The translations under genes and the position numbers were made by a program. Positions 1-64,000 of a DNA stretch of 64,000 bases are shown piece by piece. Origin of the DNA: Nesterenkonia marinintestina. GTDB lineage: Bacteria > Actinomycetota > Actinomycetes > Actinomycetales > Micrococcaceae. Below the pieces are notes generated by a model that was not told the origin of the DNA, ran no database searches, and saw nothing but the letters and a program-made list of their open reading frames with translations. Positions within the stretch are counted from its first letter, which is position 1. Every line of letters begins with the position of its first letter. The stretch lies in contig NZ_JAOEFD010000004.1 in assembly GCF_025420485.1 (NCBI RefSeq), forward strand, positions 62,001-126,000. Direction: 5' to 3'.

Positions 1-1365
1 CTCCTCCACCATGAACTGGAAGTCGTAGTCTCCCGAGAGGGCGACGACCGTGGCGTCAGGCGTAGCCCGAGCGACCCCGAGGGCGGCGGGTCCGGTCCAG
101 CCGAGCGGCCCGGCCTGCCCTGCGTTGATCCAGCGGCGGGGGTGGTAGACGTGCAGCATCTGGGCGCCGGCGATCTGGCTCAGACCGATGGTGGTCACAT
201 ACGTGGCGTCCTGACCGAAGACGGAGTTCATCTCCTGGTAGACGCGCTGGGGCTTGATCGGCCGCTCGGTGAAATTCGTCTTCCGGTGGAGCGTGGACTT
301 CCTCCGTTCGCAGCTCTGCGACCAGTCCGAGAAGTCCGGGAGTCCGGCGCCGTCGCGACGACGCCGGGCGGCCCGCAGCAGCGCGTCCAGCGCCGCACCC
401 GCGTCCGAGACCACGCCGAAGTCGGGGGCGAAGACCCGTCCGATCTGGGTGGGCTCGACGTCGATGTGCACGAACCGCCGACCGCGGCGGTACACCTCGA
501 GGTCCCCGGTGTGCCTGTTGGCCCACCGGTTGCCGATGCCGACCACCAGGTCGGACTCCAGGAAGGAGACGTTGCCGTAGCGGGAGTGGGTCTGGATTCC
601 CACCATCCCGGACATCAGCCGATGGTCGTCGGGGATCGCGCCCCAGGCCATGAGCGTCGGGGAGACGGGGACGTCGAGGAGCTCGGCGAACTCGACCAGT
701 CGGTCCTCGGCGCCGGCGTTGAGTATCCCGCCTCCGGCCACGATGATCGGACGTTCGGCCGACGCGATCATGTCCAGGATCTTCTCCGCCTGCGCGTCGG
801 TGGCCTCCGGCCGTCCGACGGGCAGCGGTTCGTACATGTCGATGTCGAACTCGATCTCCGTGAGCTGCACGTCCAGGGGGAGGTCGATCAGCACGGGGCC
901 GGGACGGCCGGACCTCATGAGCCCGAAGGCCTTCTGGAAGGCGCCCGGCACCTGCCCCGCCTCGAGCACGGTCTTGGCCATCTTCGTCAGCGGCTCGGCG
1001 ACTGCGGCGATGTCCACCGCCTGGAAGTCCTCCTTGTCGAGGACCGGGACCGGCGCCTGCCCGGTGATGCACAGGATGGGCTGGGAGTCGGCCTGGGCGG
1101 CGTAGAGTCCGGTGATCATGTCGGTGCCGGCGGGGCCCGAGGTGCCGATGCACACCCCGATGTTGCCGGGGGCCGCCCGGGTGAAGCCGTCGGCCATGTG
1201 GGAGGCGCCCTCGACATGTCGGGCCAGGGTGTGGCGGATGCCCCCATGGGCCCTCATCGCTGAGTAGAGGGGATTGATGGCGGCTCCTGGGAGTCCGAAC
1301 GTCTCCGAGGCCCCCTCCTTCTCGAGGATGAGGGCGACGGCGTCCACGGCTCGCATGCGGGTCAT
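1..1365 (-). CDS. gcl: Glyoxylate carboligase (tartronate-semialdehyde synthase), C-terminus outside window
   Basis: ThDP/FAD enzyme that condenses two glyoxylates to tartronate semialdehyde and CO2. The visible 455 codons start at ATG 1365 with [18 protein letters not shown] and contain [25 protein letters not shown] and [20 protein letters not shown], all typical of Gcl. Residue 51 is Val (RHVEG) where most ThDP enzymes have the catalytic Glu; this Val is a hallmark of true glyoxylate carboligases. The reading frame is still open at position 1 ([10 protein letters not shown]), so about 135 residues of the usual ~590 are missing from view. It is the last visible gene of the minus-strand unit hyi-glxR-gcl, 39 bp after glxR. 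It was identified by direct translation. Confidence 0.95.
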
Positions 1366-1404
1366 GAGTGCTGCTCCATTCGTCAGAGGGTCCCCGTGGG
1401 GTGC

Positions 1405-2301
1405 TCAGCCTCGGGTCGGGTCGCCCGTGCCTGAGAGCTGCTCGACCAGCTTGAAGAGTCCGGAGTGGTCGAGACCTCCGTCGCCCTGCCGCACAGTGGC
1501 TGCGACGAGCTGGGCCACGGCGCCGGCGAGGGGGATGACGACGCCGGCTTCGCGGGCGGCGGCGGTCACGATGCCCATGTCCTTGTGGTGCAGCTCGAGT
1601 CGGAATCCGGGGTCGAAGGACCGGTCCAACATCTTCCGACCCTTCTGGTCCAGCACCTTGGAGCCGGCCAGCCCTCCGCCGAGGACCTCGAGGGCGGAGT
1701 CGGTGTCGACGCCGTAGGCCTCGAGGAAGACGACGGCCTCGGCCAGCATCTGGATGTTGCCCGCGACGATGAGCTGATTGGCGGCCTTGACGGTCTGGCC
1801 GGACCCCGAGGGGCCGACCCGGACGACGGTCTTCCCGACGGCCCCGAGGACGTCGCCGACGGCGTCGAAGTCGGCCTGCTCACCGCCGACCATGATGGAC
1901 AGCGCCGCGTCGATGGCGCCCTGCTCACCGCCTGAGACCGGTGCGTCCAGCGGGTGCAGCCCCGCCTCACGGGCCTGGTCGGCGAGCTCGCCGGCGACGT
2001 CGGGGCGGATGGTCGAGGCGTCGATCCAGTAGGCGCCCGGCTCCGCGTGCGCGAGCACTCCGTCGTCGGCGGTGAGCACCTCTCGGACGTCCGGGGAGTC
2101 CGGGACCATCGTGATGATCACGTCGGCGCCCTGCACCGCCTCGGCGATGGAGCCGGCGGCGCGGCCACCGGCCTCGGCGAGCTGCTCGGCCCGCTCGGGG
2201 GACCGGTTGCAGCCGACGACGGAGAATCCGGCGGCCTGGAGGTTCTTCGCCATGGGAAGGCCCATGATTCCGAGTCCGATGAATGCGATCGTCCTGCTCA
2301 T
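1405..2301 (-). CDS. glxR: 2-hydroxy-3-oxopropionate (tartronate semialdehyde) reductase
   Basis: NAD(P)H-dependent reductase converting tartronate semialdehyde, the Gcl product, to D-glycerate. The 298-aa protein has the usual length. It shows the N-terminal Rossmann motif FIGLGIMGLPMAKNL (residues 7-21), the beta-hydroxyacid dehydrogenase signature DAPVSGG (119-125) and the catalytic Lys172 in GQTVKAANQL. I chose ATG 2301 because the glycine-rich motif then falls at residue 8; the open frame runs further upstream but that extension is low complexity. It lies between hyi (43 bp) and gcl (39 bp) on the same strand. GarR is the close alternative name; context favours the glyoxylate route. Confidence 0.94.
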   Translation of the reverse strand: MSRTIAFIGLGIMGLPMAKNLQAAGFSVVGCNRSPERAEQLAEAGGRAAGSIAEAVQGADVIITMVPDSPDVREVLTADDGVLAHAEPGAYWIDASTIRPDVAGELADQAREAGLHPLDAPVSGGEQGAIDAALSIMVGGEQADFDAVGDVLGAVGKTVVRVGPSGSGQTVKAANQLIVAGNIQMLAEAVVFLEAYGVDTDSALEVLGGGLAGSKVLDQKGRKMLDRSFDPGFRLELHHKDMGIVTAAAREAGVVIPLAGAVAQLVAATVRQGDGGLDHSGLFKLVEQLSGTGDPTRG

Positions 2302-2344
2302 GAGTGGGGGTCCTCTCTCTCGTGGATCGGGGCTGCGTCGGGGC

Positions 2345-3160
2345 CTAGGCGGAGAGCCAGTCGAAGGCCGTCTCCCTGTCCTGCTTGTACTCCAGTGCGA
2401 TGCGGCCGGTGTAGCCGAGCTCGTAGGACCGTTCGATCCACCGCCGGAGCGGGAGCTCTCCGGTGCCGGGAGCTCCGCGACCGGGAGCATCGGCGATCTG
2501 GACGTGCGCGAACTCGGCGGCGTGCGCCTCGATCACGGCTCCGACGTCGTCGCCGTTGACGTGCATGTGGAAGAGGTCGGCGAGCAGGCCGACGTTCTCC
2601 CCGCCCTGCTCCCGCACGCGGCGGACCACGTCCAGGGCGGCGGCGGCGGTCTTCAGGGGGTACTCGTCCGCCCCGGAGACCGGCTCGACGAGCACCGTGC
2701 CGCCGATCGGGGCCACCTTCTCGGCGGCCAGGAGGAGGTTCTCGACGGCGATGTCGTCCTGGGCCTGCTCGGTCTGCCCGTCCTGCCGCAGCCCGTAGAG
2801 GGCGTTGAAGGCGGTGCACCCCGTCCGCTCCCCGATCGAGGTCGCGAGCGCGACGTTCTCGGCGAAGTCCTCGCACCGGCCCTTCACCGAGACCATCCCC
2901 CGGTCGCCGCGGGACATGTCGCCGGCCCAGAAGTTGAGCCCACGGAGGGCGACCCCGGCGTCCTCGAGGGAGACGACGAACCGATCGACGTCCTCGGACG
3001 AGGGAGTGGGTTCGCCGTCGAAGGGCCACCAGAACTCCACGTCGGTGAAGCCTGCGGCTCGGGCGGCCGCGGGCCGCTCCATCACGGGGAGCTCGGTGAG
3101 GAGCGTCGAGCAGTTCAGCACATAGCTCCGCGGAGAGGTGAAGTCGAAGGTCGCAGTCAT
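2345..3160 (-). CDS. hyi: Hydroxypyruvate isomerase
   Basis: Cofactor-independent TIM-barrel isomerase interconverting hydroxypyruvate and tartronate semialdehyde. The 271-aa protein has the family features: an N-terminal NCSTLLTELPVMERPAAA region, GLNFWAGDM, ENLLLAAEKVAPIGGTVLVEP with the metal-binding Glu, LLADLFHMHV, and the C-terminal GRIALEYKQ, where the last metal-binding Glu is expected. It is the first gene of the minus-strand glyoxylate-recycling unit, so its promoter should lie in 3161-3416, opposite the purine permease. Start ATG 3160 follows a GGAGGGCCCC stretch on the minus strand. Confidence 0.92.
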   Translation of the reverse strand: MTATFDFTSPRSYVLNCSTLLTELPVMERPAAARAAGFTDVEFWWPFDGEPTPSSEDVDRFVVSLEDAGVALRGLNFWAGDMSRGDRGMVSVKGRCEDFAENVALATSIGERTGCTAFNALYGLRQDGQTEQAQDDIAVENLLLAAEKVAPIGGTVLVEPVSGADEYPLKTAAAALDVVRRVREQGGENVGLLADLFHMHVNGDDVGAVIEAHAAEFAHVQIADAPGRGAPGTGELPLRRWIERSYELGYTGRIALEYKQDRETAFDWLSA

Positions 3161-3195
3161 CGGGGCCCTCCTGCACGGGTGATCGACGGATCAGA

Positions 3196-3212
3196 TTTCG
3201 TGATGCGAGAAC
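3196..3212. promoter_or_regulatory. Putative IclR-regulon operator, hyi side
   Basis: TTTCGTGATGCGAGAAC lies 36 bp upstream of hyi. It matches TTCCGCAATGCGAGAAC at 9920-9936 at 14 of 17 positions. The shared half is ATGCGAGAAC. Both sites lie upstream of purine-catabolic genes, so binding by the IclR protein encoded at 9081-9863 is inferred, not shown. Confidence 0.5.
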
Positions 3213-3350
3213 TCTCATCCGCATCTTGAAAGTGATACTACGACTCGAGCACACCTCCGTCAACATCCCCGGAACCCCTGGGGCCGCCCCTGCGCCGTGT
3301 CGACCTTGACGCGACGAGTGTGACCGGGGTTACACTCGAATTCACTATCT

Positions 3351-3373
3351 GGAATATGACTTCCGTAATCCGA
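3351..3373. promoter_or_regulatory. Putative operator upstream of the purine permease
   Basis: The segment contains GGAATATGACTTCC, with inverted GGAA/TTCC arms, followed by TTCCGTAATCCGA. TTCCGTA recurs at 8936 and, in reverse, near 8971. The site is 44 bp upstream of the permease start in a divergent promoter region. Confidence 0.45.
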
Positions 3374-3416
3374 CAGCTTCATGTGTCGCGACGGCATGAC
3401 TGAGAGGTATCGCCCC

Positions 3417-5117
3417 ATGAGCGCAGAGACACCCGGCCGGAGGGCCCGCAGGAAGACCACGGTGCCTCGCGGGTCGGACCGCCCCGAGGACGAATGGCTG
3501 CCCATCCCGAGGCTCGCGATGTTCGGACTGCAGCACGTGCTGACCATGTACGGGGGCATCATCGCCGTGCCGCTGATCATCGGCACGGCGGCGGGGCTGA
3601 CCGGTGAGCAGACCGCCCTGCTGGTGACGGCCAGCCTCTTCGTCGGGGGCCTCGCCACCGTCCTGCAGAGTGTGGGTCTCCCCTACCTCGGGGCCAAGCT
3701 GCCCCTGGTGCAGGGGGTCTCCTTCGCCGGCGTCGCGACCATGCTGGCCATCCTGGCCGGACCCGGAAACGATCTGACCACGGTGCTCGGCGCGGTCATC
3801 GTCGCCAGTCTCGCGGGATTCGTCATCGCACCCTTCTTCGCCTCGATCATCCGCTTCTTCCCTCCCGTGGTGACGGGCACGGTCATCACCGCGATCGGCC
3901 TCAGCCTGATCCCCGTCGCGGCGAACTGGTCGATGGGCGGCGATTCGGAGGCCGACGACTACGGGTCCCTGGCCAACATCACCCTCGCGTTCATCACGCT
4001 GGGCGCGATCATGCTGCTCAGCAAGATCGGCTCGGCGGCGATCTCACGGCTCTCGATCCTGCTGGGTCTCATCCTGGGCACGGCCGTCGGCGGCCTCATG
4101 GGGCTCACCGACTTCACAGAGGTCGGCGACGGCGCATGGGCCTCCCTGCCCGGAGTCTTCGCCTTCGGAGTGCCGACGTTCGACGCCGCCGCCATCATCT
4201 CCATGTTCATCGTCATCCTGGTCGCCAAGACCGAGACCGTGGCCGACCTGATCGCCGTCAGCGAGATCATCGATACCCGGGTGGATCGTCGCCGGATCGC
4301 GGACGGGCTCCGCGCCGACATGCTCTCCTCCGCGATCGCCCCGGTGTTCGGCTCCTTCACCCAGACCGCCTTCTCCCAGAACGTCGGCCTCGTCGCCCTG
4401 ACGAGGGTCAAGAGCCGCTTCGTGGTCGCGGCCGGAGGCGTGTTCCTCGTGACGATGGGACTGCTGCCGGTGCTGGGACAGGCCATCGCGGCGATCCCGA
4501 TGCCTGTGCTCGGCGGTGCGGGCATCATGCTGTTCGGCACGGTGGCCGGATCGGGCATCCGCTATCTGAAGACCGTCGCGTTCGACGGCAACATGAACCT
4601 CATCATCGTCTCGGCCTCCCTGGCCTTCGCGATGATCCCGGTGGTCCAGGAGGACTTCTACCACGCGTTCCCGTCCTGGTTCCAGACGATCTTCCACTCC
4701 GGCATCTCATCGGCCGCCGTCATGGCCGTGCTGCTGAACCTGCTGTTCAACGAGCTGCGCTTCGGCACGCCGAAGGATCCCTCGGTCTTCGCCGCCAAGC
4801 CCATCAGGGTGCTGTCGCCGACGAACCTCAAGGAGCTCAAGGAGGACGACGTCTTCGTCGACGGACGGTTCCTGGACTGCGACGGGGAGGAGATCCCCGT
4901 GGTGCCCGACGACAAGGTCGCAGAGATCCGCGACGCGATCGACGCCGGGGAGATCACCGACACGTCTCAGGTGCAGATCGTCGCCGAGAGCGGACGCCCG
5001 GCGCTCCACGGGGAGGACGACCCCCGGAGTCCGGACCGTGCTCAGGAGTCGGAGATCGCAGACCCGGACTCGGAGGTCACAGACCGGGAGCCGGGCGGCC
5101 CACGACGTCCAGAGTGA
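3417..5117 (+). CDS. NCS2/NAT family purine (xanthine/urate/uracil) permease
   Basis: Polytopic membrane permease of the nucleobase-ascorbate transporter family, about 14 hydrophobic segments, 566 aa from ATG 3417. Supporting motifs are FGLQHVLTMYGGIIAVPLII (TM1), LVQGVSFAGV, the conserved acidic segment TETVADLIAVSEI, and the NAT signature QNVGLVALTRVKSR. The C-terminal ~100 residues form a charged cytoplasmic tail. ATG 3417 follows GAGAGG at 9-nt spacing; in-frame ATGs at 3381 and 3396 are less well placed. Its place between glyoxylate recycling and urate catabolism suggests urate, xanthine or allantoin as substrate. Substrate specificity cannot be read from the sequence. Confidence 0.9.
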   Translation: MSAETPGRRARRKTTVPRGSDRPEDEWLPIPRLAMFGLQHVLTMYGGIIAVPLIIGTAAGLTGEQTALLVTASLFVGGLATVLQSVGLPYLGAKLPLVQGVSFAGVATMLAILAGPGNDLTTVLGAVIVASLAGFVIAPFFASIIRFFPPVVTGTVITAIGLSLIPVAANWSMGGDSEADDYGSLANITLAFITLGAIMLLSKIGSAAISRLSILLGLILGTAVGGLMGLTDFTEVGDGAWASLPGVFAFGVPTFDAAAIISMFIVILVAKTETVADLIAVSEIIDTRVDRRRIADGLRADMLSSAIAPVFGSFTQTAFSQNVGLVALTRVKSRFVVAAGGVFLVTMGLLPVLGQAIAAIPMPVLGGAGIMLFGTVAGSGIRYLKTVAFDGNMNLIIVSASLAFAMIPVVQEDFYHAFPSWFQTIFHSGISSAAVMAVLLNLLFNELRFGTPKDPSVFAAKPIRVLSPTNLKELKEDDVFVDGRFLDCDGEEIPVVPDDKVAEIRDAIDAGEITDTSQVQIVAESGRPALHGEDDPRSPDRAQESEIADPDSEVTDREPGGPRRPE

Positions 5118-5121
5118 TCAG

Positions 5122-5153
5122 GCCGGCGGACCGCAGGTCGGCGGGCCGCCGGC
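5122..5153. terminator. Possible terminator between convergent permease and allE
   Basis: GCCGGCGG (5122-5129) and CCGCCGGC (5146-5153) form an 8-bp GC stem with a 16-nt loop just after the permease stop. There is no U-tract, and GC-rich background makes chance pairing possible. Confidence 0.35.
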
Positions 5154-5184
5154 ACCCGCCGCGCGCCCCTCGACCGGGGTCAGC

Positions 5185-6084
5185 TCACAGCTGCACCTGG
5201 CGGTTCACGTCCTTGTAGAGCAGGTAGCGGAACGGTTCGGGACCGCCCGCGTAGCAGGCCTGGGGACAGAACGCCCGGAGCGCGAGGAAGTCGCCCGCCT
5301 GGACCTCCACCCAATCCTCGTTGAGCCGATAGACGCCCTTGCCCTGGAGGATGTAGATGCCGTGCTCCATCTCGTGGGTCTCCGCGAACGGGATCACGGC
5401 ACCGGCCTCGAAGGTGACGATGTTGACGTGCATGTCGTAGGCCGGATCCTTCGGGTCCAGCATCCTGGTGGTCCGCCAGCGACCCTCCGTGCCCGGCATC
5501 GGACGGGCCTCGACGTCCCGTTCGTCGCCGAACACGGGTGCGGGGCTGTGCCCGGGCAGAGGCTGGTGGCGCTTGCGCAGCCAGTGCAGGCGGGCGGGTG
5601 CGTCACCGACGGCCTTCAGCGTCCACTGCGCACCTGCCGGCAGGAAGGCGAATCCGCCGGGACCCAGAGTGTGGGTGGTGCCGTCGAGGGTGACCTCGGC
5701 CTCACCTTCCATGAGGAAGAGGAACCCCTGCACCTCGTCCTGCGGCTCCGGGGCGTCCGAGCCTCCGCCGGGAGAGACCTCCAGGATGGTCTGTGAGAAC
5801 GTCACGGGGCCGCCGGCGACAGGTCGGCTGAGCACCCAGGATCTGGTGGCGCGCCACTCGGGGAGCACCGTGGTCACGATGTCACGCAGCACGCCGCGGG
5901 GGATCACGGTGTACGCGGTGGTGACCACGGCCCGGTCGGTGAGCAGGTCGCTCTGCGGCGGGTGTCCGCCGTGGGGCGCGTAGTACTGCGGCTCCGTCCC
6001 GCGGGCCTCTGCTCGGGCAGCGGTCTCGGTGCTCGTGCTGGTGCTCGTGCTGGTGGCCTGCGTGCCGTTCTCGGCCTCGTTCAT
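5185..6084 (-). CDS. allE: (S)-ureidoglycine aminohydrolase, bicupin
   Basis: Mn-dependent bicupin that releases ammonia from (S)-ureidoglycine to give (S)-ureidoglycolate in allantoin breakdown. The 299-aa protein has the YlbA layout: YYAPHGGHPPQSDLLTDRAV near the N-terminus, first cupin barrel LMEGEAEVTLDG, and a second barrel with the ligand segment ETHEMEHGIYILQGKGVY and GDFLALRAFCPQACYAGG. The C-terminus LLYKDVNRQ is typical. ATG 6084 follows AGAGAGGAAGTGACG on the minus strand and is preferred over an upstream in-frame ATG. The Thr/Ser run at residues 8-15 is a small linker. It is the last gene of the malic enzyme-DUF6986-allE unit. Confidence 0.93.
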   Translation of the reverse strand: MNEAENGTQATSTSTSTSTETAARAEARGTEPQYYAPHGGHPPQSDLLTDRAVVTTAYTVIPRGVLRDIVTTVLPEWRATRSWVLSRPVAGGPVTFSQTILEVSPGGGSDAPEPQDEVQGFLFLMEGEAEVTLDGTTHTLGPGGFAFLPAGAQWTLKAVGDAPARLHWLRKRHQPLPGHSPAPVFGDERDVEARPMPGTEGRWRTTRMLDPKDPAYDMHVNIVTFEAGAVIPFAETHEMEHGIYILQGKGVYRLNEDWVEVQAGDFLALRAFCPQACYAGGPEPFRYLLYKDVNRQVQL

Positions 6085-6131
6085 CGTCACTTCCTCTCTC
6101 GACGTCCCACCCGGTTCCTCATCGGCCGACC

Positions 6132-7511
6132 TCACCCTATGGCATCGCCGTCGTCCATCCGACCCGTGCGGGCCAGCCCGCGCAGCCCCTCAGGGGCGAA
6201 CCCGGCCGCGGATTCGACCTCCGCACCGGTCACCGCACCGCAGGCCAGGGCCCGCTCGAGGTATCGGGCGAGGGCCTTGGCGGTGGCGGGCTCGTCGAGG
6301 ACCGCCGAGTCCTCGCGGCGGACGTAGCTGCGCAGTCGCCGGGCCGCGGAGTCGAACCCTCCGCGGAAGAAGCAGAAGGTGGCCAGGAACCGTGTGGGGA
6401 GCTGGTGGGGGTGGAGGTCCCAGCCCTGATGGATGCCGTGCTGCAGGTGACGACGGACCAGACGGGCGTGCAGATCCCAGGCCGCGGCCACCGCATCGGG
6501 TTCGCCGACGGGCAGGATGTTGGTCGAGCCGTCGGAGACGTGGACGCCGGTCCCGGCCACGGCCAGCATCATCTGATGTTTGGCGAAGTCGGCCCCCGGG
6601 TGATCCATCCCCTGGTAGGCGGCGGCGATCCCCAAGGACGCCGAATAGTCGTACGTGCCGTAGTGGAGCGAGGTCACGCGCCCCTCTCCGGCGTCCAGGG
6701 CGGGGCCCAGCGGCACCGTCCCGTCCGCTCCCAGGATCAGCTGCGGGGTCTCCACCTGGATCTCGAAGCCGAGGGTCCCCTCCGGGAGGCCGTGCCCCTG
6801 CTCGAGTCCGCGGCAGGCGGTGACCATGGCCGCCACCTGGTCGGGGGTGCTGACCTTGGGCAGCGTGAGCACGAGCTGCTCGGGCAGCCCGCCCGAGGCG
6901 TGCAGCAGGGTGGAGAGGAAGAGGTCGAGGGTGCGGAGGCCGCGACGCCGAGTCTGGGCCTCCATGCTCTTGAACCGGATCCCGATCGACCCGGGAGCGG
7001 CCTCGGCCGCGAGTCCGCGCGCGGCGTACTCCGCGGCCGTCCGCGCCCAGTGGTCCTCCTCCTCGTCGGACCGGTCGCCGAAGCCGTCCTCGAAGTCGAT
7101 CCTCAGGTCCTCGACGGGTTCGGTGCGCAGCTTCCGATCCACCGCGTCGGCGAGCCGTTCGGCCTCGGCCGATCCGTCATCGGCACCGTCAGCACCGTCA
7201 GCACCTGCACGCTCCGGGGCGGCGATGAGTCCGGGCCCGCGGCGGGAACCGTCGAGGACCTGCTGCGCGAGACGCACCAGCCCTCCGTGCTCCTCCACGG
7301 CCTCGACGGCCTGCCGGCCCCACCGCTGCGGCAGATCCGGGGTGTAGGTGTCGGCAGGCACGTAGACGGTGTGCACAGGCTGCCGGACGTCGCGTTCCCC
7401 GGGGTAGCGGGTGCGCAGCAGCTCGTCCGTGGTCGCCAGGTCCTCGTCGATGCCGCGCAGCAGATCCTGGGTGAGCGTGGGGGCGCGGTGGGCTTCGGTC
7501 GATCCGCTCAT
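6132..7511 (-). CDS. DUF6986 / HpcH-HpaI-CitE-like aldolase family protein
   Basis: 459-aa protein of the phosphoenolpyruvate/pyruvate TIM-barrel superfamily (CitE/HpcH-like), a family often seen with actinobacterial allantoin genes. Visible features include the acidic metal-site segment VEDLRIDFEDGFG, GIRFKSMEAQTRRRGL, LVLTLPKV, LGFEIQVETPQLI with a ligand-type Glu, and SLHYGTYDYSASLGI. C-terminal segments are HPHQLPTRF and FFRGGFDSAARRLRSY. ATG 7511 overlaps the malic enzyme stop by 4 bp (ATGA), implying translational coupling. The reaction is unknown. Given the neighbours, a C-C lyase acting on a glyoxylate- or malate-related compound is a guess. A short Gly-Ala-Asp repeat occurs near residues 100-110. 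Confidence 0.8.
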   Translation of the reverse strand: MSGSTEAHRAPTLTQDLLRGIDEDLATTDELLRTRYPGERDVRQPVHTVYVPADTYTPDLPQRWGRQAVEAVEEHGGLVRLAQQVLDGSRRGPGLIAAPERAGADGADGADDGSAEAERLADAVDRKLRTEPVEDLRIDFEDGFGDRSDEEEDHWARTAAEYAARGLAAEAAPGSIGIRFKSMEAQTRRRGLRTLDLFLSTLLHASGGLPEQLVLTLPKVSTPDQVAAMVTACRGLEQGHGLPEGTLGFEIQVETPQLILGADGTVPLGPALDAGEGRVTSLHYGTYDYSASLGIAAAYQGMDHPGADFAKHQMMLAVAGTGVHVSDGSTNILPVGEPDAVAAAWDLHARLVRRHLQHGIHQGWDLHPHQLPTRFLATFCFFRGGFDSAARRLRSYVRREDSAVLDEPATAKALARYLERALACGAVTGAEVESAAGFAPEGLRGLARTGRMDDGDAIG

Positions 7512-8911
7512 GAGCGTCCTCCGTCCTGCGGGGCGCGTGCGGCCTCCACCACGGCCAGGGCCACCTTCTCGGCGACCTCGGGGTCGAACACGGAGGGGAC
7601 GATGCAGCGGGGGTTCAGCTCCTCCGAGGGGACGCATGCCGCGATCGCCTCGGCCGCTCCGACGAGCATGGCGTCGGTGATGTCGGAGGCTTCGGCGTCG
7701 AGGAGTCCGCGGAAGAAGCCGGGGAAGGCCAGGACGTTGTTGATCTGGTTCGGATGGTCGCTGCGGCCGGTGGCCACCACGGCGGCGTGCTTCCCCGCCT
7801 CGGCCGGATCGACCTCAGGGTCCGGGTTGGACATCGCGAACACGGCGGCGCCCTCGGCCATGGCGGCGATGTCCTCGGCGCCCAGCAGGTCGGGTGCGGA
7901 GACGCCGATGAACACGTCGGCCCCGACGACGGCCTCCTTCAGCGTGCCGGAGAAGCCCTCGGTGTTCGTATGCTCAGCGATCCAGGCCTTGTGCGGGTCG
8001 CTCTGGTCCGATCCCGGCTCGATGGCGCCGCTGCGGCCGCAGGCCACGATGTGAGGCGCCCCGGCGGCCATCAGCAGTCGGATGATCGCGTGACCGGCCG
8101 CTCCCACCCCGGAGACGACGGTGCGCACCTCCTCCATGCGCTTGTCCACCACGCGCAGCGCGTTGCGCAGGGCCGCCAGGGTCACGACGGCGGTGCCGTG
8201 CTGGTCGTCGTGGAAGACCGGGACGTCGAGCTCCTCGCGCAGCCGCGCCTCGATCTCGAAGCAGCGCGGGGCGGAGATGTCCTCCAGGTTGATCCCGCCG
8301 TACGCCGGTGCGATCGCTCGGCAGATGCTGATGATCTCCTCGGTGTCCTGGGTGTCGAGGGCGACCGGCCACGCATCGACCCCGGCGAACTGCTTGAACA
8401 GGACCGCCTTGCCCTCCATGACGGGCATGGCCGCCTCCGGGCCGATGTTCCCCAGACCCAGCACCGCGGAGCCGTCGGTCACCACGGCCACCGTGTTCCG
8501 CCTGATGGTCAGCCGACGCGCCTCCCGGGGATCGGCCGCGATGGCCCGGCAGACGCGTGCCACACCCGGGGTGTAGGCGCCGGAGAGGTCGTCCCGTGTG
8601 CGGAGGGGCACCTTGGGCGCGGACTCCAGCTTGCCCCCGAGGTGCAGCAGGAATGTTCGGTCCGAGACCGTGCGCACCTCGACTCCGTCGAGAGCCTCCA
8701 GGGCCGCCTCCACCTCCTCGCCGTGCGCGGCGTCGCGGGTGTCGCAGCTGACGTCGACGATCAGCGCCTCAGGGGTGGACTCGGCGACGTCGAGGGAGGT
8801 CAGGACCGCCCCTGTGCCTGCGACCACGCTCACCAGGTCCGATGCGGCGGTCTGTCCGACCGGTGCGGCCACCCGCAGTGTGATCGAGTTTCCGGGGCTC
8901 GGCGCAGCCAT
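7508..8911 (-). CDS. NAD(P)-dependent malic enzyme with N-terminal ACT-like domain
   Basis: Oxidative decarboxylation of malate to pyruvate. The 467-aa protein has an ACT-like N-terminal domain (residues ~1-85, LRVAAPVGQTAASDLVSVVAG). A malic-enzyme catalytic domain follows, with YTPGVARVCRAIA, RRNTVAVVTDGSAVLGLGNI, PVMEGKAVLFKQFAGVDAWP, INLEDISAPRCFEIE and PVFHDDQHGTAVV. The NAD-binding domain has VVSGVGAAGHAI and AMSNPDPEVDP. It can convert malate made by malate synthase (12254-13855) to pyruvate, giving an alternative glyoxylate exit to Gcl. Start ATG 8911 puts the ACT domain at the N-terminus; the longer frame upstream runs through the divergent promoter. Confidence 0.92.
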   Translation of the reverse strand: MAAPSPGNSITLRVAAPVGQTAASDLVSVVAGTGAVLTSLDVAESTPEALIVDVSCDTRDAAHGEEVEAALEALDGVEVRTVSDRTFLLHLGGKLESAPKVPLRTRDDLSGAYTPGVARVCRAIAADPREARRLTIRRNTVAVVTDGSAVLGLGNIGPEAAMPVMEGKAVLFKQFAGVDAWPVALDTQDTEEIISICRAIAPAYGGINLEDISAPRCFEIEARLREELDVPVFHDDQHGTAVVTLAALRNALRVVDKRMEEVRTVVSGVGAAGHAIIRLLMAAGAPHIVACGRSGAIEPGSDQSDPHKAWIAEHTNTEGFSGTLKEAVVGADVFIGVSAPDLLGAEDIAAMAEGAAVFAMSNPDPEVDPAEAGKHAAVVATGRSDHPNQINNVLAFPGFFRGLLDAEASDITDAMLVGAAEAIAACVPSEELNPRCIVPSVFDPEVAEKVALAVVEAARAPQDGGRS

Positions 8912-8935
8912 GAGCGTCCTCCCATCCAGTGAAGT

Positions 8936-8952
8936 TTCCGTATCTCGGATAC
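8936..8952. promoter_or_regulatory. Putative IclR operator in the malic enzyme/iclR divergent promoter, site 1
   Basis: TTCCGTATCTCGGATAC matches TTCCACATCATGGATAC at 12171-12187 at 13 of 17 positions. It lies 25 bp upstream of malic enzyme and 129 bp upstream of the IclR start. Confidence 0.5.
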
Positions 8953-8956
8953 TACC

Positions 8957-8971
8957 TTCTGTTATACGGAA
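8957..8971. promoter_or_regulatory. Putative IclR operator in the malic enzyme/iclR divergent promoter, site 2
   Basis: TTCTGTTATACGGAA is an imperfect 15-bp palindrome. Its reverse complement begins TTCCGTAT, like site 1. Two adjacent sites in this promoter would fit autoregulation of the IclR gene. Confidence 0.5.
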
Positions 8972-9080
8972 TCGCGACCACCCTATAGACTCACCCAAGA
9001 ACTCCGGGAGGCCCACCGATCCGCCGACGTGCGGGTCGACTGCGCCCCGCCTCACATCATGCCAGGAGGGACCTCGCACC

Positions 9081-9863
9081 ATGATGCGCACCACTTCCGA
9101 GACGTCGCCGACCCGCCCTGCACGCAGCGGCGTCCAGTCCGTCGAGCGGGCGTTCGACCTGCTCGGCCTCATCGCCGAGGCCGGAGGCCACACCACGCTC
9201 AGCGAGCTGGCCGCCGCAGTGGACCTGCCGATGCCGACCATCCACCGCCTCCTGAAGACACTGGTCGGACTCGGGGTGGTCCGACAGCTTCCGGACCGCG
9301 GGTACGCCCTCGGACCCGGACTCATCCGCCTCGGCAACCTCGCCGGCGAACAGCTCGGAGCGATCGCCCGACCGTACCTGCGCTCGCTGGTCCGTGACCT
9401 GAGCGAGAGCGCCAACGTCGCGACGCTCGACGGAGACATGGTCGTCTACGTGGACCAGGTGCCCTCCCCGCACCAGATGCGCATGTTCACCGAGGTGGGC
9501 CGGCGCACGCACACCCACGACACCGGCGTCGGCAAGGCCATCCTGGCCCAGCTTCCCCGGGACCAGGTGCGCCGGATCGTGGCGGCCGCGGGGATGCCGA
9601 CCCCCACCCCCCACAGCCTCGCCACGCTCGAGGACCTGGAGAGGGAGCTGGAGCGGATCCGCGAGCGCGGCTTCTCCGTCGACGAGCAGGAGCAGGAGCT
9701 GGGGGTCCGCTGCTTCGCAGTCGCAGTCCCGGACGCCCCGACCCCCTTGGCGATCTCGGTCTCGGGACCCACCAGCCGAGTGGATCAGGCCTTCGCCGAC
9801 AGGGCGGTGCCGCTGCTGCAGGAGGCCGCCTCCCGGATCTCACAGGAGCTCAAGACTCCCTGA
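9081..9863 (+). CDS. IclR-family transcriptional regulator, likely purine/allantoin repressor
   Basis: 260-aa IclR-type regulator. The N-terminal winged helix-turn-helix is at residues ~15-75 (SVERAFDLLGLIAEAGGHTT, LPMPTIHRLLKTLVGLGVVR). An effector domain follows (ATLDGDMVVYVDQVPSPH, HDTGVGKAILAQLP, GFSVDEQEQELGVRCFAVAV). ATG 9081 follows AGGAGGGA at about 10 nt; a longer open frame upstream lies in the promoter region. It is divergent from malic enzyme and sits in the centre of the purine island, next to two of the repeated TTCC-type sites. Control of the glyoxylate and urate genes is therefore likely. AllR is the nearest functional analogue, but its effector (allantoin, glyoxylate or other) cannot be predicted. 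Confidence 0.88.
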   Translation: MMRTTSETSPTRPARSGVQSVERAFDLLGLIAEAGGHTTLSELAAAVDLPMPTIHRLLKTLVGLGVVRQLPDRGYALGPGLIRLGNLAGEQLGAIARPYLRSLVRDLSESANVATLDGDMVVYVDQVPSPHQMRMFTEVGRRTHTHDTGVGKAILAQLPRDQVRRIVAAAGMPTPTPHSLATLEDLERELERIRERGFSVDEQEQELGVRCFAVAVPDAPTPLAISVSGPTSRVDQAFADRAVPLLQEAASRISQELKTP

Positions 9864-9919
9864 CCCTTGACTCTCACCCACTCTCCGCGGACACTGGATG
9901 TCATGAAGCGGAACGACAC

Positions 9920-9936
9920 TTCCGCAATGCGAGAAC
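9920..9936. promoter_or_regulatory. Putative IclR operator before the 61-aa ORF
   Basis: TTCCGCAATGCGAGAAC lies 45 bp before ATG 9981 and is nearly the same as the site in front of hyi (3196-3212). Its presence argues that the small downstream ORF has its own regulated promoter. Confidence 0.5.
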
Positions 9937-9980
9937 AATCGCAGCGCAGTCGCTCCCTCACCACTGGACGGAGAGTTCAC

Positions 9981-10166
9981 ATGACCACCTGCTCGAACAC
10001 CCCGGAAGTCCCCGCATCGTCGAGGACCCCCATCCACGTGACCGCCGAGGAGCTCGCCTTCGGAGGTGACGACCCGGACTTCTTTATGAAGCCGTCGGGC
10101 GCACCGCGGCCCCCTCTGGTCTGCTCCGTCCCCGCTCTCCGAGGCCTGCTCCCCCAGTGCCGCTGA
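9981..10166 (+). CDS. Small unrecognised protein, 61 aa
   Basis: I do not recognise this ORF. It starts at ATG 9981, preceded by GGAGAG about 7 nt upstream, and encodes an acidic first half (THVTAEELAF-like segment, GDDPDFFMKPSG) and a Pro/Leu/Cys-rich end, with Cys at residues 4, 48 and 60. It has no membrane segment or known motif. Support for it being real is contextual: a candidate operator shared with hyi lies 45 bp upstream, a ribosome-binding site precedes the start, and a very strong terminator begins 9 nt after the stop. It might be a small regulatory or accessory protein of the urate genes, or a leader peptide. No function is proposed. Confidence 0.5.
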   Translation: MTTCSNTPEVPASSRTPIHVTAEELAFGGDDPDFFMKPSGAPRPPLVCSVPALRGLLPQCR

Positions 10167-10174
10167 CCTGACGG

Positions 10175-10235
10175 CACGCTGAGACGCCTCGGCCCTCCCC
10201 CGGCATTCGGGGGAGGGCCGAGGCGTCTCAGCGTG
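10175..10235. terminator. Strong bidirectional terminator, 28-bp perfect stem
   Basis: The arms 10175-10202 and 10208-10235 are perfectly complementary over 28 bp around the loop GCATT. The hairpin lies between the plus-strand 61-aa ORF and the minus-strand urate oxidase, so it can end both transcripts. No U-tract is present, as is common in actinobacteria. Confidence 0.9.
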
Positions 10236-10250
10236 ATGAGCGGACCTCTC

Positions 10251-11135
10251 TCAGCAGAAGCCGCCGATGCCCTGCCACGCCTCCGGCACGTCCGGGGCGG
10301 AGTCACGCATGATGCTGGCTTCGATCAGTCCGTAGGGACGGTCGGCCGCGTAGAACACCTCGTTCGGATTCTCCAGGCCGAACGGAGACAGGTCCTGCAC
10401 GAAGTGGTGCTTGTTCGGGCAGGAGAAGCGGATCTCATCGATCTCCGGGACCTCGGAGATGACCCTCTCCCCCATCTTGTAGAGCGTCTCCTGCAGGGCG
10501 TAGGAGTAGTGGTCGGTGAACGACGACATGATCAGCTGCTTCACGCGCCGGTAGACCGCCTCGAAGTCCAGCGAAGTGGTGTTGTAGCGCCAGCGGGTGG
10601 CGATGTCCGTGGCCAGGACCCGGTCCTCGGTCTCCGGCAGAGTCGTGTATTCGTCCCGGGGGTAGCCGACGAACCCGGAGCCGGTCGACTTGAGCACGGT
10701 GAGGCCGTGGAAGCCGGAGATGAGGTGGTCGGTGTCGCCGTCGCGGCTCAGCACGACGGTGCGGACCTCGGGGGCCGAGCGGAAGAAGGCGTGATCGTGG
10801 TCGTCGATGCGCGACCAGCCGTACTCCTCTGCCGCCCAGCGGCCCCCGGTGACCCAGGAGAAGCGGGAGGTGAAGCTGTCGGCCAGCGCCGTCAGGAACT
10901 CCTCCGGCGAGGAGATCCCGACCTCCTTCGCCTTGGCGAAGATCGTGTTCTTCTGCGTGTCCGTGGCGACGACGTGCTCGTTGCTGCCTTCGGTGTGGGC
11001 GGTGGTGAAGTCGCCCCACAGCTGAGAGGTGACGTTGAGATCGCGGATCTCATGACGGTCCGTGTCACGGACGACCCTGACGACACGGTTCTCGGCCTTG
11101 CCGTACTGATTGCTGCCGAGCCTGACGTTGCTCAC
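10251..11135 (-). CDS. Urate oxidase (uricase)
   Basis: Cofactor-free oxidase converting urate to 5-hydroxyisourate. The 294-aa protein has the tandem T-fold sequence expected of the family: LGSNQYGKAENRVVRV near the N-terminus with the conserved Lys, VVATDTQKNTIFAKAKE, a region holding SRFSWVTGGRW, STGSGFVGYPRDEYTTLPET, and near the C-terminus RFSCPNKHHFVQDLSPFG with the conserved His. It starts with GTG at 11135. It ends in GGFC without an obvious SKL-like tail. It is the last gene of the minus-strand uraD-uraH-uricase unit, 80 bp after uraH, and runs into the strong terminator at 10175-10235. Confidence 0.95.
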   Translation of the reverse strand: MSNVRLGSNQYGKAENRVVRVVRDTDRHEIRDLNVTSQLWGDFTTAHTEGSNEHVVATDTQKNTIFAKAKEVGISSPEEFLTALADSFTSRFSWVTGGRWAAEEYGWSRIDDHDHAFFRSAPEVRTVVLSRDGDTDHLISGFHGLTVLKSTGSGFVGYPRDEYTTLPETEDRVLATDIATRWRYNTTSLDFEAVYRRVKQLIMSSFTDHYSYALQETLYKMGERVISEVPEIDEIRFSCPNKHHFVQDLSPFGLENPNEVFYAADRPYGLIEASIMRDSAPDVPEAWQGIGGFC

Positions 11136-11215
11136 GATGCTCTCCTGTCTGGGATGGGTTGCGGCGGATGCCGAGGGGGGGGTGGCGGCGCAGCTGCGCC
11201 GGGGAGGTGCCGGTC

Positions 11216-11542
11216 TCAGCTGCCTCGATAGGTGGTGTAGGCGAACGGACTCAGCAGCAGTGGGATGTGGTAGTGGTCCTCGCCGGCCCTGACGCTGAAG
11301 TCCACCGTCACTGTGGGGTGGAAGTGGTCCTGTCCGCGGGCCTCGAAGTAGGCGCCGACGGCGAACACGATCCGATAGCCGCCCGGCTCCAGGGTCTCGG
11401 GACCCAGCTCTCCGACGCGACCGTCGTCATCGGTGGTGGCCGAGGCGATGTGCGCCCCGTCGCTCGTCGAGAGGGTGATGTCGATGCCGCGAGCAGGTGT
11501 GCCGGCGGTCGAGTCCAGGACGTGGGCGGTGATGTGGCTCAT
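11216..11542 (-). CDS. uraH: 5-hydroxyisourate hydrolase (transthyretin-like)
   Basis: Hydrolyses 5-hydroxyisourate, the uricase product, to OHCU. The 108-aa protein begins ITAHVLDSTAGTPARGIDI, contains GGYRIVFAVGAYFEARGQ and FHPTVTVDFSV, and ends in the diagnostic C-terminal tetrapeptide YRGS that separates HIU hydrolases from transthyretins. Its start overlaps the uraD stop by 4 bp, implying coupled translation. Length and motifs are complete. Confidence 0.95.
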   Translation of the reverse strand: MSHITAHVLDSTAGTPARGIDITLSTSDGAHIASATTDDDGRVGELGPETLEPGGYRIVFAVGAYFEARGQDHFHPTVTVDFSVRAGEDHYHIPLLLSPFAYTTYRGS

Positions 11543-12033
11543 CGGAGCATTCCTTCCAATCTGAGGGCTGCGATCTGTTCCAGCTGCTCGCCGGTCTCGG
11601 CGAGCTCCTGCTCGGCGGAGTTCTCCAGGCGCCGCTCGAGCTCGGCGAGGATCTCCTCGGAGCTGCGTCCCGCGGCTCGGATGAGGAAGACGCGGCCGAA
11701 GCGCTGTTCGTAGGCGATGTTGCCCTCTGCGAGCCGGGTCCGGACCGTGTCGCCCAGCTCGCCGAGACCGGCCTGCTCCCGCCGGGAATGGGTGGCCTCG
11801 ACGGAGTCTCCGCCCGCCCGCTCACCGATCCGCGGGTGGTGGGCCATCGCCGCCTCGATCTCCTCCGAGGTCAGCGGATGGGCGCCGGTGCGTGCGGCCT
11901 CCAGGCATCGGTCGAGGTCGTCGTAGGGGCGCCCTGCGGAGACGACCTCCGTCCACCTCTCCACGTCGAGGCACGGACGCAGCAGCGAACGTGCCTGCTC
12001 GGCGGGGAGACTGTTGAACTCTTCCAGATCCAC
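11539..12033 (-). CDS. uraD: OHCU (2-oxo-4-hydroxy-4-carboxy-5-ureidoimidazoline) decarboxylase
   Basis: Decarboxylates OHCU stereospecifically to (S)-allantoin. The 164-aa protein has the family motifs: FNSLPAEQARSLLRPCLDVE at the N-terminus, AMAHHPRIGERA with the catalytic His, and THSRREQAGLGEL with the Glu-Gln segment. It is the first gene of the minus-strand urate unit, so the promoter and candidate operator at 12062-12081 lie just upstream. UraD, UraH and uricase together convert urate to (S)-allantoin. Confidence 0.94.
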   Translation of the reverse strand: MDLEEFNSLPAEQARSLLRPCLDVERWTEVVSAGRPYDDLDRCLEAARTGAHPLTSEEIEAAMAHHPRIGERAGGDSVEATHSRREQAGLGELGDTVRTRLAEGNIAYEQRFGRVFLIRAAGRSSEEILAELERRLENSAEQELAETGEQLEQIAALRLEGMLR

Positions 12034-12061
12034 ACGACCTCCTCGTCGAGATTTATCGTAT

Positions 12062-12081
12062 GGTGGAATCTGAGTTCCACC
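12062..12081. promoter_or_regulatory. Palindromic operator candidate upstream of uraD
   Basis: GGTGGAA and TTCCACC form a perfect 7-bp inverted repeat with a 6-bp centre, 29 bp upstream of uraD. The TTCCAC half recurs at 12171, in the same divergent region. Confidence 0.55.
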
Positions 12082-12167
12082 TGCGCTTCGCAGTGTGACC
12101 CACCCCTCATCGGCGTGTCAACCGCCGCCAGCGGCCTGCATCGCCCCTGATCCGCGATCTGGACGCG

Positions 12168-12202
12168 TGATTCCACATCATGGATACTGGTGTGCGGAAT
12201 CA
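12168..12202. promoter_or_regulatory. Operator candidate upstream of malate synthase
   Basis: TGATTCC (12168-12174) and GGAATCA (12196-12202) are inverted 7-bp arms. The left part, TTCCACATCATGGATAC, resembles the site at 8936-8952. It lies 52 bp before the malate synthase start. Confidence 0.55.
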
Positions 12203-12253
12203 GTGAGACTGCCCTCACGTCCGCAGACACCGACCCTGAAGGAGCGGGAGACG

Positions 12254-13855
12254 ATGACCATCGAAGTCAATGAGCCCTACGAGGTCTTCGGAGCCGAGAC
12301 TGTCCTCACCCGGGAGGCGCTGGAGTTCGTCGCCGAGCTCCACCGACGCTTCGCCGACGTGCGCGACGAGCGGCTCCGGGCACGCGGCACCGCCCAGCAG
12401 GAGGCGGCGGAGGCCGGGTCGCTGGACTTCCCCTCCGAGACGCGGGACGTGCGGGAGGGCGACTGGACGGTCCCGGAGCCTCCGGACTCGCTGCGGGACC
12501 GCCGGGTGGAGATCACCGGTCCGCCGGCTCCGGCCAAGATGGCCATCAACGCGCTGAACTCGGGGGCCGCCGTCTGGCTGGCCTGCCTGGAGGATGCCCT
12601 GTCTCCGCATTGGAAGAACCTCATCGAGGGGCAGCTGAACCTGTATGAAGCCGCACGCGGGACGCTGCAGTTCACCTCCCCGGAGGGCAAGGAGTACCGG
12701 CTGCGCGACGACGTCGACCTTCCCACGATCGTCGTCCGCCCCCGGGGGTGGCACCTGCCGGAGAAGCACATCGAGATCGACGGCCGTCCGGCGATCGGCG
12801 CCCTGGTCGACTTCGGACTGCACTTCTTCCACAACGCCGAGCTGGGTCGGTCCAAGGGCACCGGCCCCTTCTACTACCTGCCGAAGCTGGAGCACTACCT
12901 GGAGGCTCGGCTCTGGGACGAGATCTTCACCTTCGCGGAGGAGCGGCTCGGGATCCCGCACGGCACGGTGCGCGCCACCGTGCTGATCGAGACCATCCCC
13001 GCGGCGTTCCACATGGATGAGATCCTCTACGAGCTGCGCGACCATGCCGCAGGGCTCAACGCCGGGCGGTGGGACTACCTGTTCTCGATCATCAAGCACT
13101 TCCGCAGCTCGGGCGAGCACTTCGTGATGCCCGACCGCGCCCAGGTATCGATGACCCAGCCCTTCATGCGCGCCTACACGGAGCGGCTCGTCCAGGTGTG
13201 TCACCGACGCGGCGCCTTCGCGATGGGCGGTATGGCCGCCTTCATCCCGAACCGGCGCGAGCCCGACGTCACCGAACAGGCCATCGCGAAGGTCCGCGAG
13301 GACAAGGGCCGCGAAGCCCACGACGGCTTCGACGGCTCCTGGGTGGCCCATCCGGACCTGGTCTCCATCTGCCGGGAGGAGTTCGACGCGGTCCTCGGCG
13401 AGCGCCCGAACCAGGTGGACCGGACTCGCGAGGACGTCAGCGTCTCGGCGGAGGACCTCCTCGACATCGCGGGCGCCGACGGCGATGTCACCGAGGCGGG
13501 GGTCCGCACGAACCTCTACGTCGCGATCTACTACACCGCGATCTGGCTCTCGGGCAACGGTGCGGTCGCCATCCACAACCTCATGGAGGATGCGGCCACC
13601 GCCGAGATCTCCCGTTCGCAGGTGTGGCAGCAGATCCACAACGGCATCGTGGCCGCCGACACCGGCGAACGCATCAGCTCGTCGACTGTCGACCGGCTCC
13701 TCCGGGAGGTCGTCGAGCAGCTCCGCGGCGAGATCGACGACGCCGACGCCTTCGCCGACTACTTCGAGCCGGCGGCCGAGGTGGTCAGGAAGCTGGTCCT
13801 GGACGATGAGTACGTGGACTACCTGACGATCCCCGCCTACGAGCTGCTTCCCTGA
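12254..13855 (+). CDS. aceB: Malate synthase A
   Basis: Condenses glyoxylate with acetyl-CoA to malate. The 533-aa protein has the length and motifs of the A-type enzyme: RRVEITGPPAPAKMAINALN, WLACLEDALSPHWKN, TIVVRPRGWHLPEKH, FFHNAELGRSKGTGPFYYLP, VLIETIPAAFHMDEILYELR with the Mg-binding Glu, and AFAMGGMAAFIPNR. ATG 12254 follows AAGGAGCGGGAG closely. Because it lies in the allantoin island, divergent from uraD and without isocitrate lyase beside it, its likely role is assimilation of allantoin-derived glyoxylate together with the malic enzyme. Confidence 0.95.
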   Translation: MTIEVNEPYEVFGAETVLTREALEFVAELHRRFADVRDERLRARGTAQQEAAEAGSLDFPSETRDVREGDWTVPEPPDSLRDRRVEITGPPAPAKMAINALNSGAAVWLACLEDALSPHWKNLIEGQLNLYEAARGTLQFTSPEGKEYRLRDDVDLPTIVVRPRGWHLPEKHIEIDGRPAIGALVDFGLHFFHNAELGRSKGTGPFYYLPKLEHYLEARLWDEIFTFAEERLGIPHGTVRATVLIETIPAAFHMDEILYELRDHAAGLNAGRWDYLFSIIKHFRSSGEHFVMPDRAQVSMTQPFMRAYTERLVQVCHRRGAFAMGGMAAFIPNRREPDVTEQAIAKVREDKGREAHDGFDGSWVAHPDLVSICREEFDAVLGERPNQVDRTREDVSVSAEDLLDIAGADGDVTEAGVRTNLYVAIYYTAIWLSGNGAVAIHNLMEDAATAEISRSQVWQQIHNGIVAADTGERISSSTVDRLLREVVEQLRGEIDDADAFADYFEPAAEVVRKLVLDDEYVDYLTIPAYELLP

Positions 13856-13903
13856 GCACGGCTCCGGGCGCCCCGGCCTGGTGCCGCCCCGGGCAGATCT
13901 CCG

Positions 13904-13923
13904 CGCCCCTGACCTGCGGGGCG
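13904..13923 (+). terminator. Possible terminator after malate synthase
   Basis: CGCCCC (13904-13909) and GGGGCG (13918-13923) form a 6-bp GC stem with an 8-nt loop, 49 bp after the stop. It is short, so support is modest. Confidence 0.35.
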
Positions 13924-14015
13924 ACGACGGAGTATCGTGAGGACACGCACGTCCGCACATCATGACCCAGGGCGGCACCGAGCCGCCGACGAGCAGCAGG
14001 GAGTCGAGCGAGACC

Positions 14016-14849
14016 ATGGACATCTCAGGACGCACCTTCGTCATCACCGGGGCCGGCGCCGGCATCGGACAGCACACCGCCTTGGAGGTCCTCCGCCGCG
14101 GGGGACGCGTCGCGGGGATCGACCTCCGTTCGGAGGGGCTCGACGAGACCCTGCGGCTGGCCGGTGCGGAGAACCCCGACTTCGGGGCGATGTTCTCGGC
14201 CCACCCGATCGACATCACCGACCGCTCCTCGGTGCTCGCCCTGCCCCAGGCGATCCGCGATGAGCACGGCGGGATCGACGGGCTGATCAACGTCGCCGGG
14301 ATCATCCAGCCCTTCGTCCACGTCACGGAGCTGGAGTTCACGACCATGGAGCGGATCCTGGCGGTGAACTTCTGGGGCACGGTGAACACGGTCAAGGCGT
14401 TCCTGCCCGAACTGCAGCGCCGCCCGGTGTCCTCGCTGGTGAACGTCTCCTCGATGGGGTCGATCCTCCCGGTGCCCGGGCAGACCGTCTACGGCGCCTC
14501 CAAGGCGGCGGTCAACCTCTTCACCGAGGGCCTCTTCGCGGAGCTGCAGGGCGGCCCCGTGCGGGTGACGACCGTCTACCCGGGCGCGATCGCCACCGAG
14601 ATCAGCACCAACTCCGGCGTCGACCGCACCGAGGGCGAGGAGGCTCCCGAGTTCGGCGGCGGGGGCAAGAGCTCGGACCCGTCGATGACCCCGCCGCAGG
14701 AGGCGGGACGGCTCATCGTCGACGCCGTGGAGAAGGGCTCCTTCCGCGTGCACATCGGCAAGGACGCCAAGGCCTTCCGTGCGCTGAGCACCGTCACGCC
14801 GAAGCGGGCGATCCGCATGGTCGCCGAGAAGATGAAGGACCTCGTCTGA
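14016..14849 (+). CDS. Short-chain dehydrogenase/reductase (SDR)
   Basis: 277-aa classical SDR of unknown substrate. It has the cofactor motif TGAGAGIG (residues 11-18), an acidic residue (D36 in GIDLRS) that favours NAD(H), NVAG in the nucleotide fold, the catalytic Ser in NVSSMGS (~145) and YGASK (Tyr159, Lys163). Start ATG 14016 follows GAGTCGAGCGAGA. An in-frame ATG upstream at 13962 would add 18 unlikely residues. It is a single gene between malate synthase and a convergent FMN reductase, so context gives no clear role. Confidence 0.85.
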   Translation: MDISGRTFVITGAGAGIGQHTALEVLRRGGRVAGIDLRSEGLDETLRLAGAENPDFGAMFSAHPIDITDRSSVLALPQAIRDEHGGIDGLINVAGIIQPFVHVTELEFTTMERILAVNFWGTVNTVKAFLPELQRRPVSSLVNVSSMGSILPVPGQTVYGASKAAVNLFTEGLFAELQGGPVRVTTVYPGAIATEISTNSGVDRTEGEEAPEFGGGGKSSDPSMTPPQEAGRLIVDAVEKGSFRVHIGKDAKAFRALSTVTPKRAIRMVAEKMKDLV

Positions 14850-14906
14850 GGAGACCCGTCTGAGGGATCTCGTACGACGGACCGCCGTCTGGTCGGAGGC
14901 CGCCGC

Positions 14907-15443
14907 TCAGGCGCGGATGAAGTCGGCGAACGCGGCGACGAACTTCCGTGCCCGGGCGGCGGTCTGCTCGTCGGCGACGCCGTCGTCGTCGAAGACGTCC
15001 TTCGCTCCGCCGACGGCGAGGTTGGGCGTCCCCATGAACCGCACACCCAGCATCGGCAGGAACTGCCGCAGCTGGGACTGGCTGCTGATGGTGCCGAATC
15101 GGCCCGGGGAGGCGCCGGCGATCGTGACCGGCCTGCCGCGCAGCACCGAGGTGCCGCCGGGCCGGGTGAGGATGTCGACGGCGTTCTTCACCGCCGCGGG
15201 GAAGGACTGGTTGTGCTCCGGGGTGACGATCAGCAGCCCGTCCACAGCCTCCACCCGGTCCTTGAAGTCCTGCATCACCTGGGGGAAGTCCTCGTCCAGG
15301 TGCCGGCCGTAGAGCGGGAGTCCGCTGATGTCCAGGTCCCGCATCTCCACGTCCTCCGGAGCCTGTTCGACGAGTGTGCGGGCCAGCTTCCGATTGACCG
15401 ATCCTTCCGCCCAGCTGCCTACGAAGTACCCGATCGTCGTCAT
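14907..15443 (-). CDS. NAD(P)H-dependent FMN reductase / quinone reductase-like flavoprotein
   Basis: 178-aa flavodoxin-fold reductase. The N-terminal TIGYFVGSWAEGSVNRKLA holds the FMN phosphate-binding loop, and LIVTPEHNQSFPAAVKNAVD is the family motif for the flavin-binding and dimer region. GRPVTIAGASPGRFGTI follows. Such proteins supply reduced flavin or reduce quinones, azo compounds or chromate. It is a monocistronic minus-strand gene, and the neighbouring Ohr suggests a loose link with redox stress. ATG 15443 is a natural start. Confidence 0.87.
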   Translation of the reverse strand: MTTIGYFVGSWAEGSVNRKLARTLVEQAPEDVEMRDLDISGLPLYGRHLDEDFPQVMQDFKDRVEAVDGLLIVTPEHNQSFPAAVKNAVDILTRPGGTSVLRGRPVTIAGASPGRFGTISSQSQLRQFLPMLGVRFMGTPNLAVGGAKDVFDDDGVADEQTAARARKFVAAFADFIRA

Positions 15444-15545
15444 CCTGCCTCTGCTCCCTGCTCTCGACGGTTCCGCCGCGGCCCCGACGGTGGTCCTCCA
15501 CCCTATCGGTCGTTCCGGTCGGGGAGGTCCGGCGCAGGACGACGT

Positions 15546-15584
15546 CGGCCGGTCCGCCGAGGATGATCCTCGGCGGACCGGCCG
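15546..15584. terminator. Terminator downstream of ohr, 19-bp arms
   Basis: Arms 15546-15564 and 15566-15584 are perfectly complementary around one central base, so the real hairpin has a small loop of a few bases. It lies 50 bp after the minus-strand ohr stop, in the 190-bp gap before the FMN reductase start. Confidence 0.8.
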
Positions 15585-15633
15585 GACAGCGTCAGTGGAC
15601 TCTCGTCAGTGGCCTGACGTCAGTCGTGACTGG

Positions 15634-16053
15634 TCAGTCGTCGGTGACCACGACGTCGACGTCGATGTTGCCCCGGGTCGCCTTGGAGTACGGGCACACC
15701 TGGTGCGCCTGGTCGGCGAGCTCCTGGGCCTCGGACTGCGGCAGGTTCGGCACGACGACCTCCAGGGTGACCGCGAGCCCCATGCCGTCCTCGCCCTTGC
15801 CGATGCTGACCTTCGCACCGACCGAGGAGTCGCCGACGTCCTTGCCGGCCTGCTTGGCGACCAGCTGCAGGGCGCCGTGGAAGCAGGCGGCGTATCCGGA
15901 GGCGAACAGCTGCTCCGGGTTGGAGCCCTGCCCGTCGCCTCCCATCGCCTCCGGGGCGGAGAGGCCGAGGTCGATGCGGGAGTCGTCGGTGCGCACGTGG
16001 CCGTCCCGGCCGGAGCCGGTGGCGATGGCCTCTGCGGTGTACAGGGTCTCCAT
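15634..16053 (-). CDS. ohr: Organic hydroperoxide resistance protein (OsmC/Ohr family)
   Basis: Thiol peroxidase that reduces organic hydroperoxides with a lipoyl or dithiol donor. The 139-aa protein has the two redox cysteines of Ohr: Cys57 in GYAACFHGAL and Cys120 in QVCPYSKATRGNI. It also has NPEQLFASGY with the conserved Glu. The start METLYTAEAIA at ATG 16053 matches the family; the frame continues upstream without family similarity. No OhrR-type MarR gene is adjacent. A GATGTGT/ACACATC inverted repeat upstream (about 16083-16125) could be a regulator site. Confidence 0.93.
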   Translation of the reverse strand: METLYTAEAIATGSGRDGHVRTDDSRIDLGLSAPEAMGGDGQGSNPEQLFASGYAACFHGALQLVAKQAGKDVGDSSVGAKVSIGKGEDGMGLAVTLEVVVPNLPQSEAQELADQAHQVCPYSKATRGNIDVDVVVTDD

Positions 16054-16177
16054 ACTGTCCTCCTTACGGGCCCTGACGGGCCGTGATGTGTCCAGGTCTG
16101 CTGGCTCCTCCAGCTCAACACATCGCCGCAGAGGCGTCCAGGGGCCCGGGGCCGGAACGTCGTGGGGCCGGGCGGCC

Positions 16178-17569
16178 TCAGTCGAAGAAGCTCGGGACGT
16201 CGACCGCTCCGCCGGAGGCCTCGAACTCCTCACGCACCCGGGCCGCCAGCTCGTCGTCGACGAGGAAGTCCAGTGCGGTGGCCGCGAGCCCGAAGGCTCC
16301 GTCGACCGCGGCGTCCTCGGCACGGGGCGAGCCTGCGGCCTCTCGGAACTCGACGGTGTGCAGGGCCACGTCGGAGTCCGAGATCTTCAGCAGCGGGTGG
16401 ATCCCGGGCACCCTGTAGCTGACGTTTCCGAAGTCGGTGGACGCGGCGACGGTCTCGGGGACGACGCCGCCGGGCAGCGGTGACCGCCCCCGCCGCGACT
16501 GCGCGGCCGTCCAACGGTCGGTGAGCGCCGAGTTCGTCCGGACCGGAAGGCTGGGAGGGTCTTCGTCCCAGGTCAGCGCCAGGTTGGTCCCGGTCATCAG
16601 GGCGGCACCCCTGAGCACGTCCTCCACACGCTCGGAGAGTTCGCGCAGGCTCTCGGGGTACTTGGACCGGACGTAGAGGTCCATCGAGGCGCGGTCGGGG
16701 ATGATCGAGGCCCTCTCCCCGCCCTCGGTGATGACCGCGTGCAGCCGGTCCACCGGCAGCATCTGCTGCCTGAGCAGCCCGAGGCCCTGGTAGGCCAACG
16801 ACGCCGCATCCAGGGCGTTGCGTCCCTGGAACGGCTGGGCCGAGGCGTGGGCGGAGACGCCCTCGAACTCGGCGGTCAGCACTCTGCGTCCGAGCCACAC
16901 CTGGTCGGCCAGGTCGTAGCCGTAGGGGTGGATCATGATCGCCGCGTCGAGGTCGTCGAAGGCTCCGTGCTGCGCCATGTGCTCCTTGCCGGTGCGGCCC
17001 TCTTCGGCCGGTGTGCCCAGCAGCACCACCCGGCCCCGGAACGCGGCGGGGTCCTCGGTGAGGAGCCGGGCCAGGGACACGACCGACCCTACGGCGGTCG
17101 CGGCGATCACGTTGTGGCCGCAGCCGTGGCCGAGTCCGACCAGTGCGTCGTACTCGGCCAGCACGGCGATCGTCCGGTCGGTCTCGGGGTCGAAGTCGGC
17201 CGAGGTCACCTCGGCGTGCACCGCGGTGTCGAGCCCGAAGCCGCCGATGACGGCGTCCAGCCCGTGTCGACGCAGCAGCTCCGCCACCTCCGCGGCCGAC
17301 CGGTGCTCCTCGAAGGCGACCTCCGGGTGCTGATGGAGGCTGTAGAGCAGGTCGATCAGGTCGGTGCGCAGCGATTCCGTGATGGTCTCCAGGGCGCTGC
17401 GGAGCTGATCCGACGCCCCGGAGTCCGCCGCACCGTCGGCCTCGTCCGGCGCGTCCTGCAGGTGCGCGGCCGCCTCGGCGCGCTGTGCGGTCTCCCTGTC
17501 GAGCTGGGACAGATAGAAGTCGGAGGGGCCGCTGAGGTTCTCGTATTCTCGCCGCACTGTGCGCTGCAC
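16178..17569 (-). CDS. M20 family amidohydrolase, AbgB-like (p-aminobenzoyl-glutamate hydrolase type)
   Basis: 463-aa zinc peptidase of the M20D family. Metal-site motifs are visible: LHQHPEVAFEEHRSA, AEYDALVGLGHGCGHNVIA, TPAEEGRTGKEHM and MIHPYGYD. The dimerisation domain includes EFEGVSAHASAQPFQGRNAL, and the last ligand region is ASTDFGNVSYRVPG. It lies downstream of an AbgT-family transporter on the same strand, the arrangement expected for uptake and cleavage of p-aminobenzoyl-glutamate or another N-acyl amino acid. There is no AbgA partner in view. The 60-residue N-terminal extension is rich in Glu/Ala. Start ATG 17569 is the first available; later starts would cut into the conserved domain. 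Confidence 0.86.
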   Translation of the reverse strand: MQRTVRREYENLSGPSDFYLSQLDRETAQRAEAAAHLQDAPDEADGAADSGASDQLRSALETITESLRTDLIDLLYSLHQHPEVAFEEHRSAAEVAELLRRHGLDAVIGGFGLDTAVHAEVTSADFDPETDRTIAVLAEYDALVGLGHGCGHNVIAATAVGSVVSLARLLTEDPAAFRGRVVLLGTPAEEGRTGKEHMAQHGAFDDLDAAIMIHPYGYDLADQVWLGRRVLTAEFEGVSAHASAQPFQGRNALDAASLAYQGLGLLRQQMLPVDRLHAVITEGGERASIIPDRASMDLYVRSKYPESLRELSERVEDVLRGAALMTGTNLALTWDEDPPSLPVRTNSALTDRWTAAQSRRGRSPLPGGVVPETVAASTDFGNVSYRVPGIHPLLKISDSDVALHTVEFREAAGSPRAEDAAVDGAFGLAATALDFLVDDELAARVREEFEASGGAVDVPSFFD

Positions 17570-17597
17570 TCACCTTTCATCGTGGGACTTCATCGTG

Positions 17598-17616
17598 ACA
17601 TGCCGACGCGGCATGT
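17598..17616. promoter_or_regulatory. Inverted repeat between abgT and the M20 hydrolase
   Basis: ACATGCCG and CGGCATGT form an 8-bp perfect inverted repeat with a 3-bp centre, 28 bp upstream of the M20 hydrolase start. A second perfect palindrome, GACCACGTGGTC, lies near 17681. Either could be an operator or an attenuating hairpin in the 142-bp gap. Confidence 0.4.
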
Positions 17617-17711
17617 GAACGCGGTTCGTGGTCGGGGCATGTGGTCGGAGCATGTTGCCGGACCACGTGGTCGCGGACGGCCGAGGGCGCCGGACCTCGC
17701 CCGGCACCGGC

Positions 17712-19244
17712 TCACTGGTCCAGGTACACCGGAACACCTGGGCCGAACGGGATCCCGAGGAAGAAGAACACGTAGAGCACGATGTTGAAAGCGATGAAGA
17801 AGCCCACCGCGTACGGGAGCATCAGCGAGATGTATGTGCCGATGCCGGCCTTCTTGTCGTACTTCTGCATGTAGGCCAGGATTACCGGCATGAAGGGGAA
17901 GAGCGGTGTGACGATGTTCGTCGAGGAGTCGCCGATCCGGTAGGCCGCCTGGATGAATCCCGGGTGGTAGCCGAGCTGCATGAGCATCGGCACGAAGATC
18001 GGCGCCTGCAGGGCCCACTGGGCGGAGCCTGAGGTGATCAGCAGGTTGAGCAGCACGGTGAACAGCGTGTAGGTGAGGATCAGCAGCACGCCGGTGAAGC
18101 CGACGCGTTCCAGGAACTCCGCGCCGGAGACGGCCACCCAGAGTCCGAGGTTCGACCAGTTGAAGTACTCGATGAACTGGGCGATGGCGAACACCATGAC
18201 GATGTAGGTGCCCATCGTCGCCATCGCGGCGGCCATGTGCTTGGAGACGTCGCCGGTGCTGCGGATCTCCCCGACGACGATGCCGTAGGTGACACCGATG
18301 ACGATGAAGAAGATCAGGATGAGCGGAACGATCCCGTCCATGAAGGGCGAGTCGATGACCGCGCCGTCCTCACCCTGCAGCGGGCTTCCCGGGATCATCA
18401 CGGCCACGGCGATCAGCAGCACGTAGAGCAGGCCGGCTCCCGAGGCCAGCAGGAAGCCCTTATGCTCACGGGCGGTCGGGGCGCGATCGTCCTCCATCTG
18501 GACCGCGGCGCCCTCGTAGGTGCCCAGCCGCCGCTCGGTGATCCGGGTGGTGATCAGACCGCCCACGAAGGTGAGAACGAAGACGCAGACGATGTTGAAG
18601 TACCAGTTGGCCACAGGGGAGACCGTCATCGAGTCGTCGACGATGCGGGCCGCTTCGGTGGTGATGCCGGCCAGGAGCGCATCGGTGCCGGCGACCATGA
18701 GGTTGGCCGTGAAGCCCGCTCCGGCTCCGGCGAAGCCGGCGACGAGCCCGGCGATGGGGTGGCGTCCGACCTTGTAGAAGGCCATGGCCATCAGCGGCGG
18801 GATCAGCACCATGGCGGCGTCGGAGGCGATGTTGCCCATGATGCCGACGAAGACGGCCATATAGGGCAGCAGGAACCCGGGTACGCGGCTGACGCTCTTG
18901 CGGATGGCGTAGTCGAGGTACCCGACCTGTTCGACCAATCCGATGCCCAGCATGATGCCCAGCACCAGACCCAGCGGGGCGAAGCCGGTGAAGTTGTCCA
19001 GCATCGAGGTGAGCATGAACTCGACGCCCTCGCCCGTGAGCAGACTCCGCACCGATTCCTCGTCGCCGGTCTGCGGATGCTCGGCGGAGGCGCCCAGCCC
19101 GCTGGCCACCGCGGAGAGCACGATGACGATGAGGGCCAAGACGACGAAGAGGACGAACGGATCGGGCAACTTGTTGCCCAGGCGTTCGATGGCGTCGAAT
19201 ACGCGTGAGGTCTGCTTCGATCCTGCTGAGCTGCTCTTGGCCAT
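17712..19244 (-). CDS. AbgT family transporter (p-aminobenzoyl-glutamate type)
   Basis: 510-aa inner-membrane carrier with about 11-12 hydrophobic segments. AbgT family features include NKLPDPFVLFVVLALIVIV near the N-terminus, LMLGIGLVEQVGYLDYAIRK-like sequence, ASDAAMVLIPPLMAMAFYKV, GAGAGFTANLMVAGTDALL, SGSAQWALQAPIFVPML and GDSSTNIVTPLFPFMPV. The family takes up p-aminobenzoyl-glutamate or exports sulfonamides and PABA. The M20 hydrolase downstream supports an uptake-and-hydrolysis pair. Start MAKSSSAGSKQ at ATG 19244 is chosen over an upstream ATG that adds a Gly/Pro/Arg-rich stretch. Confidence 0.9.
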   Translation of the reverse strand: MAKSSSAGSKQTSRVFDAIERLGNKLPDPFVLFVVLALIVIVLSAVASGLGASAEHPQTGDEESVRSLLTGEGVEFMLTSMLDNFTGFAPLGLVLGIMLGIGLVEQVGYLDYAIRKSVSRVPGFLLPYMAVFVGIMGNIASDAAMVLIPPLMAMAFYKVGRHPIAGLVAGFAGAGAGFTANLMVAGTDALLAGITTEAARIVDDSMTVSPVANWYFNIVCVFVLTFVGGLITTRITERRLGTYEGAAVQMEDDRAPTAREHKGFLLASGAGLLYVLLIAVAVMIPGSPLQGEDGAVIDSPFMDGIVPLILIFFIVIGVTYGIVVGEIRSTGDVSKHMAAAMATMGTYIVMVFAIAQFIEYFNWSNLGLWVAVSGAEFLERVGFTGVLLILTYTLFTVLLNLLITSGSAQWALQAPIFVPMLMQLGYHPGFIQAAYRIGDSSTNIVTPLFPFMPVILAYMQKYDKKAGIGTYISLMLPYAVGFFIAFNIVLYVFFFLGIPFGPGVPVYLDQ

Positions 19245-19394
19245 GGAGTTCCCCCTCAGTCGTCCACCGCCCCTGGGGGCTGTCGGCCCGTCTCCTTCAT
19301 CCTGTCCCACCCCCGGGCGCTTCGCCGGGCACGACACAGGTCGCCGAGCTCCCAGTTCCGCTGCGGGCCGGGGTCAGGGCAGAATTGGGTCGAT

Positions 19395-20828
19395 ATGCAG
19401 TGCCACGACGTCGATCGGCTCTCTCCCGGAGATCCGCAGCAGATCGCCGCGGACTTCCGTGCCCGGTTCGGGGAGGTCTTCGGCCGCTCGGCCGACGGTG
19501 TGTGGTTCGCGCCGGGCCGGGCGAACATCAACGGTGAGCACATCGATTTCCACTCCGGCCGCTGCCTGCCGATGGCTCTGGCGCACGGCACCTACGCGGC
19601 GGCCGCCCCGCGCAGCGACGGGCTGCTGCGCGTGCGGACTCTGGACGCCGCGCTCGACGACGGTGTGCACACCATCCGACTCGACGAGGTGGCCCCGGTG
19701 GACTCCCCCGAACCCGCCGGACGGGCCGCGGGGGCGCACTCGATGGACGCCGCACCCAGCTGGACCCGGTATGTGGCAGGCACCATCTGGGCGTTGGCTC
19801 AGCTGGGTGAGGAGTCGCCCGGCTTCGCTCTGGACCCGGGGTTCGGCGTCGACCTGCTCATCGTCTCCACCCTCCCCATCGGGGGAGGCCTGTCCTCCTC
19901 GGCGGCGCTGGAATGCGCCACGGCCCTGGCGGTCATCGCCCTGGGCACGCCGTTGGGCGCTCAACACTCGGGTTCGGAGCTGGATGCGGCGCTGACCGAC
20001 GCGCTCCGAGCCGAGGTCGCCGCGGCCTGTATGCGCGCCGAGGTGGAGGTCGTCGGAGCGGGCACCGGCGGGCTCGACCAGACGGTGAGCCTGCGTGGGC
20101 TGGCCGGCGACGTCCTGTCCCTGGACTGCCGGGACTTCTCGGTGGACTGGTTGCCGGTGGGACGGCTGCTGGATGACTACGTGTTCCTGGCCGTGGACAC
20201 CCGCCAGGCCCATTGGTTGGGGGACGGCCAGTTCGACGACCGACGCGCCGATTCCGAGGCTGCGGCTCAGGTGCTGGGCGTCGAGCAGCTGCGCTACGCG
20301 CTGCCGGAGCAGGCGACGGCGGCTGATGCCCGCCGGGTCCGCGAAAGGTTCGATGAGCGGGTGGGAGCGGCTGCCATGGTGGCGGGGCGTCCTGCGGACG
20401 CGGTGCGTCGGCGCCTGCGCCATGCGCTCTCGGAGATGGTGCGTTCTGACGAGCTGGCGGAGATCTTCGCCGAGACCGTGCCGGACCCGGAGGTCGGTCC
20501 CGAGGACGCGGCGACCCTGATCGGGCAGCTGATGCTCTCCGGCCACGCCTCGATGCGGGACTCGGCGCAGGTGTCCTTCCCCGCCGCCGATGCGATCGTC
20601 GACGCCGCGGTGCGACATGGAGCTCCGGGCGGCCGGCTCATCGGCGGCGGCTTCGGGGGTTCAGTGCTGCTGCTCTCCCGGCGCGACGACGTCACCGCGC
20701 TGGAGGCCGCCGTCGACCGCGCCTGCGCCGGTGCCGGCCATCGACGACCACGGTTCGTGGAGATCACGCCCTCGGCCGGCGCCCGGACGGTGCCCCTGCC
20801 TGCGGTCGCGGCGCACCGTCCTCATTAG
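19395..20828 (+). CDS. galK: Galactokinase-like GHMP kinase with altered substrate signature
   Basis: 477-aa GHMP-superfamily sugar kinase, closest in layout to galactokinase. The N-terminal signature is GRANINGEHIDF (residues 41-52) where galactokinases usually read GRVNLIGEHTDY. The ATP loop PIGGGLSSSAALE (161-173) is intact, the catalytic-base segment GTGGLDQ (Asp228) is present, and motif 3 RLIGGGFGGSVLLL is present. The protein is longer than the usual ~385-430 aa. No galE, galT or lac genes lie nearby; neighbours are abgT (divergent) and an FAH hydrolase. The changed sugar-binding segment leaves open another hexose or hexosamine as substrate. ATG 19395 is the first start after the divergent promoter. 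Confidence 0.75.
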   Translation: MQCHDVDRLSPGDPQQIAADFRARFGEVFGRSADGVWFAPGRANINGEHIDFHSGRCLPMALAHGTYAAAAPRSDGLLRVRTLDAALDDGVHTIRLDEVAPVDSPEPAGRAAGAHSMDAAPSWTRYVAGTIWALAQLGEESPGFALDPGFGVDLLIVSTLPIGGGLSSSAALECATALAVIALGTPLGAQHSGSELDAALTDALRAEVAAACMRAEVEVVGAGTGGLDQTVSLRGLAGDVLSLDCRDFSVDWLPVGRLLDDYVFLAVDTRQAHWLGDGQFDDRRADSEAAAQVLGVEQLRYALPEQATAADARRVRERFDERVGAAAMVAGRPADAVRRRLRHALSEMVRSDELAEIFAETVPDPEVGPEDAATLIGQLMLSGHASMRDSAQVSFPAADAIVDAAVRHGAPGGRLIGGGFGGSVLLLSRRDDVTALEAAVDRACAGAGHRRPRFVEITPSAGARTVPLPAVAAHRPH

Positions 20829-20877
20829 GATGGTCGTGATTCCCCACACACCGTCCGCTGCACTGAGGAGACCGACC

Positions 20878-21714
20878 ATGAGGCTCGCGACGATCCGTAA
20901 CGCCCAAGGAACCGCAGCGGCGGTGGACACCGGTTCCGGGTGGAGGCCGATCAACGGTGTGTCCGACGTCAACGACCTGCTCAGTCGTCCGGACTGGCGT
21001 GAGTTCGCCGATGCGGCCGGACACCGGGAGGACGTCTCGCCCCTCGACGAGTCGACCCTGGAATTAGCCGCCGTCGTGCCTGCACCGGGCAAGGTGATCT
21101 GCGTCGGCCTCAACTACGCCTCCCATATCCGCGAGATGGGCCGTGAACTCCCCGCACATCCCACGCTCTTCGCGAAGTTCGCCGAGACCCTCACCGGTCC
21201 CACTGATCCCGTCATCGCCGTGGCCGAGGACTCCGAGCTGGATTGGGAGGGTGAGATGGCGCTGGTCATCGGCGCCCGAGCCCACCGAGTGACGGAGGCT
21301 GAGGCACGGTCACGGATCGCCGGCTACACGGTGGCCAACGACATCTCCATGCGGGGATGGCAGTTCCGCACGGTGGAGTGGCTCCAGGGAAAGATCTGGG
21401 CCGAGTCGACCCCCGTAGGACCGTACCTGGTCACCACGGAAGCCTTCGACTGGTCTCGGTCGCGACTTCGCACCACCGTCAACGGCCAGGTCATGCAGGA
21501 CCACGCGATCGGCGACCTCGTGTTCTCTCCGGAACAGCTCGTCGCCTACATCTCCACCATGCTCCCCCTCAATCCCGGTGATCTCATCCTCACGGGCACA
21601 CCCGGCGGCGTGGGACGTGCCAGAGACCCACAGGTCTACCTGTCGGCCGGAGATGTGGTCGAGGTGCTGATCGACGGACTCGGCACTCTGCGGACTCTCA
21701 TCGTGGAGCCCTGA
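20878..21714 (+). CDS. Fumarylacetoacetate hydrolase family protein (acylpyruvase type)
   Basis: 278-aa FAH-superfamily protein. The C-terminal catalytic domain shows the family landmarks KVICVGLNYASHIREMGRE, PTLFAKFAETLTGPTDPV, the divalent-metal segment LDWEGEMALVIG, VANDISMRGWQ, and LNPGDLILTGTPGGVG. The size is that of fumarylpyruvate or maleylpyruvate hydrolases. ATG 20878 follows GAGGAGACC. It heads the aromatic-acid island and is 4 bp before paaX. With the maleylpyruvate isomerase at 32516 it fits the end of a gentisate-type pathway (fumarylpyruvate to fumarate and pyruvate). Substrate assignment rests on context. Confidence 0.88.
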   Translation: MRLATIRNAQGTAAAVDTGSGWRPINGVSDVNDLLSRPDWREFADAAGHREDVSPLDESTLELAAVVPAPGKVICVGLNYASHIREMGRELPAHPTLFAKFAETLTGPTDPVIAVAEDSELDWEGEMALVIGARAHRVTEAEARSRIAGYTVANDISMRGWQFRTVEWLQGKIWAESTPVGPYLVTTEAFDWSRSRLRTTVNGQVMQDHAIGDLVFSPEQLVAYISTMLPLNPGDLILTGTPGGVGRARDPQVYLSAGDVVEVLIDGLGTLRTLIVEP

Positions 21715-21718
21715 GCTC

Positions 21719-22543
21719 ATGACGGTCCCGCTGCCCCCTTATCGTGAGCTGGTCCTCACGGCGTTCGGCCTGTTCGGACGCAACGGGCAGGAGTGGATTC
21801 CGGTCGGGACCTTGGTCAGGCTGTTGGAGGACTGCGGCGCTGACGCGCCGGGCGTACGGGCCACCATCTCGCGGATGACCAAGCGAGGAAACCTCGAGAA
21901 CCGACGCCGGGGCAGGAACAGCGAGTATCGGCTCAGTCCCAACCTCGTCTACGCGTTCTCCTCCGGTGACCGCAGGATCTTCGAGCCGGTCCGCGCATCG
22001 CCAGACGACCCGTGGCTGCTGGTCACCTTCAGCGTCTCCGAGTCGCAGCGCGATGTCAGGCACAGGCTCCGCAGCGGGCTGAGTCGACTCGGTTTCGGCA
22101 CCATCAGTCCCGGTCTGTGGATCGCGCCGGTCCACGTCGAGGAGGAAGCACGCCAATACCTCGAACGTCACGGACTGATGGAGCACACGGCGATCTTCAG
22201 AGCCCACTCGGTCCACGGCGGGCCCGACGCCGACTGGTGGAATCTGGATCTCTTGGAGTCCCGCTACTCCTGGTTCCTCCAGGCGTACACGGAGGTCTCC
22301 GAACGCGTCGACGAGTCGGACTCATCGCTGCAGACCGCGTTCTCCGTCTACATGGTCATGCTCACCCACTGGCGACAGCTCCCCTATCTGGATCCCGGCC
22401 TCCCGGACGACATGCTCCCGCCTACATGGCCGGGACATCGAGCCTGGGATCTGTTCATCGCCCTGGACAGGGCGCTTCACGCCGCCGCGGATGAGTATGC
22501 GCGCTCAGTCCTCGAGGAGGATGCGGTTCAGGCGTCGTCCTGA
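21719..22543 (+). CDS. PaaX-family transcriptional regulator
   Basis: 274-aa PaaX-like repressor. The N-terminal winged-helix region covers residues ~1-80 (LVLTAFGLFGRNGQEWIPVG, GVRATISRMTKRGNLENRRRGRNSEYRL). A PaaX-type central domain follows (DPWLLVTFSVSESQRDVRHR, LGFGTISPGLWIAP) and a C-terminal domain (WNLDLLESRYSWFLQAYTEV, LPYLDPGLPDDMLPPTWPG). PaaX proteins respond to aryl-CoA thioesters, which fits a CoA-dependent aromatic pathway with a ligase at 24516. It starts 4 bp after the FAH gene and overlaps the 3' end of the convergent ridA by 16 bp. Confidence 0.9.
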   Translation: MTVPLPPYRELVLTAFGLFGRNGQEWIPVGTLVRLLEDCGADAPGVRATISRMTKRGNLENRRRGRNSEYRLSPNLVYAFSSGDRRIFEPVRASPDDPWLLVTFSVSESQRDVRHRLRSGLSRLGFGTISPGLWIAPVHVEEEARQYLERHGLMEHTAIFRAHSVHGGPDADWWNLDLLESRYSWFLQAYTEVSERVDESDSSLQTAFSVYMVMLTHWRQLPYLDPGLPDDMLPPTWPGHRAWDLFIALDRALHAAADEYARSVLEEDAVQASS

Positions 22544-22929
22544 ATCTCGGCCACGCCCTGGATCTCGACCACGGCTTCCTTCTGCCACAGGCGGGAGACG
22601 CCGATCCCAGCCATCGCCGGATACCTGCGGCCCACCATCCGCTGCCAGACCCGTCCGACCTCACGGCCGTGCTCCAGATAGTCGTCGACATCGGTGAGAT
22701 AGATCGTCACTGAGACCAGGTCCTCCGGTCGGCCACCTGCCTCCGCCAGGGTGGCCAGCACGTTACCCAGAGCCTGCTCGAACTGGGCGACGACGTCTCC
22801 GTCGACGATCCGGCCGTTCTCGTCCAGGGCGGTCTGCCCGCCCAGATACACGCGTCGTCCGGCCTTCACTCCGTGCGCGTAACCTCGAGCCTCTGCCAGC
22901 CCATCGGGGTTCAGAATCAGATTCTCCAT
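22528..22929 (-). CDS. RidA family protein (enamine/imine deaminase type)
   Basis: 133-aa YjgF/YER057c/UK114-type protein. Family landmarks are LAEARGYAHGVKAGRRVYLGG, ALDENGRIVDGD, QFEQALGNVLATLAEAGGRPEDLVSVTIYLTD-like segments and the C-terminal RYPAMAGIGVSRLWQKEAVVEIQGVA. The conserved Arg of true RidA (usually in SR..R near residue 105) is not clearly placed. Start ATG 22929 is chosen because the family begins near here. It is divergent from the cupin gene and would act on a reactive enamine/imine or aromatic catabolic intermediate. It is the only minus-strand gene of this island. Confidence 0.88.
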   Translation of the reverse strand: MENLILNPDGLAEARGYAHGVKAGRRVYLGGQTALDENGRIVDGDVVAQFEQALGNVLATLAEAGGRPEDLVSVTIYLTDVDDYLEHGREVGRVWQRMVGRRYPAMAGIGVSRLWQKEAVVEIQGVAEIQDDA

Positions 22930-23002
22930 GCCATAAACCTCTCTGTCATAGTACGTGAGCGTCCTCATACCAGTTCTCGGATTGATCATGGTCTATCACT
23001 TC

Positions 23003-23018
23003 CGTGACGCCCGTCACG
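23003..23018. promoter_or_regulatory. Palindromic operator candidate, ridA/cupin divergent promoter
   Basis: CGTGACG-CC-CGTCACG is a perfect 7-bp inverted repeat in the 175-bp gap between ridA and the cupin operon. It is the best-formed dyad in the gap and a natural candidate site for the PaaX-like regulator. Confidence 0.5.
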
Positions 23019-23104
23019 CATGTAATATACCTCACAGCACCGCTGACGAACACGTGTCGAACCGATGAAGGTCGGCACGTCATCACAAGGACCGGAGGCC
23101 CACC

Positions 23105-23557
23105 ATGACGCAGGACGAATCCACTCCCACCGTCGGACCGGACGTCGTGCCGGTCGTGACCCGCGCCGGACACGAAGACACGAACACCACCCAGTCCGGT
23201 GACTGCATACGCGTCTCAGGCGTCTCCATCCAGCACACACCGGCGACCAAGATCTGGTTCGGACAGGTCTCGAACAAACCCGGATACCGATCTCTCCCCC
23301 ACCACCACGGTGAGGCCGAGACCGGGGGCTACGTGCTGCGCGGACACGGCAGGATCTACTTCGGCGAGGGGTACGCCCAATACCTGGACATGGAGGCCGG
23401 AGACTGGGTCTTCGTCCCGCCCTACATGCCGCATGTGGAGGCCAACATGTCAGTGACCGAGGACCTGATCTGGCTCACCACCCGCACCCCGGAGAACATC
23501 GTGGTCAACCTGGAGGACGTGCCGGACGACTCGCTCGAGGGATACCGCCGCGCATGA
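23105..23557 (+). CDS. Single-domain cupin, possible ring-cleavage dioxygenase or sensor
   Basis: 150-aa protein with one complete cupin barrel. Motif 1 is PHHHGEAETGGYVLRG (metal His-x-His and Glu) and motif 2 is GDWVFVPPYMPHVEAN (third His and Asn). Such a site can hold Fe(II) or Mn(II). It is far shorter than gentisate dioxygenases (about 350 aa, bicupin). It is the first gene of the plus-strand operon and its stop overlaps the thioesterase start by 4 bp, so it is integral to the pathway. A ring-cleaving dioxygenase acting on a hydroxylated aminobenzoate or gentisate is an inference. ATG 23105 follows CCGGAGGCCCACC. Confidence 0.85.
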   Translation: MTQDESTPTVGPDVVPVVTRAGHEDTNTTQSGDCIRVSGVSIQHTPATKIWFGQVSNKPGYRSLPHHHGEAETGGYVLRGHGRIYFGEGYAQYLDMEAGDWVFVPPYMPHVEANMSVTEDLIWLTTRTPENIVVNLEDVPDDSLEGYRRA

Positions 23558-24486
23558 CCACCGAGGAACTCGGTCGCACCGGAGACTTCTCCCGGAACGC
23601 CGAAGACAGCAGCCGGATGCTCGCGGCCCTCGACCTCCGAGAGGTCACTCCGCAGCGAGGCGACGTCGCCTGGTCCGCGACCACCCAATACGTGCCGTGG
23701 CCCAAGGCGTACGGAGGGGACATGGCGGCACAGGCCACGCTCGCGATGCTCCGCTCGGCCCCGGAGGACCGGTCCCTGCATTCGCTGCACAGCTACTTCA
23801 TGCGACCGGTCGACATCGGTGCCGAGATCACCTACGAGGTGGAGGTGATCCGCGACGGCCGCAGCTACTCCACCCGCCACGTCCGCGCCGTACAGAACGA
23901 CAAGGACGTCTATCTGAGCATCGGCTCCCTGACGCCCGAGGCCGACGGAGCCGAGTTCCACACCCCGCTGTCCGAGGCGGCAGCTCCCCTGGGACGGGAC
24001 ATCCCCGATCCGGAGTCTCTGCCGAGTTCCGCGGAGGTCCTTCCGGACTCCGCCGACCCGGCGGCGGACTACTGGGCACGGGGACGCAGCTTCGACATGC
24101 GCCATGTCCCCGGCCCCCTCTACCTAGAACATGACGAGGACAGGTCGCCCCACCAGGCGGTATGGGTCCGCTCCTACGACCAGCTTCCGGACGAACCCGC
24201 TCTCCACCAGGCCGCGCTGACCTACGCCTGCGACTACACGATCCTCGAGCCCTCACTCCGGGCCCAGGGGCTGTGCTGGTCCTCGCCGGGGCTCGTCACG
24301 GCCAGTCTCGACCACGCCATGTGGTTCCACCGGCCGGCACGTGTCGACCAGTGGCTGCTCTACCTCCAGGAGAGCCTCGACGTTGGCCGACAGCGAGGCC
24401 TCTCTTTGGGGCGCTTCTACACGCGTGGCGGCGAACTCGTCGCTACCGTCGCACAAGAGGGTCTCATCCGTCCCGGGTCCCAGTGA
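23554..24486 (+). CDS. Acyl-CoA thioesterase (TesB-like, double hotdog)
   Basis: 310-aa thioesterase with the two hotdog halves of TesB: the first has VPWPKAYGGDMAAQATLAML, LHSLHSYFMRPVDIGAEITY and GRSYSTRHVRAVQNDKDVY; the second has PHQAVWVRSYDQLPDEPALH, ALTYACDYTILEP, TASLDHAMWFHRPARVDQWL and the C-terminal GRFYTRGGELVATVAQEGLI. The conserved Asp (TASLDHAMWFH) and Thr/Gln catalytic set appear present. It overlaps the cupin by 4 bp and precedes the aryl-CoA ligase. In this pathway it may release a free hydroxy-aromatic acid from its CoA ester after hydroxylation. Confidence 0.9.
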   Translation: MTTEELGRTGDFSRNAEDSSRMLAALDLREVTPQRGDVAWSATTQYVPWPKAYGGDMAAQATLAMLRSAPEDRSLHSLHSYFMRPVDIGAEITYEVEVIRDGRSYSTRHVRAVQNDKDVYLSIGSLTPEADGAEFHTPLSEAAAPLGRDIPDPESLPSSAEVLPDSADPAADYWARGRSFDMRHVPGPLYLEHDEDRSPHQAVWVRSYDQLPDEPALHQAALTYACDYTILEPSLRAQGLCWSSPGLVTASLDHAMWFHRPARVDQWLLYLQESLDVGRQRGLSLGRFYTRGGELVATVAQEGLIRPGSQ

Positions 24487-24515
24487 CCTCCGAACCCTGC
24501 ACACGAGGACCATCG

Positions 24516-26135
24516 ATGGTACTTCTCACCAGCGCACACCATGACACGTTCTGCCGCGACAATCTCCCACCCCAGGAGCAGTGGCCGACGATGGAATTCA
24601 CCCTGCCGGAGCTTCACTACCCCGATCGGCTCAACGCCGCCGAGGTGCTGATCGATCAGGCCGTCGACGCCTTCGGTGCCGATCGGCCCGCTCTCCTCAC
24701 TCCGAACGGCGAACGGTGGTCCTACGGCGACCTGCAGCTGCGAGCTGACCAGGTCGCCCACGTCCTCACCCAGGAGATGGGGGTGGAGCCCGGAAATCGT
24801 GTGATGCTCCGGTCACCCAACAATCCCTGGCTGGTCGCCAGTTGGCTCGGTGTGCTGAAGGCCGGAGCGGTCGCCGTCACCACCATGCCCGTCCTGCGCC
24901 CCGCCGAAGTCCAGAAGCTGGTGGATCTGACCCGGCCCACCGTGCTGCTGACCGACCACCGTTTCGTAGACGGACTCACTGACGAGGTGACAGAGGTCCC
25001 CGTCGTCACGATCGGAGGTGGGGGTCCGGAGGACCTCGTGAGCCGGGCTGGCCACTATCGCGATCCGTTCCAGGCCGTGGAGACTTCGCAGGACGATGTC
25101 GCCCTTCTCGCGCCGACGTCCGGATCCACCGGGGCGCCGAAGGTGACCATGCATTTCCATCGCGACGTCCTGGCCAACGCGGACACCTTCGCCCGTCATA
25201 TCCTTCGACCCGCACCGGACGACGTGTTCGCCGGGTCGCCGCCCCTGGCGTTCACCTTCGGACTGGGCGGTCTGGTGGTCTTTCCTCTGCGGTTCGGGGC
25301 CTCGGCGCTGCTGACCGAGCGGGTCACCCCCGTCGAGCTCGCCGAGCTCGTCGCGGAGCATACCGTCACCGTGCTGTTCACCGCACCGACCGCATACCGG
25401 GCCATCATCAGAGAAGGCTGCGGGGACCGTCTGCGTGGCCTGCGACTCGGGGTCTCGGCCGGGGAGCATCTTCCGGAGTCCACATGGCACGAGGTCCAGG
25501 AACACACCGGGCTGACACTCATCAACGGCATCGGCGCCACCGAGCTGCTCCACGTCTTCATCTCCACCACCCAGGACGAACCGGGCCCCGGGACGACGGG
25601 ACGCCCGATTCCCGGTTTCCGCGCCAAGATCGTCGACGAGATGGGTCAGGATGTCCCCGACGGGGAACAGGGACGGCTCGCCGTCATCGGACCCACCGGG
25701 TGCCGCTACCTGGCTGATGACCGGCAGTCGGTCTATGTACAGGACGGATGGAACATCACCGGTGACACGTTCGTCCGGACAGCGGACGGCTCGTTCGTCT
25801 ACCAAGCGCGTTCGGACAGCATGATCATCTCCTCCGGGTACAACATCAGCGCCCCCGAGGTGGAGGAGGCCCTGTCCGCCCACGATGACGTTCTGGAATG
25901 CGCCGTGGTGGCTAAGCCCGACGAAGACCGCGGCTCGGTGGTCTGCGCCTTCGTCGTCCTGCGCGACGGCGTCGAGGGCGACGACGTCCTGCGGCGCAGT
26001 CTGCAGGACCACGTCAAGAGCACCATCGCTCCGTATAAGTACCCGCGCGACGTGCGCTTCGTGGACGAGCTCCCGAAGAACCCCAGCGGGAAGCTCCAGC
26101 ACTTCAAGCTCCGCGGCCAGCTGCAGGCGAGCTGA
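24516..26135 (+). CDS. Aryl-CoA ligase, 2-aminobenzoate/benzoate-CoA ligase-like
   Basis: 539-aa ANL-superfamily acid-CoA ligase. Motifs: the ATP loop LLAPTSGSTGAPKVTMHFH, NGIGATELLHVFIS, the hinge-region YNISAPEVEEAL preceded by YQARSDSMIISSG, and the C-terminal catalytic Lys in LPKNPSGKLQHFKLR. The motif order and the NRVMLRSPNNPWLVASWLGV region match benzoate/2-aminobenzoate-CoA ligases. ATG 24516 follows ACGAGGACC. The longer frame upstream overlaps the thioesterase in a different frame and is rejected. The neighbour at 26161 indicates 2-aminobenzoate or salicylate as substrate. Confidence 0.88.
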   Translation: MVLLTSAHHDTFCRDNLPPQEQWPTMEFTLPELHYPDRLNAAEVLIDQAVDAFGADRPALLTPNGERWSYGDLQLRADQVAHVLTQEMGVEPGNRVMLRSPNNPWLVASWLGVLKAGAVAVTTMPVLRPAEVQKLVDLTRPTVLLTDHRFVDGLTDEVTEVPVVTIGGGGPEDLVSRAGHYRDPFQAVETSQDDVALLAPTSGSTGAPKVTMHFHRDVLANADTFARHILRPAPDDVFAGSPPLAFTFGLGGLVVFPLRFGASALLTERVTPVELAELVAEHTVTVLFTAPTAYRAIIREGCGDRLRGLRLGVSAGEHLPESTWHEVQEHTGLTLINGIGATELLHVFISTTQDEPGPGTTGRPIPGFRAKIVDEMGQDVPDGEQGRLAVIGPTGCRYLADDRQSVYVQDGWNITGDTFVRTADGSFVYQARSDSMIISSGYNISAPEVEEALSAHDDVLECAVVAKPDEDRGSVVCAFVVLRDGVEGDDVLRRSLQDHVKSTIAPYKYPRDVRFVDELPKNPSGKLQHFKLRGQLQAS

Positions 26136-26160
26136 CCCACCTACGACCCGAGGAGTCCAT

Positions 26161-28557
26161 ATGAAGATCGCAGTGATCGGCGGTGGCCCCGGTGGCCTCT
26201 ACTTCTCCGCCCTGATGAAGCAGCTCGACCCCACGCACGAGATCACCGTGTGGGAGCGCAACGCGGCGACCGACACCTTCGGCTTCGGTGTGGTCTTCTC
26301 GGACGAGACGTTGGGCGGCATCGAACATGCCGACCCCGTCTTCGCCGAGGAGATGGAGCGGCGCTTCGCCCGATGGACCGACATGGACGTCAACTACCGG
26401 GGGCGGCAGATGACCGTCGGCGGGCAGGGCTTCGCTGCGATGAGCCGACATGAGCTCCTGCATCTGCTGCAGTCGCGTGCGGTGGAGGTCGGCGTCGACG
26501 TCCGCTTCAGCACCGACGCCCCGCCGGTCGACGAACTGTCGACGATGTACGACCTGGTGCTCGCCTCCGACGGCATCAATTCCGGTGTGCGGCGCGGGCG
26601 GGAGGAGACCTTCGGCACCACGCTGGACCCGCGGCATTCGAAGTTCATGTGGCTGGGCACCGACCAAGTCTTCGAGGCGTTCACCTTCTTCATCCGCGAG
26701 ACCGAATGGGGAGTCATACAGGTGCACGCCTACCCCTACTCGGCGGAGCGCTCGACCTTCATCGTAGAGATGCACGAGGACGTATGGCGGGCCGCCGGCT
26801 TCGACGCGACCGAGGACGAGGTGTTCCCTCCGGGTGTCAACGACGAATACGCGGTCGACCGGCTCCGTGGGCTGTTCGCCGAAGAGTTGGCAGGTCACGA
26901 GCTGCTGGCCAACAACTCCAAATGGATCAACTTCACCACTGTGCGCAATGAGCGGTGGCGGGACGGCAACGTCGTCCTGCTCGGTGACGCCGCCCACACC
27001 GCCCACTTCTCCATCGGTTCCGGCACCAAGCTGGCGATGGAGGACTCGTTGGCGCTGGCCGCGTGCCTGCATGAACACGATTCCGTGGACGCCGCGCTGG
27101 AGGCCTATGAGACCGAACGCCGACCCGTGGTGGAGTCGACGCAGCGTGCCGCGCAGGCCTCCCTGGAGTGGTTCGAGGACATCGGCCGCTACGTGGGACA
27201 GGACCCGATGCGCTTCGCCTTCAACCTGTTGACCCGTTCCCGCCGTATCACCCAGGAGAACCTGCGGGTGCGGGACCCGGAGTTCGCGCAGCTGGTGGAC
27301 GAGGACTTCGCCGCGGTCGAGGGACGCGACGAGGTGGTGCCGGCCATGTTCCAGCCGGGCGAGATCGGGCCGCTGGCGCTGAAGAACCGTGTGGTCGTCT
27401 CACCGATGGACATGTACTCGGCCGACGACGGCGTCGCCGGGAACTTCCACCTGGTGCATCTGGGATCGAAGGCATTGGGAGGCGCAGGCCTGGTGATGAC
27501 CGAGATGGTCTGCGTCTCGGAAGAGGGTCGGATCACTCCGGGATGTTCGGGGCTCTATACCGAGGAGCACACCGAGTCCTGGCGCGAAGTCGTGGACTTC
27601 GTGCATGGCCACTCCACCGCCAAGATCGGTGCACAGATCGGCCACTCCGGCCGCAAGGGGTCGACGAAGCTGATGTGGGAGGGCATCGACCAGCCTCTGG
27701 ACCAGGGGAACTGGGAGACCATCGGTCCCTCTCAGCTGCCGTACGGGCCCGAGAACCAGGTGCCTCGGGAGATGGACCGGACGGATATGGACGCCGTCGT
27801 CGAGCAGTTCGTGCAGGCGGCCCACCGGGCGCGGAAGGCCGGATTCGACCTGTTGGAGGTCCACGCCGCCCACGGATACCTGTTGTCCTCGTTCCTCTCA
27901 CCGGTGGCGAACCGTCGGACCGATGAGTACGGCGGATCGCTGACGAACCGTCTGCGCTTCCCGCTCGAGGTCTTCGACGCGGTACGCGCCGTGTGGCCGG
28001 AGGATCGGGCGCTGACCGTGCGGATCTCCGCCACCGACTGGCACACCGACGGCAACACCGTCGACGACGCGGTGGAGATCGCCAGGGCGTTCATCGAACA
28101 CGGTGCACACGCCATCGACGTCTCATCAGGTCAGGTCACCAAGGAGGAGAAGCCGGCCTACGGACGCAGCTATCAGACCCCGTTCGCCGACCGTATCCGC
28201 CAGGACGTGGCCGAGCCGGCCGGTGCCAAGGTCATCGCAGTAGGTGCCATCTCCTCGTACGACGACATGAACTCGATCCTGCTGGCCGGCCGCGCCGACT
28301 TCTGCGCTCTGGGCCGCCCGCATCTCTACAATCCCCACTGGACGCTTAACGCGGCGGCCGAACAGGGCATCGACGGAGTGGCGGGCGCCACCTGGCCCGA
28401 CCAGTTCCGGGCCGGACGCCGGAAACCGCCGGCAGGACGCACCGATGCCGTCCGACCCCGGCTTGCGCTGGTCCGGCAGGACGACGACGGACAGCCGACC
28501 CACCTGCGGTGGAGGCCGTCGGAGAAGGTCGCCGAACCCGTCGGAGCAAACCGATGA
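26161..28557 (+). CDS. Bifunctional anthraniloyl/salicylyl-CoA monooxygenase-OYE reductase
   Basis: 798-aa fusion. Residues ~1-390 form a class A flavoprotein monooxygenase: IAVIGGGPGGLYFSALMKQL (FAD Rossmann), DLVLASDGINSGVRRG, and GNVVLLGDAAHTAHFSIGSG. Residues ~395-760 form an Old Yellow Enzyme-type FMN barrel: LKNRVVVSPMDMYSADDG, KIGAQIGHSGRKGS, EVHAAHGYLLSSFLSP, NRRTDEYGGSLTNRLRFPLE and DFCALGRPHLYNP. This layout is that of 2-aminobenzoyl-CoA monooxygenase/reductase and of salicylyl-CoA 5-hydroxylase/oxidoreductase. Start ATG 26161 follows CCGAGGAGTCCAT and gives the Rossmann motif at residue 3. Whether the ring is hydroxylated only or also reduced cannot be decided here. Confidence 0.92.
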   Translation: MKIAVIGGGPGGLYFSALMKQLDPTHEITVWERNAATDTFGFGVVFSDETLGGIEHADPVFAEEMERRFARWTDMDVNYRGRQMTVGGQGFAAMSRHELLHLLQSRAVEVGVDVRFSTDAPPVDELSTMYDLVLASDGINSGVRRGREETFGTTLDPRHSKFMWLGTDQVFEAFTFFIRETEWGVIQVHAYPYSAERSTFIVEMHEDVWRAAGFDATEDEVFPPGVNDEYAVDRLRGLFAEELAGHELLANNSKWINFTTVRNERWRDGNVVLLGDAAHTAHFSIGSGTKLAMEDSLALAACLHEHDSVDAALEAYETERRPVVESTQRAAQASLEWFEDIGRYVGQDPMRFAFNLLTRSRRITQENLRVRDPEFAQLVDEDFAAVEGRDEVVPAMFQPGEIGPLALKNRVVVSPMDMYSADDGVAGNFHLVHLGSKALGGAGLVMTEMVCVSEEGRITPGCSGLYTEEHTESWREVVDFVHGHSTAKIGAQIGHSGRKGSTKLMWEGIDQPLDQGNWETIGPSQLPYGPENQVPREMDRTDMDAVVEQFVQAAHRARKAGFDLLEVHAAHGYLLSSFLSPVANRRTDEYGGSLTNRLRFPLEVFDAVRAVWPEDRALTVRISATDWHTDGNTVDDAVEIARAFIEHGAHAIDVSSGQVTKEEKPAYGRSYQTPFADRIRQDVAEPAGAKVIAVGAISSYDDMNSILLAGRADFCALGRPHLYNPHWTLNAAAEQGIDGVAGATWPDQFRAGRRKPPAGRTDAVRPRLALVRQDDDGQPTHLRWRPSEKVAEPVGANR

Positions 28558-30227
28558 GCACCCCCGCCGCCCGAGGCGAAACGACTGTGGCCGACGCCGT
28601 CGGTCGGACGCTGGCTGAACTGGGGGTCACCACGGTCTTCGGCGTGGTCGGCAGCGGCAACTTCCACCTCGTGGACGCACTGCGCCGCCACGGCGCGCGG
28701 TACGTGGCCGCCCGACACGAGGGCGGCGCGGCCACCATGGCCGACGCCTTCGCTCGGATGACCGGCACGGTACCTGTCGTCTCGACGCACCAGGGCTGCG
28801 GGCTGACGAACGCGGTGACCGGTATCGCTGAGGCCGCGAAGAGCCGCACACCGATGATCGTGCTCACTGCCGACACCGGTACCACCGCACGCCTGTCGAA
28901 CTTCCGTATCGACCAGGACGGCCTGGCCCGCAGCGTCGGCGCCGAGCCGGCCCGCATCCTCTCCGCGGCCACTGCAGTCCGCGACACCGTGCGGGCCTTC
29001 CGCACCGCGTGGCAGGACCGACGGACGGTGGTGCTCTCCGTCCCGACCGATGTCGGCGCTCAGACAGTCTCGGATTCGCAGACGGAAGCGCCGGAGGTCA
29101 CGCCTGCTGTTCCCGTCCGCCCGGACCGGAGATCGGTGGTACAGCTCTCCGAACTGCTGCGCGGGTCCCGTCGCCCGGTGTTCGTCGCGGGACGGGGCGC
29201 CCGCGAGGCAGGTGCGGAGATCCGCGCTCTGGCAGAGCACACCGGAGCCCTGACGGCCACCTCCGCGGCGGCTCATGGGCTCTTCGCCGATGACCCCTTC
29301 TCTCTGGGGATCTCCGGCGGATTCTCCTCCGACTTCACCGCTGAGACGATCACCTCGGCGGATCTGATCATCGCCTTCGGCTGTGCACTGAACATGTGGA
29401 CCATGCGCCACGGTTCTCTCATCGGCCCGGAGACCCGGGTCGTCCAGATCGACGTCGAGCAGCAGGCGTTGGGCGCACATCGCGCCATCACCCTGGGGGT
29501 ACGCGGCGATGCGGCCTTAACCGCCGAAGATGTCTTGGACGAGCTGCGGAGCACCGAACCCGTCCGGACCGGACTGCGCGATGCGGCGATGCGCCGACAG
29601 ATCGCGAACTCTGCTCGGCGGAGCCACCAGGACTTCGAGGACATCACCGGCGAAGGCCGCGTGGACCCTCGGCGTCTGACGAACGTGCTGGACGAGGCGA
29701 TACCCGCGGAACGGGTGGTCACGGTCGACTCAGGGAATTTCATGGGTTATCCGGCAGCACACCTGGCGGTACCCGATGCCCGCGGATTCTGTATGACACA
29801 GGCCTTCCAGTCCATCGGGCTGGGCCTGTACACAGCGATCGGGGCCTCCATGGCCGCACCCGAGCGGGTCACCGTGCTGGGCGCAGGCGACGGCGGCTTC
29901 CTCATGTCGGTCGCCGAGCTGGAGACGGCAGTCCGTCTGCAGCTGCCGCTGCTCGTGATCGTCTATGACGACTCCGCCTACGGGGCTGAGGTGCATCACT
30001 TCGACGTGGACGAGGAGTCGATGTCGATCGTCACCTTCCCCGAGACCGACATCGCGAGTATCGCGAGAGGCTTCGGCGCAGAGGCGATGACCGTTCGGAA
30101 CGAGGGCGACCTGGCCCGGGCGGCGGAACGAATACGCGCCGGCGTGGCCGCCCCGCTGGTGGTCGACGCGAAGATCGCCTCCGACGGCGGCTCATGGTGG
30201 CTGTCCGAGGCGTTCAGAGGACATTGA
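28554..30227 (+). CDS. ThDP-dependent enzyme of unknown reaction (acetolactate synthase/decarboxylase superfamily)
   Basis: 557-aa three-domain ThDP enzyme. The PYR domain has FGVVGSGNFHLVDAL and the catalytic Glu in ARHEGGAATMADAFARM. The central domain has RRPVFVAGRGAREAG. The PP domain has LGAGDGGFLMSVAELETAVR and IVYDDSAYGAEVHHFDVDE. In the Mg-binding GDG-N motif the usual Asn position reads Asp (YDDSAYG, commonly YND or NN). ATG 28554 overlaps the previous stop by 4 bp, so it is co-translated with the monooxygenase. It could decarboxylate or ligate a 2-oxo acid, or hydrolyse a cyclic dione after ring cleavage. No specific reaction is supported. Confidence 0.8.
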   Translation: MSTPAARGETTVADAVGRTLAELGVTTVFGVVGSGNFHLVDALRRHGARYVAARHEGGAATMADAFARMTGTVPVVSTHQGCGLTNAVTGIAEAAKSRTPMIVLTADTGTTARLSNFRIDQDGLARSVGAEPARILSAATAVRDTVRAFRTAWQDRRTVVLSVPTDVGAQTVSDSQTEAPEVTPAVPVRPDRRSVVQLSELLRGSRRPVFVAGRGAREAGAEIRALAEHTGALTATSAAAHGLFADDPFSLGISGGFSSDFTAETITSADLIIAFGCALNMWTMRHGSLIGPETRVVQIDVEQQALGAHRAITLGVRGDAALTAEDVLDELRSTEPVRTGLRDAAMRRQIANSARRSHQDFEDITGEGRVDPRRLTNVLDEAIPAERVVTVDSGNFMGYPAAHLAVPDARGFCMTQAFQSIGLGLYTAIGASMAAPERVTVLGAGDGGFLMSVAELETAVRLQLPLLVIVYDDSAYGAEVHHFDVDEESMSIVTFPETDIASIARGFGAEAMTVRNEGDLARAAERIRAGVAAPLVVDAKIASDGGSWWLSEAFRGH

Positions 30228-30299
30228 TCGCTCACCGAGCGAAGACATAAGAGATCACCCCGTACCCGAGTGGTCCGGACCCACACCGAGGAGGACGTC

Positions 30300-31700
30300 A
30301 TGTCCGCTGCACGAAACGCCCAGGCCCGGGCGGATTGGAACATCCCTGACAGGGTCACCGTCCTGGTGCTCAGCGCCTGCTGGTTCGCCGTACTGGCCGA
30401 AGGTTACGACATCGGCGTCCTGGGCGCGGTGCTGCCCGCACTGGCCGAATACGAACCGTGGGGCCTCTCCCCCATGGAGCTCGGCGGTCTGGGATCCTAC
30501 GCCCTGATCGGCATGCTGATCGGTGCATTGTTCATCGGTCAGCTCAGCGACCTCATCGGTCGCCGTCGTGTGCTGCTCTTCGCCTTCGTCATCTATAACG
30601 CCTCCGCCCTGGGGGTGGCACTGGCGCCGACCCCGGAGGTCTTCGGCATCTTCAGGTTCATCGGTGGCCTCGGCATGGGTGGGCTCATTCCGATCGCCGC
30701 CGCCATGACCATCGAGTTCTCCCCGCCGTGGCGCCGGTCGCTGAACTACACGCTGATGTTCTCCGCGTACTCCTTCGGGATCGTCGTCGCCGCGCTGGTG
30801 GCACTGGTGACCTTCACCAACTCGGACGACCCGGAGATGTGGCGCTGGGTCGTCGGCATCGGGGCGGTGCCGATCGTCTTCCTGCCGGTCATCGCGAAGA
30901 TGCTGCCGGAGTCGCTCGAATATCAGGTCAACAAGGGACAGATCGACCAGGCCCGTGCGCAGGCCGAGAAGCTCGGCATCCGGCCGTTCGACCCCGACAC
31001 GATCCGCATCGCCGAGTCGGAGAAGGTCTCGGAGGTCCCGTGGCGTCAGGTGCTGGCGGCCATCTTCTCGCCGAAGTTCCTGCGGTCGACCATCCTCTTC
31101 TGGGTCGCACTGTTCTGCGGACTGCTGCTGGTCTACGGACTCAACACCTGGCTGCCCTCGATCATGCGTGAGGCCGGCTACGACCTCGGCGGCTCGCTGA
31201 CGTTCCTGCTGGTGTTCAGCCTCTCGGCAGGCTTCGGGGGGCTGGCCCTGGGATGGGCCGCCGACCGCTTCGGTCGCCGACCGGTGCTCGCCATCTTCTA
31301 CGTGCTGGGCGGCCTGGGCGTCATCCTGCTGATGATGGACTACCCGTTCTGGGTGAACATGATCCTCGTCGGGTTCGCCGGGCTCGGAGCCATCGGCACC
31401 TCGGCGATCCTCACCGGCTACATCACCGACTTCTACCCGCCCAATGCCCGGGCGACGGCGGCCGGATGGGCCCTGAGCTTCGCTCGGGTCGGCGCGATCA
31501 TGGGCCCGATCCTGGGCGGTTGGATCGCGGCCTCGGCGCTCGGCTTCGCCTGGAACTTCTACATCTTCGCCGCTGTGGCCGGGATGGCCGCCCTGTGTCT
31601 GGCCGGCATCCCGCGGGAGAAGCCGACGGCCACCGCGATCGAGGTGGAGGCCGGCACGACGGTCAACCCGGAGCAGCACCGGCAGGGGGCAGGGTCATGA
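30300..31700 (+). CDS. MFS transporter, aromatic acid:H+ symporter (AAHS) type
   Basis: 466-aa major facilitator with 12 predicted membrane helices. AAHS-type features are the TM1 segment AEGYDIGVLGAVLPALAEY with the essential Asp, the loop 2-3 motif GQLSDLIGRRRVLL, MGGLIPIAAAMTIEFSPPWRR at TM4, and the repeat loop GWAADRFGRRPVL between TM8 and TM9. ATG 30300 follows GAGGAGGACGTC. Its place inside the operon makes uptake of anthranilate, salicylate or a related aromatic acid likely. Its stop overlaps the cyclase start by 4 bp. Confidence 0.9.
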   Translation: MSAARNAQARADWNIPDRVTVLVLSACWFAVLAEGYDIGVLGAVLPALAEYEPWGLSPMELGGLGSYALIGMLIGALFIGQLSDLIGRRRVLLFAFVIYNASALGVALAPTPEVFGIFRFIGGLGMGGLIPIAAAMTIEFSPPWRRSLNYTLMFSAYSFGIVVAALVALVTFTNSDDPEMWRWVVGIGAVPIVFLPVIAKMLPESLEYQVNKGQIDQARAQAEKLGIRPFDPDTIRIAESEKVSEVPWRQVLAAIFSPKFLRSTILFWVALFCGLLLVYGLNTWLPSIMREAGYDLGGSLTFLLVFSLSAGFGGLALGWAADRFGRRPVLAIFYVLGGLGVILLMMDYPFWVNMILVGFAGLGAIGTSAILTGYITDFYPPNARATAAGWALSFARVGAIMGPILGGWIAASALGFAWNFYIFAAVAGMAALCLAGIPREKPTATAIEVEAGTTVNPEQHRQGAGS

Positions 31701-32473
31701 CGGCAGTCGCAGCCATCCTCGGGGCACTCCGGGGCGGGGAGGTGCGGGTCGTCGATCTCACCAACCGGCTGTCAGAGACGACTCCGACCCTCACCCTTCC
31801 GGAGCCTTTCCCGAACCTCATCGACTTCAGCCTCGATCAGGTCAGCGCGTACGACGAGCCGGGTCCGTTCTGGAAGCACCACAACATCCATACCGGTGAG
31901 CATGTCGGCACGCACATCGACGCACCGGTGCACTGGGTCTCGGGGCGGGACGGGCTGGACGTCTCGCAGATCCCCCCGGAGCGGCTGGTCGGCCCGGCCG
32001 CGGTGATGGATCTGACGGAGCAGGTGACGGCGGATCCGGACTTCCTCCTGGAGGTCGATCACGTCCGTCGGTGGGAAGTCGAGAACGGCGGGCTGCCCGA
32101 AGGAGGTTGGCTGCTGCTGCGCACCGGATGGGACCGATTCGCCGACGATGAGGAGGCGTTCCTCAACACCGACGCGACAGGGTCGCACACGCCCGGGGTC
32201 TCCGCCGAATGCGCGCGGTGGCTGGCGGAGGAAACGCCGTTGTCTGGGATCGGCGTCGAGACCGTCGGCATCGATGCTGGTCGCGGCGCCGAGCTCGATC
32301 CTCCGTTCCCGGCCCACTACCATCTCCTGGGCAACGACAAGTACGGCATCACGTCTCTCCAGCGGCTGGGTGAGCTCCCGTCCACCGGAGCGATGATCAT
32401 CGTCTCGCCGCTGCCGATCGTCGGCGGGACGGGAAGCCCGTGCCGCGTCTTCGCCCTGGTCGATAGGGTCTGA
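31697..32473 (+). CDS. Cyclase/KynB-like metal hydrolase
   Basis: 258-aa member of the cyclase family (Pfam Cyclase; kynurenine formamidase-like). The Zn-binding motif is HTGEHVGTHIDAPVHW, preceded by DLTNRLSETTPTL and followed by GGWLLLRTGWD, HTPGVSAECARWLAEE and GIDAGRGAELDPPFPAHYHLLGND. It starts by ATGA overlap with the MFS gene. Possible roles are N-formylkynurenine hydrolysis, which would feed anthranilate into this pathway, or hydrolysis of a lactone or cyclic intermediate. Length is slightly above KynB (about 210 aa). Confidence 0.87.
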   Translation: MTAVAAILGALRGGEVRVVDLTNRLSETTPTLTLPEPFPNLIDFSLDQVSAYDEPGPFWKHHNIHTGEHVGTHIDAPVHWVSGRDGLDVSQIPPERLVGPAAVMDLTEQVTADPDFLLEVDHVRRWEVENGGLPEGGWLLLRTGWDRFADDEEAFLNTDATGSHTPGVSAECARWLAEETPLSGIGVETVGIDAGRGAELDPPFPAHYHLLGNDKYGITSLQRLGELPSTGAMIIVSPLPIVGGTGSPCRVFALVDRV

Positions 32474-32515
32474 ACAGGCATACCTCACGTGCAAGGGGTA
32501 CAAAGGACGGTGCAG

Positions 32516-33226
32516 ATGAACGGAACGGCGGAGCTTGACCTCGTCCGTGACGGGACGCAGTGCTGGCGCGATCTGGTGGCGACGCTCGATGACGCGGAGT
32601 TAGATGCTCCGACTCTCCTCGAGGGGTGGACGCGGCGGCATCTGATCGCTCATGTCGCGTTCAACGCCCGCGCGCTGGGACGGCTCACCGAGTGGGCCCG
32701 CACCGGGGTGGAACACCCGATGTACGCCTCCCAGGAGGCGCGCGACGAGGAGATCGCCCGGGGTGCGGAGCTGACCGGCGAGCAGCTGCGTCGACTGGAC
32801 CGCGAGTCGGCTGAGGCGCTGGCCACAGGCTGGGACGCCCTGCCCGCGGACCGTTGGGAGGCCGAGGTCCGGACCCGGCAGGGAACGATGATCCCGGTGC
32901 GACAGACCGTGTGGATGCGGGCCCGAGAGGTGTGGATCCACGCCGCAGACCTGGATGCGGGTTTCGGCTTCGCCGACATGCCGGAGGAGTTCTTGGAGCA
33001 GCTCTTCGTCGACGTCGTCGGAAGCCTCCGCGCGCGGGAGAGTGGCCGCCGGTTCGTCGTGTCGGTCGAGGGTCGGCCTGACCTGGAGGCCTCCACGTCT
33101 GAGGACTCGTCCGCGGAGTCGCTGCGCATCAGCGGTCCGCTGTGGGCCGTGGTGGCCTGGGCATCTGGCCGCGGCGGCGAGGGGCTGGCATCGGGTTCGG
33201 AGGTTCCCGCCCCCACGTGGCTGTGA
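32516..33226 (+). CDS. Maleylpyruvate isomerase family protein (mycothiol-dependent type)
   Basis: 236-aa DinB/MDMPI-fold protein. The N-terminal metal-binding bundle has DAPTLLEGWTRRHLIAHVAFN, where the His residues are expected to bind metal, and RLTEWARTGVEHPMYAS. The middle shows RQTVWMRAREVWIHAADLDAGF with the second His. The C-terminal segment ISGPLWAVVAWASGRG belongs to the MDMPI C domain. With the FAH hydrolase at 20878 it provides the two steps after gentisate-type ring cleavage. ATG 32516 has AAAGGA about 9 nt upstream; a GTG at 32489 is an alternative start. The stop lies within a terminator-like hairpin. Confidence 0.87.
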   Translation: MNGTAELDLVRDGTQCWRDLVATLDDAELDAPTLLEGWTRRHLIAHVAFNARALGRLTEWARTGVEHPMYASQEARDEEIARGAELTGEQLRRLDRESAEALATGWDALPADRWEAEVRTRQGTMIPVRQTVWMRAREVWIHAADLDAGFGFADMPEEFLEQLFVDVVGSLRARESGRRFVVSVEGRPDLEASTSEDSSAESLRISGPLWAVVAWASGRGGEGLASGSEVPAPTWL

Positions 33227-33239
33227 GGGCGGGAACCTC
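33200..33239. terminator. Terminator at the end of the aromatic island
   Basis: GAGGTTCCCGCCC (33200-33212) and GGGCGGGAACCTC (33227-33239) form a 13-bp perfect stem with a 14-nt loop that includes the isomerase stop codon. It lies between convergent genes and can act in both directions. Confidence 0.85.
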
Positions 33240-33258
33240 TGAAGCCCTGATCCCCTGA

Positions 33259-33915
33259 TCAGGAGAGCAGGGTCATGATCGCCCCGGCCTCCTGCTCGAG
33301 CTGGTTCAGCCGATCCATGATGTCGTCGCCATAGATGATGCCGATGACGACCCCGAGAGCGATCAGGAACAGGCCGATAGCTCCGGTGATGATGCCGGCG
33401 ATGCCCTGGCCCCGTCCTTCCCGCTTCTTCGCCGCGATGATCCCCAGAATGATGGCCAGCGGGCAGAGGATCAGGCTGGCGAGCTGCAGCAGCGGGACGA
33501 ACAGCAGCAGAAGACCGACGATGCCGCAGATCATGGCGGCGACGCCGAGACCCCTGGAACGGCGAGGCGGAACCGCATCCGGGTGGGCCGCGTAGGCCGG
33601 CGGCGCCTCGTGGTGATGATGCACCTCTCGCTGGTAACCGTCGTCGTGCCGCACGTGGTCGTGCCTGCCATCGTGGCGGACCTCGTCGTGATGCACATCC
33701 CGTCTGAAATCGTCGTGCCTGCCGTCGTGACGCACGTCGTCTCGGTACGGCTCGTCGTGGCGGCGATCGGGGTGGCCCCCCGCATCCCGTGGCACGTCGC
33801 GGCGCGCGTCTTCGCTCAGACCTCCGTCACGGTGAGGACGGTCGTCATAGTGCCCAGGGCCCGGCTCACTGTAGGGATCACGGCGGTCTCGCTCGGGGTT
33901 CGGTGTCTCAGACAT
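33259..33915 (-). CDS. DUF4190 membrane protein with His/Asp/Arg-rich N-terminal domain
   Basis: 218-aa protein of unknown function. Residues ~1-115 are a strongly charged, low-complexity region built of imperfect HDGRHD / RHDD / VHHDE units and ending in HHHHEAPPAYAAHPDAVPP. Residues ~120-200 hold a DUF4190-like domain with two hydrophobic hairpin segments (LGVAAMICGIVGLLLLFVPL and GIAGIITGAIGLFLIALGVV), the latter preceded by AKKREGRGQ. The His-rich part is probably cytoplasmic and could bind divalent metals such as Ni, Zn or Cu; this is inference from composition. ATG 33915 follows AGGAGGCGAG on the minus strand. It is convergent with the isomerase and divergent from the next gene. Confidence 0.8.
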   Translation of the reverse strand: MSETPNPERDRRDPYSEPGPGHYDDRPHRDGGLSEDARRDVPRDAGGHPDRRHDEPYRDDVRHDGRHDDFRRDVHHDEVRHDGRHDHVRHDDGYQREVHHHHEAPPAYAAHPDAVPPRRSRGLGVAAMICGIVGLLLLFVPLLQLASLILCPLAIILGIIAAKKREGRGQGIAGIITGAIGLFLIALGVVIGIIYGDDIMDRLNQLEQEAGAIMTLLS

Positions 33916-34055
33916 CGTCTCGCCTCCTGACAGATCGGTATGGGCGATGTGAGTGTGACTGTATCTCTCTGACCTGCAGTGATCCAGGGTCTGCGCCTGA
34001 AACATGCAGGCTCGGTCCAAGAATCCCGCAGACGGCGCCTCCGCACTGACCCATA

Positions 34056-34862
34056 ATGGTGGCCATGACGTCACCGCATCTGACCGCACTGCTGGAAGGC
34101 CCGCTCGAGACGAAGCTTCCGGAGGTGACGATCCGCCTTGCCACGAGCGACGATGCGGACTTCTGCGTGGAGCTTGCGGAGGCCGCCGGTTCCCGTCCGG
34201 GGAACGGACGCTTCGAGCATCCGCACTATCAGAGCGGTGTGCGCGCAGGACTCTCCGAGGGGTACCGAGGGTTCCGGAAGGCGGTGACCGAGGCTCCGAA
34301 GCAGGCCGATCCTGAGCGGAACGACTGGAACGCCGCAGCCGGTGCCGCGCAGTTCGACCTCATCGCGGAAGTCGACGGCGAGCGCGCCGGGTTCGTACGG
34401 ATGGGACCGCCCATGGGGCTGATCGCCCAGCTGCTGAAGAAGGGCTACGCCGGCACCCAGGCGGCGGCGCTGATCGTCCACGTCACCGAGATCACGACCC
34501 TCGCCGTCGACGGCGAGCGCGCAGGGTCCCACGACATCGGGGATCTTGAGAAGGTGCTGCTCTCCCACGCAGTGCGGCTGTCCCGGCACACCGGGGTGGC
34601 CCTGATGTTCGCCGATGTGCCGGCCCAGCGGGTGGCGCTGATGCACCAGTTCGGGCTGCGGCGAGTGCGCCCGAAGAAGGAGAAGCCGGGGCTGAACCTG
34701 TGGCCGGTGGCCGGTAAGCACCTGGTGGAGAAGGGCGACCGCGAGACGGACAAGGGCCCGTTCGTCATGCCCACCCAGGGCAACCAGCTGTGCGCACGGG
34801 TGACACCGGGCGAGGGACGTGTCCAAGCGTCCCTGCGCCGGCACAATCCCGAGTTGGGGTGA
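34056..34862 (+). CDS. GNAT-like protein of unknown substrate
   Basis: 268-aa protein with weak GNAT acetyltransferase character: VTIRLATSDDADFCVELAEA at the N-terminus, then FDLIAEVDGERAGFVRMGPP, HVTEITTLAVDGERAGSHDI and ALMFADVPAQRVALMHQFGL, which resemble the beta-strand/alpha-helix order of the fold. A clear acetyl-CoA loop (Q/RxxGxG/A) is not obvious. ATG 34056 or 34065 could be the start; neither has a strong ribosome-binding site. It is monocistronic, between the DUF4190 gene and the CRISPR locus, and ends 50 bp before a strong terminator. Confidence 0.65.
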   Translation: MVAMTSPHLTALLEGPLETKLPEVTIRLATSDDADFCVELAEAAGSRPGNGRFEHPHYQSGVRAGLSEGYRGFRKAVTEAPKQADPERNDWNAAAGAAQFDLIAEVDGERAGFVRMGPPMGLIAQLLKKGYAGTQAAALIVHVTEITTLAVDGERAGSHDIGDLEKVLLSHAVRLSRHTGVALMFADVPAQRVALMHQFGLRRVRPKKEKPGLNLWPVAGKHLVEKGDRETDKGPFVMPTQGNQLCARVTPGEGRVQASLRRHNPELG

Positions 34863-34912
34863 CCGTTCCGACCCCCTGCACGATTGCCTGATGCTTCGCG
34901 CGTTCTCACCCG

Positions 34913-34962
34913 TCGAGAGTGAAATCACCCGCCGACAGTTTGGCGGGTGATTTCACTCTCGA
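34913..34962. terminator. Strong bidirectional terminator, 21-bp perfect stem
   Basis: Arms 34913-34933 and 34942-34962 pair over 21 bp around an 8-nt loop. It terminates the GNAT-like gene on the plus strand. It also lies where a minus-strand transcript of the degenerate repeat pair (35121 to 35032) would need a stop. Confidence 0.85.
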
Positions 34963-35031
34963 GGGGTAGCGGCAAGTAGACCTCTACGATGACTCCCGCA
35001 CCTCTTCCTCCGGACCAGCTCGAGTAAGGGG

Positions 35032-35059
35032 TAGGTATCCCCGCTGAAGCAGGGAGCAG
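35032..35059 (-). repeat. Degenerate I-E repeat, distal unit of mini-array
   Basis: On the plus strand ATCCCCGCTGAAGCAGGG (35037-35054) followed by AGCA aligns with the reverse complement of the array repeat. 19 of 28 positions agree, and the stem-loop core is partly kept. Confidence 0.65.
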
Positions 35060-35092
35060 TTCGAACCGTCAGTCACAGCGGCGAATCAATCG

Positions 35093-35119
35093 GGCTCACC
35101 CCCGCCGCGCGGGGCAGTG
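35093..35119 (-). repeat. Degenerate I-E repeat, proximal unit of mini-array
   Basis: On the plus strand GGCTCACCCCCGC (35093-35105) is identical to the reverse complement of the GGGGGTGAGCC-type array repeats, and GCGGGG (35109-35114) restores the stem after a one-base deletion. The last 5 bases have diverged. Confidence 0.7.
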
Positions 35120-35127
35120 GCAACTCT

Positions 35128-35156
35128 GTCATACGCTTCTGAAGATCACGAGGCAA
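35128..35156 (-). promoter_or_regulatory. Predicted promoter of the mini-array RNA
   Basis: On the minus strand a -35 TTGCCT (35151-35156) and a -10 TATGAC (35128-35133) are separated by 17 bp. Transcription would begin about 35121-35123, just before the first degenerate repeat, where a crRNA-like transcript should start. Confidence 0.55.
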
Positions 35157-35181
35157 ACAGAAGCGCAGTCACGACCTCTAA

Positions 35182-35214
35182 CGATTGATTCGCTGTGGTT
35201 CTTTATTGGTCGTC
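35182..35214 (+). promoter_or_regulatory. Predicted self-target of the mini-array in the cas3 promoter
   Basis: CGATTGATTCGC at 35182-35193 is identical to the first 12 nt of the repeat-spacer junction of the mini-array; the remaining 20 positions match only in part. AAC at 35180-35182 lies where a type I-E PAM belongs, with AA at -3/-2. A seed-only match would allow binding without Cas3 cleavage. Confidence 0.65.
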
Positions 35215-35217
35215 CCG

Positions 35218-35226
35218 TGCTAAGCT
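35218..35226 (+). promoter_or_regulatory. Possible extended -10 of the cas operon promoter
   Basis: TGCTAAGCT reads as TGn plus a -10-like hexamer TAAGCT. With 17-bp spacing the -35 region would be about 35198-35203, inside the predicted R-loop 35183-35214. The hexamer is weak, so this is tentative. Confidence 0.35.
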
Positions 35227-35235
35227 GTAAGGCAT

Positions 35236-35251
35236 TGTGACTCTCATCACA
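35236..35251 (+). promoter_or_regulatory. CRP/GlxR-type operator upstream of cas3
   Basis: TGTGA-CTCTCA-TCACA is a perfect match to the TGTGA-N6-TCACA consensus of CRP-family regulators (GlxR/Cmr in actinobacteria). It is centred 22 bp before the cas3 start, downstream of the predicted -10, so repression by road-block is the simplest reading. Confidence 0.6.
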
Positions 35252-35265
35252 CGAAAGGCTCCCAG

Positions 35266-38163
35266 ATGCTTCAGCGCACCGCATGGCCGCTCGGTGGTTG
35301 GAGCATCTGGGCTAAGAGTGGCGACGAGAGTGGATGGCTCTCACTCCCCCAGCACATGATCGACAGTGCTGGGGTGGCAGAGATCCTCTGGAACGAGTGG
35401 GTGGCACCGTCACAGCGACGGCTTGTCGAGGGGAATCTCGGCATCTCTTCAGAAAACGTCACTCGGAAGGTGGCCTGGCTGGCCGGCAGCCACGACGTCG
35501 CGAAAGCCGATCCGGCATTCTTGAGGCAGATCGAAGACCGGCCGGAGCACAGGTACCTGGTCGACAAGATCAGCGACGCGGGACTCCCCCTAGAGCGGGA
35601 CGCACAGTTCCCCGGAAAGCTCGCGCACTCAACTCTGGGCGCGGCGATCATCACTCATTACCTAGATGCACGCTGGGGAATCCCCCCACGCACTGCGCGA
35701 ACATTGGCCTCAGTCGCAGGCTCCCACCACGGATTGCCGGCCAGCACAGCCGCCTTTAACGAGGCGCGTCGCTACCGCGCGGCTATGGACCCTCAGTGGA
35801 TGACCCTGCACACCGAACTCCTCGATTCCCTGGCGGCTCATACCGGCGCAGACGAGGTAATCCCGCTCTTGACGAAAACGAAGCTGTCGCCCCAGACGCA
35901 GATGATCATCACAGGGCTGACCATCATGACGGACTGGATCGCCTCGAACCCCACAGCCTGTCCTATGACAGCAACCGGTCATAGCTCCGACCCGAAGAGG
36001 GCGCGGGCCGCCGTCATCGCCATCCGCCCGACCACCCCCTGGTCGCCTCACCTCCCGGATACAGGGAAGACTACTGATGACTTCGCCGCCCGATTCGACT
36101 GGCCCGAGAACCGCAAGGCGCACCCGTCACAGGTCTCTGCGTTGGAGCTGTGTCGCTCCCTAACCCCAGGTGAGACCGGCATGCTCGTCATCGAAGCGGC
36201 CATGGGCGAGGGAAAGACTGAGGGTGCTCTCCTCAGTGCCGAAGTCTTGGCTCAAAGATCTGGATCATCAGGAGTCATGGTCGCCGCGCCCACCACTGCA
36301 ACAGCGGACGGACTGCTCACCCGAGTCGCACGTTGGGCTGAGTCCACCACGACGGCCGACCGCCCCATGTCGCTCTTTCTCGGACACTCACGCAGCAAGC
36401 TGAATCCGGATATGCGCACCCTTCGCTTTCAGGGCATCGACGGCGACGAGGTGCGCGCACCGACTGTGGCACACCAGTGGCTCAGCGGACGCAAGAAGGG
36501 AATTCTGTCCAACGCCGTCGTCGGGACGGTCGACCAGGTGCTGTTCATGGCGCTCCAGAGCAAGCATGTGATGCTCCGGCATCTGGGCCTGAGCAGCAAG
36601 GTGGTCATCATCGATGAGTGCCACGCCTATGACTCCTACATGTCGGCCTACCTGGCGACCGCCCTGCACTGGCTGGGGAAGTACAGAGCACCCGTGGTCC
36701 TGTTGTCCGCGACGCTGCCGGCCACACGTCGTCGCGAACTCATGGACGCCTACCGAGCAGGGCTCGACATCGACTACGAACCTGCGATCACGCCGGAAGG
36801 TCCGACCGGCCCCGCAGCGAGTACGGACGGAGTCGACTATCCCCGACTCACACTCGTCACCGATGATCGCGAGCAGACCGTGACGCCGGGCAGCTTCCGC
36901 AAGTCGGTTCAGGTCACTCTCACTGTCATCGCCGATGACGACGCCGCACTCCACAATGCCCTCCTCCTCACACGTGATGAGGGCGGATGCACCGCCGTCG
37001 TGTGCAGCACAGTATCCCGCGCCCAGGACGCCTTCCGTATCGCTCGCAACATGGTCGGCGACGACGCCGTGCTTCTGCACGCCCAATTCACGGCCTCCCA
37101 CCGATTGTCCAAAGAACGCCAGCTGCTGCAGGAATTGGGACCGCATGCCGGCAGGGACTCAGGCCGACCTCACCGACGTGTCGTCGTCGCTACACAGGTG
37201 ATCGAGCAGTCTCTGGATCTCGACGTCGACCACCTGATCACTGATGTCGCTCCTGCTGACCTCCTCCTCCAGCGGACCGGCCGGTTGCACCGACACAAGA
37301 GGAACTTGCGTGACCGTCCTCGGTGGGCGCACCAGCCTCGCGTCAAAATCCGCGGGCTTCTGAATTCGGCACCAGGTGAACGTCCTCCGACCTTCTCCCC
37401 TGGCGTGAACTTCGTCTATCCCGAGCCCCTGCTCCTCAGCAGCATCGCTGCACTGAGCCTGACTAGCCCCGAGACGGAGATCGAGCTCCCGACAGACATT
37501 CCCCGGCTCGTCCATGCCGCCTATGAGGCCCCCTCCGTTCCAGATTCCTGGTCCGAACACTTCGAGGACACACGAAGAGAGTGGCAGGTCGAAGAGCGTG
37601 AGCGCCGCAGCCGGGCGCGCAACTTCCAGATCAAGTCCCCGGATCACGGAACCCTGACGGACACCTTCGCCAGCAAGGTGGGTGCTGTGGACGAGGGCAC
37701 GAACCTCGGGGAGCAACAGGGCCTGGCTCGGGTCCGTGACGCTGACCCGAGCATCGAAGTCATCCCCGTTGTGACCACCGGTGACTCCTACTCACCGATG
37801 CCAGAAGGTTCCGCCGACACAAGGCCGCAGATGATCCATGAGGGCGTCATCCCCCAGGGCTCGCAGGAACGACGTCTGGCCTCGTCCACCCTGAGGCTTC
37901 CCACCCGATTCGCCAGGGCACGTCGAGGACAGCCGGACCCACTGGACACCCTCATCGACGAACTCGAAGGGCAGACAGATCCCGCGTGGATGCAGTCGTC
38001 ACTGTTGCGCGGGCAGCTGATGCTCCGGTTCGACGACTCGCTGCGAACGACGGTCGCCGGTCACGAGCTCGAGTACGACCTCGAACTAGGGTTGGTCGAC
38101 CACACCCACGACGCCTGGCGCGCTCAGGTGCAGCAGGAAGACAGGGAGAGTCATGACGACTGA
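35266..38163 (+). CDS. cas3: Cas3 helicase-nuclease, type I-E
   Basis: 965-aa effector nuclease-helicase recruited by Cascade to degrade target DNA. The HD nuclease domain (1-~250) has GSHDVAKADPAF (His76-Asp77) and further His ligands (HSTLGAAIITHY, AGSHHG). The SF2 helicase has Walker A AAMGEGKTEGAL (~313-317), the DECH box (~449-452), SATLP (~480) and motif V/VI VIEQSLDLDVDHLITDVAP and QRTGRLHRH. The C-terminal ~250 aa form the accessory domain. ATG 35266 follows AAAGG at 8 nt. It is the first gene of the cas operon and overlaps cas8e by 11 bp. Confidence 0.97.
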   Translation: MLQRTAWPLGGWSIWAKSGDESGWLSLPQHMIDSAGVAEILWNEWVAPSQRRLVEGNLGISSENVTRKVAWLAGSHDVAKADPAFLRQIEDRPEHRYLVDKISDAGLPLERDAQFPGKLAHSTLGAAIITHYLDARWGIPPRTARTLASVAGSHHGLPASTAAFNEARRYRAAMDPQWMTLHTELLDSLAAHTGADEVIPLLTKTKLSPQTQMIITGLTIMTDWIASNPTACPMTATGHSSDPKRARAAVIAIRPTTPWSPHLPDTGKTTDDFAARFDWPENRKAHPSQVSALELCRSLTPGETGMLVIEAAMGEGKTEGALLSAEVLAQRSGSSGVMVAAPTTATADGLLTRVARWAESTTTADRPMSLFLGHSRSKLNPDMRTLRFQGIDGDEVRAPTVAHQWLSGRKKGILSNAVVGTVDQVLFMALQSKHVMLRHLGLSSKVVIIDECHAYDSYMSAYLATALHWLGKYRAPVVLLSATLPATRRRELMDAYRAGLDIDYEPAITPEGPTGPAASTDGVDYPRLTLVTDDREQTVTPGSFRKSVQVTLTVIADDDAALHNALLLTRDEGGCTAVVCSTVSRAQDAFRIARNMVGDDAVLLHAQFTASHRLSKERQLLQELGPHAGRDSGRPHRRVVVATQVIEQSLDLDVDHLITDVAPADLLLQRTGRLHRHKRNLRDRPRWAHQPRVKIRGLLNSAPGERPPTFSPGVNFVYPEPLLLSSIAALSLTSPETEIELPTDIPRLVHAAYEAPSVPDSWSEHFEDTRREWQVEERERRSRARNFQIKSPDHGTLTDTFASKVGAVDEGTNLGEQQGLARVRDADPSIEVIPVVTTGDSYSPMPEGSADTRPQMIHEGVIPQGSQERRLASSTLRLPTRFARARRGQPDPLDTLIDELEGQTDPAWMQSSLLRGQLMLRFDDSLRTTVAGHELEYDLELGLVDHTHDAWRAQVQQEDRESHDD

Positions 38164-39841
38164 GACGCCACCGACGACATCGAAGAAGTTCGACCTCCTC
38201 GAGGAGCCATGGGTCACCTGCCTCATGATCGATGGACAGGAAGAGCTGCTTTCCCTCAGGGGGGTGCTGGACTGTTGCGACGACATCTCCCGCATCAGCG
38301 GCGACAGCCCGCATCAGGCGACAGCGATGCTGAGGCTTCTTCTGTCCATCTTCTGGCGAGCGCACCTCACCGCCGGCGAGCTGGGCCGCCGCCGCACAGA
38401 CGCCGAGCAGTGGTGGACCGATCTCTTCCTGGACGGTGATCGGCACCAAGTCATCGGTCCGCTCCACGCATATCTGCAGTCCCACAGTGACCGATTCTCA
38501 TTGTTCCACCCGACTGCTCCGTTCTTCCAGGTCGCCGACCTGCAGAAGGCAGATGAGAGTTACAGTCCCATTAGTCGACTCATCCCCGAAGCTGAGAACG
38601 ACTACTTCGCCCTCCGGGCCGATGAAGGCCGAGCCGCCCTGGACTACGCAGAGGCGGCGCGCTGGCTGGTCTGCATCCAGGCCTACGACTACTCCGGAAT
38701 CAAGCCGGGTGCGGTCGGCGATCCTCGTGTCAAAGGCGGAAAAGGCTACCCCATCGGACCGGGCTGGAGCGGTCAGGTCGGCGCCGTCGTCCTGCACGGA
38801 CGGACGCTGCGCGAGACGCTGCTGCTGAACACCCCCGCATCTCTGATCCAGTCTCTCTACATGGAGAACAAACAGGATGCGCCGCCGTGGGAGCGGGATC
38901 CCGACGGACCCGCACCACGGGCGGCTGACGCGGTCAGTCCTGAGGGACCCTGTGACACTCTCACCTGGCAGTCTCGGCGCGTCCGCCTGCATCGCGACGA
39001 GGACCTCGTCGTGGGTGTGCTGGTCTCGAACGGTGACAAGATCCAAAACAAGAACCAGTTCCTCGATCCGATGACGGCCTACCGCTACAGCCGGAACCAG
39101 TCGACGAAGGTCCATACGGTCCACATGCCTCAGGAGCACGATCCGGACCTGACGATCTGGCGCGGTCTGGCCCCAATCCTGGCCCGCACTCCGCAGTCGG
39201 AGGCAGAGGGCTCCGCCCCGACAGGCCGGATACCGAGCACTGTCGACGCACTGCAGGGACTGGCGCTTACCAAGCTGCCGGAGGACTTCACGGTCGTCAC
39301 CGAGCTGATCGGAGCACGATACGGCGCCCAGCAGTCCTCCCACGCCGACACCATCCATACAGTGCTCCCGCTGCGCATGAGCTTCCTCCTCTCCAGGGAA
39401 GACCGGCTGGCTCAGGCCGTCGTGAACGCGGGGCGGGTCGCACTCGACGCCACCGTGGCACTCGGACAGTTCGCCGGCACACTGCTTCAGGCGGCTGGCG
39501 GCGACTACGAGTTTCAATCTGCCCCCCGCGCAGCCGTCCTCCACGGACTCCAGTCGCATTTCGCGCAGTGGGTGGTCGGCATCGTCCCAGATGCCGATAT
39601 GCATGACGCCGCACAGAAGTGGGAAGACCTCGTTCGGCGCGCCGTGATCGATGAAGCACGGACTCTCCTGAGATCCGCCTCACCCAAGGCGATGATCGGC
39701 ACCTACGTCGGAGCCGAATCACCTCGCCTCGTCTCCGGTGCCGCTGCCTGGGGGCGTTTCCAGAGACGGTTGGACGAGCTGCTCCCAACAACAGACCTCG
39801 ACCGCAAGCATCCAGAGACAGCACAGGCGGAAGGCGAATGA
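38153..39841 (+). CDS. casA: Cascade large subunit Cas8e/Cse1
   Basis: 562-aa large subunit that reads the PAM and recruits Cas3. The N-terminal KKFDLLEEPWVTCLM is the family start. HPTAPFFQVADLQ, NTPASLIQSLY and AARWLVCIQAYDYSGIKPG resemble the conserved Cse1 core, which carries the L1 loop region. The C-terminal part is helical (AQAVVNAGRVALDATVALGQ). It is longer than the E. coli protein (502 aa), as usual in actinobacteria. It overlaps cas3 by 11 bp, and casB starts 2 bp after its stop, consistent with one polycistronic transcript. Confidence 0.95.
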   Translation: MTTETPPTTSKKFDLLEEPWVTCLMIDGQEELLSLRGVLDCCDDISRISGDSPHQATAMLRLLLSIFWRAHLTAGELGRRRTDAEQWWTDLFLDGDRHQVIGPLHAYLQSHSDRFSLFHPTAPFFQVADLQKADESYSPISRLIPEAENDYFALRADEGRAALDYAEAARWLVCIQAYDYSGIKPGAVGDPRVKGGKGYPIGPGWSGQVGAVVLHGRTLRETLLLNTPASLIQSLYMENKQDAPPWERDPDGPAPRAADAVSPEGPCDTLTWQSRRVRLHRDEDLVVGVLVSNGDKIQNKNQFLDPMTAYRYSRNQSTKVHTVHMPQEHDPDLTIWRGLAPILARTPQSEAEGSAPTGRIPSTVDALQGLALTKLPEDFTVVTELIGARYGAQQSSHADTIHTVLPLRMSFLLSREDRLAQAVVNAGRVALDATVALGQFAGTLLQAAGGDYEFQSAPRAAVLHGLQSHFAQWVVGIVPDADMHDAAQKWEDLVRRAVIDEARTLLRSASPKAMIGTYVGAESPRLVSGAAAWGRFQRRLDELLPTTDLDRKHPETAQAEGE

Positions 39842-39842
39842 C

Positions 39843-40514
39843 ATGACAGAACAGACGACAGACCTCCCTGCTGACGGGGGCGACACACCAGAACTGCAGA
39901 GTCCTTCCCTGGCCAATGCCGTGCGGTCCGCGATTCATCGGCTCTATTCCTCATCCTCAGGAGAATCGGTCATTGAAGGTCGCGGCCAGACGGCCACGCG
40001 TGCCCAACTGAGGAACGCCGTGGGAAGGAGTCCTGAGCAGAGTCTGATGGCGTGGACGACGGTCGTGGGGAAGCTCCTTCCGGAGTTTCCAGACGATTGG
40101 ACATCCACGGATGAACCGAGTCGACAGGAATGGGCGGCCTTCACAGCACTGACCCACTGGGCTATGCATCAGCAAGCCATACCGTCGGCCATGCATGTGA
40201 CAGCCAAGAACCGAGGCCACAACTTCGGCCACAGCGTCGGCAGGCTCGCTGTCGCACGGAACTCCGAGTCGACGAAGGCGCGCTTCGACGCCCTCCTGCT
40301 CAGTCCCGGCGAAGCTTCGACTCTTCATCATCTGCGCAGTCTCGTCCAGCTCCTCCGTGCCTCGTCGATCTCCACCGACTATGGACTGCTCGCGGAAGAT
40401 CTCGCCGCTCTGCGGCGTCCGGGTGGGCGCCAACGGGTCGCCCTCCGATGGGGTCGGGGCTTTGCCCGCGGTGCGGCCGCAGGTCGCGCGAAACAGCCCT
40501 CCGAGACCACCTGA
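39843..40514 (+). CDS. casB: Cascade small subunit Cse2
   Basis: 223-aa small subunit; two copies stabilise the crRNA and non-target strand in Cascade. It is helical, with the Cse2 landmarks LSPGEASTLHHLRSLVQLLR and TDYGLLAEDLAALRRPGGRQRVALRWGRGF-like sequence at the C-terminus, rich in Arg for nucleic-acid contact. The first ~45 residues are an acidic extension absent from the E. coli protein (160 aa). ATG 39843 is in frame and directly after the casA stop; the ATG overlapping that stop is in another frame. Confidence 0.93.
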   Translation: MTEQTTDLPADGGDTPELQSPSLANAVRSAIHRLYSSSSGESVIEGRGQTATRAQLRNAVGRSPEQSLMAWTTVVGKLLPEFPDDWTSTDEPSRQEWAAFTALTHWAMHQQAIPSAMHVTAKNRGHNFGHSVGRLAVARNSESTKARFDALLLSPGEASTLHHLRSLVQLLRASSISTDYGLLAEDLAALRRPGGRQRVALRWGRGFARGAAAGRAKQPSETT

Positions 40515-40546
40515 TCCGCCAATCCCTCTGCTGAAAGGTTCTGACT

Positions 40547-41677
40547 ATGCCGCTGTACCTCGACATCCACGCACTGCACACCGTTCCGCCCAATAACCTG
40601 AACCGCGACGACACCGGAGCACCCAAGACTGCCACCTTCGGCGGCGTGATCCGCCAGCGCGTGTCGTCGCAGGCGTGGAAGCGCGCCATGAGGAAGGACT
40701 TCGAACAGCATCTGCGGCCGGACGAACTCGGCGTACGAACCCGACGAATCGTCTCAAGAGTCGTCAAGGCCATCACTGACATCGATGGCTCCTGGGAGAA
40801 GGACAGGGCGGCCGAGGCTGTGGAGAAGGCTCTGAAGACGGCCAAGATCGAAGTCACCAAGGACAAGACCCAGGACGAGGACGACCCTCGCGATGCGGAG
40901 GACCTCTGGGAGACCAAATACCTGCTCTTCCTGAGCGCCCACCAGATTCAGCGTCTCGCCGAGTTCATCGTTGAGAACGACGGTGAGAAGTACACGAAGA
41001 AGCAGGTGGAGCCGTTGTTGGACGAGCGGCACAGCGTGGACATCGCCATGTTCGGGCGAATGGTGGCTGACGCCGCGGATTTCAACGTGGATGCGTCGGT
41101 CCAGGTGGCCCATGCTCTGGGCGTGTCCGCCGCGGAACCCGAGTTCGACTACTTCACGGCTGTGGACGACGTCGTCGACGACGCCGAGGAGACCGGCGCC
41201 GCCATGATCGGCACTGTCCAGATGATGTCGTCGACGCTTTACCGGTACGCCACAGTTGATATCGAGCGTCTGGGCGAAAACCTGGCCTCAGAGGATGCTG
41301 CCAGGGAAGCGACGGCCGCCTTCGTCCGTTCATTCATCACCTCGATGCCCACGGGGAAGCAGAACACCTTCGCCAACCGCACACTCCCAGAGGCAGTCGT
41401 CGTTGCGCTGCGCACAGATCGTCCGGTGTCTTGGGTCAACGCCTTCGAGGAGCCAGTTCCGTCGGACTCGACGAGCAATCGCCGCGTCGCCGCAGCCGAG
41501 AAGCTCGCACGCGAAGCGACGTCGCTGGAGGAAACCTTCGGAACGCCGAAGGGCAATCGCACCTGGGTGGTGGCTCTGAAGGACCTGGCTCCTGCGCTGT
41601 CACCCATCGGACCGACAGTCACGCAGAACGAGCTTCTGACTGAGCTGTCCCAGGAGCTGCGGGAGGAGCGCCAGTGA
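40547..41677 (+). CDS. casC: Cascade backbone Cas7e/Cse4
   Basis: 376-aa backbone protein, six copies of which line the crRNA. It begins LDIHALHTVPPNNLNRDDTG and continues with APKTATFGGVIRQRVSSQAWKRA, the conserved Cas7e N-terminus. The thumb and palm segments include TSMPTGKQNTFANRTLPEAV and RPVSWVNAFEEPV. The size agrees with E. coli CasC (363 aa). ATG 40547 follows GAAAGGTTCTGACT. Its stop overlaps the casD start by 4 bp. Confidence 0.97.
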   Translation: MPLYLDIHALHTVPPNNLNRDDTGAPKTATFGGVIRQRVSSQAWKRAMRKDFEQHLRPDELGVRTRRIVSRVVKAITDIDGSWEKDRAAEAVEKALKTAKIEVTKDKTQDEDDPRDAEDLWETKYLLFLSAHQIQRLAEFIVENDGEKYTKKQVEPLLDERHSVDIAMFGRMVADAADFNVDASVQVAHALGVSAAEPEFDYFTAVDDVVDDAEETGAAMIGTVQMMSSTLYRYATVDIERLGENLASEDAAREATAAFVRSFITSMPTGKQNTFANRTLPEAVVVALRTDRPVSWVNAFEEPVPSDSTSNRRVAAAEKLAREATSLEETFGTPKGNRTWVVALKDLAPALSPIGPTVTQNELLTELSQELREERQ

Positions 41678-42369
41678 CGACGCTGCTGCTGAAGCTCCAT
41701 GGACCGATGCAGGCCTGGGGTGACGACAGTCGGTTCACTACCCGTCAGACACGCAGCGAACCGACGAAGTCAGGAGTCCTAGGACTCTTAGCCGCAGCCC
41801 AGGGCCGACGACGGTCGGATCCGGTCGAAGATCTCGCGGAACTGACTTTCGGCGTGCGTGTCGACCAGCCGGGCGAACTGCTCCGAGACTTCCAGACGGC
41901 GATCGACTGGCGGTCCAACCGCTCTATGCCGCTGAGCACACGGTATTACCTGGCTGACGCCGTCTTCGTGGCCGCCGTCGAAGGTCCCGCGCCCCTCATC
42001 GATTCGCTTGAGACAGCCCTGGGTACGCCGGAGTTCCCGCTTTATCTCGGGCGCCGCTCCTGTCCTGCCAATCCCGACATCGTCCTCGGCACGACCGAAC
42101 TGCCTATCGATGAGGCGCTTCGCGCAGCAGAGTGGCAGGCAAGGCCCTGGCACCAGCGACAGAGATCGCGCCGGGTGCATCTGCCGATATACCGAGACTC
42201 GACTGCCGGAGAACGAGGCGACTCTCAACGCGATGTGCCTATCAGTTTCGATCAGAGGCATCGGAGATACGGATGGCGAGAAGTCGTCACCGGTGAGCCG
42301 GTCATCAAGGAGAATCGCCACGGCAACGATGACGTCGACGTCTTCTTTGAGGCGGTGAGCAACGGATGA
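41674..42369 (+). CDS. casD: Cascade subunit Cas5e
   Basis: 231-aa Cas5e, which caps the 5' handle of the crRNA. Family motifs are LLLKLHGPMQAWGDDSRFTT at the N-terminus, RSEPTKSGVLGLLAAAQG, TRYYLADAVFVAAVEG, and PLYLGRRSCPANPDIVLG. The region QRSRRVHLPIYRDS follows. ATGA overlaps connect it to casC upstream and casE downstream. Confidence 0.97.
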   Translation: MTTLLLKLHGPMQAWGDDSRFTTRQTRSEPTKSGVLGLLAAAQGRRRSDPVEDLAELTFGVRVDQPGELLRDFQTAIDWRSNRSMPLSTRYYLADAVFVAAVEGPAPLIDSLETALGTPEFPLYLGRRSCPANPDIVLGTTELPIDEALRAAEWQARPWHQRQRSRRVHLPIYRDSTAGERGDSQRDVPISFDQRHRRYGWREVVTGEPVIKENRHGNDDVDVFFEAVSNG

Positions 42370-43037
42370 CTTGGTTCAGTGCACTTCAGGTGAATCCCAG
42401 ACGACGGGAAGCACGCCGCTACATGAGTGACCCGCAGAGTCTGCATGCCGCGGTCCTCAACGCGTTCCCTCCTCAGAGCCAGCCATCGCAGGAAGGCCGT
42501 GCTCTGTGGCGCCTGGACGCCTCAGAACATGATCAGGTCCTTTACATCGTTTCCCCCGAGAAACCCGACCTATCTGCTCTCCACGAAGGCACAGGGTGGG
42601 AACAGGCTCTACCGAGGTTCACAGAGTATGACCCTTTTCTCTCACGCCTGCGCAAAGGCCAGCAGTGGGGCTTCCGACTCCGAGCCAACCCCGTGAAGTC
42701 CATCCCCCGAGAGGGGCGTCGGGGAAAGGTGGTTCCGCATGTGACACCTGATCAACAGTTGGCATGGTTGACCGATCGGTCAGGTCGTCACGGATTCTCA
42801 GTCGGCTCAGTGACCGATCCGAGCAGCCTGACGGCGGAGGTGACGGGGCGAACCGATCAACGATTTGGAAGACGTTCACCTGATTCAGCTCGCCGCACCA
42901 CAGTTACGCTCCGACAGGCCCAGTTCGACGGGTCATTGGTCATTGAGGACGCCGACGCCTTTCGAGCGACACTCGTCGACGGGATCGGCAGAGGCAAGGC
43001 ATACGGATGCGGGCTGTTAACTCTGAAACGAATCTGA
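42366..43037 (+). CDS. casE: crRNA endoribonuclease Cas6e
   Basis: 223-aa Cas6e that cuts pre-crRNA below the repeat stem and stays bound to the 3' hairpin. It has the ferredoxin-like start WFSALQVNPRRREARRYMSD, His27 in the segment SLHAAVLNAFP (equivalent to the catalytic His26 of E. coli), ALWRLDASEHDQVLYIVSPE, and the C-terminal glycine-rich loop DGIGRGKAYGCGLLTLKRI. Its substrate is the GC stem CCCCGC/GCGGGG of the array repeat. Confidence 0.96.
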   Translation: MTWFSALQVNPRRREARRYMSDPQSLHAAVLNAFPPQSQPSQEGRALWRLDASEHDQVLYIVSPEKPDLSALHEGTGWEQALPRFTEYDPFLSRLRKGQQWGFRLRANPVKSIPREGRRGKVVPHVTPDQQLAWLTDRSGRHGFSVGSVTDPSSLTAEVTGRTDQRFGRRSPDSARRTTVTLRQAQFDGSLVIEDADAFRATLVDGIGRGKAYGCGLLTLKRI

Positions 43038-43038
43038 G

Positions 43039-43977
43039 ATGAGCGTGCCGGGTATCCCGCCACCAGTTCCGAGGGAACTGCTGCGTATTGAGGACCGCAT
43101 CTCGTTCGTCTACCTCGAGCGGGCCGTCGTTCACCGGGACGAGAATGCCATCACATCTACAGATGAAGAGGGAACGGTGCATCTGCCTGCAGCTGGTCTC
43201 GGATGCCTGCTGTTGGGACCGGGAACTCGGGTCAGTCACGCCGCTATGGCTCTGCTCGGTGATTGTGGAGTGAGCGTCATCTGGGCAGGTGAGAGGGGAG
43301 TGAGATTCTACGCGCATGGGTCTGCCGTCGCGAAGAACAATCATCTGCTCGTACAGCAGGCGCGACTGGTCTCCAACAATCGTTCACGTGTGGCTGTGGC
43401 TCGGAAGATGTACCAGATGCGTTTTCCTGGAGAGGATGTTTCGAAGCTCTCGATGCATCAGCTCCGAGGTCGAGAAGGTGTCCGAGTCCGCCGCCTTTAC
43501 GCTGAGCAGGCCCGGAGGGTAGGGATCGACTGGCGTGGGCGCAATTACAAGCCCGGTGAGATCGACGCGAGCAATCCCGTGAATCAGGCGCTGACAGCTG
43601 CGAACGCGGCTCTCTACGGGATCGTGCACTCGGTCATCTCTGGGCTTGGATGCTCACCGGGACTCGGTTTCGTCCACGCAGGGACGAGTAGATCTTTTGT
43701 CTACGACATCGCTGACCTCTATAAGGCCGAAACGACGATTCCCGCATCGTTTGATGCTGCGGCATCGGCCGATGAATCATTGACGACATCAGTCAGACGA
43801 CGCCTCCGCGACGCCGTGGTGAAGACGAAGCTCCTCGAGCGCTGCACTTCTGATATCTATGATCTCTTGTCCTCTGACAACAGGGATCCAGAGATCACGG
43901 CCGATCGTGACCGCGACACGGTGACTCTGTGGAGTGACGATGGTGAAGTACCAGCCGGCAGAAGCTACGGGGCGTAG
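43039..43977 (+). CDS. cas1: CRISPR integrase Cas1, type I-E
   Basis: 312-aa integrase subunit for spacer acquisition. The N-terminal beta domain includes DRISFVYLERAVVHRDENAI and GAGLGCLLLGPGTRVSHAA-like sequence. The catalytic helical domain has AANAALYGIVHSVISGLGCS followed by LGFVHAGTSRSFVYDIADLY, containing the metal-binding His (FVHAG) and Asp (YDIAD). The size agrees with E. coli Cas1 (305 aa). The start is 1 bp after the casE stop. Confidence 0.97.
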   Translation: MSVPGIPPPVPRELLRIEDRISFVYLERAVVHRDENAITSTDEEGTVHLPAAGLGCLLLGPGTRVSHAAMALLGDCGVSVIWAGERGVRFYAHGSAVAKNNHLLVQQARLVSNNRSRVAVARKMYQMRFPGEDVSKLSMHQLRGREGVRVRRLYAEQARRVGIDWRGRNYKPGEIDASNPVNQALTAANAALYGIVHSVISGLGCSPGLGFVHAGTSRSFVYDIADLYKAETTIPASFDAAASADESLTTSVRRRLRDAVVKTKLLERCTSDIYDLLSSDNRDPEITADRDRDTVTLWSDDGEVPAGRSYGA

Positions 43978-43979
43978 CA

Positions 43980-44372
43980 ATGATCGTACTTGTACTCACG
44001 TCCTCACCCCCAGGGTTGCGGGGCGATCTGACCAAATGGTTGCTGGAGATCAGCCCTGGAGTGTACGTGGGCAATGTCAACAGCCGAGTCCGGACGAAGC
44101 TGTGGTCTCGCGTCACATCGATGTGCCGTGACGGTCGCGCACTTCTCGTGTACAGCACGCCCAACGAGCAACGCTTGAGCTTCGAAGTCCATGACCACCA
44201 CTGGGAACCCGTCGACCTCGACGGAATTACAGTAATGCGCCGCCCCGCCCGCAGGCGAACATCGAAGCGACGTACAGGATGGAGCATCGCCCGCGGACAG
44301 CGCCGGAGCCAAGCTGGAACATGGCGCCGCCGCTATGATGCCGACGACCAAAGTGCACCCGATTCAACCTAA
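43980..44372 (+). CDS. cas2: Cas2, type I-E, with basic C-terminal extension
   Basis: 130-aa Cas2 of the type I-E (CasCD/Cas2e) group. The core MIVLVLTSSPPGLRGDLTKW, ISPGVYVGNVNSRVRTKLW and GRALLVYSTPNEQRLSFEVH are typical. After residue ~92 comes a ~38-residue tail rich in Arg (RRPARRRTSKRRTGW, RGQRRSQAGTWRRRYDADD), longer than the 94-aa E. coli protein. The tail may contact DNA or the leader. Only 28 bp separate the stop from the first repeat, so part of the leader must lie within this coding end. Confidence 0.95.
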   Translation: MIVLVLTSSPPGLRGDLTKWLLEISPGVYVGNVNSRVRTKLWSRVTSMCRDGRALLVYSTPNEQRLSFEVHDHHWEPVDLDGITVMRRPARRRTSKRRTGWSIARGQRRSQAGTWRRRYDADDQSAPDST

Positions 44373-44400
44373 AGACTGATATCGTCGCAGGTCAGAAAGA
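44373..44400 (+). promoter_or_regulatory. CRISPR leader, very short intergenic part
   Basis: The 28 bp between cas2 and repeat 1 is the only non-coding sequence in front of the array. It is more AT-rich than its surroundings (AGACTGATATCG). A full leader or pre-crRNA promoter probably reaches back into the cas2 3' end. Confidence 0.6.
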
Positions 44401-47400
44401 GTGCTCCCCGCATCTGCGGGGATGAGCCCTCCATCTCACCGATGGGCTCCTTGATGGACTGGTGCTCCCCGCATCTGCGGGGATGAGCCCTTATCCCCGG
44501 CCGGCGGGTCGAACGTGCGGGGGTGCTCCCCGCATCTGCGGGGATGAGCCCTGGCGGACTGCTGGGGCGACCGTGCAGCTCGAGTGCTCCCCGCATCTGC
44601 GGGGATGAGCCCACCGACAAGGAGAGGCATGCCCAGCACACCAGGTGCTCCCCGCATCTGCGGGGATGAGCCCGAGTGGCGGCGGGTCTATGGCCGTCCG
44701 CGCACGTGCTCCCCGCATCTGCGGGGATGAGCCCCACCAGGCCGCCATCTGCCGCCAGTTGGTCGAGTGCTCCCCGCATCTGCGGGGATGAGCCCCAATC
44801 CACGTATGGGGAGTCTTTGCAGCCGACGTGCTCCCCGCATCTGCGGGGATGAGCCGCACACGGGGCCGACACTGGGCGAAGCCTTCGAGTGCTCCCCGCA
44901 TCTGCGGGGATGAGCCCCTGATCAACAACTTCTCGCGTGGCCTCTGATCGTGCTCCCCGCATCTGCGGGGATGAGCCCAGGAATAGATGCGTTCCCGTGC
45001 GTGCCACCTGGTGCTCCCCGCATCTGCGGGGATGAGCCCTCCACGTGCTCGCCGGTGCCCGTGGTGAACTCGTGCTCCCCGCATCTGCGGGGATGAGCCC
45101 CCGGAGGCTGAGACATGACACTGGTCCGCATCGTGCTCCCCGCATCTGCGGGGATGAGCCCGACCTCTGGTGACACGCCGCTGTCAAAAATCGGTGCTCC
45201 CCGCATCTGCGGGGATGAGCCCACTGGTCGCGTGTTGGGGTTGCGAGATGTCAAGTGCTCCCCGCATCTGCGGGGATGAGCCCATCGGCCGGATGCTGTT
45301 GCGCCAGATCGCAATGTGCTCCCCGCATCTGCGGGGATGAGCCCGAGGATGACGCATGGAAGTTTTCTGCCACCTGGTGCTCCCCGCATCTGCGGGGATG
45401 AGCCCCAGCAGGCCGCACACCGCAAGGGCGCACCCACGTGCTCCCCGCATCTGCGGGGATGAGCCCGACTCGCAGAGGAAGGCAGGCGCGTGGTCACCGT
45501 GCTCCCCGCATCTGCGGGGATGAGCCTTGGTGGCCGTGTATGTGGCCGATGGTCATCCCGTGCTCCCCGCATCTGCGGGGATGAGCCGCCTGCGAGTGAT
45601 CTCTGCGGCGGGCAGGTCGAGTGCTCCCCGCATCTGCGGGGATGAGCCCACCACCCCCTGCCGTTCGGCATGGGGGTTTCGGTGCTCCCCGCATCTGCGG
45701 GGATGAGCCGTTCACGGTGCTTGAGCCATACACCCATGCGAGGTGCTCCCCGCATCTGCGGGGATGAGCCGCAACGCGGCTACGCAAACGATGAGCCTTG
45801 CATGTGCTCCCCGCATCTGCGGGGATGAGCCCGACTCATACACCCCGCACGCGCCCACCCGCTCGTGCTCCCCGCATCTGCGGGGATGAGCCCCAACGCA
45901 CGGTCGCGGCAGGCATCGGCCCAGCTGCTCCCCGCATCTGCGGGGATGAGCCCCTGTATCAGCAGGCTAGGCCCGTGCGCATCCGGTGCTCCCCGCATCT
46001 GCGGGGATGAGCCTAGACCTCCCCCCTAACTCCCATGCCTTCAGGGGTGCTCCCCGCATCTGCGGGGATGAGCCCCACTCCACTGGTCAAGATCGGCGGC
46101 TTCCTTGGTGCTCCCCGCATCTGCGGGGATGAGCCCTGCGACCGACCAACCCAGAACTACCTCTGCAAGTGCTCCCCGCATCTGCGGGGATGAGCCCGCC
46201 CGCAAGCCATTGGCCGGGATCATCGTGGAGTGCTCCCCGCATCTGCGGGGATGAGCCCACCGGGTCCACGATGGGGCCGTGGAAGGTCACGTGCTCCCCG
46301 CATCTGCGGGGATGAGCCGTCGGGGGGCGCGGAGCCGGGTGTCATTGCGATGTGCTCCCCGCATCTGCGGGGATGAGCCCTCTCTGGTTACTTCGATCAT
46401 GTTCATGGCGCCGTGCTCCCCGCATCTGCGGGGATGAGCCCTGCTTCTTCGAGCTGGGCGTCAATGTGACCGCGTGCTCCCCGCATCTGCGGGGATGAGC
46501 CCATCATGAATCCGATGAAGACGATGACCGTCCCGTGCTCCCCGCATCTGCGGGGATGAGCCCACCCGCTGGTCGAAGTAGGAGATGTGCGTACTGTGCT
46601 CCCCGCATCTGCGGGGATGAGCCCGCCGCCAAGGAGCTTGCCCTGCGGGTAGTGGTGTGCTCCCCGCATCTGCGGGGATGAGCCCTCGACCACCTCGCCA
46701 GAGCCGGTCTCGAACTCGTGCTCCCCGCATCTGCGGGGATGAGCCCCTCGCCAGCCCCTCCACGTCCTCCCCCGCCGCGTGCTCCCCGCATCTGCGGGGA
46801 TGAGCCGCTCGGTCATCCCGACCTGCCGGTACGGCGGTGGTGCTCCCCGCATCTGCGGGGATGAGCCGACCATGTACACCACCCGAGACGAAGCGATCAC
46901 GTGCTCCCCGCATCTGCGGGGATGAGCCCAAGTCCGCACTGGCGACCATGGCCGATGAGTCGTGCTCCCCGCATCTGCGGGGATGAGCCCTCCCGTGCGG
47001 CCTCCGGTGCCACCTCCGGCGGGTGCTCCCCGCATCTGCGGGGATGAGCCCGAGTACCGCTGGGACGACTATCACTACGCCCTGGTGCTCCCCGCATCTG
47101 CGGGGATGAGCCCGGGAAGCGCGGGCGGTCATGCCCACTAGGGCGGTGCTCCCCGCATCTGCGGGGATGAGCCCCGTAGTCGGTGGTCTCTGCCGAGCCG
47201 ACCACCGTGCTCCCCGCATCTGCGGGGATGAGCCCCGAGCCTCGATCTTGTCCGAGTACTTCTCGATGTGCTCCCCGCATCTGCGGGGATGAGCCGCATC
47301 CAGGCCAGACCACCAGTCCGGGGCGTTGGTGCTCCCCGCATCTGCGGGGATGAGCCCTCAGCGGCCTACGAGTTGGATCACACCGACTGGTGCTCCCCGC

Positions 47401-49050
47401 ATCTGCGGGGATGAGCCCGGATCGTGGCGAGACGGCGACGGTGGGACGGCGTGCTCCCCGCATCTGCGGGGATGAGCCGCAAGGCGTCCCTACCAGACAC
47501 CTCGTTGCCGTGTGCTCCCCGCATCTGCGGGGATGAGCCCATGGGTGCCTCCGAGGCCCCGCGCACGGTGCCGTGCTCCCCGCATCTGCGGGGATGAGCC
47601 CGCAACCGAGACGGCGAGCGAAGCAATCGCCACGTGCTCCCCGCATCTGCGGGGATGAGCCCACGTCACGCATCGTGCGAACGCCCACCTTGTCGTGCTC
47701 CCCGCATCTGCGGGGATGAGCCCGGGTCGCGGGCGGGATACTCGCCGAAGACGATGTGCTCCCCGCATCTGCGGGGATGAGCCCGCCCGGTCGGTGACCA
47801 TCGAGACTCAGGGCACGTGCTCCCCGCATCTGCGGGGATGAGCCCTTTCGCCGAGTCAGACGGGGTGGTCCGATCCGGTGCTCCCCGCATCTGCGGGGAT
47901 GAGCCCGACTATGCGGGGACAGTGGCACTGACCGGCTTGTGCTCCCCGCATCTGCGGGGATGAGCCCTGGAGCACCGAGGCCAAGATGCGCGCCTGGAAG
48001 TGCTCCCCGCATCTGCGGGGATGAGCCCGTGGCCCTCCTTTAGGAGGGGTAAGTCAGAACGTGCTCCCCGCATCTGCGGGGATGAGCCCTCCTCTTCGTG
48101 GATTGAGTAGAAAAAGATTCCGTGCTCCCCGCATCTGGGGGGATGAGCCCGGCACTACGGGTAACGCCAGCAGTACGGGCAGGTGCTCCCCGCATCTGCG
48201 GGGATGAGCCGTAGAGTGCGCCGTCAGCGGGAGTGTCATCGAGGTGCTCCCCGCATCTGCGGGGATGAGCCCGGGTCCAGGTCGTCGGGTGCGGGCCGTC
48301 GGGTGTGCTCCCCGCATCTGCGGGGGTGAGCCCTCGGCGGCGGCCTCCTCGGCCACGGTGCGGAAGTGCTCCCCGCATCTGCGGGGGTGAGCCCCGACCT
48401 AATCCCCCTAAGCCCCGTCCCTCCGTGTGCTCCCCGCATCTGCGGGGGTGAGCCCGGGTCCAGGTCGTCGGGTGTGCTCCCCGCATCTGCGGGGGTGAGC
48501 CGTAGTGCCAGACTTCGGCTATTGCTGCGATGTCGTGCTCCCCGCATCTGCGGGGGTGAGCCCATCTTCCCCGTCTACGGCAAGCCGGCGATTTAGTGCT
48601 CCCCGCATCTGCGGGGGTGAGCCCGAGACTCCTCACCACTCCGGAAATGCCGCTGAGTGCTCCCCGCATCTGCGGGGGTGAGCCCACGCGCTTCGCCGGT
48701 GCTGCAGAGGGGCTGCGGTGCTCCCCGCATCTGCGGGGGTGAGCCCGCCGCGAGCTACACGGTCCGCCGTGGAGACACGTGCTCCCCCCATCTGCGGGGG
48801 TGAGCCCGGTCGTCTTGAATCGCCAGGTCTCCCCAGGGAGTGCTCCCCGCATCTGCGGGGGTGAGCCCGCCGGCTCCGTCGAGGAGTCCCGGGCGGTGGA
48901 GTGCTCCCCGCATCTGCGGGGGTGAACCCAGCACCGCCGCGGCGATCACCGCATAGTCCCGGTGCTCCCCGCATCTGCGGGGATGAGCCCTCGGCGTACC
49001 AGCTCAGGTGGGTATCGAATGTGCGCTCCCCACACCGGCGGAGCTGAGAC
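44401..49050 (+). CRISPR. Type I-E CRISPR array, about 76 repeats plus a decayed terminal repeat
   Basis: The 28-nt repeat is GTGCTCCCCGCATCTG followed by CGGGGATGAGCC; the next base is C in most units, so a 29-nt repeat with 32-nt spacers is equivalent. The period is 61 nt. I traced repeat starts from 44401 to 48962, with a decayed copy at 49023-49050 (18 of 23 core positions). Exceptions: the unit starting 45925 begins with C and has a 60-nt period, the unit at 47085 has 62, and the spacer at 48455-48473 is only 19 nt. Repeats at 48305-48901 carry GGGGGTGAG instead of GGGGATGAG. Changes cluster at the distal end (48122, 48779, 48901), so the leader side is at cas2. All spacers appear distinct except one truncated duplicate. 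Confidence 0.98.
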
Positions 49051-49586
49051 CAGATGTCCTGAGAAACTTCCTCAGTTCTCATGACTCTTGCGCTGCGCAG
49101 GCAAGGAACTACTGCGTCAACGCTCACGCACTCGACGCGAACAGTCGGATACTCCATCGAGGACGCGGACTTGCTGGACATCTATCGGTTTGGTCCAGAC
49201 CTTGCCGATGGTGACTTGGGACTCGTGGGCGCCGATGAGTGGCTGGCATGGATCCTGGTGTTGACGGCGAGATTCAGGTCCCCTTATCGACCATCCCGGT
49301 CGTTCCAGAGATCGAGCAATTCTGAATCGAGGCGCCACCGTTGACGACATCGTCCTCGCGATGCACTTCGGCAGGCTTCTGTTCATCGATCGAAGTGTTC
49401 AAGCGTTAGTCACAAAGGGCGAGCCCTATCGTAAGTTCCTGCTGGCGAAACCGCTCCCCGAATTTCGGCCCATCGCTCAAGACATCGACGTCATCCGTCG
49501 CCCGTTCCGTGCGATTCTGGAGACGGGGCGCGGTGAGCCTGTCGACGTGTGGGCTCAGACAGGGGCGACAAGGGGGTGCGTGAACA
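49051..49586 (+). pseudogene. Decayed coding remnants between CRISPR array and nagB
   Basis: No intact gene fills this 536-bp stretch. Three short plus-strand pieces in different frames look protein-like: GYSIEDADLLDIYRFGPDLA near 49148-49207, DGEIQVPLSTIPVVPEIEQF ending in a stop near 49327, and an 82-codon piece from ATG 49361 (HFGRLLFIDRSVQALVTKGE, then KPLPEFRPIAQDIDVIRRPF). Their tandem order in shifted frames suggests one gene broken by frameshifts and deletions. I do not recognise the family. The last piece could be a small intact ORF (49361-49609) that runs into nagB. Codon use is less GC-rich than in nagB. Confidence 0.4.
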
Positions 49587-50348
49587 TTGGATGTCGAGGT
49601 GTTCTCTGATCCGCGGGACATCGCCGCCGCTGCAGTGGGGCGGATCGGCGCGGCACTCGACGCTGCGGATGCAATGCCGACGCTCGGGGTGGCGACGGGC
49701 TCGAGTCCTCGCACGGTCTATGAGCTGCTGCGGACGAAGCACCAGGACGGCGAAGCCGCGCTGACGCAGGTGGCCGCAGTGGCTTTGGACGAGTATCGGG
49801 GCCTACCAGCCGACGCACCTCAGCGGTACCGTGCCGTGCTCCGTGAAGCTCTGGTGGGACCGGAGCATACCGGGCTGCGGGATGTGGACCTGCACGTGCC
49901 TGATGCCGATGCGGTGGATCCGGTCACGGCGGCGTCGCGGTTCGAGGCGACGATCGCCTCGCTCGGGGGCGTGGATCTGCAGCTGCTGGGGCTCGGGGAG
50001 AACGGCCACATCGGTTTCAACGAACCCGGGACTCCGTTCACCGAGCGGACCCACCTGGTTCGGCTGGAGGACTCGACTCGACACGCGAATTCGCGCTTCT
50101 TCGACGGTGACATCGAGCGTGTCCCCGAGTACGCCATGACCCAGGGGCTCGCCACCATCCTCGAGGCACGAGAGATCGTCCTCATCGCTGTCGGAGAGGA
50201 GAAGGCGACGGCAGTGCAGGCCATGGTCGAAGGACCGGTCACCACAGATTGCCCGGCCAGCATCCTCCAGGATCATCCGCAGGTCACCGTCCTGCTCGAC
50301 GAAGATGCGGCGTCGAATCTGGAGATGCGATCAGCCTCATCGGTGTGA
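49587..50348 (+). CDS. nagB: Glucosamine-6-phosphate deaminase
   Basis: 253-aa sugar-phosphate isomerase-deaminase producing fructose-6-phosphate and ammonia. Motifs: TLGVATGSSPRTVYELL (phosphate loop), AVALDEYRGLPADAPQRYRA with the catalytic Asp, LLGLGENGHIGFNEPGTPF with the catalytic His and Glu, and MTQGLATILEAREIVLIAVG. The length fits the family. The only possible start is TTG 49587, because an in-frame stop lies at 49581; AGGGGGTG lies about 10 nt upstream. It is a single gene here with no nagA next to it. Confidence 0.93.
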   Translation: MDVEVFSDPRDIAAAAVGRIGAALDAADAMPTLGVATGSSPRTVYELLRTKHQDGEAALTQVAAVALDEYRGLPADAPQRYRAVLREALVGPEHTGLRDVDLHVPDADAVDPVTAASRFEATIASLGGVDLQLLGLGENGHIGFNEPGTPFTERTHLVRLEDSTRHANSRFFDGDIERVPEYAMTQGLATILEAREIVLIAVGEEKATAVQAMVEGPVTTDCPASILQDHPQVTVLLDEDAASNLEMRSASSV

Positions 50349-50391
50349 TGGCATGATCGGGACCGCAAAGTCGGAGCGAAAGGACCCTGAT

Positions 50392-50922
50392 ATGTGGGGG
50401 AACATCGCGGAGTGGGCTTACGCGCTTGTCGCCTTGGGGGCACTGGTTGCAGCAATCTGGGCCGCACGTACATCCAAGCGCCTTTACTCCATTGAAAGTG
50501 AACGGGATCGAACTGCGGCGGAGCGCGATGAAAGAGCACAAGCAAGTGCCGTCGCAGCCTGGTGTATCTACTGTGAGGAACTCCCGGAAGACCAACGACA
50601 CGGCTTGTTGCTTCACAACAGTTCAACCTCGCCGGTCTACGAAGTTGAAGTTCACAGCACTTATGCTCAGAAACAGGGTCACGAACCTCAACATCAGTCA
50701 CCGTTGAAGCTTGCCGTGTTACCTCCTGGAGATTACGTCGTCACCGCCCACCCGCAGTACAACTGGACGTTTCCTGAGGAGCGCCACTCGGTTGATCACG
50801 CAATACGGCCTGTGACTAAGAACCGACAGTGGATAGTGACCTCCCTGCTCTTCACCGATGCCTTCGGGATCAGATGGAAACGGGCGAACTCTCGGCTGGC
50901 CAAGGACCATGGGTTCTCGTAA
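50392..50922 (+). CDS. Hypothetical protein with N-terminal membrane anchor
   Basis: 176-aa protein I do not recognise. ATG 50392 follows GAAAGGACCCTGAT. Residues ~3-25 (IAEWAYALVALGALVAAIWA) form one membrane segment. A short charged helix follows (RTSKRLYSIESERDRTAAERD), then a globular domain with EDQRHGLLLHNSSTSPVYEV and a C-terminal VTSLLFTDAFGIRWKRANSR. The layout (one TM, coiled stretch, beta-rich domain) resembles single-pass hypothetical proteins common in actinobacteria. GC content is lower than in its neighbours, which may point to transfer. It ends 18 bp before a strong terminator. Confidence 0.65.
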   Translation: MWGNIAEWAYALVALGALVAAIWAARTSKRLYSIESERDRTAAERDERAQASAVAAWCIYCEELPEDQRHGLLLHNSSTSPVYEVEVHSTYAQKQGHEPQHQSPLKLAVLPPGDYVVTAHPQYNWTFPEERHSVDHAIRPVTKNRQWIVTSLLFTDAFGIRWKRANSRLAKDHGFS

Positions 50923-50940
50923 TTCGATCACTCGCCCCGT

Positions 50941-51006
50941 TGACTCTGCTGTTCGTGCTGCTCTGGGAACGAAATCGCGCTCAAAGCAGCACGAACTGCA
51001 GAGTCA
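50941..51006. terminator. Bidirectional terminator, 22-bp stem with one mismatch
   Basis: Arms 50941-50962 and 50985-51006 pair over 22 positions with one T-T mismatch around a 22-nt loop. The right arm includes the dsdA stop codon. It separates convergent transcripts. Confidence 0.85.
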
Positions 51007-52332
51007 TCGTGGGGGCGGGGGTGTGAGGAGGGCCTGCCGCTCGGCCTCGGGCATCATGGAGCCGCCGGTCAGCCAGGCGATGTGGGTCGCACGGCTGTAG
51101 GCCTCACTGGTGAGTCCGGGCCGGGACGAGCCGTCGTCGTCGAGGGCCTGACCCACCATCCCGGCGGCAACCAATCCCGCAGCCGCCGAAGGCTCCACGA
51201 TCACATCCTCGGCATCGTGGAGTCGGCGCACGGTCTCCAGCAGGGAGTCGTCGCTGACGGTGACGAAACCGTCGATCAGCCCGCCCATATGACGTCCCAC
51301 CAACTCCGAGGGCCGCCCTACCGCCAGGCCGTCGGCCGCCGTCAGCCCGTCCAGACCGATCTCATCCACCGCGATGCCCTCATTCCGCCCGGTCAGCCGA
51401 CCGAGCATCACCGACGGAGCATGCGTCGGCTCCACGAAGAAGCACCGCACCGCCTCCCCGAACTCCTCCTTCAGACCGAAGGTCACCCCTCCCGGCGCCC
51501 CGCCGACCCCGCACGGCAGGTACACAAACAGCGGATGCCGCTCATCCACCGGCACCGACAGCGCCCGCAGCTGACCGGCCAGCCGACGACCAGCCACCGC
51601 ATACCCGGCGAAGAGATCCAGGGAACACTCGTCGTCCACGAAGTGCGCCTGCGGATCGGTCTCAGCCTGACTGCGGCCCTGCGCCACGGCGGCGCTGAAG
51701 TCACCGTCGTGCTCGACCACCTCCGCGCCCACCTCACGCAGCATCCGCTTCTTCCACGCCTTGGCGTCGGTGGACATGTGCACGGTGACCGCCAGCCCCA
51801 ACGCCCGCCCGGTCAAACCGATCGACAGACCGAGGTTCCCGGTGGATCCCACCACGAGGCGGTGCTCCCCCAGCAGTTCACGGACCGACGCCTCACCGAA
51901 GGTCCCGACCAGATCGTCGCCCATCAGATCGGCCTGCCGGACTATCCGCTCGGCGGCGGCGAGGACCTCATGGATGCCGCCGCGGGACTTCACCGACCCC
52001 GAGATCGGCAGCAGGTCGTCGCGCTTCGCCCACAGGTTCGGCGGGACAGGATCACCGCCGGGTCCGTCGGCGAGCAGCGCTCGGTGGAGGGCCGGCAGCT
52101 TCTGGAGCGGCGACTCCAGAGCCCCGCCGGTCGGGCCGGTCTCCGGGAAGAGGTGTTCCAGCAGCGGGGCGAACCGGCGGAAACGATCCTCCGCCTCATC
52201 GATCAGAGTTCTCTGCAGGTCAGCCGGTGCTCCGGGACCGGGCAGCCATACCGTCGGCTCGGCGGCCCGCAGCCGCGCCGTCACGGTCGTTTCGGTCTGT
52301 CCATGTCTCGCCGCACCCATGGCACTGACCAT
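51004..52332 (-). CDS. dsdA: D-serine ammonia-lyase (D-serine dehydratase)
   Basis: PLP enzyme converting D-serine to pyruvate and ammonia. The 442-aa protein shows RRFAPLLEHLFPETGPTGGA, LLPISGSVKSRGGIHEVLAA with the Schiff-base Lys, VGSTGNLGLSIGLTGRALG (phosphate loop), KAWKKRMLREVGAEVVEHDGD, and LPCGVGGAPGGVTFGLKEEF. This is the DsdA order, at the usual length (442 in E. coli). ATG 52332 or 52320 could be the start; neither has a clear ribosome-binding site. It is divergent from pabC with a 67-bp gap and no dsdC or dsdX next to it. Confidence 0.93.
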   Translation of the reverse strand: MVSAMGAARHGQTETTVTARLRAAEPTVWLPGPGAPADLQRTLIDEAEDRFRRFAPLLEHLFPETGPTGGALESPLQKLPALHRALLADGPGGDPVPPNLWAKRDDLLPISGSVKSRGGIHEVLAAAERIVRQADLMGDDLVGTFGEASVRELLGEHRLVVGSTGNLGLSIGLTGRALGLAVTVHMSTDAKAWKKRMLREVGAEVVEHDGDFSAAVAQGRSQAETDPQAHFVDDECSLDLFAGYAVAGRRLAGQLRALSVPVDERHPLFVYLPCGVGGAPGGVTFGLKEEFGEAVRCFFVEPTHAPSVMLGRLTGRNEGIAVDEIGLDGLTAADGLAVGRPSELVGRHMGGLIDGFVTVSDDSLLETVRRLHDAEDVIVEPSAAAGLVAAGMVGQALDDDGSSRPGLTSEAYSRATHIAWLTGGSMMPEAERQALLTPPPPR

Positions 52333-52399
52333 GCCACAGGTCCGCACCACAGGCGACCGGTACTCTGGGTCTCGCCCCCGCACCGATGAGGACCGCCCC

Positions 52400-53248
52400 G
52401 TGACCGACCAGCCCCGCGTCCACCTGTGGACCGCTGACGACGGCTTGACCCCGGCCGTGTCGTCCTCCGAGGACGACTGGTCCGTCGGCACCCCCGCGGT
52501 CTTCGACTCGTGGATCGTCGACGACGGCGCCGCCGTGGCCTGGACGGCTCATCGTGGACGCTTCTCCGAGGGCGTCCGGGCCCTGTTCCCCGACGCGGAC
52601 GCCGCACAGGTGTGCGCCTTCTTGGACGAGGTCGCCACCTCGGTGCCGGCCCACGGCGCATGGTGGCCGCGCATCGAGGCGCACCGACCCGATCCGACGA
52701 CCACCGCCGGTCCGCCCCATCTGGTGCTGCGCCTGCGCCCGGCACCCGAGGCCGGCGGCGACGTCGTCCTGTGGTCCGGCGACGACGCACTCGCCGCAGA
52801 GCTCGGAACCCCGCAGCTGCCGCGGCACAAGGGCCCCGACCAGCCCCTGTACTCGCGCCAGCGACAGCTGGCCGAACACCACGGTGCCACCGACTTCGTC
52901 CTGGTCGACCCCGAGGGTCACATCCTCGAGACCGACCATTCGGCACTGGTCTGGTGGCGCGGAGAGACCCTGTGCCTGCCCGCCCGGGGCCTGCCGCGGC
53001 TGCCCTCGGTCACCCAGGAGCAGCTCGTCGCCCTCGTAGAAGCAGCAGGGGTGGCCGTGCATCAGGAGTCGGCGGTCGCCGCGGAGCTGGACGGCCTGGA
53101 GATCTGGGCGCTGAACGCCGCCCGCGGGATCCGTCCGGTCACCACCTGGCACGGTGCCGGTGCGCCGAAGGTCGCCCCCGCAGGCACCGCCGTCCACCGG
53201 TGGCACGAAGCGTGGAGGGAGTCCCGTGCGGACCTGTCTGGTCGATAA
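52400..53248 (+). CDS. pabC: Aminodeoxychorismate lyase-like class IV aminotransferase
   Basis: 282-aa fold-type IV PLP protein. The PLP-binding Lys is expected in LPRHKGPDQPLYSRQRQLAE, followed by HHGATDFVLVDPEGHILETD and the C-terminal LDGLEIWALNAARGIRPVTT, as in PabC. GTG 52400 follows GAGGACC closely; the frame upstream runs over the dsdA promoter. It overlaps pabAB by 23 bp, so the two genes are co-translated and together make p-aminobenzoate for folate. The first ~100 residues are less conserved than usual. Confidence 0.85.
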   Translation: MTDQPRVHLWTADDGLTPAVSSSEDDWSVGTPAVFDSWIVDDGAAVAWTAHRGRFSEGVRALFPDADAAQVCAFLDEVATSVPAHGAWWPRIEAHRPDPTTTAGPPHLVLRLRPAPEAGGDVVLWSGDDALAAELGTPQLPRHKGPDQPLYSRQRQLAEHHGATDFVLVDPEGHILETDHSALVWWRGETLCLPARGLPRLPSVTQEQLVALVEAAGVAVHQESAVAAELDGLEIWALNAARGIRPVTTWHGAGAPKVAPAGTAVHRWHEAWRESRADLSGR

Positions 53249-55400
53249 CTACGACTCCTACACGTTCAACCTGTACCAGCTCGTCGCCCGGGTCTACGGC
53301 GTCCCTCCGGTGGTGGTGACCAACGACGACCCCCGTCTGGACGACGAGTTCCTGGCCGGCTTCGACGCGCTGATGATCTCTCCGGGCCCGGGGATGCCGC
53401 AGCACGGCGCGGATGTGGGCCGGGTGCTCGAGCTGCTCGAGGACTCGTCGATCCCGGTGCTCGGGGTCTGCCTGGGTCACCAGGAGCTGGGACTGCTGGC
53501 CGGCGCCGACGTCGGACCGGCGCCGACTCCGCGGCACGGGCGGATCAGCCCGGTCTCCCACACCGGGCTCGGTCTGTTCGCCGGGCTGCCCCAGGACTTT
53601 CCGGTGGTCCGCTACCACTCGCACTGCCTGCGCCGGCCGCTTCCCGAACGGCTGGTGGTCGACGCCGTCTCCGAGGACGGGGTCGTCATGGCCTTCCACG
53701 ACGTGCACCGTCCCTGGTGGGGTGTGCAGTTCCACCCGGAGTCGGTGGCCTCGGGCTGCGGGACCCAGCTGTTGGAGAACTTCCGTGATCTGGTGGACTC
53801 CGCAAGCGGCCCCGGGGCCCTGCAGGCTCCGACGTCGTCGAGCCTGGGGCGGGGCTCCGCAACGGACTCTGCACCGGACTCCGCACCGGACTCCGTCGAG
53901 CCCGCCGAGGCTCCGTGGGCCCTGGTGACCTCACAGGTCCCCGGCTCCGGGGACCCGGGCTCGCTGCCGGACCCGGCCGTGCTCTTCGAGGCCGTCTGCG
54001 GCCAGGACCCGTGGGCGTTCTGGCTGGACTCCAGCAGCGTGGTCGAGGGCTACTCCCGGTTCTCCTACCTGGGCGTGCCCGGCGGCCGGCACGGCGAGGT
54101 GCTGCGCTACCGGATCCCCGGCAGACGACGGCCCACCGCGGAGTCGCCTGCGGCGGTGGAGGTCCTCGACCCGCTCCGTGGGACGACGACCTGGGAGGCC
54201 GGTTCGATCTTCGACGTCCTGCCCGCCCGCCTGCGAGCACGTCGCCTGCCCGGCGGTGCGGCAGGACAGGCGGCGCTGCCCTTCGAGATGGTCGGCGGGT
54301 ACGTCGGACATCTGGGCTACGAGCTGCGGGAGGAGTGCGGATCCCCCACGACCCACAGGTCGCAGACCCATGATGCGGTGTTCGTCGCCGCGACCCGCTA
54401 CCTGGTGATCGACCATGACACCGGGACGCTGTGGACGGTGAGCACCTCACCCTCCCAGGAGGAGGACCTCGAAGAGGCCCAACAGTGGGCGGCCGAGACC
54501 GCAGTGCGCGTGGGCCGACTGCTGCGCGATCCCGCGGCGGCGCCGCAGACCCGCCCGATGCCCGCACTGCCGTCGTCGGTGGAGCCGACCGAGCACCTGC
54601 GCCGGCCCCGCGAGGGCTACATCGACGACGTCGAGGCCTGCCTGCTGCAGCTCCACGCCGGGGAGAGCTACGAGATCTGCCTGACCGACGAGTTCGTCCA
54701 CCCCTTCTCCGGCGACCCGTTCGCCGCCTACCTGGCACAGCGGCGGCAGAACCCCGCACCCTACGCCGCGTTCCTGCGTCTCGGGGAGACCCAGCTGCTG
54801 TGCTCCTCCCCGGAGCGGTTCCTGAAGGTCGACGCCGAGGGCACGGTCGAGTCGAAGCCGATCAAGGGCACCGCTCCCCGTTCGGCGGACCCGCGGGTGG
54901 ACGACGACGCCGCCGCGGAGCTGCGCACCTCGACGAAGACGTGGGCGGAGAACCTCATGATCGTCGATCTCCTGCGCAATGACCTGGGCAGGGTCTGCGA
55001 GGTCGGCTCGGTCGAGGTCCCGGAGTTCATGGCCGTGGAGTCCTACGCCACCGTCCACCAGCTGGTGTCCACGATCCGCGGCCGACTGCGCCCCGATGTC
55101 GACGCCGTCGACGCAGTGCGTGCCTGCTTCCCCGGAGGGTCGATGACCGGAGCGCCGAAGCTGCGCACCATGCGGATCATCGACGAGCTCGAGGGCCGAG
55201 CCCGCGGCCCCTACTCGGGGGCGATCGGCTACTTCAGCGCAGACGGGGCCTGCGACCTCAACATCGTGATCCGCACCGCCGTGGTCCACGGCGGGGAGAT
55301 CCGGGTCGGGGCCGGAGGTGCGGTCGTGCTGGAGTCGGAGCCGGCCGCCGAGTTCGAAGAGATGGTCACCAAGCTGCGGGCCGGCCTCCCCCGCGGGTGA
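53226..55400 (+). CDS. pabB: Fused aminodeoxychorismate synthase PabA-PabB
   Basis: 724-aa bifunctional protein making 4-amino-4-deoxychorismate from chorismate and glutamine. Residues ~1-195 are a class I amidotransferase (VDNYDSYTFNLYQL, ISPGPGMPQHGADV, nucleophile Cys82 in GVCLGHQE, WWGVQFHPES). An Ser/Asp/Pro-rich linker (~200-225, repeated APDS) follows. The rest is the PabB/TrpE domain: CLLQLHAGESYEICLTDEF, LCSSPERFLKV, SKPIKGTAPRSADP with the PabB-type Lys in PIKGT (~545), ENLMIVDLLRNDLGRVCE and GSMTGAPKLRTMRIIDELEG. The PIKGT motif marks ADC synthase rather than anthranilate synthase. GTG 53226 is the start. Confidence 0.94.
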   Translation: MRTCLVDNYDSYTFNLYQLVARVYGVPPVVVTNDDPRLDDEFLAGFDALMISPGPGMPQHGADVGRVLELLEDSSIPVLGVCLGHQELGLLAGADVGPAPTPRHGRISPVSHTGLGLFAGLPQDFPVVRYHSHCLRRPLPERLVVDAVSEDGVVMAFHDVHRPWWGVQFHPESVASGCGTQLLENFRDLVDSASGPGALQAPTSSSLGRGSATDSAPDSAPDSVEPAEAPWALVTSQVPGSGDPGSLPDPAVLFEAVCGQDPWAFWLDSSSVVEGYSRFSYLGVPGGRHGEVLRYRIPGRRRPTAESPAAVEVLDPLRGTTTWEAGSIFDVLPARLRARRLPGGAAGQAALPFEMVGGYVGHLGYELREECGSPTTHRSQTHDAVFVAATRYLVIDHDTGTLWTVSTSPSQEEDLEEAQQWAAETAVRVGRLLRDPAAAPQTRPMPALPSSVEPTEHLRRPREGYIDDVEACLLQLHAGESYEICLTDEFVHPFSGDPFAAYLAQRRQNPAPYAAFLRLGETQLLCSSPERFLKVDAEGTVESKPIKGTAPRSADPRVDDDAAAELRTSTKTWAENLMIVDLLRNDLGRVCEVGSVEVPEFMAVESYATVHQLVSTIRGRLRPDVDAVDAVRACFPGGSMTGAPKLRTMRIIDELEGRARGPYSGAIGYFSADGACDLNIVIRTAVVHGGEIRVGAGGAVVLESEPAAEFEEMVTKLRAGLPRG

Positions 55401-55421
55401 TCCCTGCCGCCGGCACCTCGG

Positions 55422-56879
55422 TCAGAACGGGTATTCGGCGATGTCCGGGCGCACCGTGAGCCACTGGGTCTCGGTGAACGACTCGATGTTCGCCGCGTGA
55501 CCGCCCACCCGTGTGCCGTTGCCGGAGTCCTTGAAGCCGCCGAAGGGCGCCTGGGGCTCGTCCGAGACGGTCTGCTCGTTGATGTGGACCTTGCCCGCCT
55601 CGACGCGGTCGGCGATGGCCATGGCCTCGCCCACCTCCCCCAGGATCCCCAGAGACAGGCCGTACTCGCTGCGGTTGACCAGCTCCACCGCCTCGTCGAC
55701 GGTGTCGAAGGACATCACCGGGGCCACGGGCCCGAAGATCTCCTGGGTCCAGGCCGGGGAGTCCTCGCTGAGACCGGTGAGCACGGTGGGCCGGTAGAAC
55801 AGGCCGTCGTGGGAGGCTCCGGCGGCGGCTGAGGCACCTGCGGTGAGGGTGTCCTGGACGATGGAGTCGATCCGCTTCAGCTGGTGCTCGTCGATGATCG
55901 GCCCCAGTGCGACCTGATCGGCGGCCGGGTCGCCCACCGGCAGGCCGTCGGCCTTGGCGGCGAGGCGTTCGACGTAGTCGTCGTAGATGTCGCGGTGCAC
56001 CAGGTGGCGTCCGGTGGTCATGCACACCTGCCCCTGGTGGAGGAAGGAGCCGAAGGCCGCGGCCGAGACGGCCCGGTCCAGGTCGGCTCCGGGCAGCACG
56101 ATCATCGCGTTGTTCCCGCCGAGCTCGAGGTGAGCGCGCTTGAGCAGGCGGGCGCAGGTCTCGCCCACGCTGCGACCGGCGTTCGTCGACCCGGTGAATG
56201 CGACGGTGGTGACCTCCGGGGCCTCGACGACGGCCTCGCCGGTCTCCCGGCCGCCGGGGAGCAGCTGCAGCAGCCCCGGCGGCAGCCCGGCCTCCTCGAA
56301 GACCCGGGCCAGCACCACACCCCCGGAGACCGCTGTGCGCGGATCCGGCTTGAGCAGGACGGTATTGCCCAGCGCCAGGGCCGGGGCGACGGCTCGGATG
56401 GAGAGGATCAGGGGGAAGTTGAACGGGGCGATCACGGAGACCACGCCGACCGGTCGGCGTCGCGCGTAGGACCAGTGGGGCTGGTCGGTGGAGAGGACCT
56501 CACCCTGGGGCATCGTCGGCAGGGCCGAGGCTTCGAAGCACTCCTCGGCGGCGATGTGGGTCTCGAGGCCGGCCTTCGGCGGGATGGATCCGGCCTCGCG
56601 GATGATCCAGGAGCCGATCTCCTCGGCGTGCTCTTCGAAGAGGTGTCCGGCGCGGCGTAAGACGGCGGCGCGCTCGGTGGGCTTCTTCGCCGCCCACTCC
56701 TTCTGTGCCCGACGGGCCGCGGTCGCCGCCCGCAGCACATCGTCCCGGGAGGCCGAGGCGACGGTGCCGAGCTCCTCGGCCGTCGCCGGCGCGGTGACGG
56801 TGATCGGCTCGCCGGTTCCGGCGGTCCATCCGTCGATGAACAGCTTCCCGTCCCAGGTGCTCGGGTCCAGCAGTGTCAT
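55422..56879 (-). CDS. Aromatic aldehyde dehydrogenase (benzaldehyde/4-hydroxybenzaldehyde type)
   Basis: 485-aa NAD(P)-dependent aldehyde dehydrogenase. Motifs: VISVIAPFNFPLILSIRAVA-type cofactor region, AFTGSTNAGRSVGETCARLL, catalytic Glu in HLELGGNNAMIVLPGADLD, and catalytic Cys (~285) in FLHQGQVCMTTGRHLVHRD. EIFGPVAPVMSFDTVDEAVE and PFGGFKDSGNGTRVGG follow. The sequence pattern is that of benzaldehyde/vanillin dehydrogenases. ATG 56879 directly follows GGAGGACACT. It is divergent from an IclR-pobA unit, so oxidation of 4-hydroxybenzaldehyde to 4-hydroxybenzoate, the PobA substrate, is the natural reading; benzaldehyde or vanillin remain possible. Confidence 0.88.
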   Translation of the reverse strand: MTLLDPSTWDGKLFIDGWTAGTGEPITVTAPATAEELGTVASASRDDVLRAATAARRAQKEWAAKKPTERAAVLRRAGHLFEEHAEEIGSWIIREAGSIPPKAGLETHIAAEECFEASALPTMPQGEVLSTDQPHWSYARRRPVGVVSVIAPFNFPLILSIRAVAPALALGNTVLLKPDPRTAVSGGVVLARVFEEAGLPPGLLQLLPGGRETGEAVVEAPEVTTVAFTGSTNAGRSVGETCARLLKRAHLELGGNNAMIVLPGADLDRAVSAAAFGSFLHQGQVCMTTGRHLVHRDIYDDYVERLAAKADGLPVGDPAADQVALGPIIDEHQLKRIDSIVQDTLTAGASAAAGASHDGLFYRPTVLTGLSEDSPAWTQEIFGPVAPVMSFDTVDEAVELVNRSEYGLSLGILGEVGEAMAIADRVEAGKVHINEQTVSDEPQAPFGGFKDSGNGTRVGGHAANIESFTETQWLTVRPDIAEYPF

Positions 56880-57058
56880 AGTGTCCTCCGTCGTCGTCAC
56901 GGCCTGTCGCACAGATCACAGTCCTCTGAGTCGACCATCACAAGTCCCCTCTCATTGAATGGAAGGGATCCCCTCACCAGATGCAGTCCTTTGTGGTGCG
57001 ACTCACACTCACTGTACTGTCTGGGTGATCTCAGCCAACCGCCGCGGACGGAGGCACG

Positions 57059-57814
57059 ATGGCGAACTCGGGATCCGGAGACTCCCTGATCACCCGGCTG
57101 GACCGGATCCTCTCGACCTTCACCGGCACAGAGGACACCATGACCAGCGCGGAGATCGCTCGCCGGGCGGACCTGCCCACCGCAACGGCTCACCGACTCT
57201 GCCGAGATATGGCGGAACGCGGGTGGCTCGACGCCCAGGAGTCGGGCTACGCGATCGGCACCCACCTGTGGGAGATCACCAACCGCTCCTCCCGACGGAC
57301 CAAGCTCGCCGTGCTCGCCCGGCCCTATATGGCCGATGTGCAGTCCGTAGTCGGCCAGCACGTCCAGCTGGGCATCACCGACGACTCCGAGGTCCTCTTC
57401 CTCGACCGCATCTCCGGCCGGGACGCCCCCGCCATCCACGGCGCCGTGGCCGAGCGTCTCCCGCTGCACCTCTCGGCCACCGGCGTCGTCCTGCTCGCCG
57501 CCGCCGCACCGGAGGCCCGGGAGGCCTACCGCGGCGATCTCGACCCGACCGACGCCACCGCCCGGGCCGCCTGCTCGGAGGAGCGGCTCGCCGACGTGCG
57601 ACGACGCGGCCACTGCGCCCAGACCGGCGCGATCGAACCGGGCATCACCGGCATCGCGGTCCCCCTGCGGGACCGAAACAGCCGTGTGATCGCCGGACTG
57701 GGACTCGTGACCGATCAGGAGGACGTCGCCCAGCGGCCGGGTCCCTGGGTGCAGATCCTGCAGATCGCCGCCCGAGGGATCCACCGCCGACTCGCCGACG
57801 GATGGCAACGGTGA
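57059..57814 (+). CDS. IclR-family regulator upstream of pobA
   Basis: 251-aa IclR-type regulator with an N-terminal winged HTH (DSLITRLDRILSTFTGTEDT, LPTATAHRLCRDMAERGWLD) and a C-terminal effector domain (QLGITDDSEVLFLDRISGRD, LPLHLSATGVVLLAAAAPEA, IEPGITGIAVPLRDR). It lies between the divergent aldehyde dehydrogenase and pobA and ends 59 bp before pobA, so control of 4-hydroxybenzoate oxidation is likely. It starts MANSGSGDS, very like the second IclR at 59115 (MANSPSGDS), which suggests the two arose by duplication. Confidence 0.9.
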   Translation: MANSGSGDSLITRLDRILSTFTGTEDTMTSAEIARRADLPTATAHRLCRDMAERGWLDAQESGYAIGTHLWEITNRSSRRTKLAVLARPYMADVQSVVGQHVQLGITDDSEVLFLDRISGRDAPAIHGAVAERLPLHLSATGVVLLAAAAPEAREAYRGDLDPTDATARAACSEERLADVRRRGHCAQTGAIEPGITGIAVPLRDRNSRVIAGLGLVTDQEDVAQRPGPWVQILQIAARGIHRRLADGWQR

Positions 57815-57873
57815 ACGGTCCCGACGCCGTCCCGGCACCCCACAAACCGCGCACAGACGGACCAGGAGGAGAA

Positions 57874-59091
57874 GTGGACACCACACCGCACGGCACACAG
57901 GTCGACGTCGGCATCGTCGGCGGGGGCCCGGCCGGACTGATGACCGCCCTGCTTCTCAGGCGCCGCGGCATCTCCGCCGCCGTCGTCGAAGCCCGCAGCG
58001 AAGAGACCATCGCCCACACCCAGCGGGCGGGCATCCTGGAGGCCCCGACGGTGCAGATGCTCCTCGACGCCGATATCGGCTCCCGGGTGCTGACCGAGGG
58101 ACACGAGCACACCGGCACGGTGCTCAGCTTCGAGGGCGATCAGCGACGGATCGACTTCCAGGAGCTGGTGGGCCGTTCGGTGTGGCTCTACCCGCAGAAC
58201 GAGGTGTTCCGGGATCTCGCCGCCGCCTGGCAGCGGGAGGAGGGGATCATCCACTGGTCGGTGGAGAACACCGCCGTCGAGGGACTGGATTCGGACCGTC
58301 CGCAGATCGGCTTCACCGACGCCGACGGCGTCTCCCGCACCATCGAGGCCCGGGTGATCGTCGGGGCCGACGGGTCCCGGTCGATGTGCCGGAAGCTGAT
58401 CCCCGAGGGCGTGCGCACCGATCACTTCACCTCCTACCCGTTCGCCTGGTTCGGCATCCTCTGCGAGGCTCCGCCCACCGCGCCGGAGCTGATCTATGCG
58501 AACTCGGAGGTCGGCTTCGCCCTGATCTCCCAGCGCAGCGACACCGTCCAGCGCATGTACTTCCAGTGCGATCCGGACACCGACCCCGAATCCTGGTCCG
58601 ATGACGAGATCTTCGACCACATCCAGCGGGTCCTCGGCGGCGAGGAGGTGGTGGAGCTGCGGCGCGGCCGCATCACCGAACGCACCGTGCTGCCCTTCCG
58701 GTCCTATGTCTGCGACCCGCTGACCTACGGTCGGCTGGTGCTCGCCGGAGACGCCGGGCACACCGTCCCGCCCACCGGCGCCAAGGGGCTGAACCTCGCG
58801 TTCTCCGACGTGCGGGCGCTCGTCCCGCGGCTCGAGGAGCTCCTCGGTGACCCGGCGGCCCGGCCCGACGACGACGGACTGTTCGACCCGCTGCGGCGCT
58901 ACTCCGCCACGGCCCTGGACCGGGTGTGGAAGGCGCAGAACTTCTCCTACTGGGCCACCAACCTGCTGCACCGCCGCCCGGACGAGGACTCCTTCGCTCA
59001 CCTGAGGCGCCGCGGCGAGTTCCAGGCCATCACCCGCTCCGCGTACGGACGCGGCTACTTCGCCGACTCCTACACCGGATGGGCCGACTGA
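57874..59091 (+). CDS. pobA: 4-hydroxybenzoate 3-monooxygenase
   Basis: FAD monooxygenase converting 4-hydroxybenzoate to protocatechuate. The 405-aa protein has VDVGIVGGGPAGLMTALLLR, HTQRAGILEAPTVQMLLDAD, the RVIVGADGSRSMCRKLIPEG segment with GADG, and RLVLAGDAGHTVPPTGAKGL (FAD ribityl site). C-terminal YWATNLLHRRPDED is also typical of PobA. I prefer GTG 57874, with AGGAGGA 3-4 nt upstream, because it gives the usual short leader before the Rossmann motif. ATG 57802 would add 24 Pro/Gly-rich residues. The product feeds pcaHG. Confidence 0.93.
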   Translation: MDTTPHGTQVDVGIVGGGPAGLMTALLLRRRGISAAVVEARSEETIAHTQRAGILEAPTVQMLLDADIGSRVLTEGHEHTGTVLSFEGDQRRIDFQELVGRSVWLYPQNEVFRDLAAAWQREEGIIHWSVENTAVEGLDSDRPQIGFTDADGVSRTIEARVIVGADGSRSMCRKLIPEGVRTDHFTSYPFAWFGILCEAPPTAPELIYANSEVGFALISQRSDTVQRMYFQCDPDTDPESWSDDEIFDHIQRVLGGEEVVELRRGRITERTVLPFRSYVCDPLTYGRLVLAGDAGHTVPPTGAKGLNLAFSDVRALVPRLEELLGDPAARPDDDGLFDPLRRYSATALDRVWKAQNFSYWATNLLHRRPDEDSFAHLRRRGEFQAITRSAYGRGYFADSYTGWAD

Positions 59092-59114
59092 GGTCGACTC
59101 CGTAGGCTGGCCGT

Positions 59115-59855
59115 ATGGCGAACTCCCCCAGCGGCGACTCGGTCCTCAGCCGTGCGGTGCGGCTGCTGGAGGGGTTCCGCGACCACGCCGCCTTCTCCCC
59201 CTCGGAGCTCGCCGACCGCGCCGGGCTCCCGCGCACCACCGGCTACCGGCTCATCGCGGAGATGACGGAGCAGGGGCTGCTCACCCGCACCGAGACCGGG
59301 CTCATCGAACCGGGACGCCTGATGTGGGAGATCGCCCAGCGCTCCCGGCTCTCCCGCACCCTGCGCCAAGCGGCGCTGCCGTTCATGCAGGACGTCAACG
59401 CGGTGGTCCGCCACACCACCCAGCTCGCCGTCCTCGACGGGTCAGGCGTCCTCATCGTCGAACGTCTCTCCCAGCAGGGGGCGGCGGTGAATCCGGCCGA
59501 GGTGGCCGGCACCATGCCGGCGCACCGGACCTCGATGGGACACGCGCTCCTGGCCTTCTCCGCCCCGGAACGTCGAGAGGAGTGGCTCGCCGCGCACCGA
59601 GACCTGATCCGTGCCGAGCGGCCCCGGCTGGCCGAAGAGCTCGACGAGGTCCGAGCCAGGGGCTTCGCCCGCCTGAGCGGGGAGATCGACGCCCCCACCG
59701 CCGGACTCTCGGTCCCCGTGCTGGACCGCAGCGGCTGCGCCGAGGCCGCGCTCACCGTCGTCGTGCCGCGGGACTCCCCCGAGATCCCGCAGTTCCTCAT
59801 GGCGCTGCAGACGGCCGGGCACGGCATCGCCCGAGCGGTCCGTGCGAACGGCTGA
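59115..59855 (+). CDS. IclR-family regulator upstream of pca genes
   Basis: 246-aa IclR regulator: HTH domain VLSRAVRLLEGFRDHAAFSP and LPRTTGYRLIAEMTEQGLLT, then effector domain QLAVLDGSGVLIVERLSQQG, HRTSMGHALLAFSAPERREE, RGFARLSGEIDAPTAGLSVP and a helical C-terminus. It starts 23 bp after pobA and ends 146 bp before pcaH, so it probably controls the protocatechuate branch. Relation to PcaR or PobR cannot be settled from sequence alone. Confidence 0.9.
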   Translation: MANSPSGDSVLSRAVRLLEGFRDHAAFSPSELADRAGLPRTTGYRLIAEMTEQGLLTRTETGLIEPGRLMWEIAQRSRLSRTLRQAALPFMQDVNAVVRHTTQLAVLDGSGVLIVERLSQQGAAVNPAEVAGTMPAHRTSMGHALLAFSAPERREEWLAAHRDLIRAERPRLAEELDEVRARGFARLSGEIDAPTAGLSVPVLDRSGCAEAALTVVVPRDSPEIPQFLMALQTAGHGIARAVRANG

Positions 59856-60001
59856 GGATCTCCGAACCGCGACGACATCGAACCTCTCGGCACCGTTCAA
59901 CGGTGCTGTTGTGGCTCGGCCCACATCCTGACCAGCACACTGGGGAGACCGGCACACCCGATGCGCCCGATACACCCGATACACCCGAGGAGGTCAGCGC
60001 C

Positions 60002-60811
60002 ATGGCTGAGACCGACACCGACCCGGATGCCGCCAAGGCCTCCCAGGACGAGATCAGCGCAGAGATGCGCGAGATCCATGACGTCTACCGCCGCAGCAGG
60101 GACGACGGAGGCCCCGAGGAGACCAGTGCGCGGATGAACTTCCCGCCGTATCGCTCCTCCCTGCTGCGCAGCCCCACGAAGTCGCTGCACCATACCGACC
60201 CGGAGGAGATCGAGCTGCACTCCCCCGCCTTCGGCGAGCGCGACGTCCGCACCCTCGAGTCCGATCTGACCATCCAGCACGGCGGTGAGCCCATCGGCGA
60301 GCGCATCGTGGTCACCGGCCGCATCGTCGACGGCGACGGCCGCCCGATCCGTCACCAGCTGGTCGAGGTCTGGCAGGCCAACGCCGCAGGTCGCTACGTC
60401 CACAAGCGGGACCAGCATCCGGCACCCATCGACCCGAACTTCACCGGTGTGGGTCGGACCATCACCGGCCCCGACGGTGAGTACACGTTCACCACGATCA
60501 AGCCGGCGCCGTACCCGTGGAAGAACCACTACAACGCCTGGCGTCCGGCACACATCCACTTCTCGCTGTTCGGCACGGACTTCACCCAGCGCCTGATCAC
60601 CCAGATGTACTTCCCCGGGGACCCGCTGTTCGACCTGGACCCGATCTACCAGTCCATCACCGACCAGAGCGCGCGGGATCGTCTGGTCGCCGCCTACGAC
60701 CACTCCGTGGCGAACCACGAATGGAACACCGGCTACCGGTGGGACATCGTCCTATCCGGCAGCAGCCGCACCTGGTTCGAGTCCGACGCCGCGTCCGACG
60801 AGGAGCACTGA
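60002..60811 (+). CDS. pcaH: Protocatechuate 3,4-dioxygenase beta subunit
   Basis: 269-aa beta subunit carrying the non-haem Fe(III) site for intradiol ring cleavage to 3-carboxy-cis,cis-muconate. Visible: GERIVVTGRIVDGDGRPIRH, LVEVWQANAAGRYVHKRDQ, DPNFTGVGRTITGPDGEYTF, and PYPWKNHYNAWRPAHIHFSL, which holds the Tyr and His-x-His ligands. ATG 60002 follows GAGGAGGTCAGCGCC. The in-frame upstream sequence reads a TPDAPDTPDTPEE tandem repeat; translation from further upstream would give an odd extension and is not preferred. It precedes pcaG by 4 bp. Confidence 0.95.
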   Translation: MAETDTDPDAAKASQDEISAEMREIHDVYRRSRDDGGPEETSARMNFPPYRSSLLRSPTKSLHHTDPEEIELHSPAFGERDVRTLESDLTIQHGGEPIGERIVVTGRIVDGDGRPIRHQLVEVWQANAAGRYVHKRDQHPAPIDPNFTGVGRTITGPDGEYTFTTIKPAPYPWKNHYNAWRPAHIHFSLFGTDFTQRLITQMYFPGDPLFDLDPIYQSITDQSARDRLVAAYDHSVANHEWNTGYRWDIVLSGSSRTWFESDAASDEEH

Positions 60812-60815
60812 TCCG

Positions 60816-61430
60816 ATGAGCACCCCCGCATCCCCCCAGACGTCGGCCGACCTGACCCCGACCCCCGCCCAGACGGTGGGGCCGTTCTACGGCTACGCTC
60901 TGCCCTTCCCCGACGGAGAGAAGCTCGTCGACCGCTCCCATCCGGACGCGATCCGGCTGCACGGCACCGTCTACGACGGCGACGGCGTCCCCGTGCCCGA
61001 TGCGCTGCTGGAGATCTGGCAGGCCGACGGACAGGGCCGGATCTCGGCGGAGCACGGCTCTCTGATCCGAGACGGCTACACCTTCACCGGCTGGGGCCGA
61101 ACCCCCGTCGACAATGTCGGGCGCTTCCGCTTCACCACGGTGGACCCCGGCCCGACGGAGGAGGGACGGGCACCGTTCATCCTGCTCACCGTCTTCGCAC
61201 GCGGACTGCTCGACCGCCTGTTCACCCGCATCTACCTGCCCGAGGACACCGGCGCGCTGGCCGCCGATCCGCTGCTCAGCTCTCTGCCCGAGGAGCGCCG
61301 CCGCACGCTGATCGCCGCCCGTGAGGAGGACGGCGACCTGCGGTTCGACGTACACCTCCAGGGTGCCGAGGAGACCGTGTTCCTGCAGTACCCGAACACC
61401 CCACAGGTCACCGGTCCGGTGACAGGATGA
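60816..61430 (+). CDS. pcaG: Protocatechuate 3,4-dioxygenase alpha subunit
   Basis: 204-aa alpha subunit that builds part of the active site without metal ligands. Motifs: TPAQTVGPFYGYALPFPDGE, IRLHGTVYDGDGVPVPDALL, EIWQADGQGRI, FTGWGRTPVDNVGRFRFTTV and HLQGAEETVFLQYP. These match PcaG in order and length. ATG 60816 is 4 bp after the pcaH stop. Confidence 0.95.
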   Translation: MSTPASPQTSADLTPTPAQTVGPFYGYALPFPDGEKLVDRSHPDAIRLHGTVYDGDGVPVPDALLEIWQADGQGRISAEHGSLIRDGYTFTGWGRTPVDNVGRFRFTTVDPGPTEEGRAPFILLTVFARGLLDRLFTRIYLPEDTGALAADPLLSSLPEERRRTLIAAREEDGDLRFDVHLQGAEETVFLQYPNTPQVTGPVTG

Positions 61431-61434
61431 GGGC

Positions 61435-62838
61435 ATGACCGGACAGTACGGACTCCTCGCCCCCGTCTGGGCGGACACCGAAGCCGCCGCGGCGACCTCC
61501 GACGAGGCGGTCGTCTACGCCCTCCTGCACGTCGAGGCCGCCTGGGCGGAGACGCTCGCCGCCGCAGACCTGGCACCGGAGGCCAGCGCCCGGGCCGTCC
61601 GGCGGCTCTGTGAGGATCAGGCCGTTCCGCACGCCGCACCGATCGATCCCCGGGTGCTGGCCGCCGGGGGCGTCGCCGGCGGGAACCCCGTCATCCCCCT
61701 GCTGGGCGAGATCCGACGGGCGTTGGCCGATCGGGGCGGGTCGGACGCAGCCCTGCACCGCGGGGCCACCAGCCAGGACGTGCTCGACACGGCGATGAAC
61801 CTGATCGTGCGCACCGTCGCCGCAGGGATCATCGCCCGGGCGATCCGCATCTGCGACGCCCTGGCCGCCCATGCCCAGACCCACCGGGGAACGGTGTGCG
61901 TGGCCCGCTCCCTGACCCGCCACGCCCTGCCGACCACGTTCGGGCTGCGGGCCGCCGGGTGGCTCGACGGTGTGCGGGAGGCGGTGAGTGCGCTCCATCG
62001 CGCCGTGGAGTCGCTGCCCCTGCAGTGGGGCGGCGCCGTCGGGACCCAGGCCGCCCTGACCGACCGGTACGGCTCCGGCGGTGCCTCCGAGCTGACGGAT
62101 CAGCTCGCCGACAGACTGAAGATGCCCTCGGCCCGGCCGTGGCACACCCAGCGGCGGCCGATGCTCGACGTGGGATCGGCGCTGACCGGTGTGGTCGCCG
62201 CTCTGGGGAAGATCGCCGGGGACGTCCTCATCCTGCAGCGACCAGAGATCGCAGAGCTCGCCGAGCCCGCGGACGCCTCCCGCGGAGGCTCCTCCGCCAT
62301 GCCGCAGAAGCAGAATCCCGTGCTGTCGGTGCTGCTCCGGTCGGCCGCCGACGCCGCCCCCGGGCATCTGGCCACGCTCTTCGGCGCCGCGGCCGCGGCT
62401 CAGGACGAGCGGCCGGACGGGGCCTGGCATGCCGAGTGGCCGGCCGTCTCCGAGCTGCTGCGTCTGGCCGGCGGGTCCGCCGTCCGGGCCGACGAGCTGA
62501 TCACCGGACTCCGGGTCTTCCCCGACCGCATGCGCGAGACGGTCGACGACGCCGGTGAGGCCCTGCTGAGCGAACGACTCATGCAGCACCTGTCCTCGGT
62601 GCTCCCGGGAGGTGCGCAGGCTGTGCAGGAGGCGGTGCGCACCTCGCTCGCCGACGGCGCGTCGCTGCGGGGCCTCATCGAGGCCCAGCTGCGCAGCGCC
62701 GATCCGAACCCTGACCGCGAGGCGGCGTTGGACGCCCTCGACGACCTGTTCGACCCGGCGCAGTACCTGGGGCGGGCGGACGAGTTCGTCGATTCCGCCG
62801 TCGCCGACTATCAGCAGATACGGAGCGCATGGACATGA
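61435..62838 (+). CDS. pcaB: 3-carboxy-cis,cis-muconate cycloisomerase
   Basis: 467-aa member of the fumarase/aspartase superfamily that lactonises 3-carboxymuconate to 4-carboxymuconolactone. It contains HRGATSQDVLDTAMNL, LPLQWGGAVGTQAALTDRYG and the superfamily signature GSSAMPQKQNPVLSVLLRSA. The alpha-helical core is complete and the C-terminal domain (SVLPGGAQAVQEAVRTSLAD) is present. Length is typical. It starts 4 bp after pcaG and overlaps pcaD by 10 bp. Confidence 0.94.
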   Translation: MTGQYGLLAPVWADTEAAAATSDEAVVYALLHVEAAWAETLAAADLAPEASARAVRRLCEDQAVPHAAPIDPRVLAAGGVAGGNPVIPLLGEIRRALADRGGSDAALHRGATSQDVLDTAMNLIVRTVAAGIIARAIRICDALAAHAQTHRGTVCVARSLTRHALPTTFGLRAAGWLDGVREAVSALHRAVESLPLQWGGAVGTQAALTDRYGSGGASELTDQLADRLKMPSARPWHTQRRPMLDVGSALTGVVAALGKIAGDVLILQRPEIAELAEPADASRGGSSAMPQKQNPVLSVLLRSAADAAPGHLATLFGAAAAAQDERPDGAWHAEWPAVSELLRLAGGSAVRADELITGLRVFPDRMRETVDDAGEALLSERLMQHLSSVLPGGAQAVQEAVRTSLADGASLRGLIEAQLRSADPNPDREAALDALDDLFDPAQYLGRADEFVDSAVADYQQIRSAWT

Positions 62839-63668
62839 CAGACGATCACCAGCCGACGGCCGCGCTGCGTCTGACCCCGCAGCTGCTGCACGGAGACGAA
62901 GCCCAGCTGAACGATCCGCCGGAACGGATCCTCGTCGTCGGCCCGTCTTTGGGGACCAGCGTCACGGCCCTGTGGCAGCCGACGCTGGAGCTCATGACCT
63001 CGGAGACGCCGGTCATCGGATGGGATCTGCCCGGTCACGGGATCCAGCCGGCGTCGGACGGACCCTTCTCCCTGGAGGAGCTGGCCGACGCGGTCGAGAC
63101 GATGGTCGACGAGCTGGCGGGGACGCACGGATGGGCGAGGGAGACGGTCGTCGACGTCGCCGGGGTCTCGGTGGCCGGAGTCGTCTCCCTGCTCCTGGCG
63201 CTGCGCCCGAACACCCGGTTCCGGCGCGTCGCCGTGCTCTGCTCCGCCGCATCGATCGGCACAGCCGACGCCTGGCACGAACGCGCCGACCTGGTGGAGA
63301 CGGCGGGGACGCCGACGATGGTCGCCGGTTCGGCCGAGCGGTGGTTCGGGCCATGTTTCATGTCCTCCCACGCCGAGATCGCGACGAACCTGCTGAGCAG
63401 TCTGCAGTACGCCGACCGGCACTCCTACGCCCATGTCTGCCGGGCGCTGGCCGAGGTCGACCTCCGTGATCGATTGGGGGAGGCGACCCGTCCGGTGCTG
63501 GCGGTCGCCGGCGAGGAGGACGTCGTCTGCCCTCCGGCGGACGCGGAGCTCATCGCCGCCGGTGTGCCGGACGGCCGATCCGAGACCCTGGCCGGCGTCG
63601 CCCATCTCGCCCCGGCGGAGGCCCCGGCCGCCGTCGCACGACTTCTGGAGGAGAACCTCGATGACTGA
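62829..63668 (+). CDS. pcaD: 3-oxoadipate enol-lactonase (beta-ketoadipate enol-lactone hydrolase)
   Basis: 279-aa alpha/beta-hydrolase. VGPSLGTSVTALWQPTLELM holds the oxyanion region, GWDLPGHGIQPASDGPFSLE follows, the nucleophile is in VDVAGVSVAGVVSLLLALRP (G-x-S-x-x-G), the acid in LAVAGEEDVVCPPADAEL, and the His in LAGVAHLAPAEAP. It hydrolyses the enol-lactone to 3-oxoadipate. It is separate from pcaC here, whereas many actinobacteria have a fused pcaL. ATG 62829 or 62835 is the start, both inside pcaB. Confidence 0.92.
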   Translation: MDMTDDHQPTAALRLTPQLLHGDEAQLNDPPERILVVGPSLGTSVTALWQPTLELMTSETPVIGWDLPGHGIQPASDGPFSLEELADAVETMVDELAGTHGWARETVVDVAGVSVAGVVSLLLALRPNTRFRRVAVLCSAASIGTADAWHERADLVETAGTPTMVAGSAERWFGPCFMSSHAEIATNLLSSLQYADRHSYAHVCRALAEVDLRDRLGEATRPVLAVAGEEDVVCPPADAELIAAGVPDGRSETLAGVAHLAPAEAPAAVARLLEENLDD

Positions 63669-64000
63669 GCACGACCGGACGTTCCGAGAAGGCATGCGCG
63701 TACGCCGCGAGGTGCTCTCCGATGAGCATGTGGACCGGGCCGAGGCGAAGAAGTCGGGATTCACCGCAGACTTCCAGGAGCTCATCACCCGGTACGCCTG
63801 GGGCACGATCTGGACTCGGCCCGGCCTGGACCGGACCACCCGTTCGGCGATCACCCTGACCGCGATGATCGCCGGAGGGTACTGGGAGGAGCTGGAGATG
63901 CATGTGCGTGCCGCTCTGCGGAACGGCATGACGGCGGAGGAGATCAGGGAGGTCTTCCTGCAGTCAGCGATCTACTGCTCGGTGCCCGCGGCGAACGTCG
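63661..64000 (+). CDS. pcaC: 4-carboxymuconolactone decarboxylase, cut by window end
   Basis: The first 113 codons of a carboxymuconolactone decarboxylase are seen. GMRVRREVLSDEHVDRAEAK, TRYAWGTIWTRPGLDRTTRS, ITLTAMIAGGYWEELEMHVR, AALRNGMTAEEIREVFLQSA and IYCSVPAANV match almost all of the usual ~130 residues, so only the last few are outside. ATG 63661 overlaps pcaD by 8 bp. It decarboxylates 4-carboxymuconolactone to the enol-lactone used by PcaD. Confidence 0.94.
   Translation, partial: MTEHDRTFREGMRVRREVLSDEHVDRAEAKKSGFTADFQELITRYAWGTIWTRPGLDRTTRSAITLTAMIAGGYWEELEMHVRAALRNGMTAEEIREVFLQSAIYCSVPAANV

Follow-up and report, generated by a model that had tools for sequence, protein, structure and literature searches.

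A degenerate mini-CRISPR upstream of cas3 in Nesterenkonia marinintestina, very probably a CreR-type regulator of a type I-E cas operon

The locus considered here raises the question of what two decayed copies of a CRISPR repeat, placed on the opposite strand just upstream of cas3, are kept for in the genome of Nesterenkonia marinintestina. The analysed stretch of DNA comprises 64,000 nucleotides of contig NZ_JAOEFD010000004.1 and is designated below as the window, to which all coordinates refer. In the first-pass annotation the element was read as the gene of a crRNA-like autorepressor, and this reading appears to be supported by the conservation of seed and target across related loci. According to the comparison presented here the mini-CRISPR can be assigned with high confidence to the CreR type of cas-regulating RNA genes, whose product would direct Cascade to repress the cas operon without cutting it.

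The cas gene set is complete for type I-E, since Cas3, Cse1, Cse2, Cas7, Cas5, Cas6e, Cas1e, and Cas2e were all recognized by Pfam or NCBIfam models (Table 1). The cas3 and cas8e genes overlap, the other genes of the operon overlap or are closely spaced, and all eight run in the same direction, so a single promoter before cas3 could control the whole set. The main array was counted as 76 units by a search allowing 3 mismatches and as 75 by a stricter pattern, and one of its units, at window 48427-48501, is just 47 nt long against the usual 61, with a spacer of about 19 nt. Comparison of the array spacers with phage records gave weak matches only (34 records, best E 0.01) and no protospacers usable for a PAM test. 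Directly upstream of the intergenic region lies an ORF (34056-34862) of 268 aa, for which neither Pfam nor NCBIfam gave a match at E 0.001.

Table 1. Position of the mini-CRISPR, its target, and the neighbouring CRISPR-Cas features in the window.
Feature	Position	Strand	Remarks
psi-repeat 2	35031..35059	-	expected source of the 3' handle hairpin
psi-spacer	35060..35091	-	32 nt, starts GATTGATTCGC; positions 1-11 form the seed
psi-repeat 1	35092..35120	-	29 nt including the PAM-derived C at 35092; expected 5' handle GUGAGCCC
presumed promoter of the crRNA-like RNA, TTGCCT-17-TATGAC	35121..35160	-	letters present
target	35180..35193	+	PAM AAC 35180-35182, 11-nt seed match 35183-35193
presumed cas operon promoter and 5' region	35180..35265	+	by position only
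cas3	35266..38163	+	first operon gene; Cas3_HD, Cas3_C, cas3_core
cas8e/cse1, cse2, cas7, cas5, cas6e, cas1e, cas2e	38153..44372	+	NCBIfam type I-E models
main CRISPR array	44401..48989	+	75-76 units, period mostly 61, repeat GTGCTCCCCGCATCTGCGGGGATGAGCC

Two degenerate repeats in reverse orientation had been described upstream of cas3, and they are indeed present, with an identity to the array repeat of 18/28 at 35120-35093 and 19/28 at 35059-35032 and a start-to-start spacing of 61 nt. This is well below the near-identity that the repeats of an ordinary CRISPR array possess. Apart from the array, the window contains no other pair of sites with at least 17/28 identity at 61 nt, and no such pair arose when the 403-nt intergenic region was shuffled 2000 times at the mononucleotide level. 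The decay of the two copies is divergent: psi-repeat 1 retains the 5' handle (7/8, compared with 12/21 in its first 21 nt), while psi-repeat 2 retains the Cas6 stem (17/21 in the first 21 nt, which form the stem half, compared with 3/8 in the last 8), and the poorly kept 12/21 and 3/8 are the dispensable parts. Decay of this kind leaves what a crRNA-like gene would need, namely, the handle from repeat 1 and the 3' hairpin from repeat 2. When folded as 35032-35060, psi-repeat 2 gave a stem-loop of -11.6 kcal/mol with z -2.8. The minimum-energy fold of psi-repeat 1 contains a 6-bp stem CCCCGC/GCGGGG, and neither this repeat (z -0.37) nor the whole pre-RNA (z -0.16) folds better than shuffled sequences.

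The C at 35092 together with psi-spacer positions 1-11 is identical to plus-strand 35182-35193, where AA stands before it; since the shared stretch begins with C, the PAM is taken to be AAC, which starts 86 nt before the cas3 start. Thus, the earlier claim of 12 contiguous shared nucleotides beside AAC with a poor match beyond proved to be exact: guide positions 1-11 are all matched, position 12 is mismatched, and the matches beyond are scattered. The sequence AACGATTGNTTCGC has a single occurrence in the 2.58-Mb genome. A C stands directly after the repeat in psi-repeat 1 as well as in 61 of the 74 array units; this would be expected if the last PAM base is retained, in line with type I-E practice, and if the PAM is AAC. 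A query of the open literature on the AAC PAM returned no paper combining all terms. The complementarity is limited (AAC and 11 nt) and falls into the stretch that is presumed to be the cas promoter region, where the TANNNT-like hexamer TAAGCT at 35221-35226 is a promoter candidate guessed by eye.

Transcription signals of the mini-CRISPR are less distinct. The letters of the minus-strand promoter proposed by the first-pass annotation exist, but the consensus scan of 34850-35290 on both strands found neither promoter-like nor terminator-like sites. The 21-bp terminator that was proposed beyond the second repeat corresponds to a real inverted repeat (34908-34933 / 34942-34967) situated between the end of the upstream gene at 34862 and the mini-CRISPR, with 26-nt arms, 96% complementarity, and an 8-nt loop, but it has no T-run and lies within the region of the same scan. 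A search in Rfam gave one chance-looking microRNA match on this inverted repeat (34911-34963), below the gathering score.

The strongest evidence was obtained from related loci, for which up to 700 nt upstream of cas3 were collected as a sample and not a census, with 80 of 525 relatives taken in one search and at most 30 loci in each of three others. The first pass covered 128 of 136 regions after removal of 8 duplicates; the main set of 147 regions, the window included, arose by adding 26 loci and removing 5 near-duplicates and 2 short regions; and a set of 156 regions was obtained with 13 further loci after exclusion of 3 in which the cas3 match starts far inside the gene and of L183 as a near-duplicate. 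Distances to cas3 in the relatives are counted to the start of the protein match, while in the window they are counted to the true gene start. The strict repeat weight matrix misses the window element, and handle plus stem were used in its place: a repeat-like site was located and the bases following it were compared with AA-preceded sites in the same region.

In the main set, among rows with AA and matched positions 1-5, 20 also match all of positions 7-11, while 0.39 were expected from pairing across loci, and with AAC the numbers are 15 and 0.12. The 20 rows represent 18 loci, or 17 with differing seed sequences after subtraction of the array artefact L052; the PAM is AAC in 14 of these 17 robust loci, and matches occur at position 6 in 2 of them and at position 12 in 3. 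The stricter first pass of 128 regions had given 14 sites with runs of at least 10, where 0.10 were expected. In the within-locus register-shift control (156 regions, AA required) 17 loci were found at the true register, while the 72 shifted registers gave 0.85 loci on average and never more than 6, with 1-3 loci at shifts of 1-4 nt. When the AA requirement was dropped no distinct excess was seen: the true register gave 63 locus-PAM pairs, and the shifted registers gave 51.7 on average and up to 108, since matches between array repeats enter the count. An excess with AA and no clear one without it indicates a PAM-specific signal. Targets preceded by CC are also matched at the true register in 17 loci of the 156 regions, and after dropping the multiplicity filter this class contains 358 rows, of which 246 follow a repeat-like end; most of the listed examples are array repeats that match each other.

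The distribution of matches along the guide was examined in rows selected by AA and positions 1-5 only (36 rows of the 128-region set, about 13 of which are expected by chance, with the near-identical L028 and L029 both counted). The match rates are 0.61-0.78 at positions 7-11 and 0.44-0.61 at positions 13-17, with dips to 0.31 at position 6 and 0.19 at position 12, and from position 18 on they are 0.22-0.47, mostly near background, where controls give 0.25-0.30. In Cascade every sixth crRNA base is flipped out, according to PMC5904413, and with dips at precisely 6 and 12 the matches carry the footprint of Cascade.

Guide and target not only agree in 17 of the 147 loci but also change jointly, as is seen from L014 and L015, whose Cas3 proteins are 95% identical. 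In this pair the guide differs at positions 7, 9, and 11, and the target has changed with it: positions 7-11 read ATGTG in L014 and TTATA in L015, the targets match each, and psi-repeat 1 is identical. In both loci, as read by eye, a TTGACA hexamer and the PAM overlap, and psi-repeat 2 is followed by a hairpin that ends in a short T-run. Similarly, L183 has psi-repeat 1 as in L028 but another seed and another target, matched at 4 of 5 in positions 7-11. It had been stated in advance that the autorepressor would be refuted if related strains did not conserve the repeat pair and the seed-target pairing; such conservation was found in 17 of the 147 sampled loci, though the nearest relative examined, L010 of the same genus (Cas3 51% identical), is not among the element-bearing loci. 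At the 4-of-5 level 116 of the 147 regions, the artefact L052 being counted, carry no element, and in 29 of these repeats of the main array lie in the 700 nt before cas3. The elements of L108, L147, and L155 (4 of 5) are doubtful.

These facts make it possible to weigh what else the two repeats might be. The degenerate state of the repeats (18-19/28) would suit an inert remnant of a mini-array, whose spacer matches the cas3 promoter by chance or through an old acquisition and which has no present function, and a weak gapped similarity past the seed (CTGTG, noted by eye) is what an old promoter acquisition might leave behind. Such a relic is, however, not expected to show agreement of seed and target in 17 loci with different sequences and with the 5+1 rhythm of Cascade, nor joint changes of seed and target between near relatives, nor decay that spares the handle and the stem; on account of the guide-target covariation it was rejected as a highly improbable explanation. 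The shared stretch might also be regarded as a DNA operator, since CGATTGATTCG is nearly palindromic, stands twice in the window in opposite orientation, and could be bound by a protein repressor of the cas operon. Despite the fact that the window copies form an inverted pair, the corresponding stretches in relatives are quite different in sequence, occur in either relative orientation, come after a repeat 3' end in one copy and after AA(C) in the other, and are mostly mismatched at position 6. A protein operator was rejected on these differences between seeds and the mismatched position 6, and its probability is very small. Agreement of seed and target, taken as a whole, would be predicted neither by a protein operator nor by a decayed array.

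A third alternative is a CreTA-type module, in which the same guide anatomy would serve to repress a small toxin RNA and not the cas genes; the creA genes share the 1-5/7-11 seed rule (PMC8501985), and in some relatives the target is distant from cas3. In the window the downstream gene is cas3 itself, and the 72 nt from the seed match to the cas3 ATG leave little room for a promoter and a toxin gene, although a very small RNA toxin is conceivable, so for the window this explanation is very unlikely. The comparative evidence on seed and target makes the window element very probably a CreR.

In the CreR mechanism proposed for the window a minus-strand transcript would be cut by Cas6e at the two decayed repeats, and the resulting crRNA-like RNA would load Cascade. 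The complex would then recognize the AAC PAM, with guide positions 1-5 and 7-11 predicted to pair just upstream of cas3, and occupation of the promoter region would lower transcription of the whole cas3-cas2 operon. In the type I-E system of E. coli, according to PMC5904413, binding takes place with about 5 bp and a PAM, but more than 18 bp are required for interference; the contiguous match in the window ends after 11 nt, so Cas3 should not cut, and binding without cleavage is expected. In the published CreR model, as given in PMC12737573, repression is lifted either by crRNAs that compete for Cascade or by anti-CRISPRs that disable it. Hosts with the element should accordingly raise their cas expression on loss of the guide or when crRNAs are abundant, a point of relevance for work with native type I-E systems.

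The first-pass annotation supposed that the I-E setting might be undescribed, which was not borne out: according to review PMC13131331, citing Liu et al. 2023, CreRs mediate autorepression in subtypes I-B, I-E, and V-A, and novelty by subtype was rejected on this ground. CreR is described in general terms in review PMC12737573, citing the same work (Liu et al. 2023, Cell Host Microbe). The window element is therefore very probably a further case of a known kind, for which the comparison with relatives makes an unusually firm case. As far as the CreRs of Liu et al. can be judged from these reviews, the likeness consists in a crRNA-like RNA whose complementarity to the cas promoter is limited, a kind described for type I-E as well, and here a crRNA-like gene with two degenerate repeats stands beside the cas operon at 35120-35031; the difference is that the window element is known from its sequence alone. 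Another related system is CreA of type I-B haloarchaea, where, according to PMC8501985, creA genes consist of two divergently decayed repeats that keep the handle and the 3' hairpin, and the 1-5/7-11 seed rule was demonstrated by mutation. The divergent decay and a seed match at these positions recur in the window, but the target is the cas3 upstream region and not a toxin RNA promoter, and the system is of type I-E with PAM AAC, not I-B with TTC as it is written there.

The spacing of the repeats requires separate consideration, since the earlier statements that it is exactly the array period and that a 61-nt geometry is conserved are correct for the window but only half right for relatives: where a second repeat exists, the psi-spacer is shorter by 12 nt in about half of them. 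In 28 of 31 loci a second hairpin exceeded the threshold, and its distance from the PAM-derived base is bimodal, with 21-22 nt in 11 loci, 33-34 nt in 15, and 31 and 46 nt in one each; random starts reach the hairpin threshold in 317 of 1470 cases, evenly over all distances. With L182 added and L014 and L015 set by alignment, there are 14 short and 15 long psi-spacers and one at 31. In this hand-compiled table a hairpin below the threshold (8.5) was taken for L014 and the second-ranked hairpin for L015, as their alignment shows; the top hairpin of L015, at offset 46, is terminator-like, and L034, L042, and L013 barely reach the threshold. The 17 robust loci with a second repeat include 10 short (20-21-nt psi-spacer) and 7 long ones, and the two classes hardly overlap, the exceptions being L016 without a second repeat, L108 without a plausible one, and L183 with an intermediate offset of 26. 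The 20-21-nt psi-spacers, 12 nt below full length, were noted in L014, L015, L024, L028, L032, L039, L057, L132, L154, L182, and others.

The difference of 12 nt corresponds to two Cascade segments. It can be suggested tentatively, at somewhat less than even chances, that the autorepressor RNAs of type I-E fall into two discrete size classes (psi-spacers of 32-33 nt, to which the window belongs, and of 20-21 nt, shorter by two Cascade segments), that the short ones build a smaller Cascade with perhaps four instead of six Cas7, which binds and represses but cannot license Cas3, and that seed and target coevolve so fast that near relatives may differ in seed. Smaller Cascades would in that case be assembled from short CreRs, and the short form would be a natural cleavage-proof repressor complex beside the immune Cascade. 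According to PMC10989794, on the type I-B system of Haloarcula hispanica, engineered spacers of 24 nt or shorter repress without detected cleavage or primed adaptation; the window differs by its full-length psi-spacer, though 10 of the 17 robust loci with a second repeat possess a natural psi-spacer of 20-21 nt. No text on two CreR spacer lengths was found in the open literature, Liu et al. 2023 and its supplement lying beyond that scope, and as far as checked the two lengths 12 nt apart are new. They raise the testable question of natural short Cascades.

If the CreR reading holds, RNA-guided self-repression of type I-E would recur across actinobacteria (17 of 147 sampled regions) and appear to be under selection, a view drawn from sequence comparison only, and a simple finder for such elements would look for a repeat 3' end followed by a seed that matches at 1-5 and 7-11 beside AAC. 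In 7 of the 17 loci (L016, L057, L154, L158, L159, L167, and L169) the target precedes the start of the cas3 match by 303-545 nt and is therefore not always obviously the cas promoter; these distant-target sets may control another gene or a CreTA-like toxin. In 5 of the 7 the mini-CRISPR stands between the target and cas3. Upstream of cas3 in L079/L139, L110, and L027 degenerate repeats also occur in short series, spaced by 61 nt or nearly so; at the 4-of-5 level no seed match was found in L110 and L027, and L079 has one.
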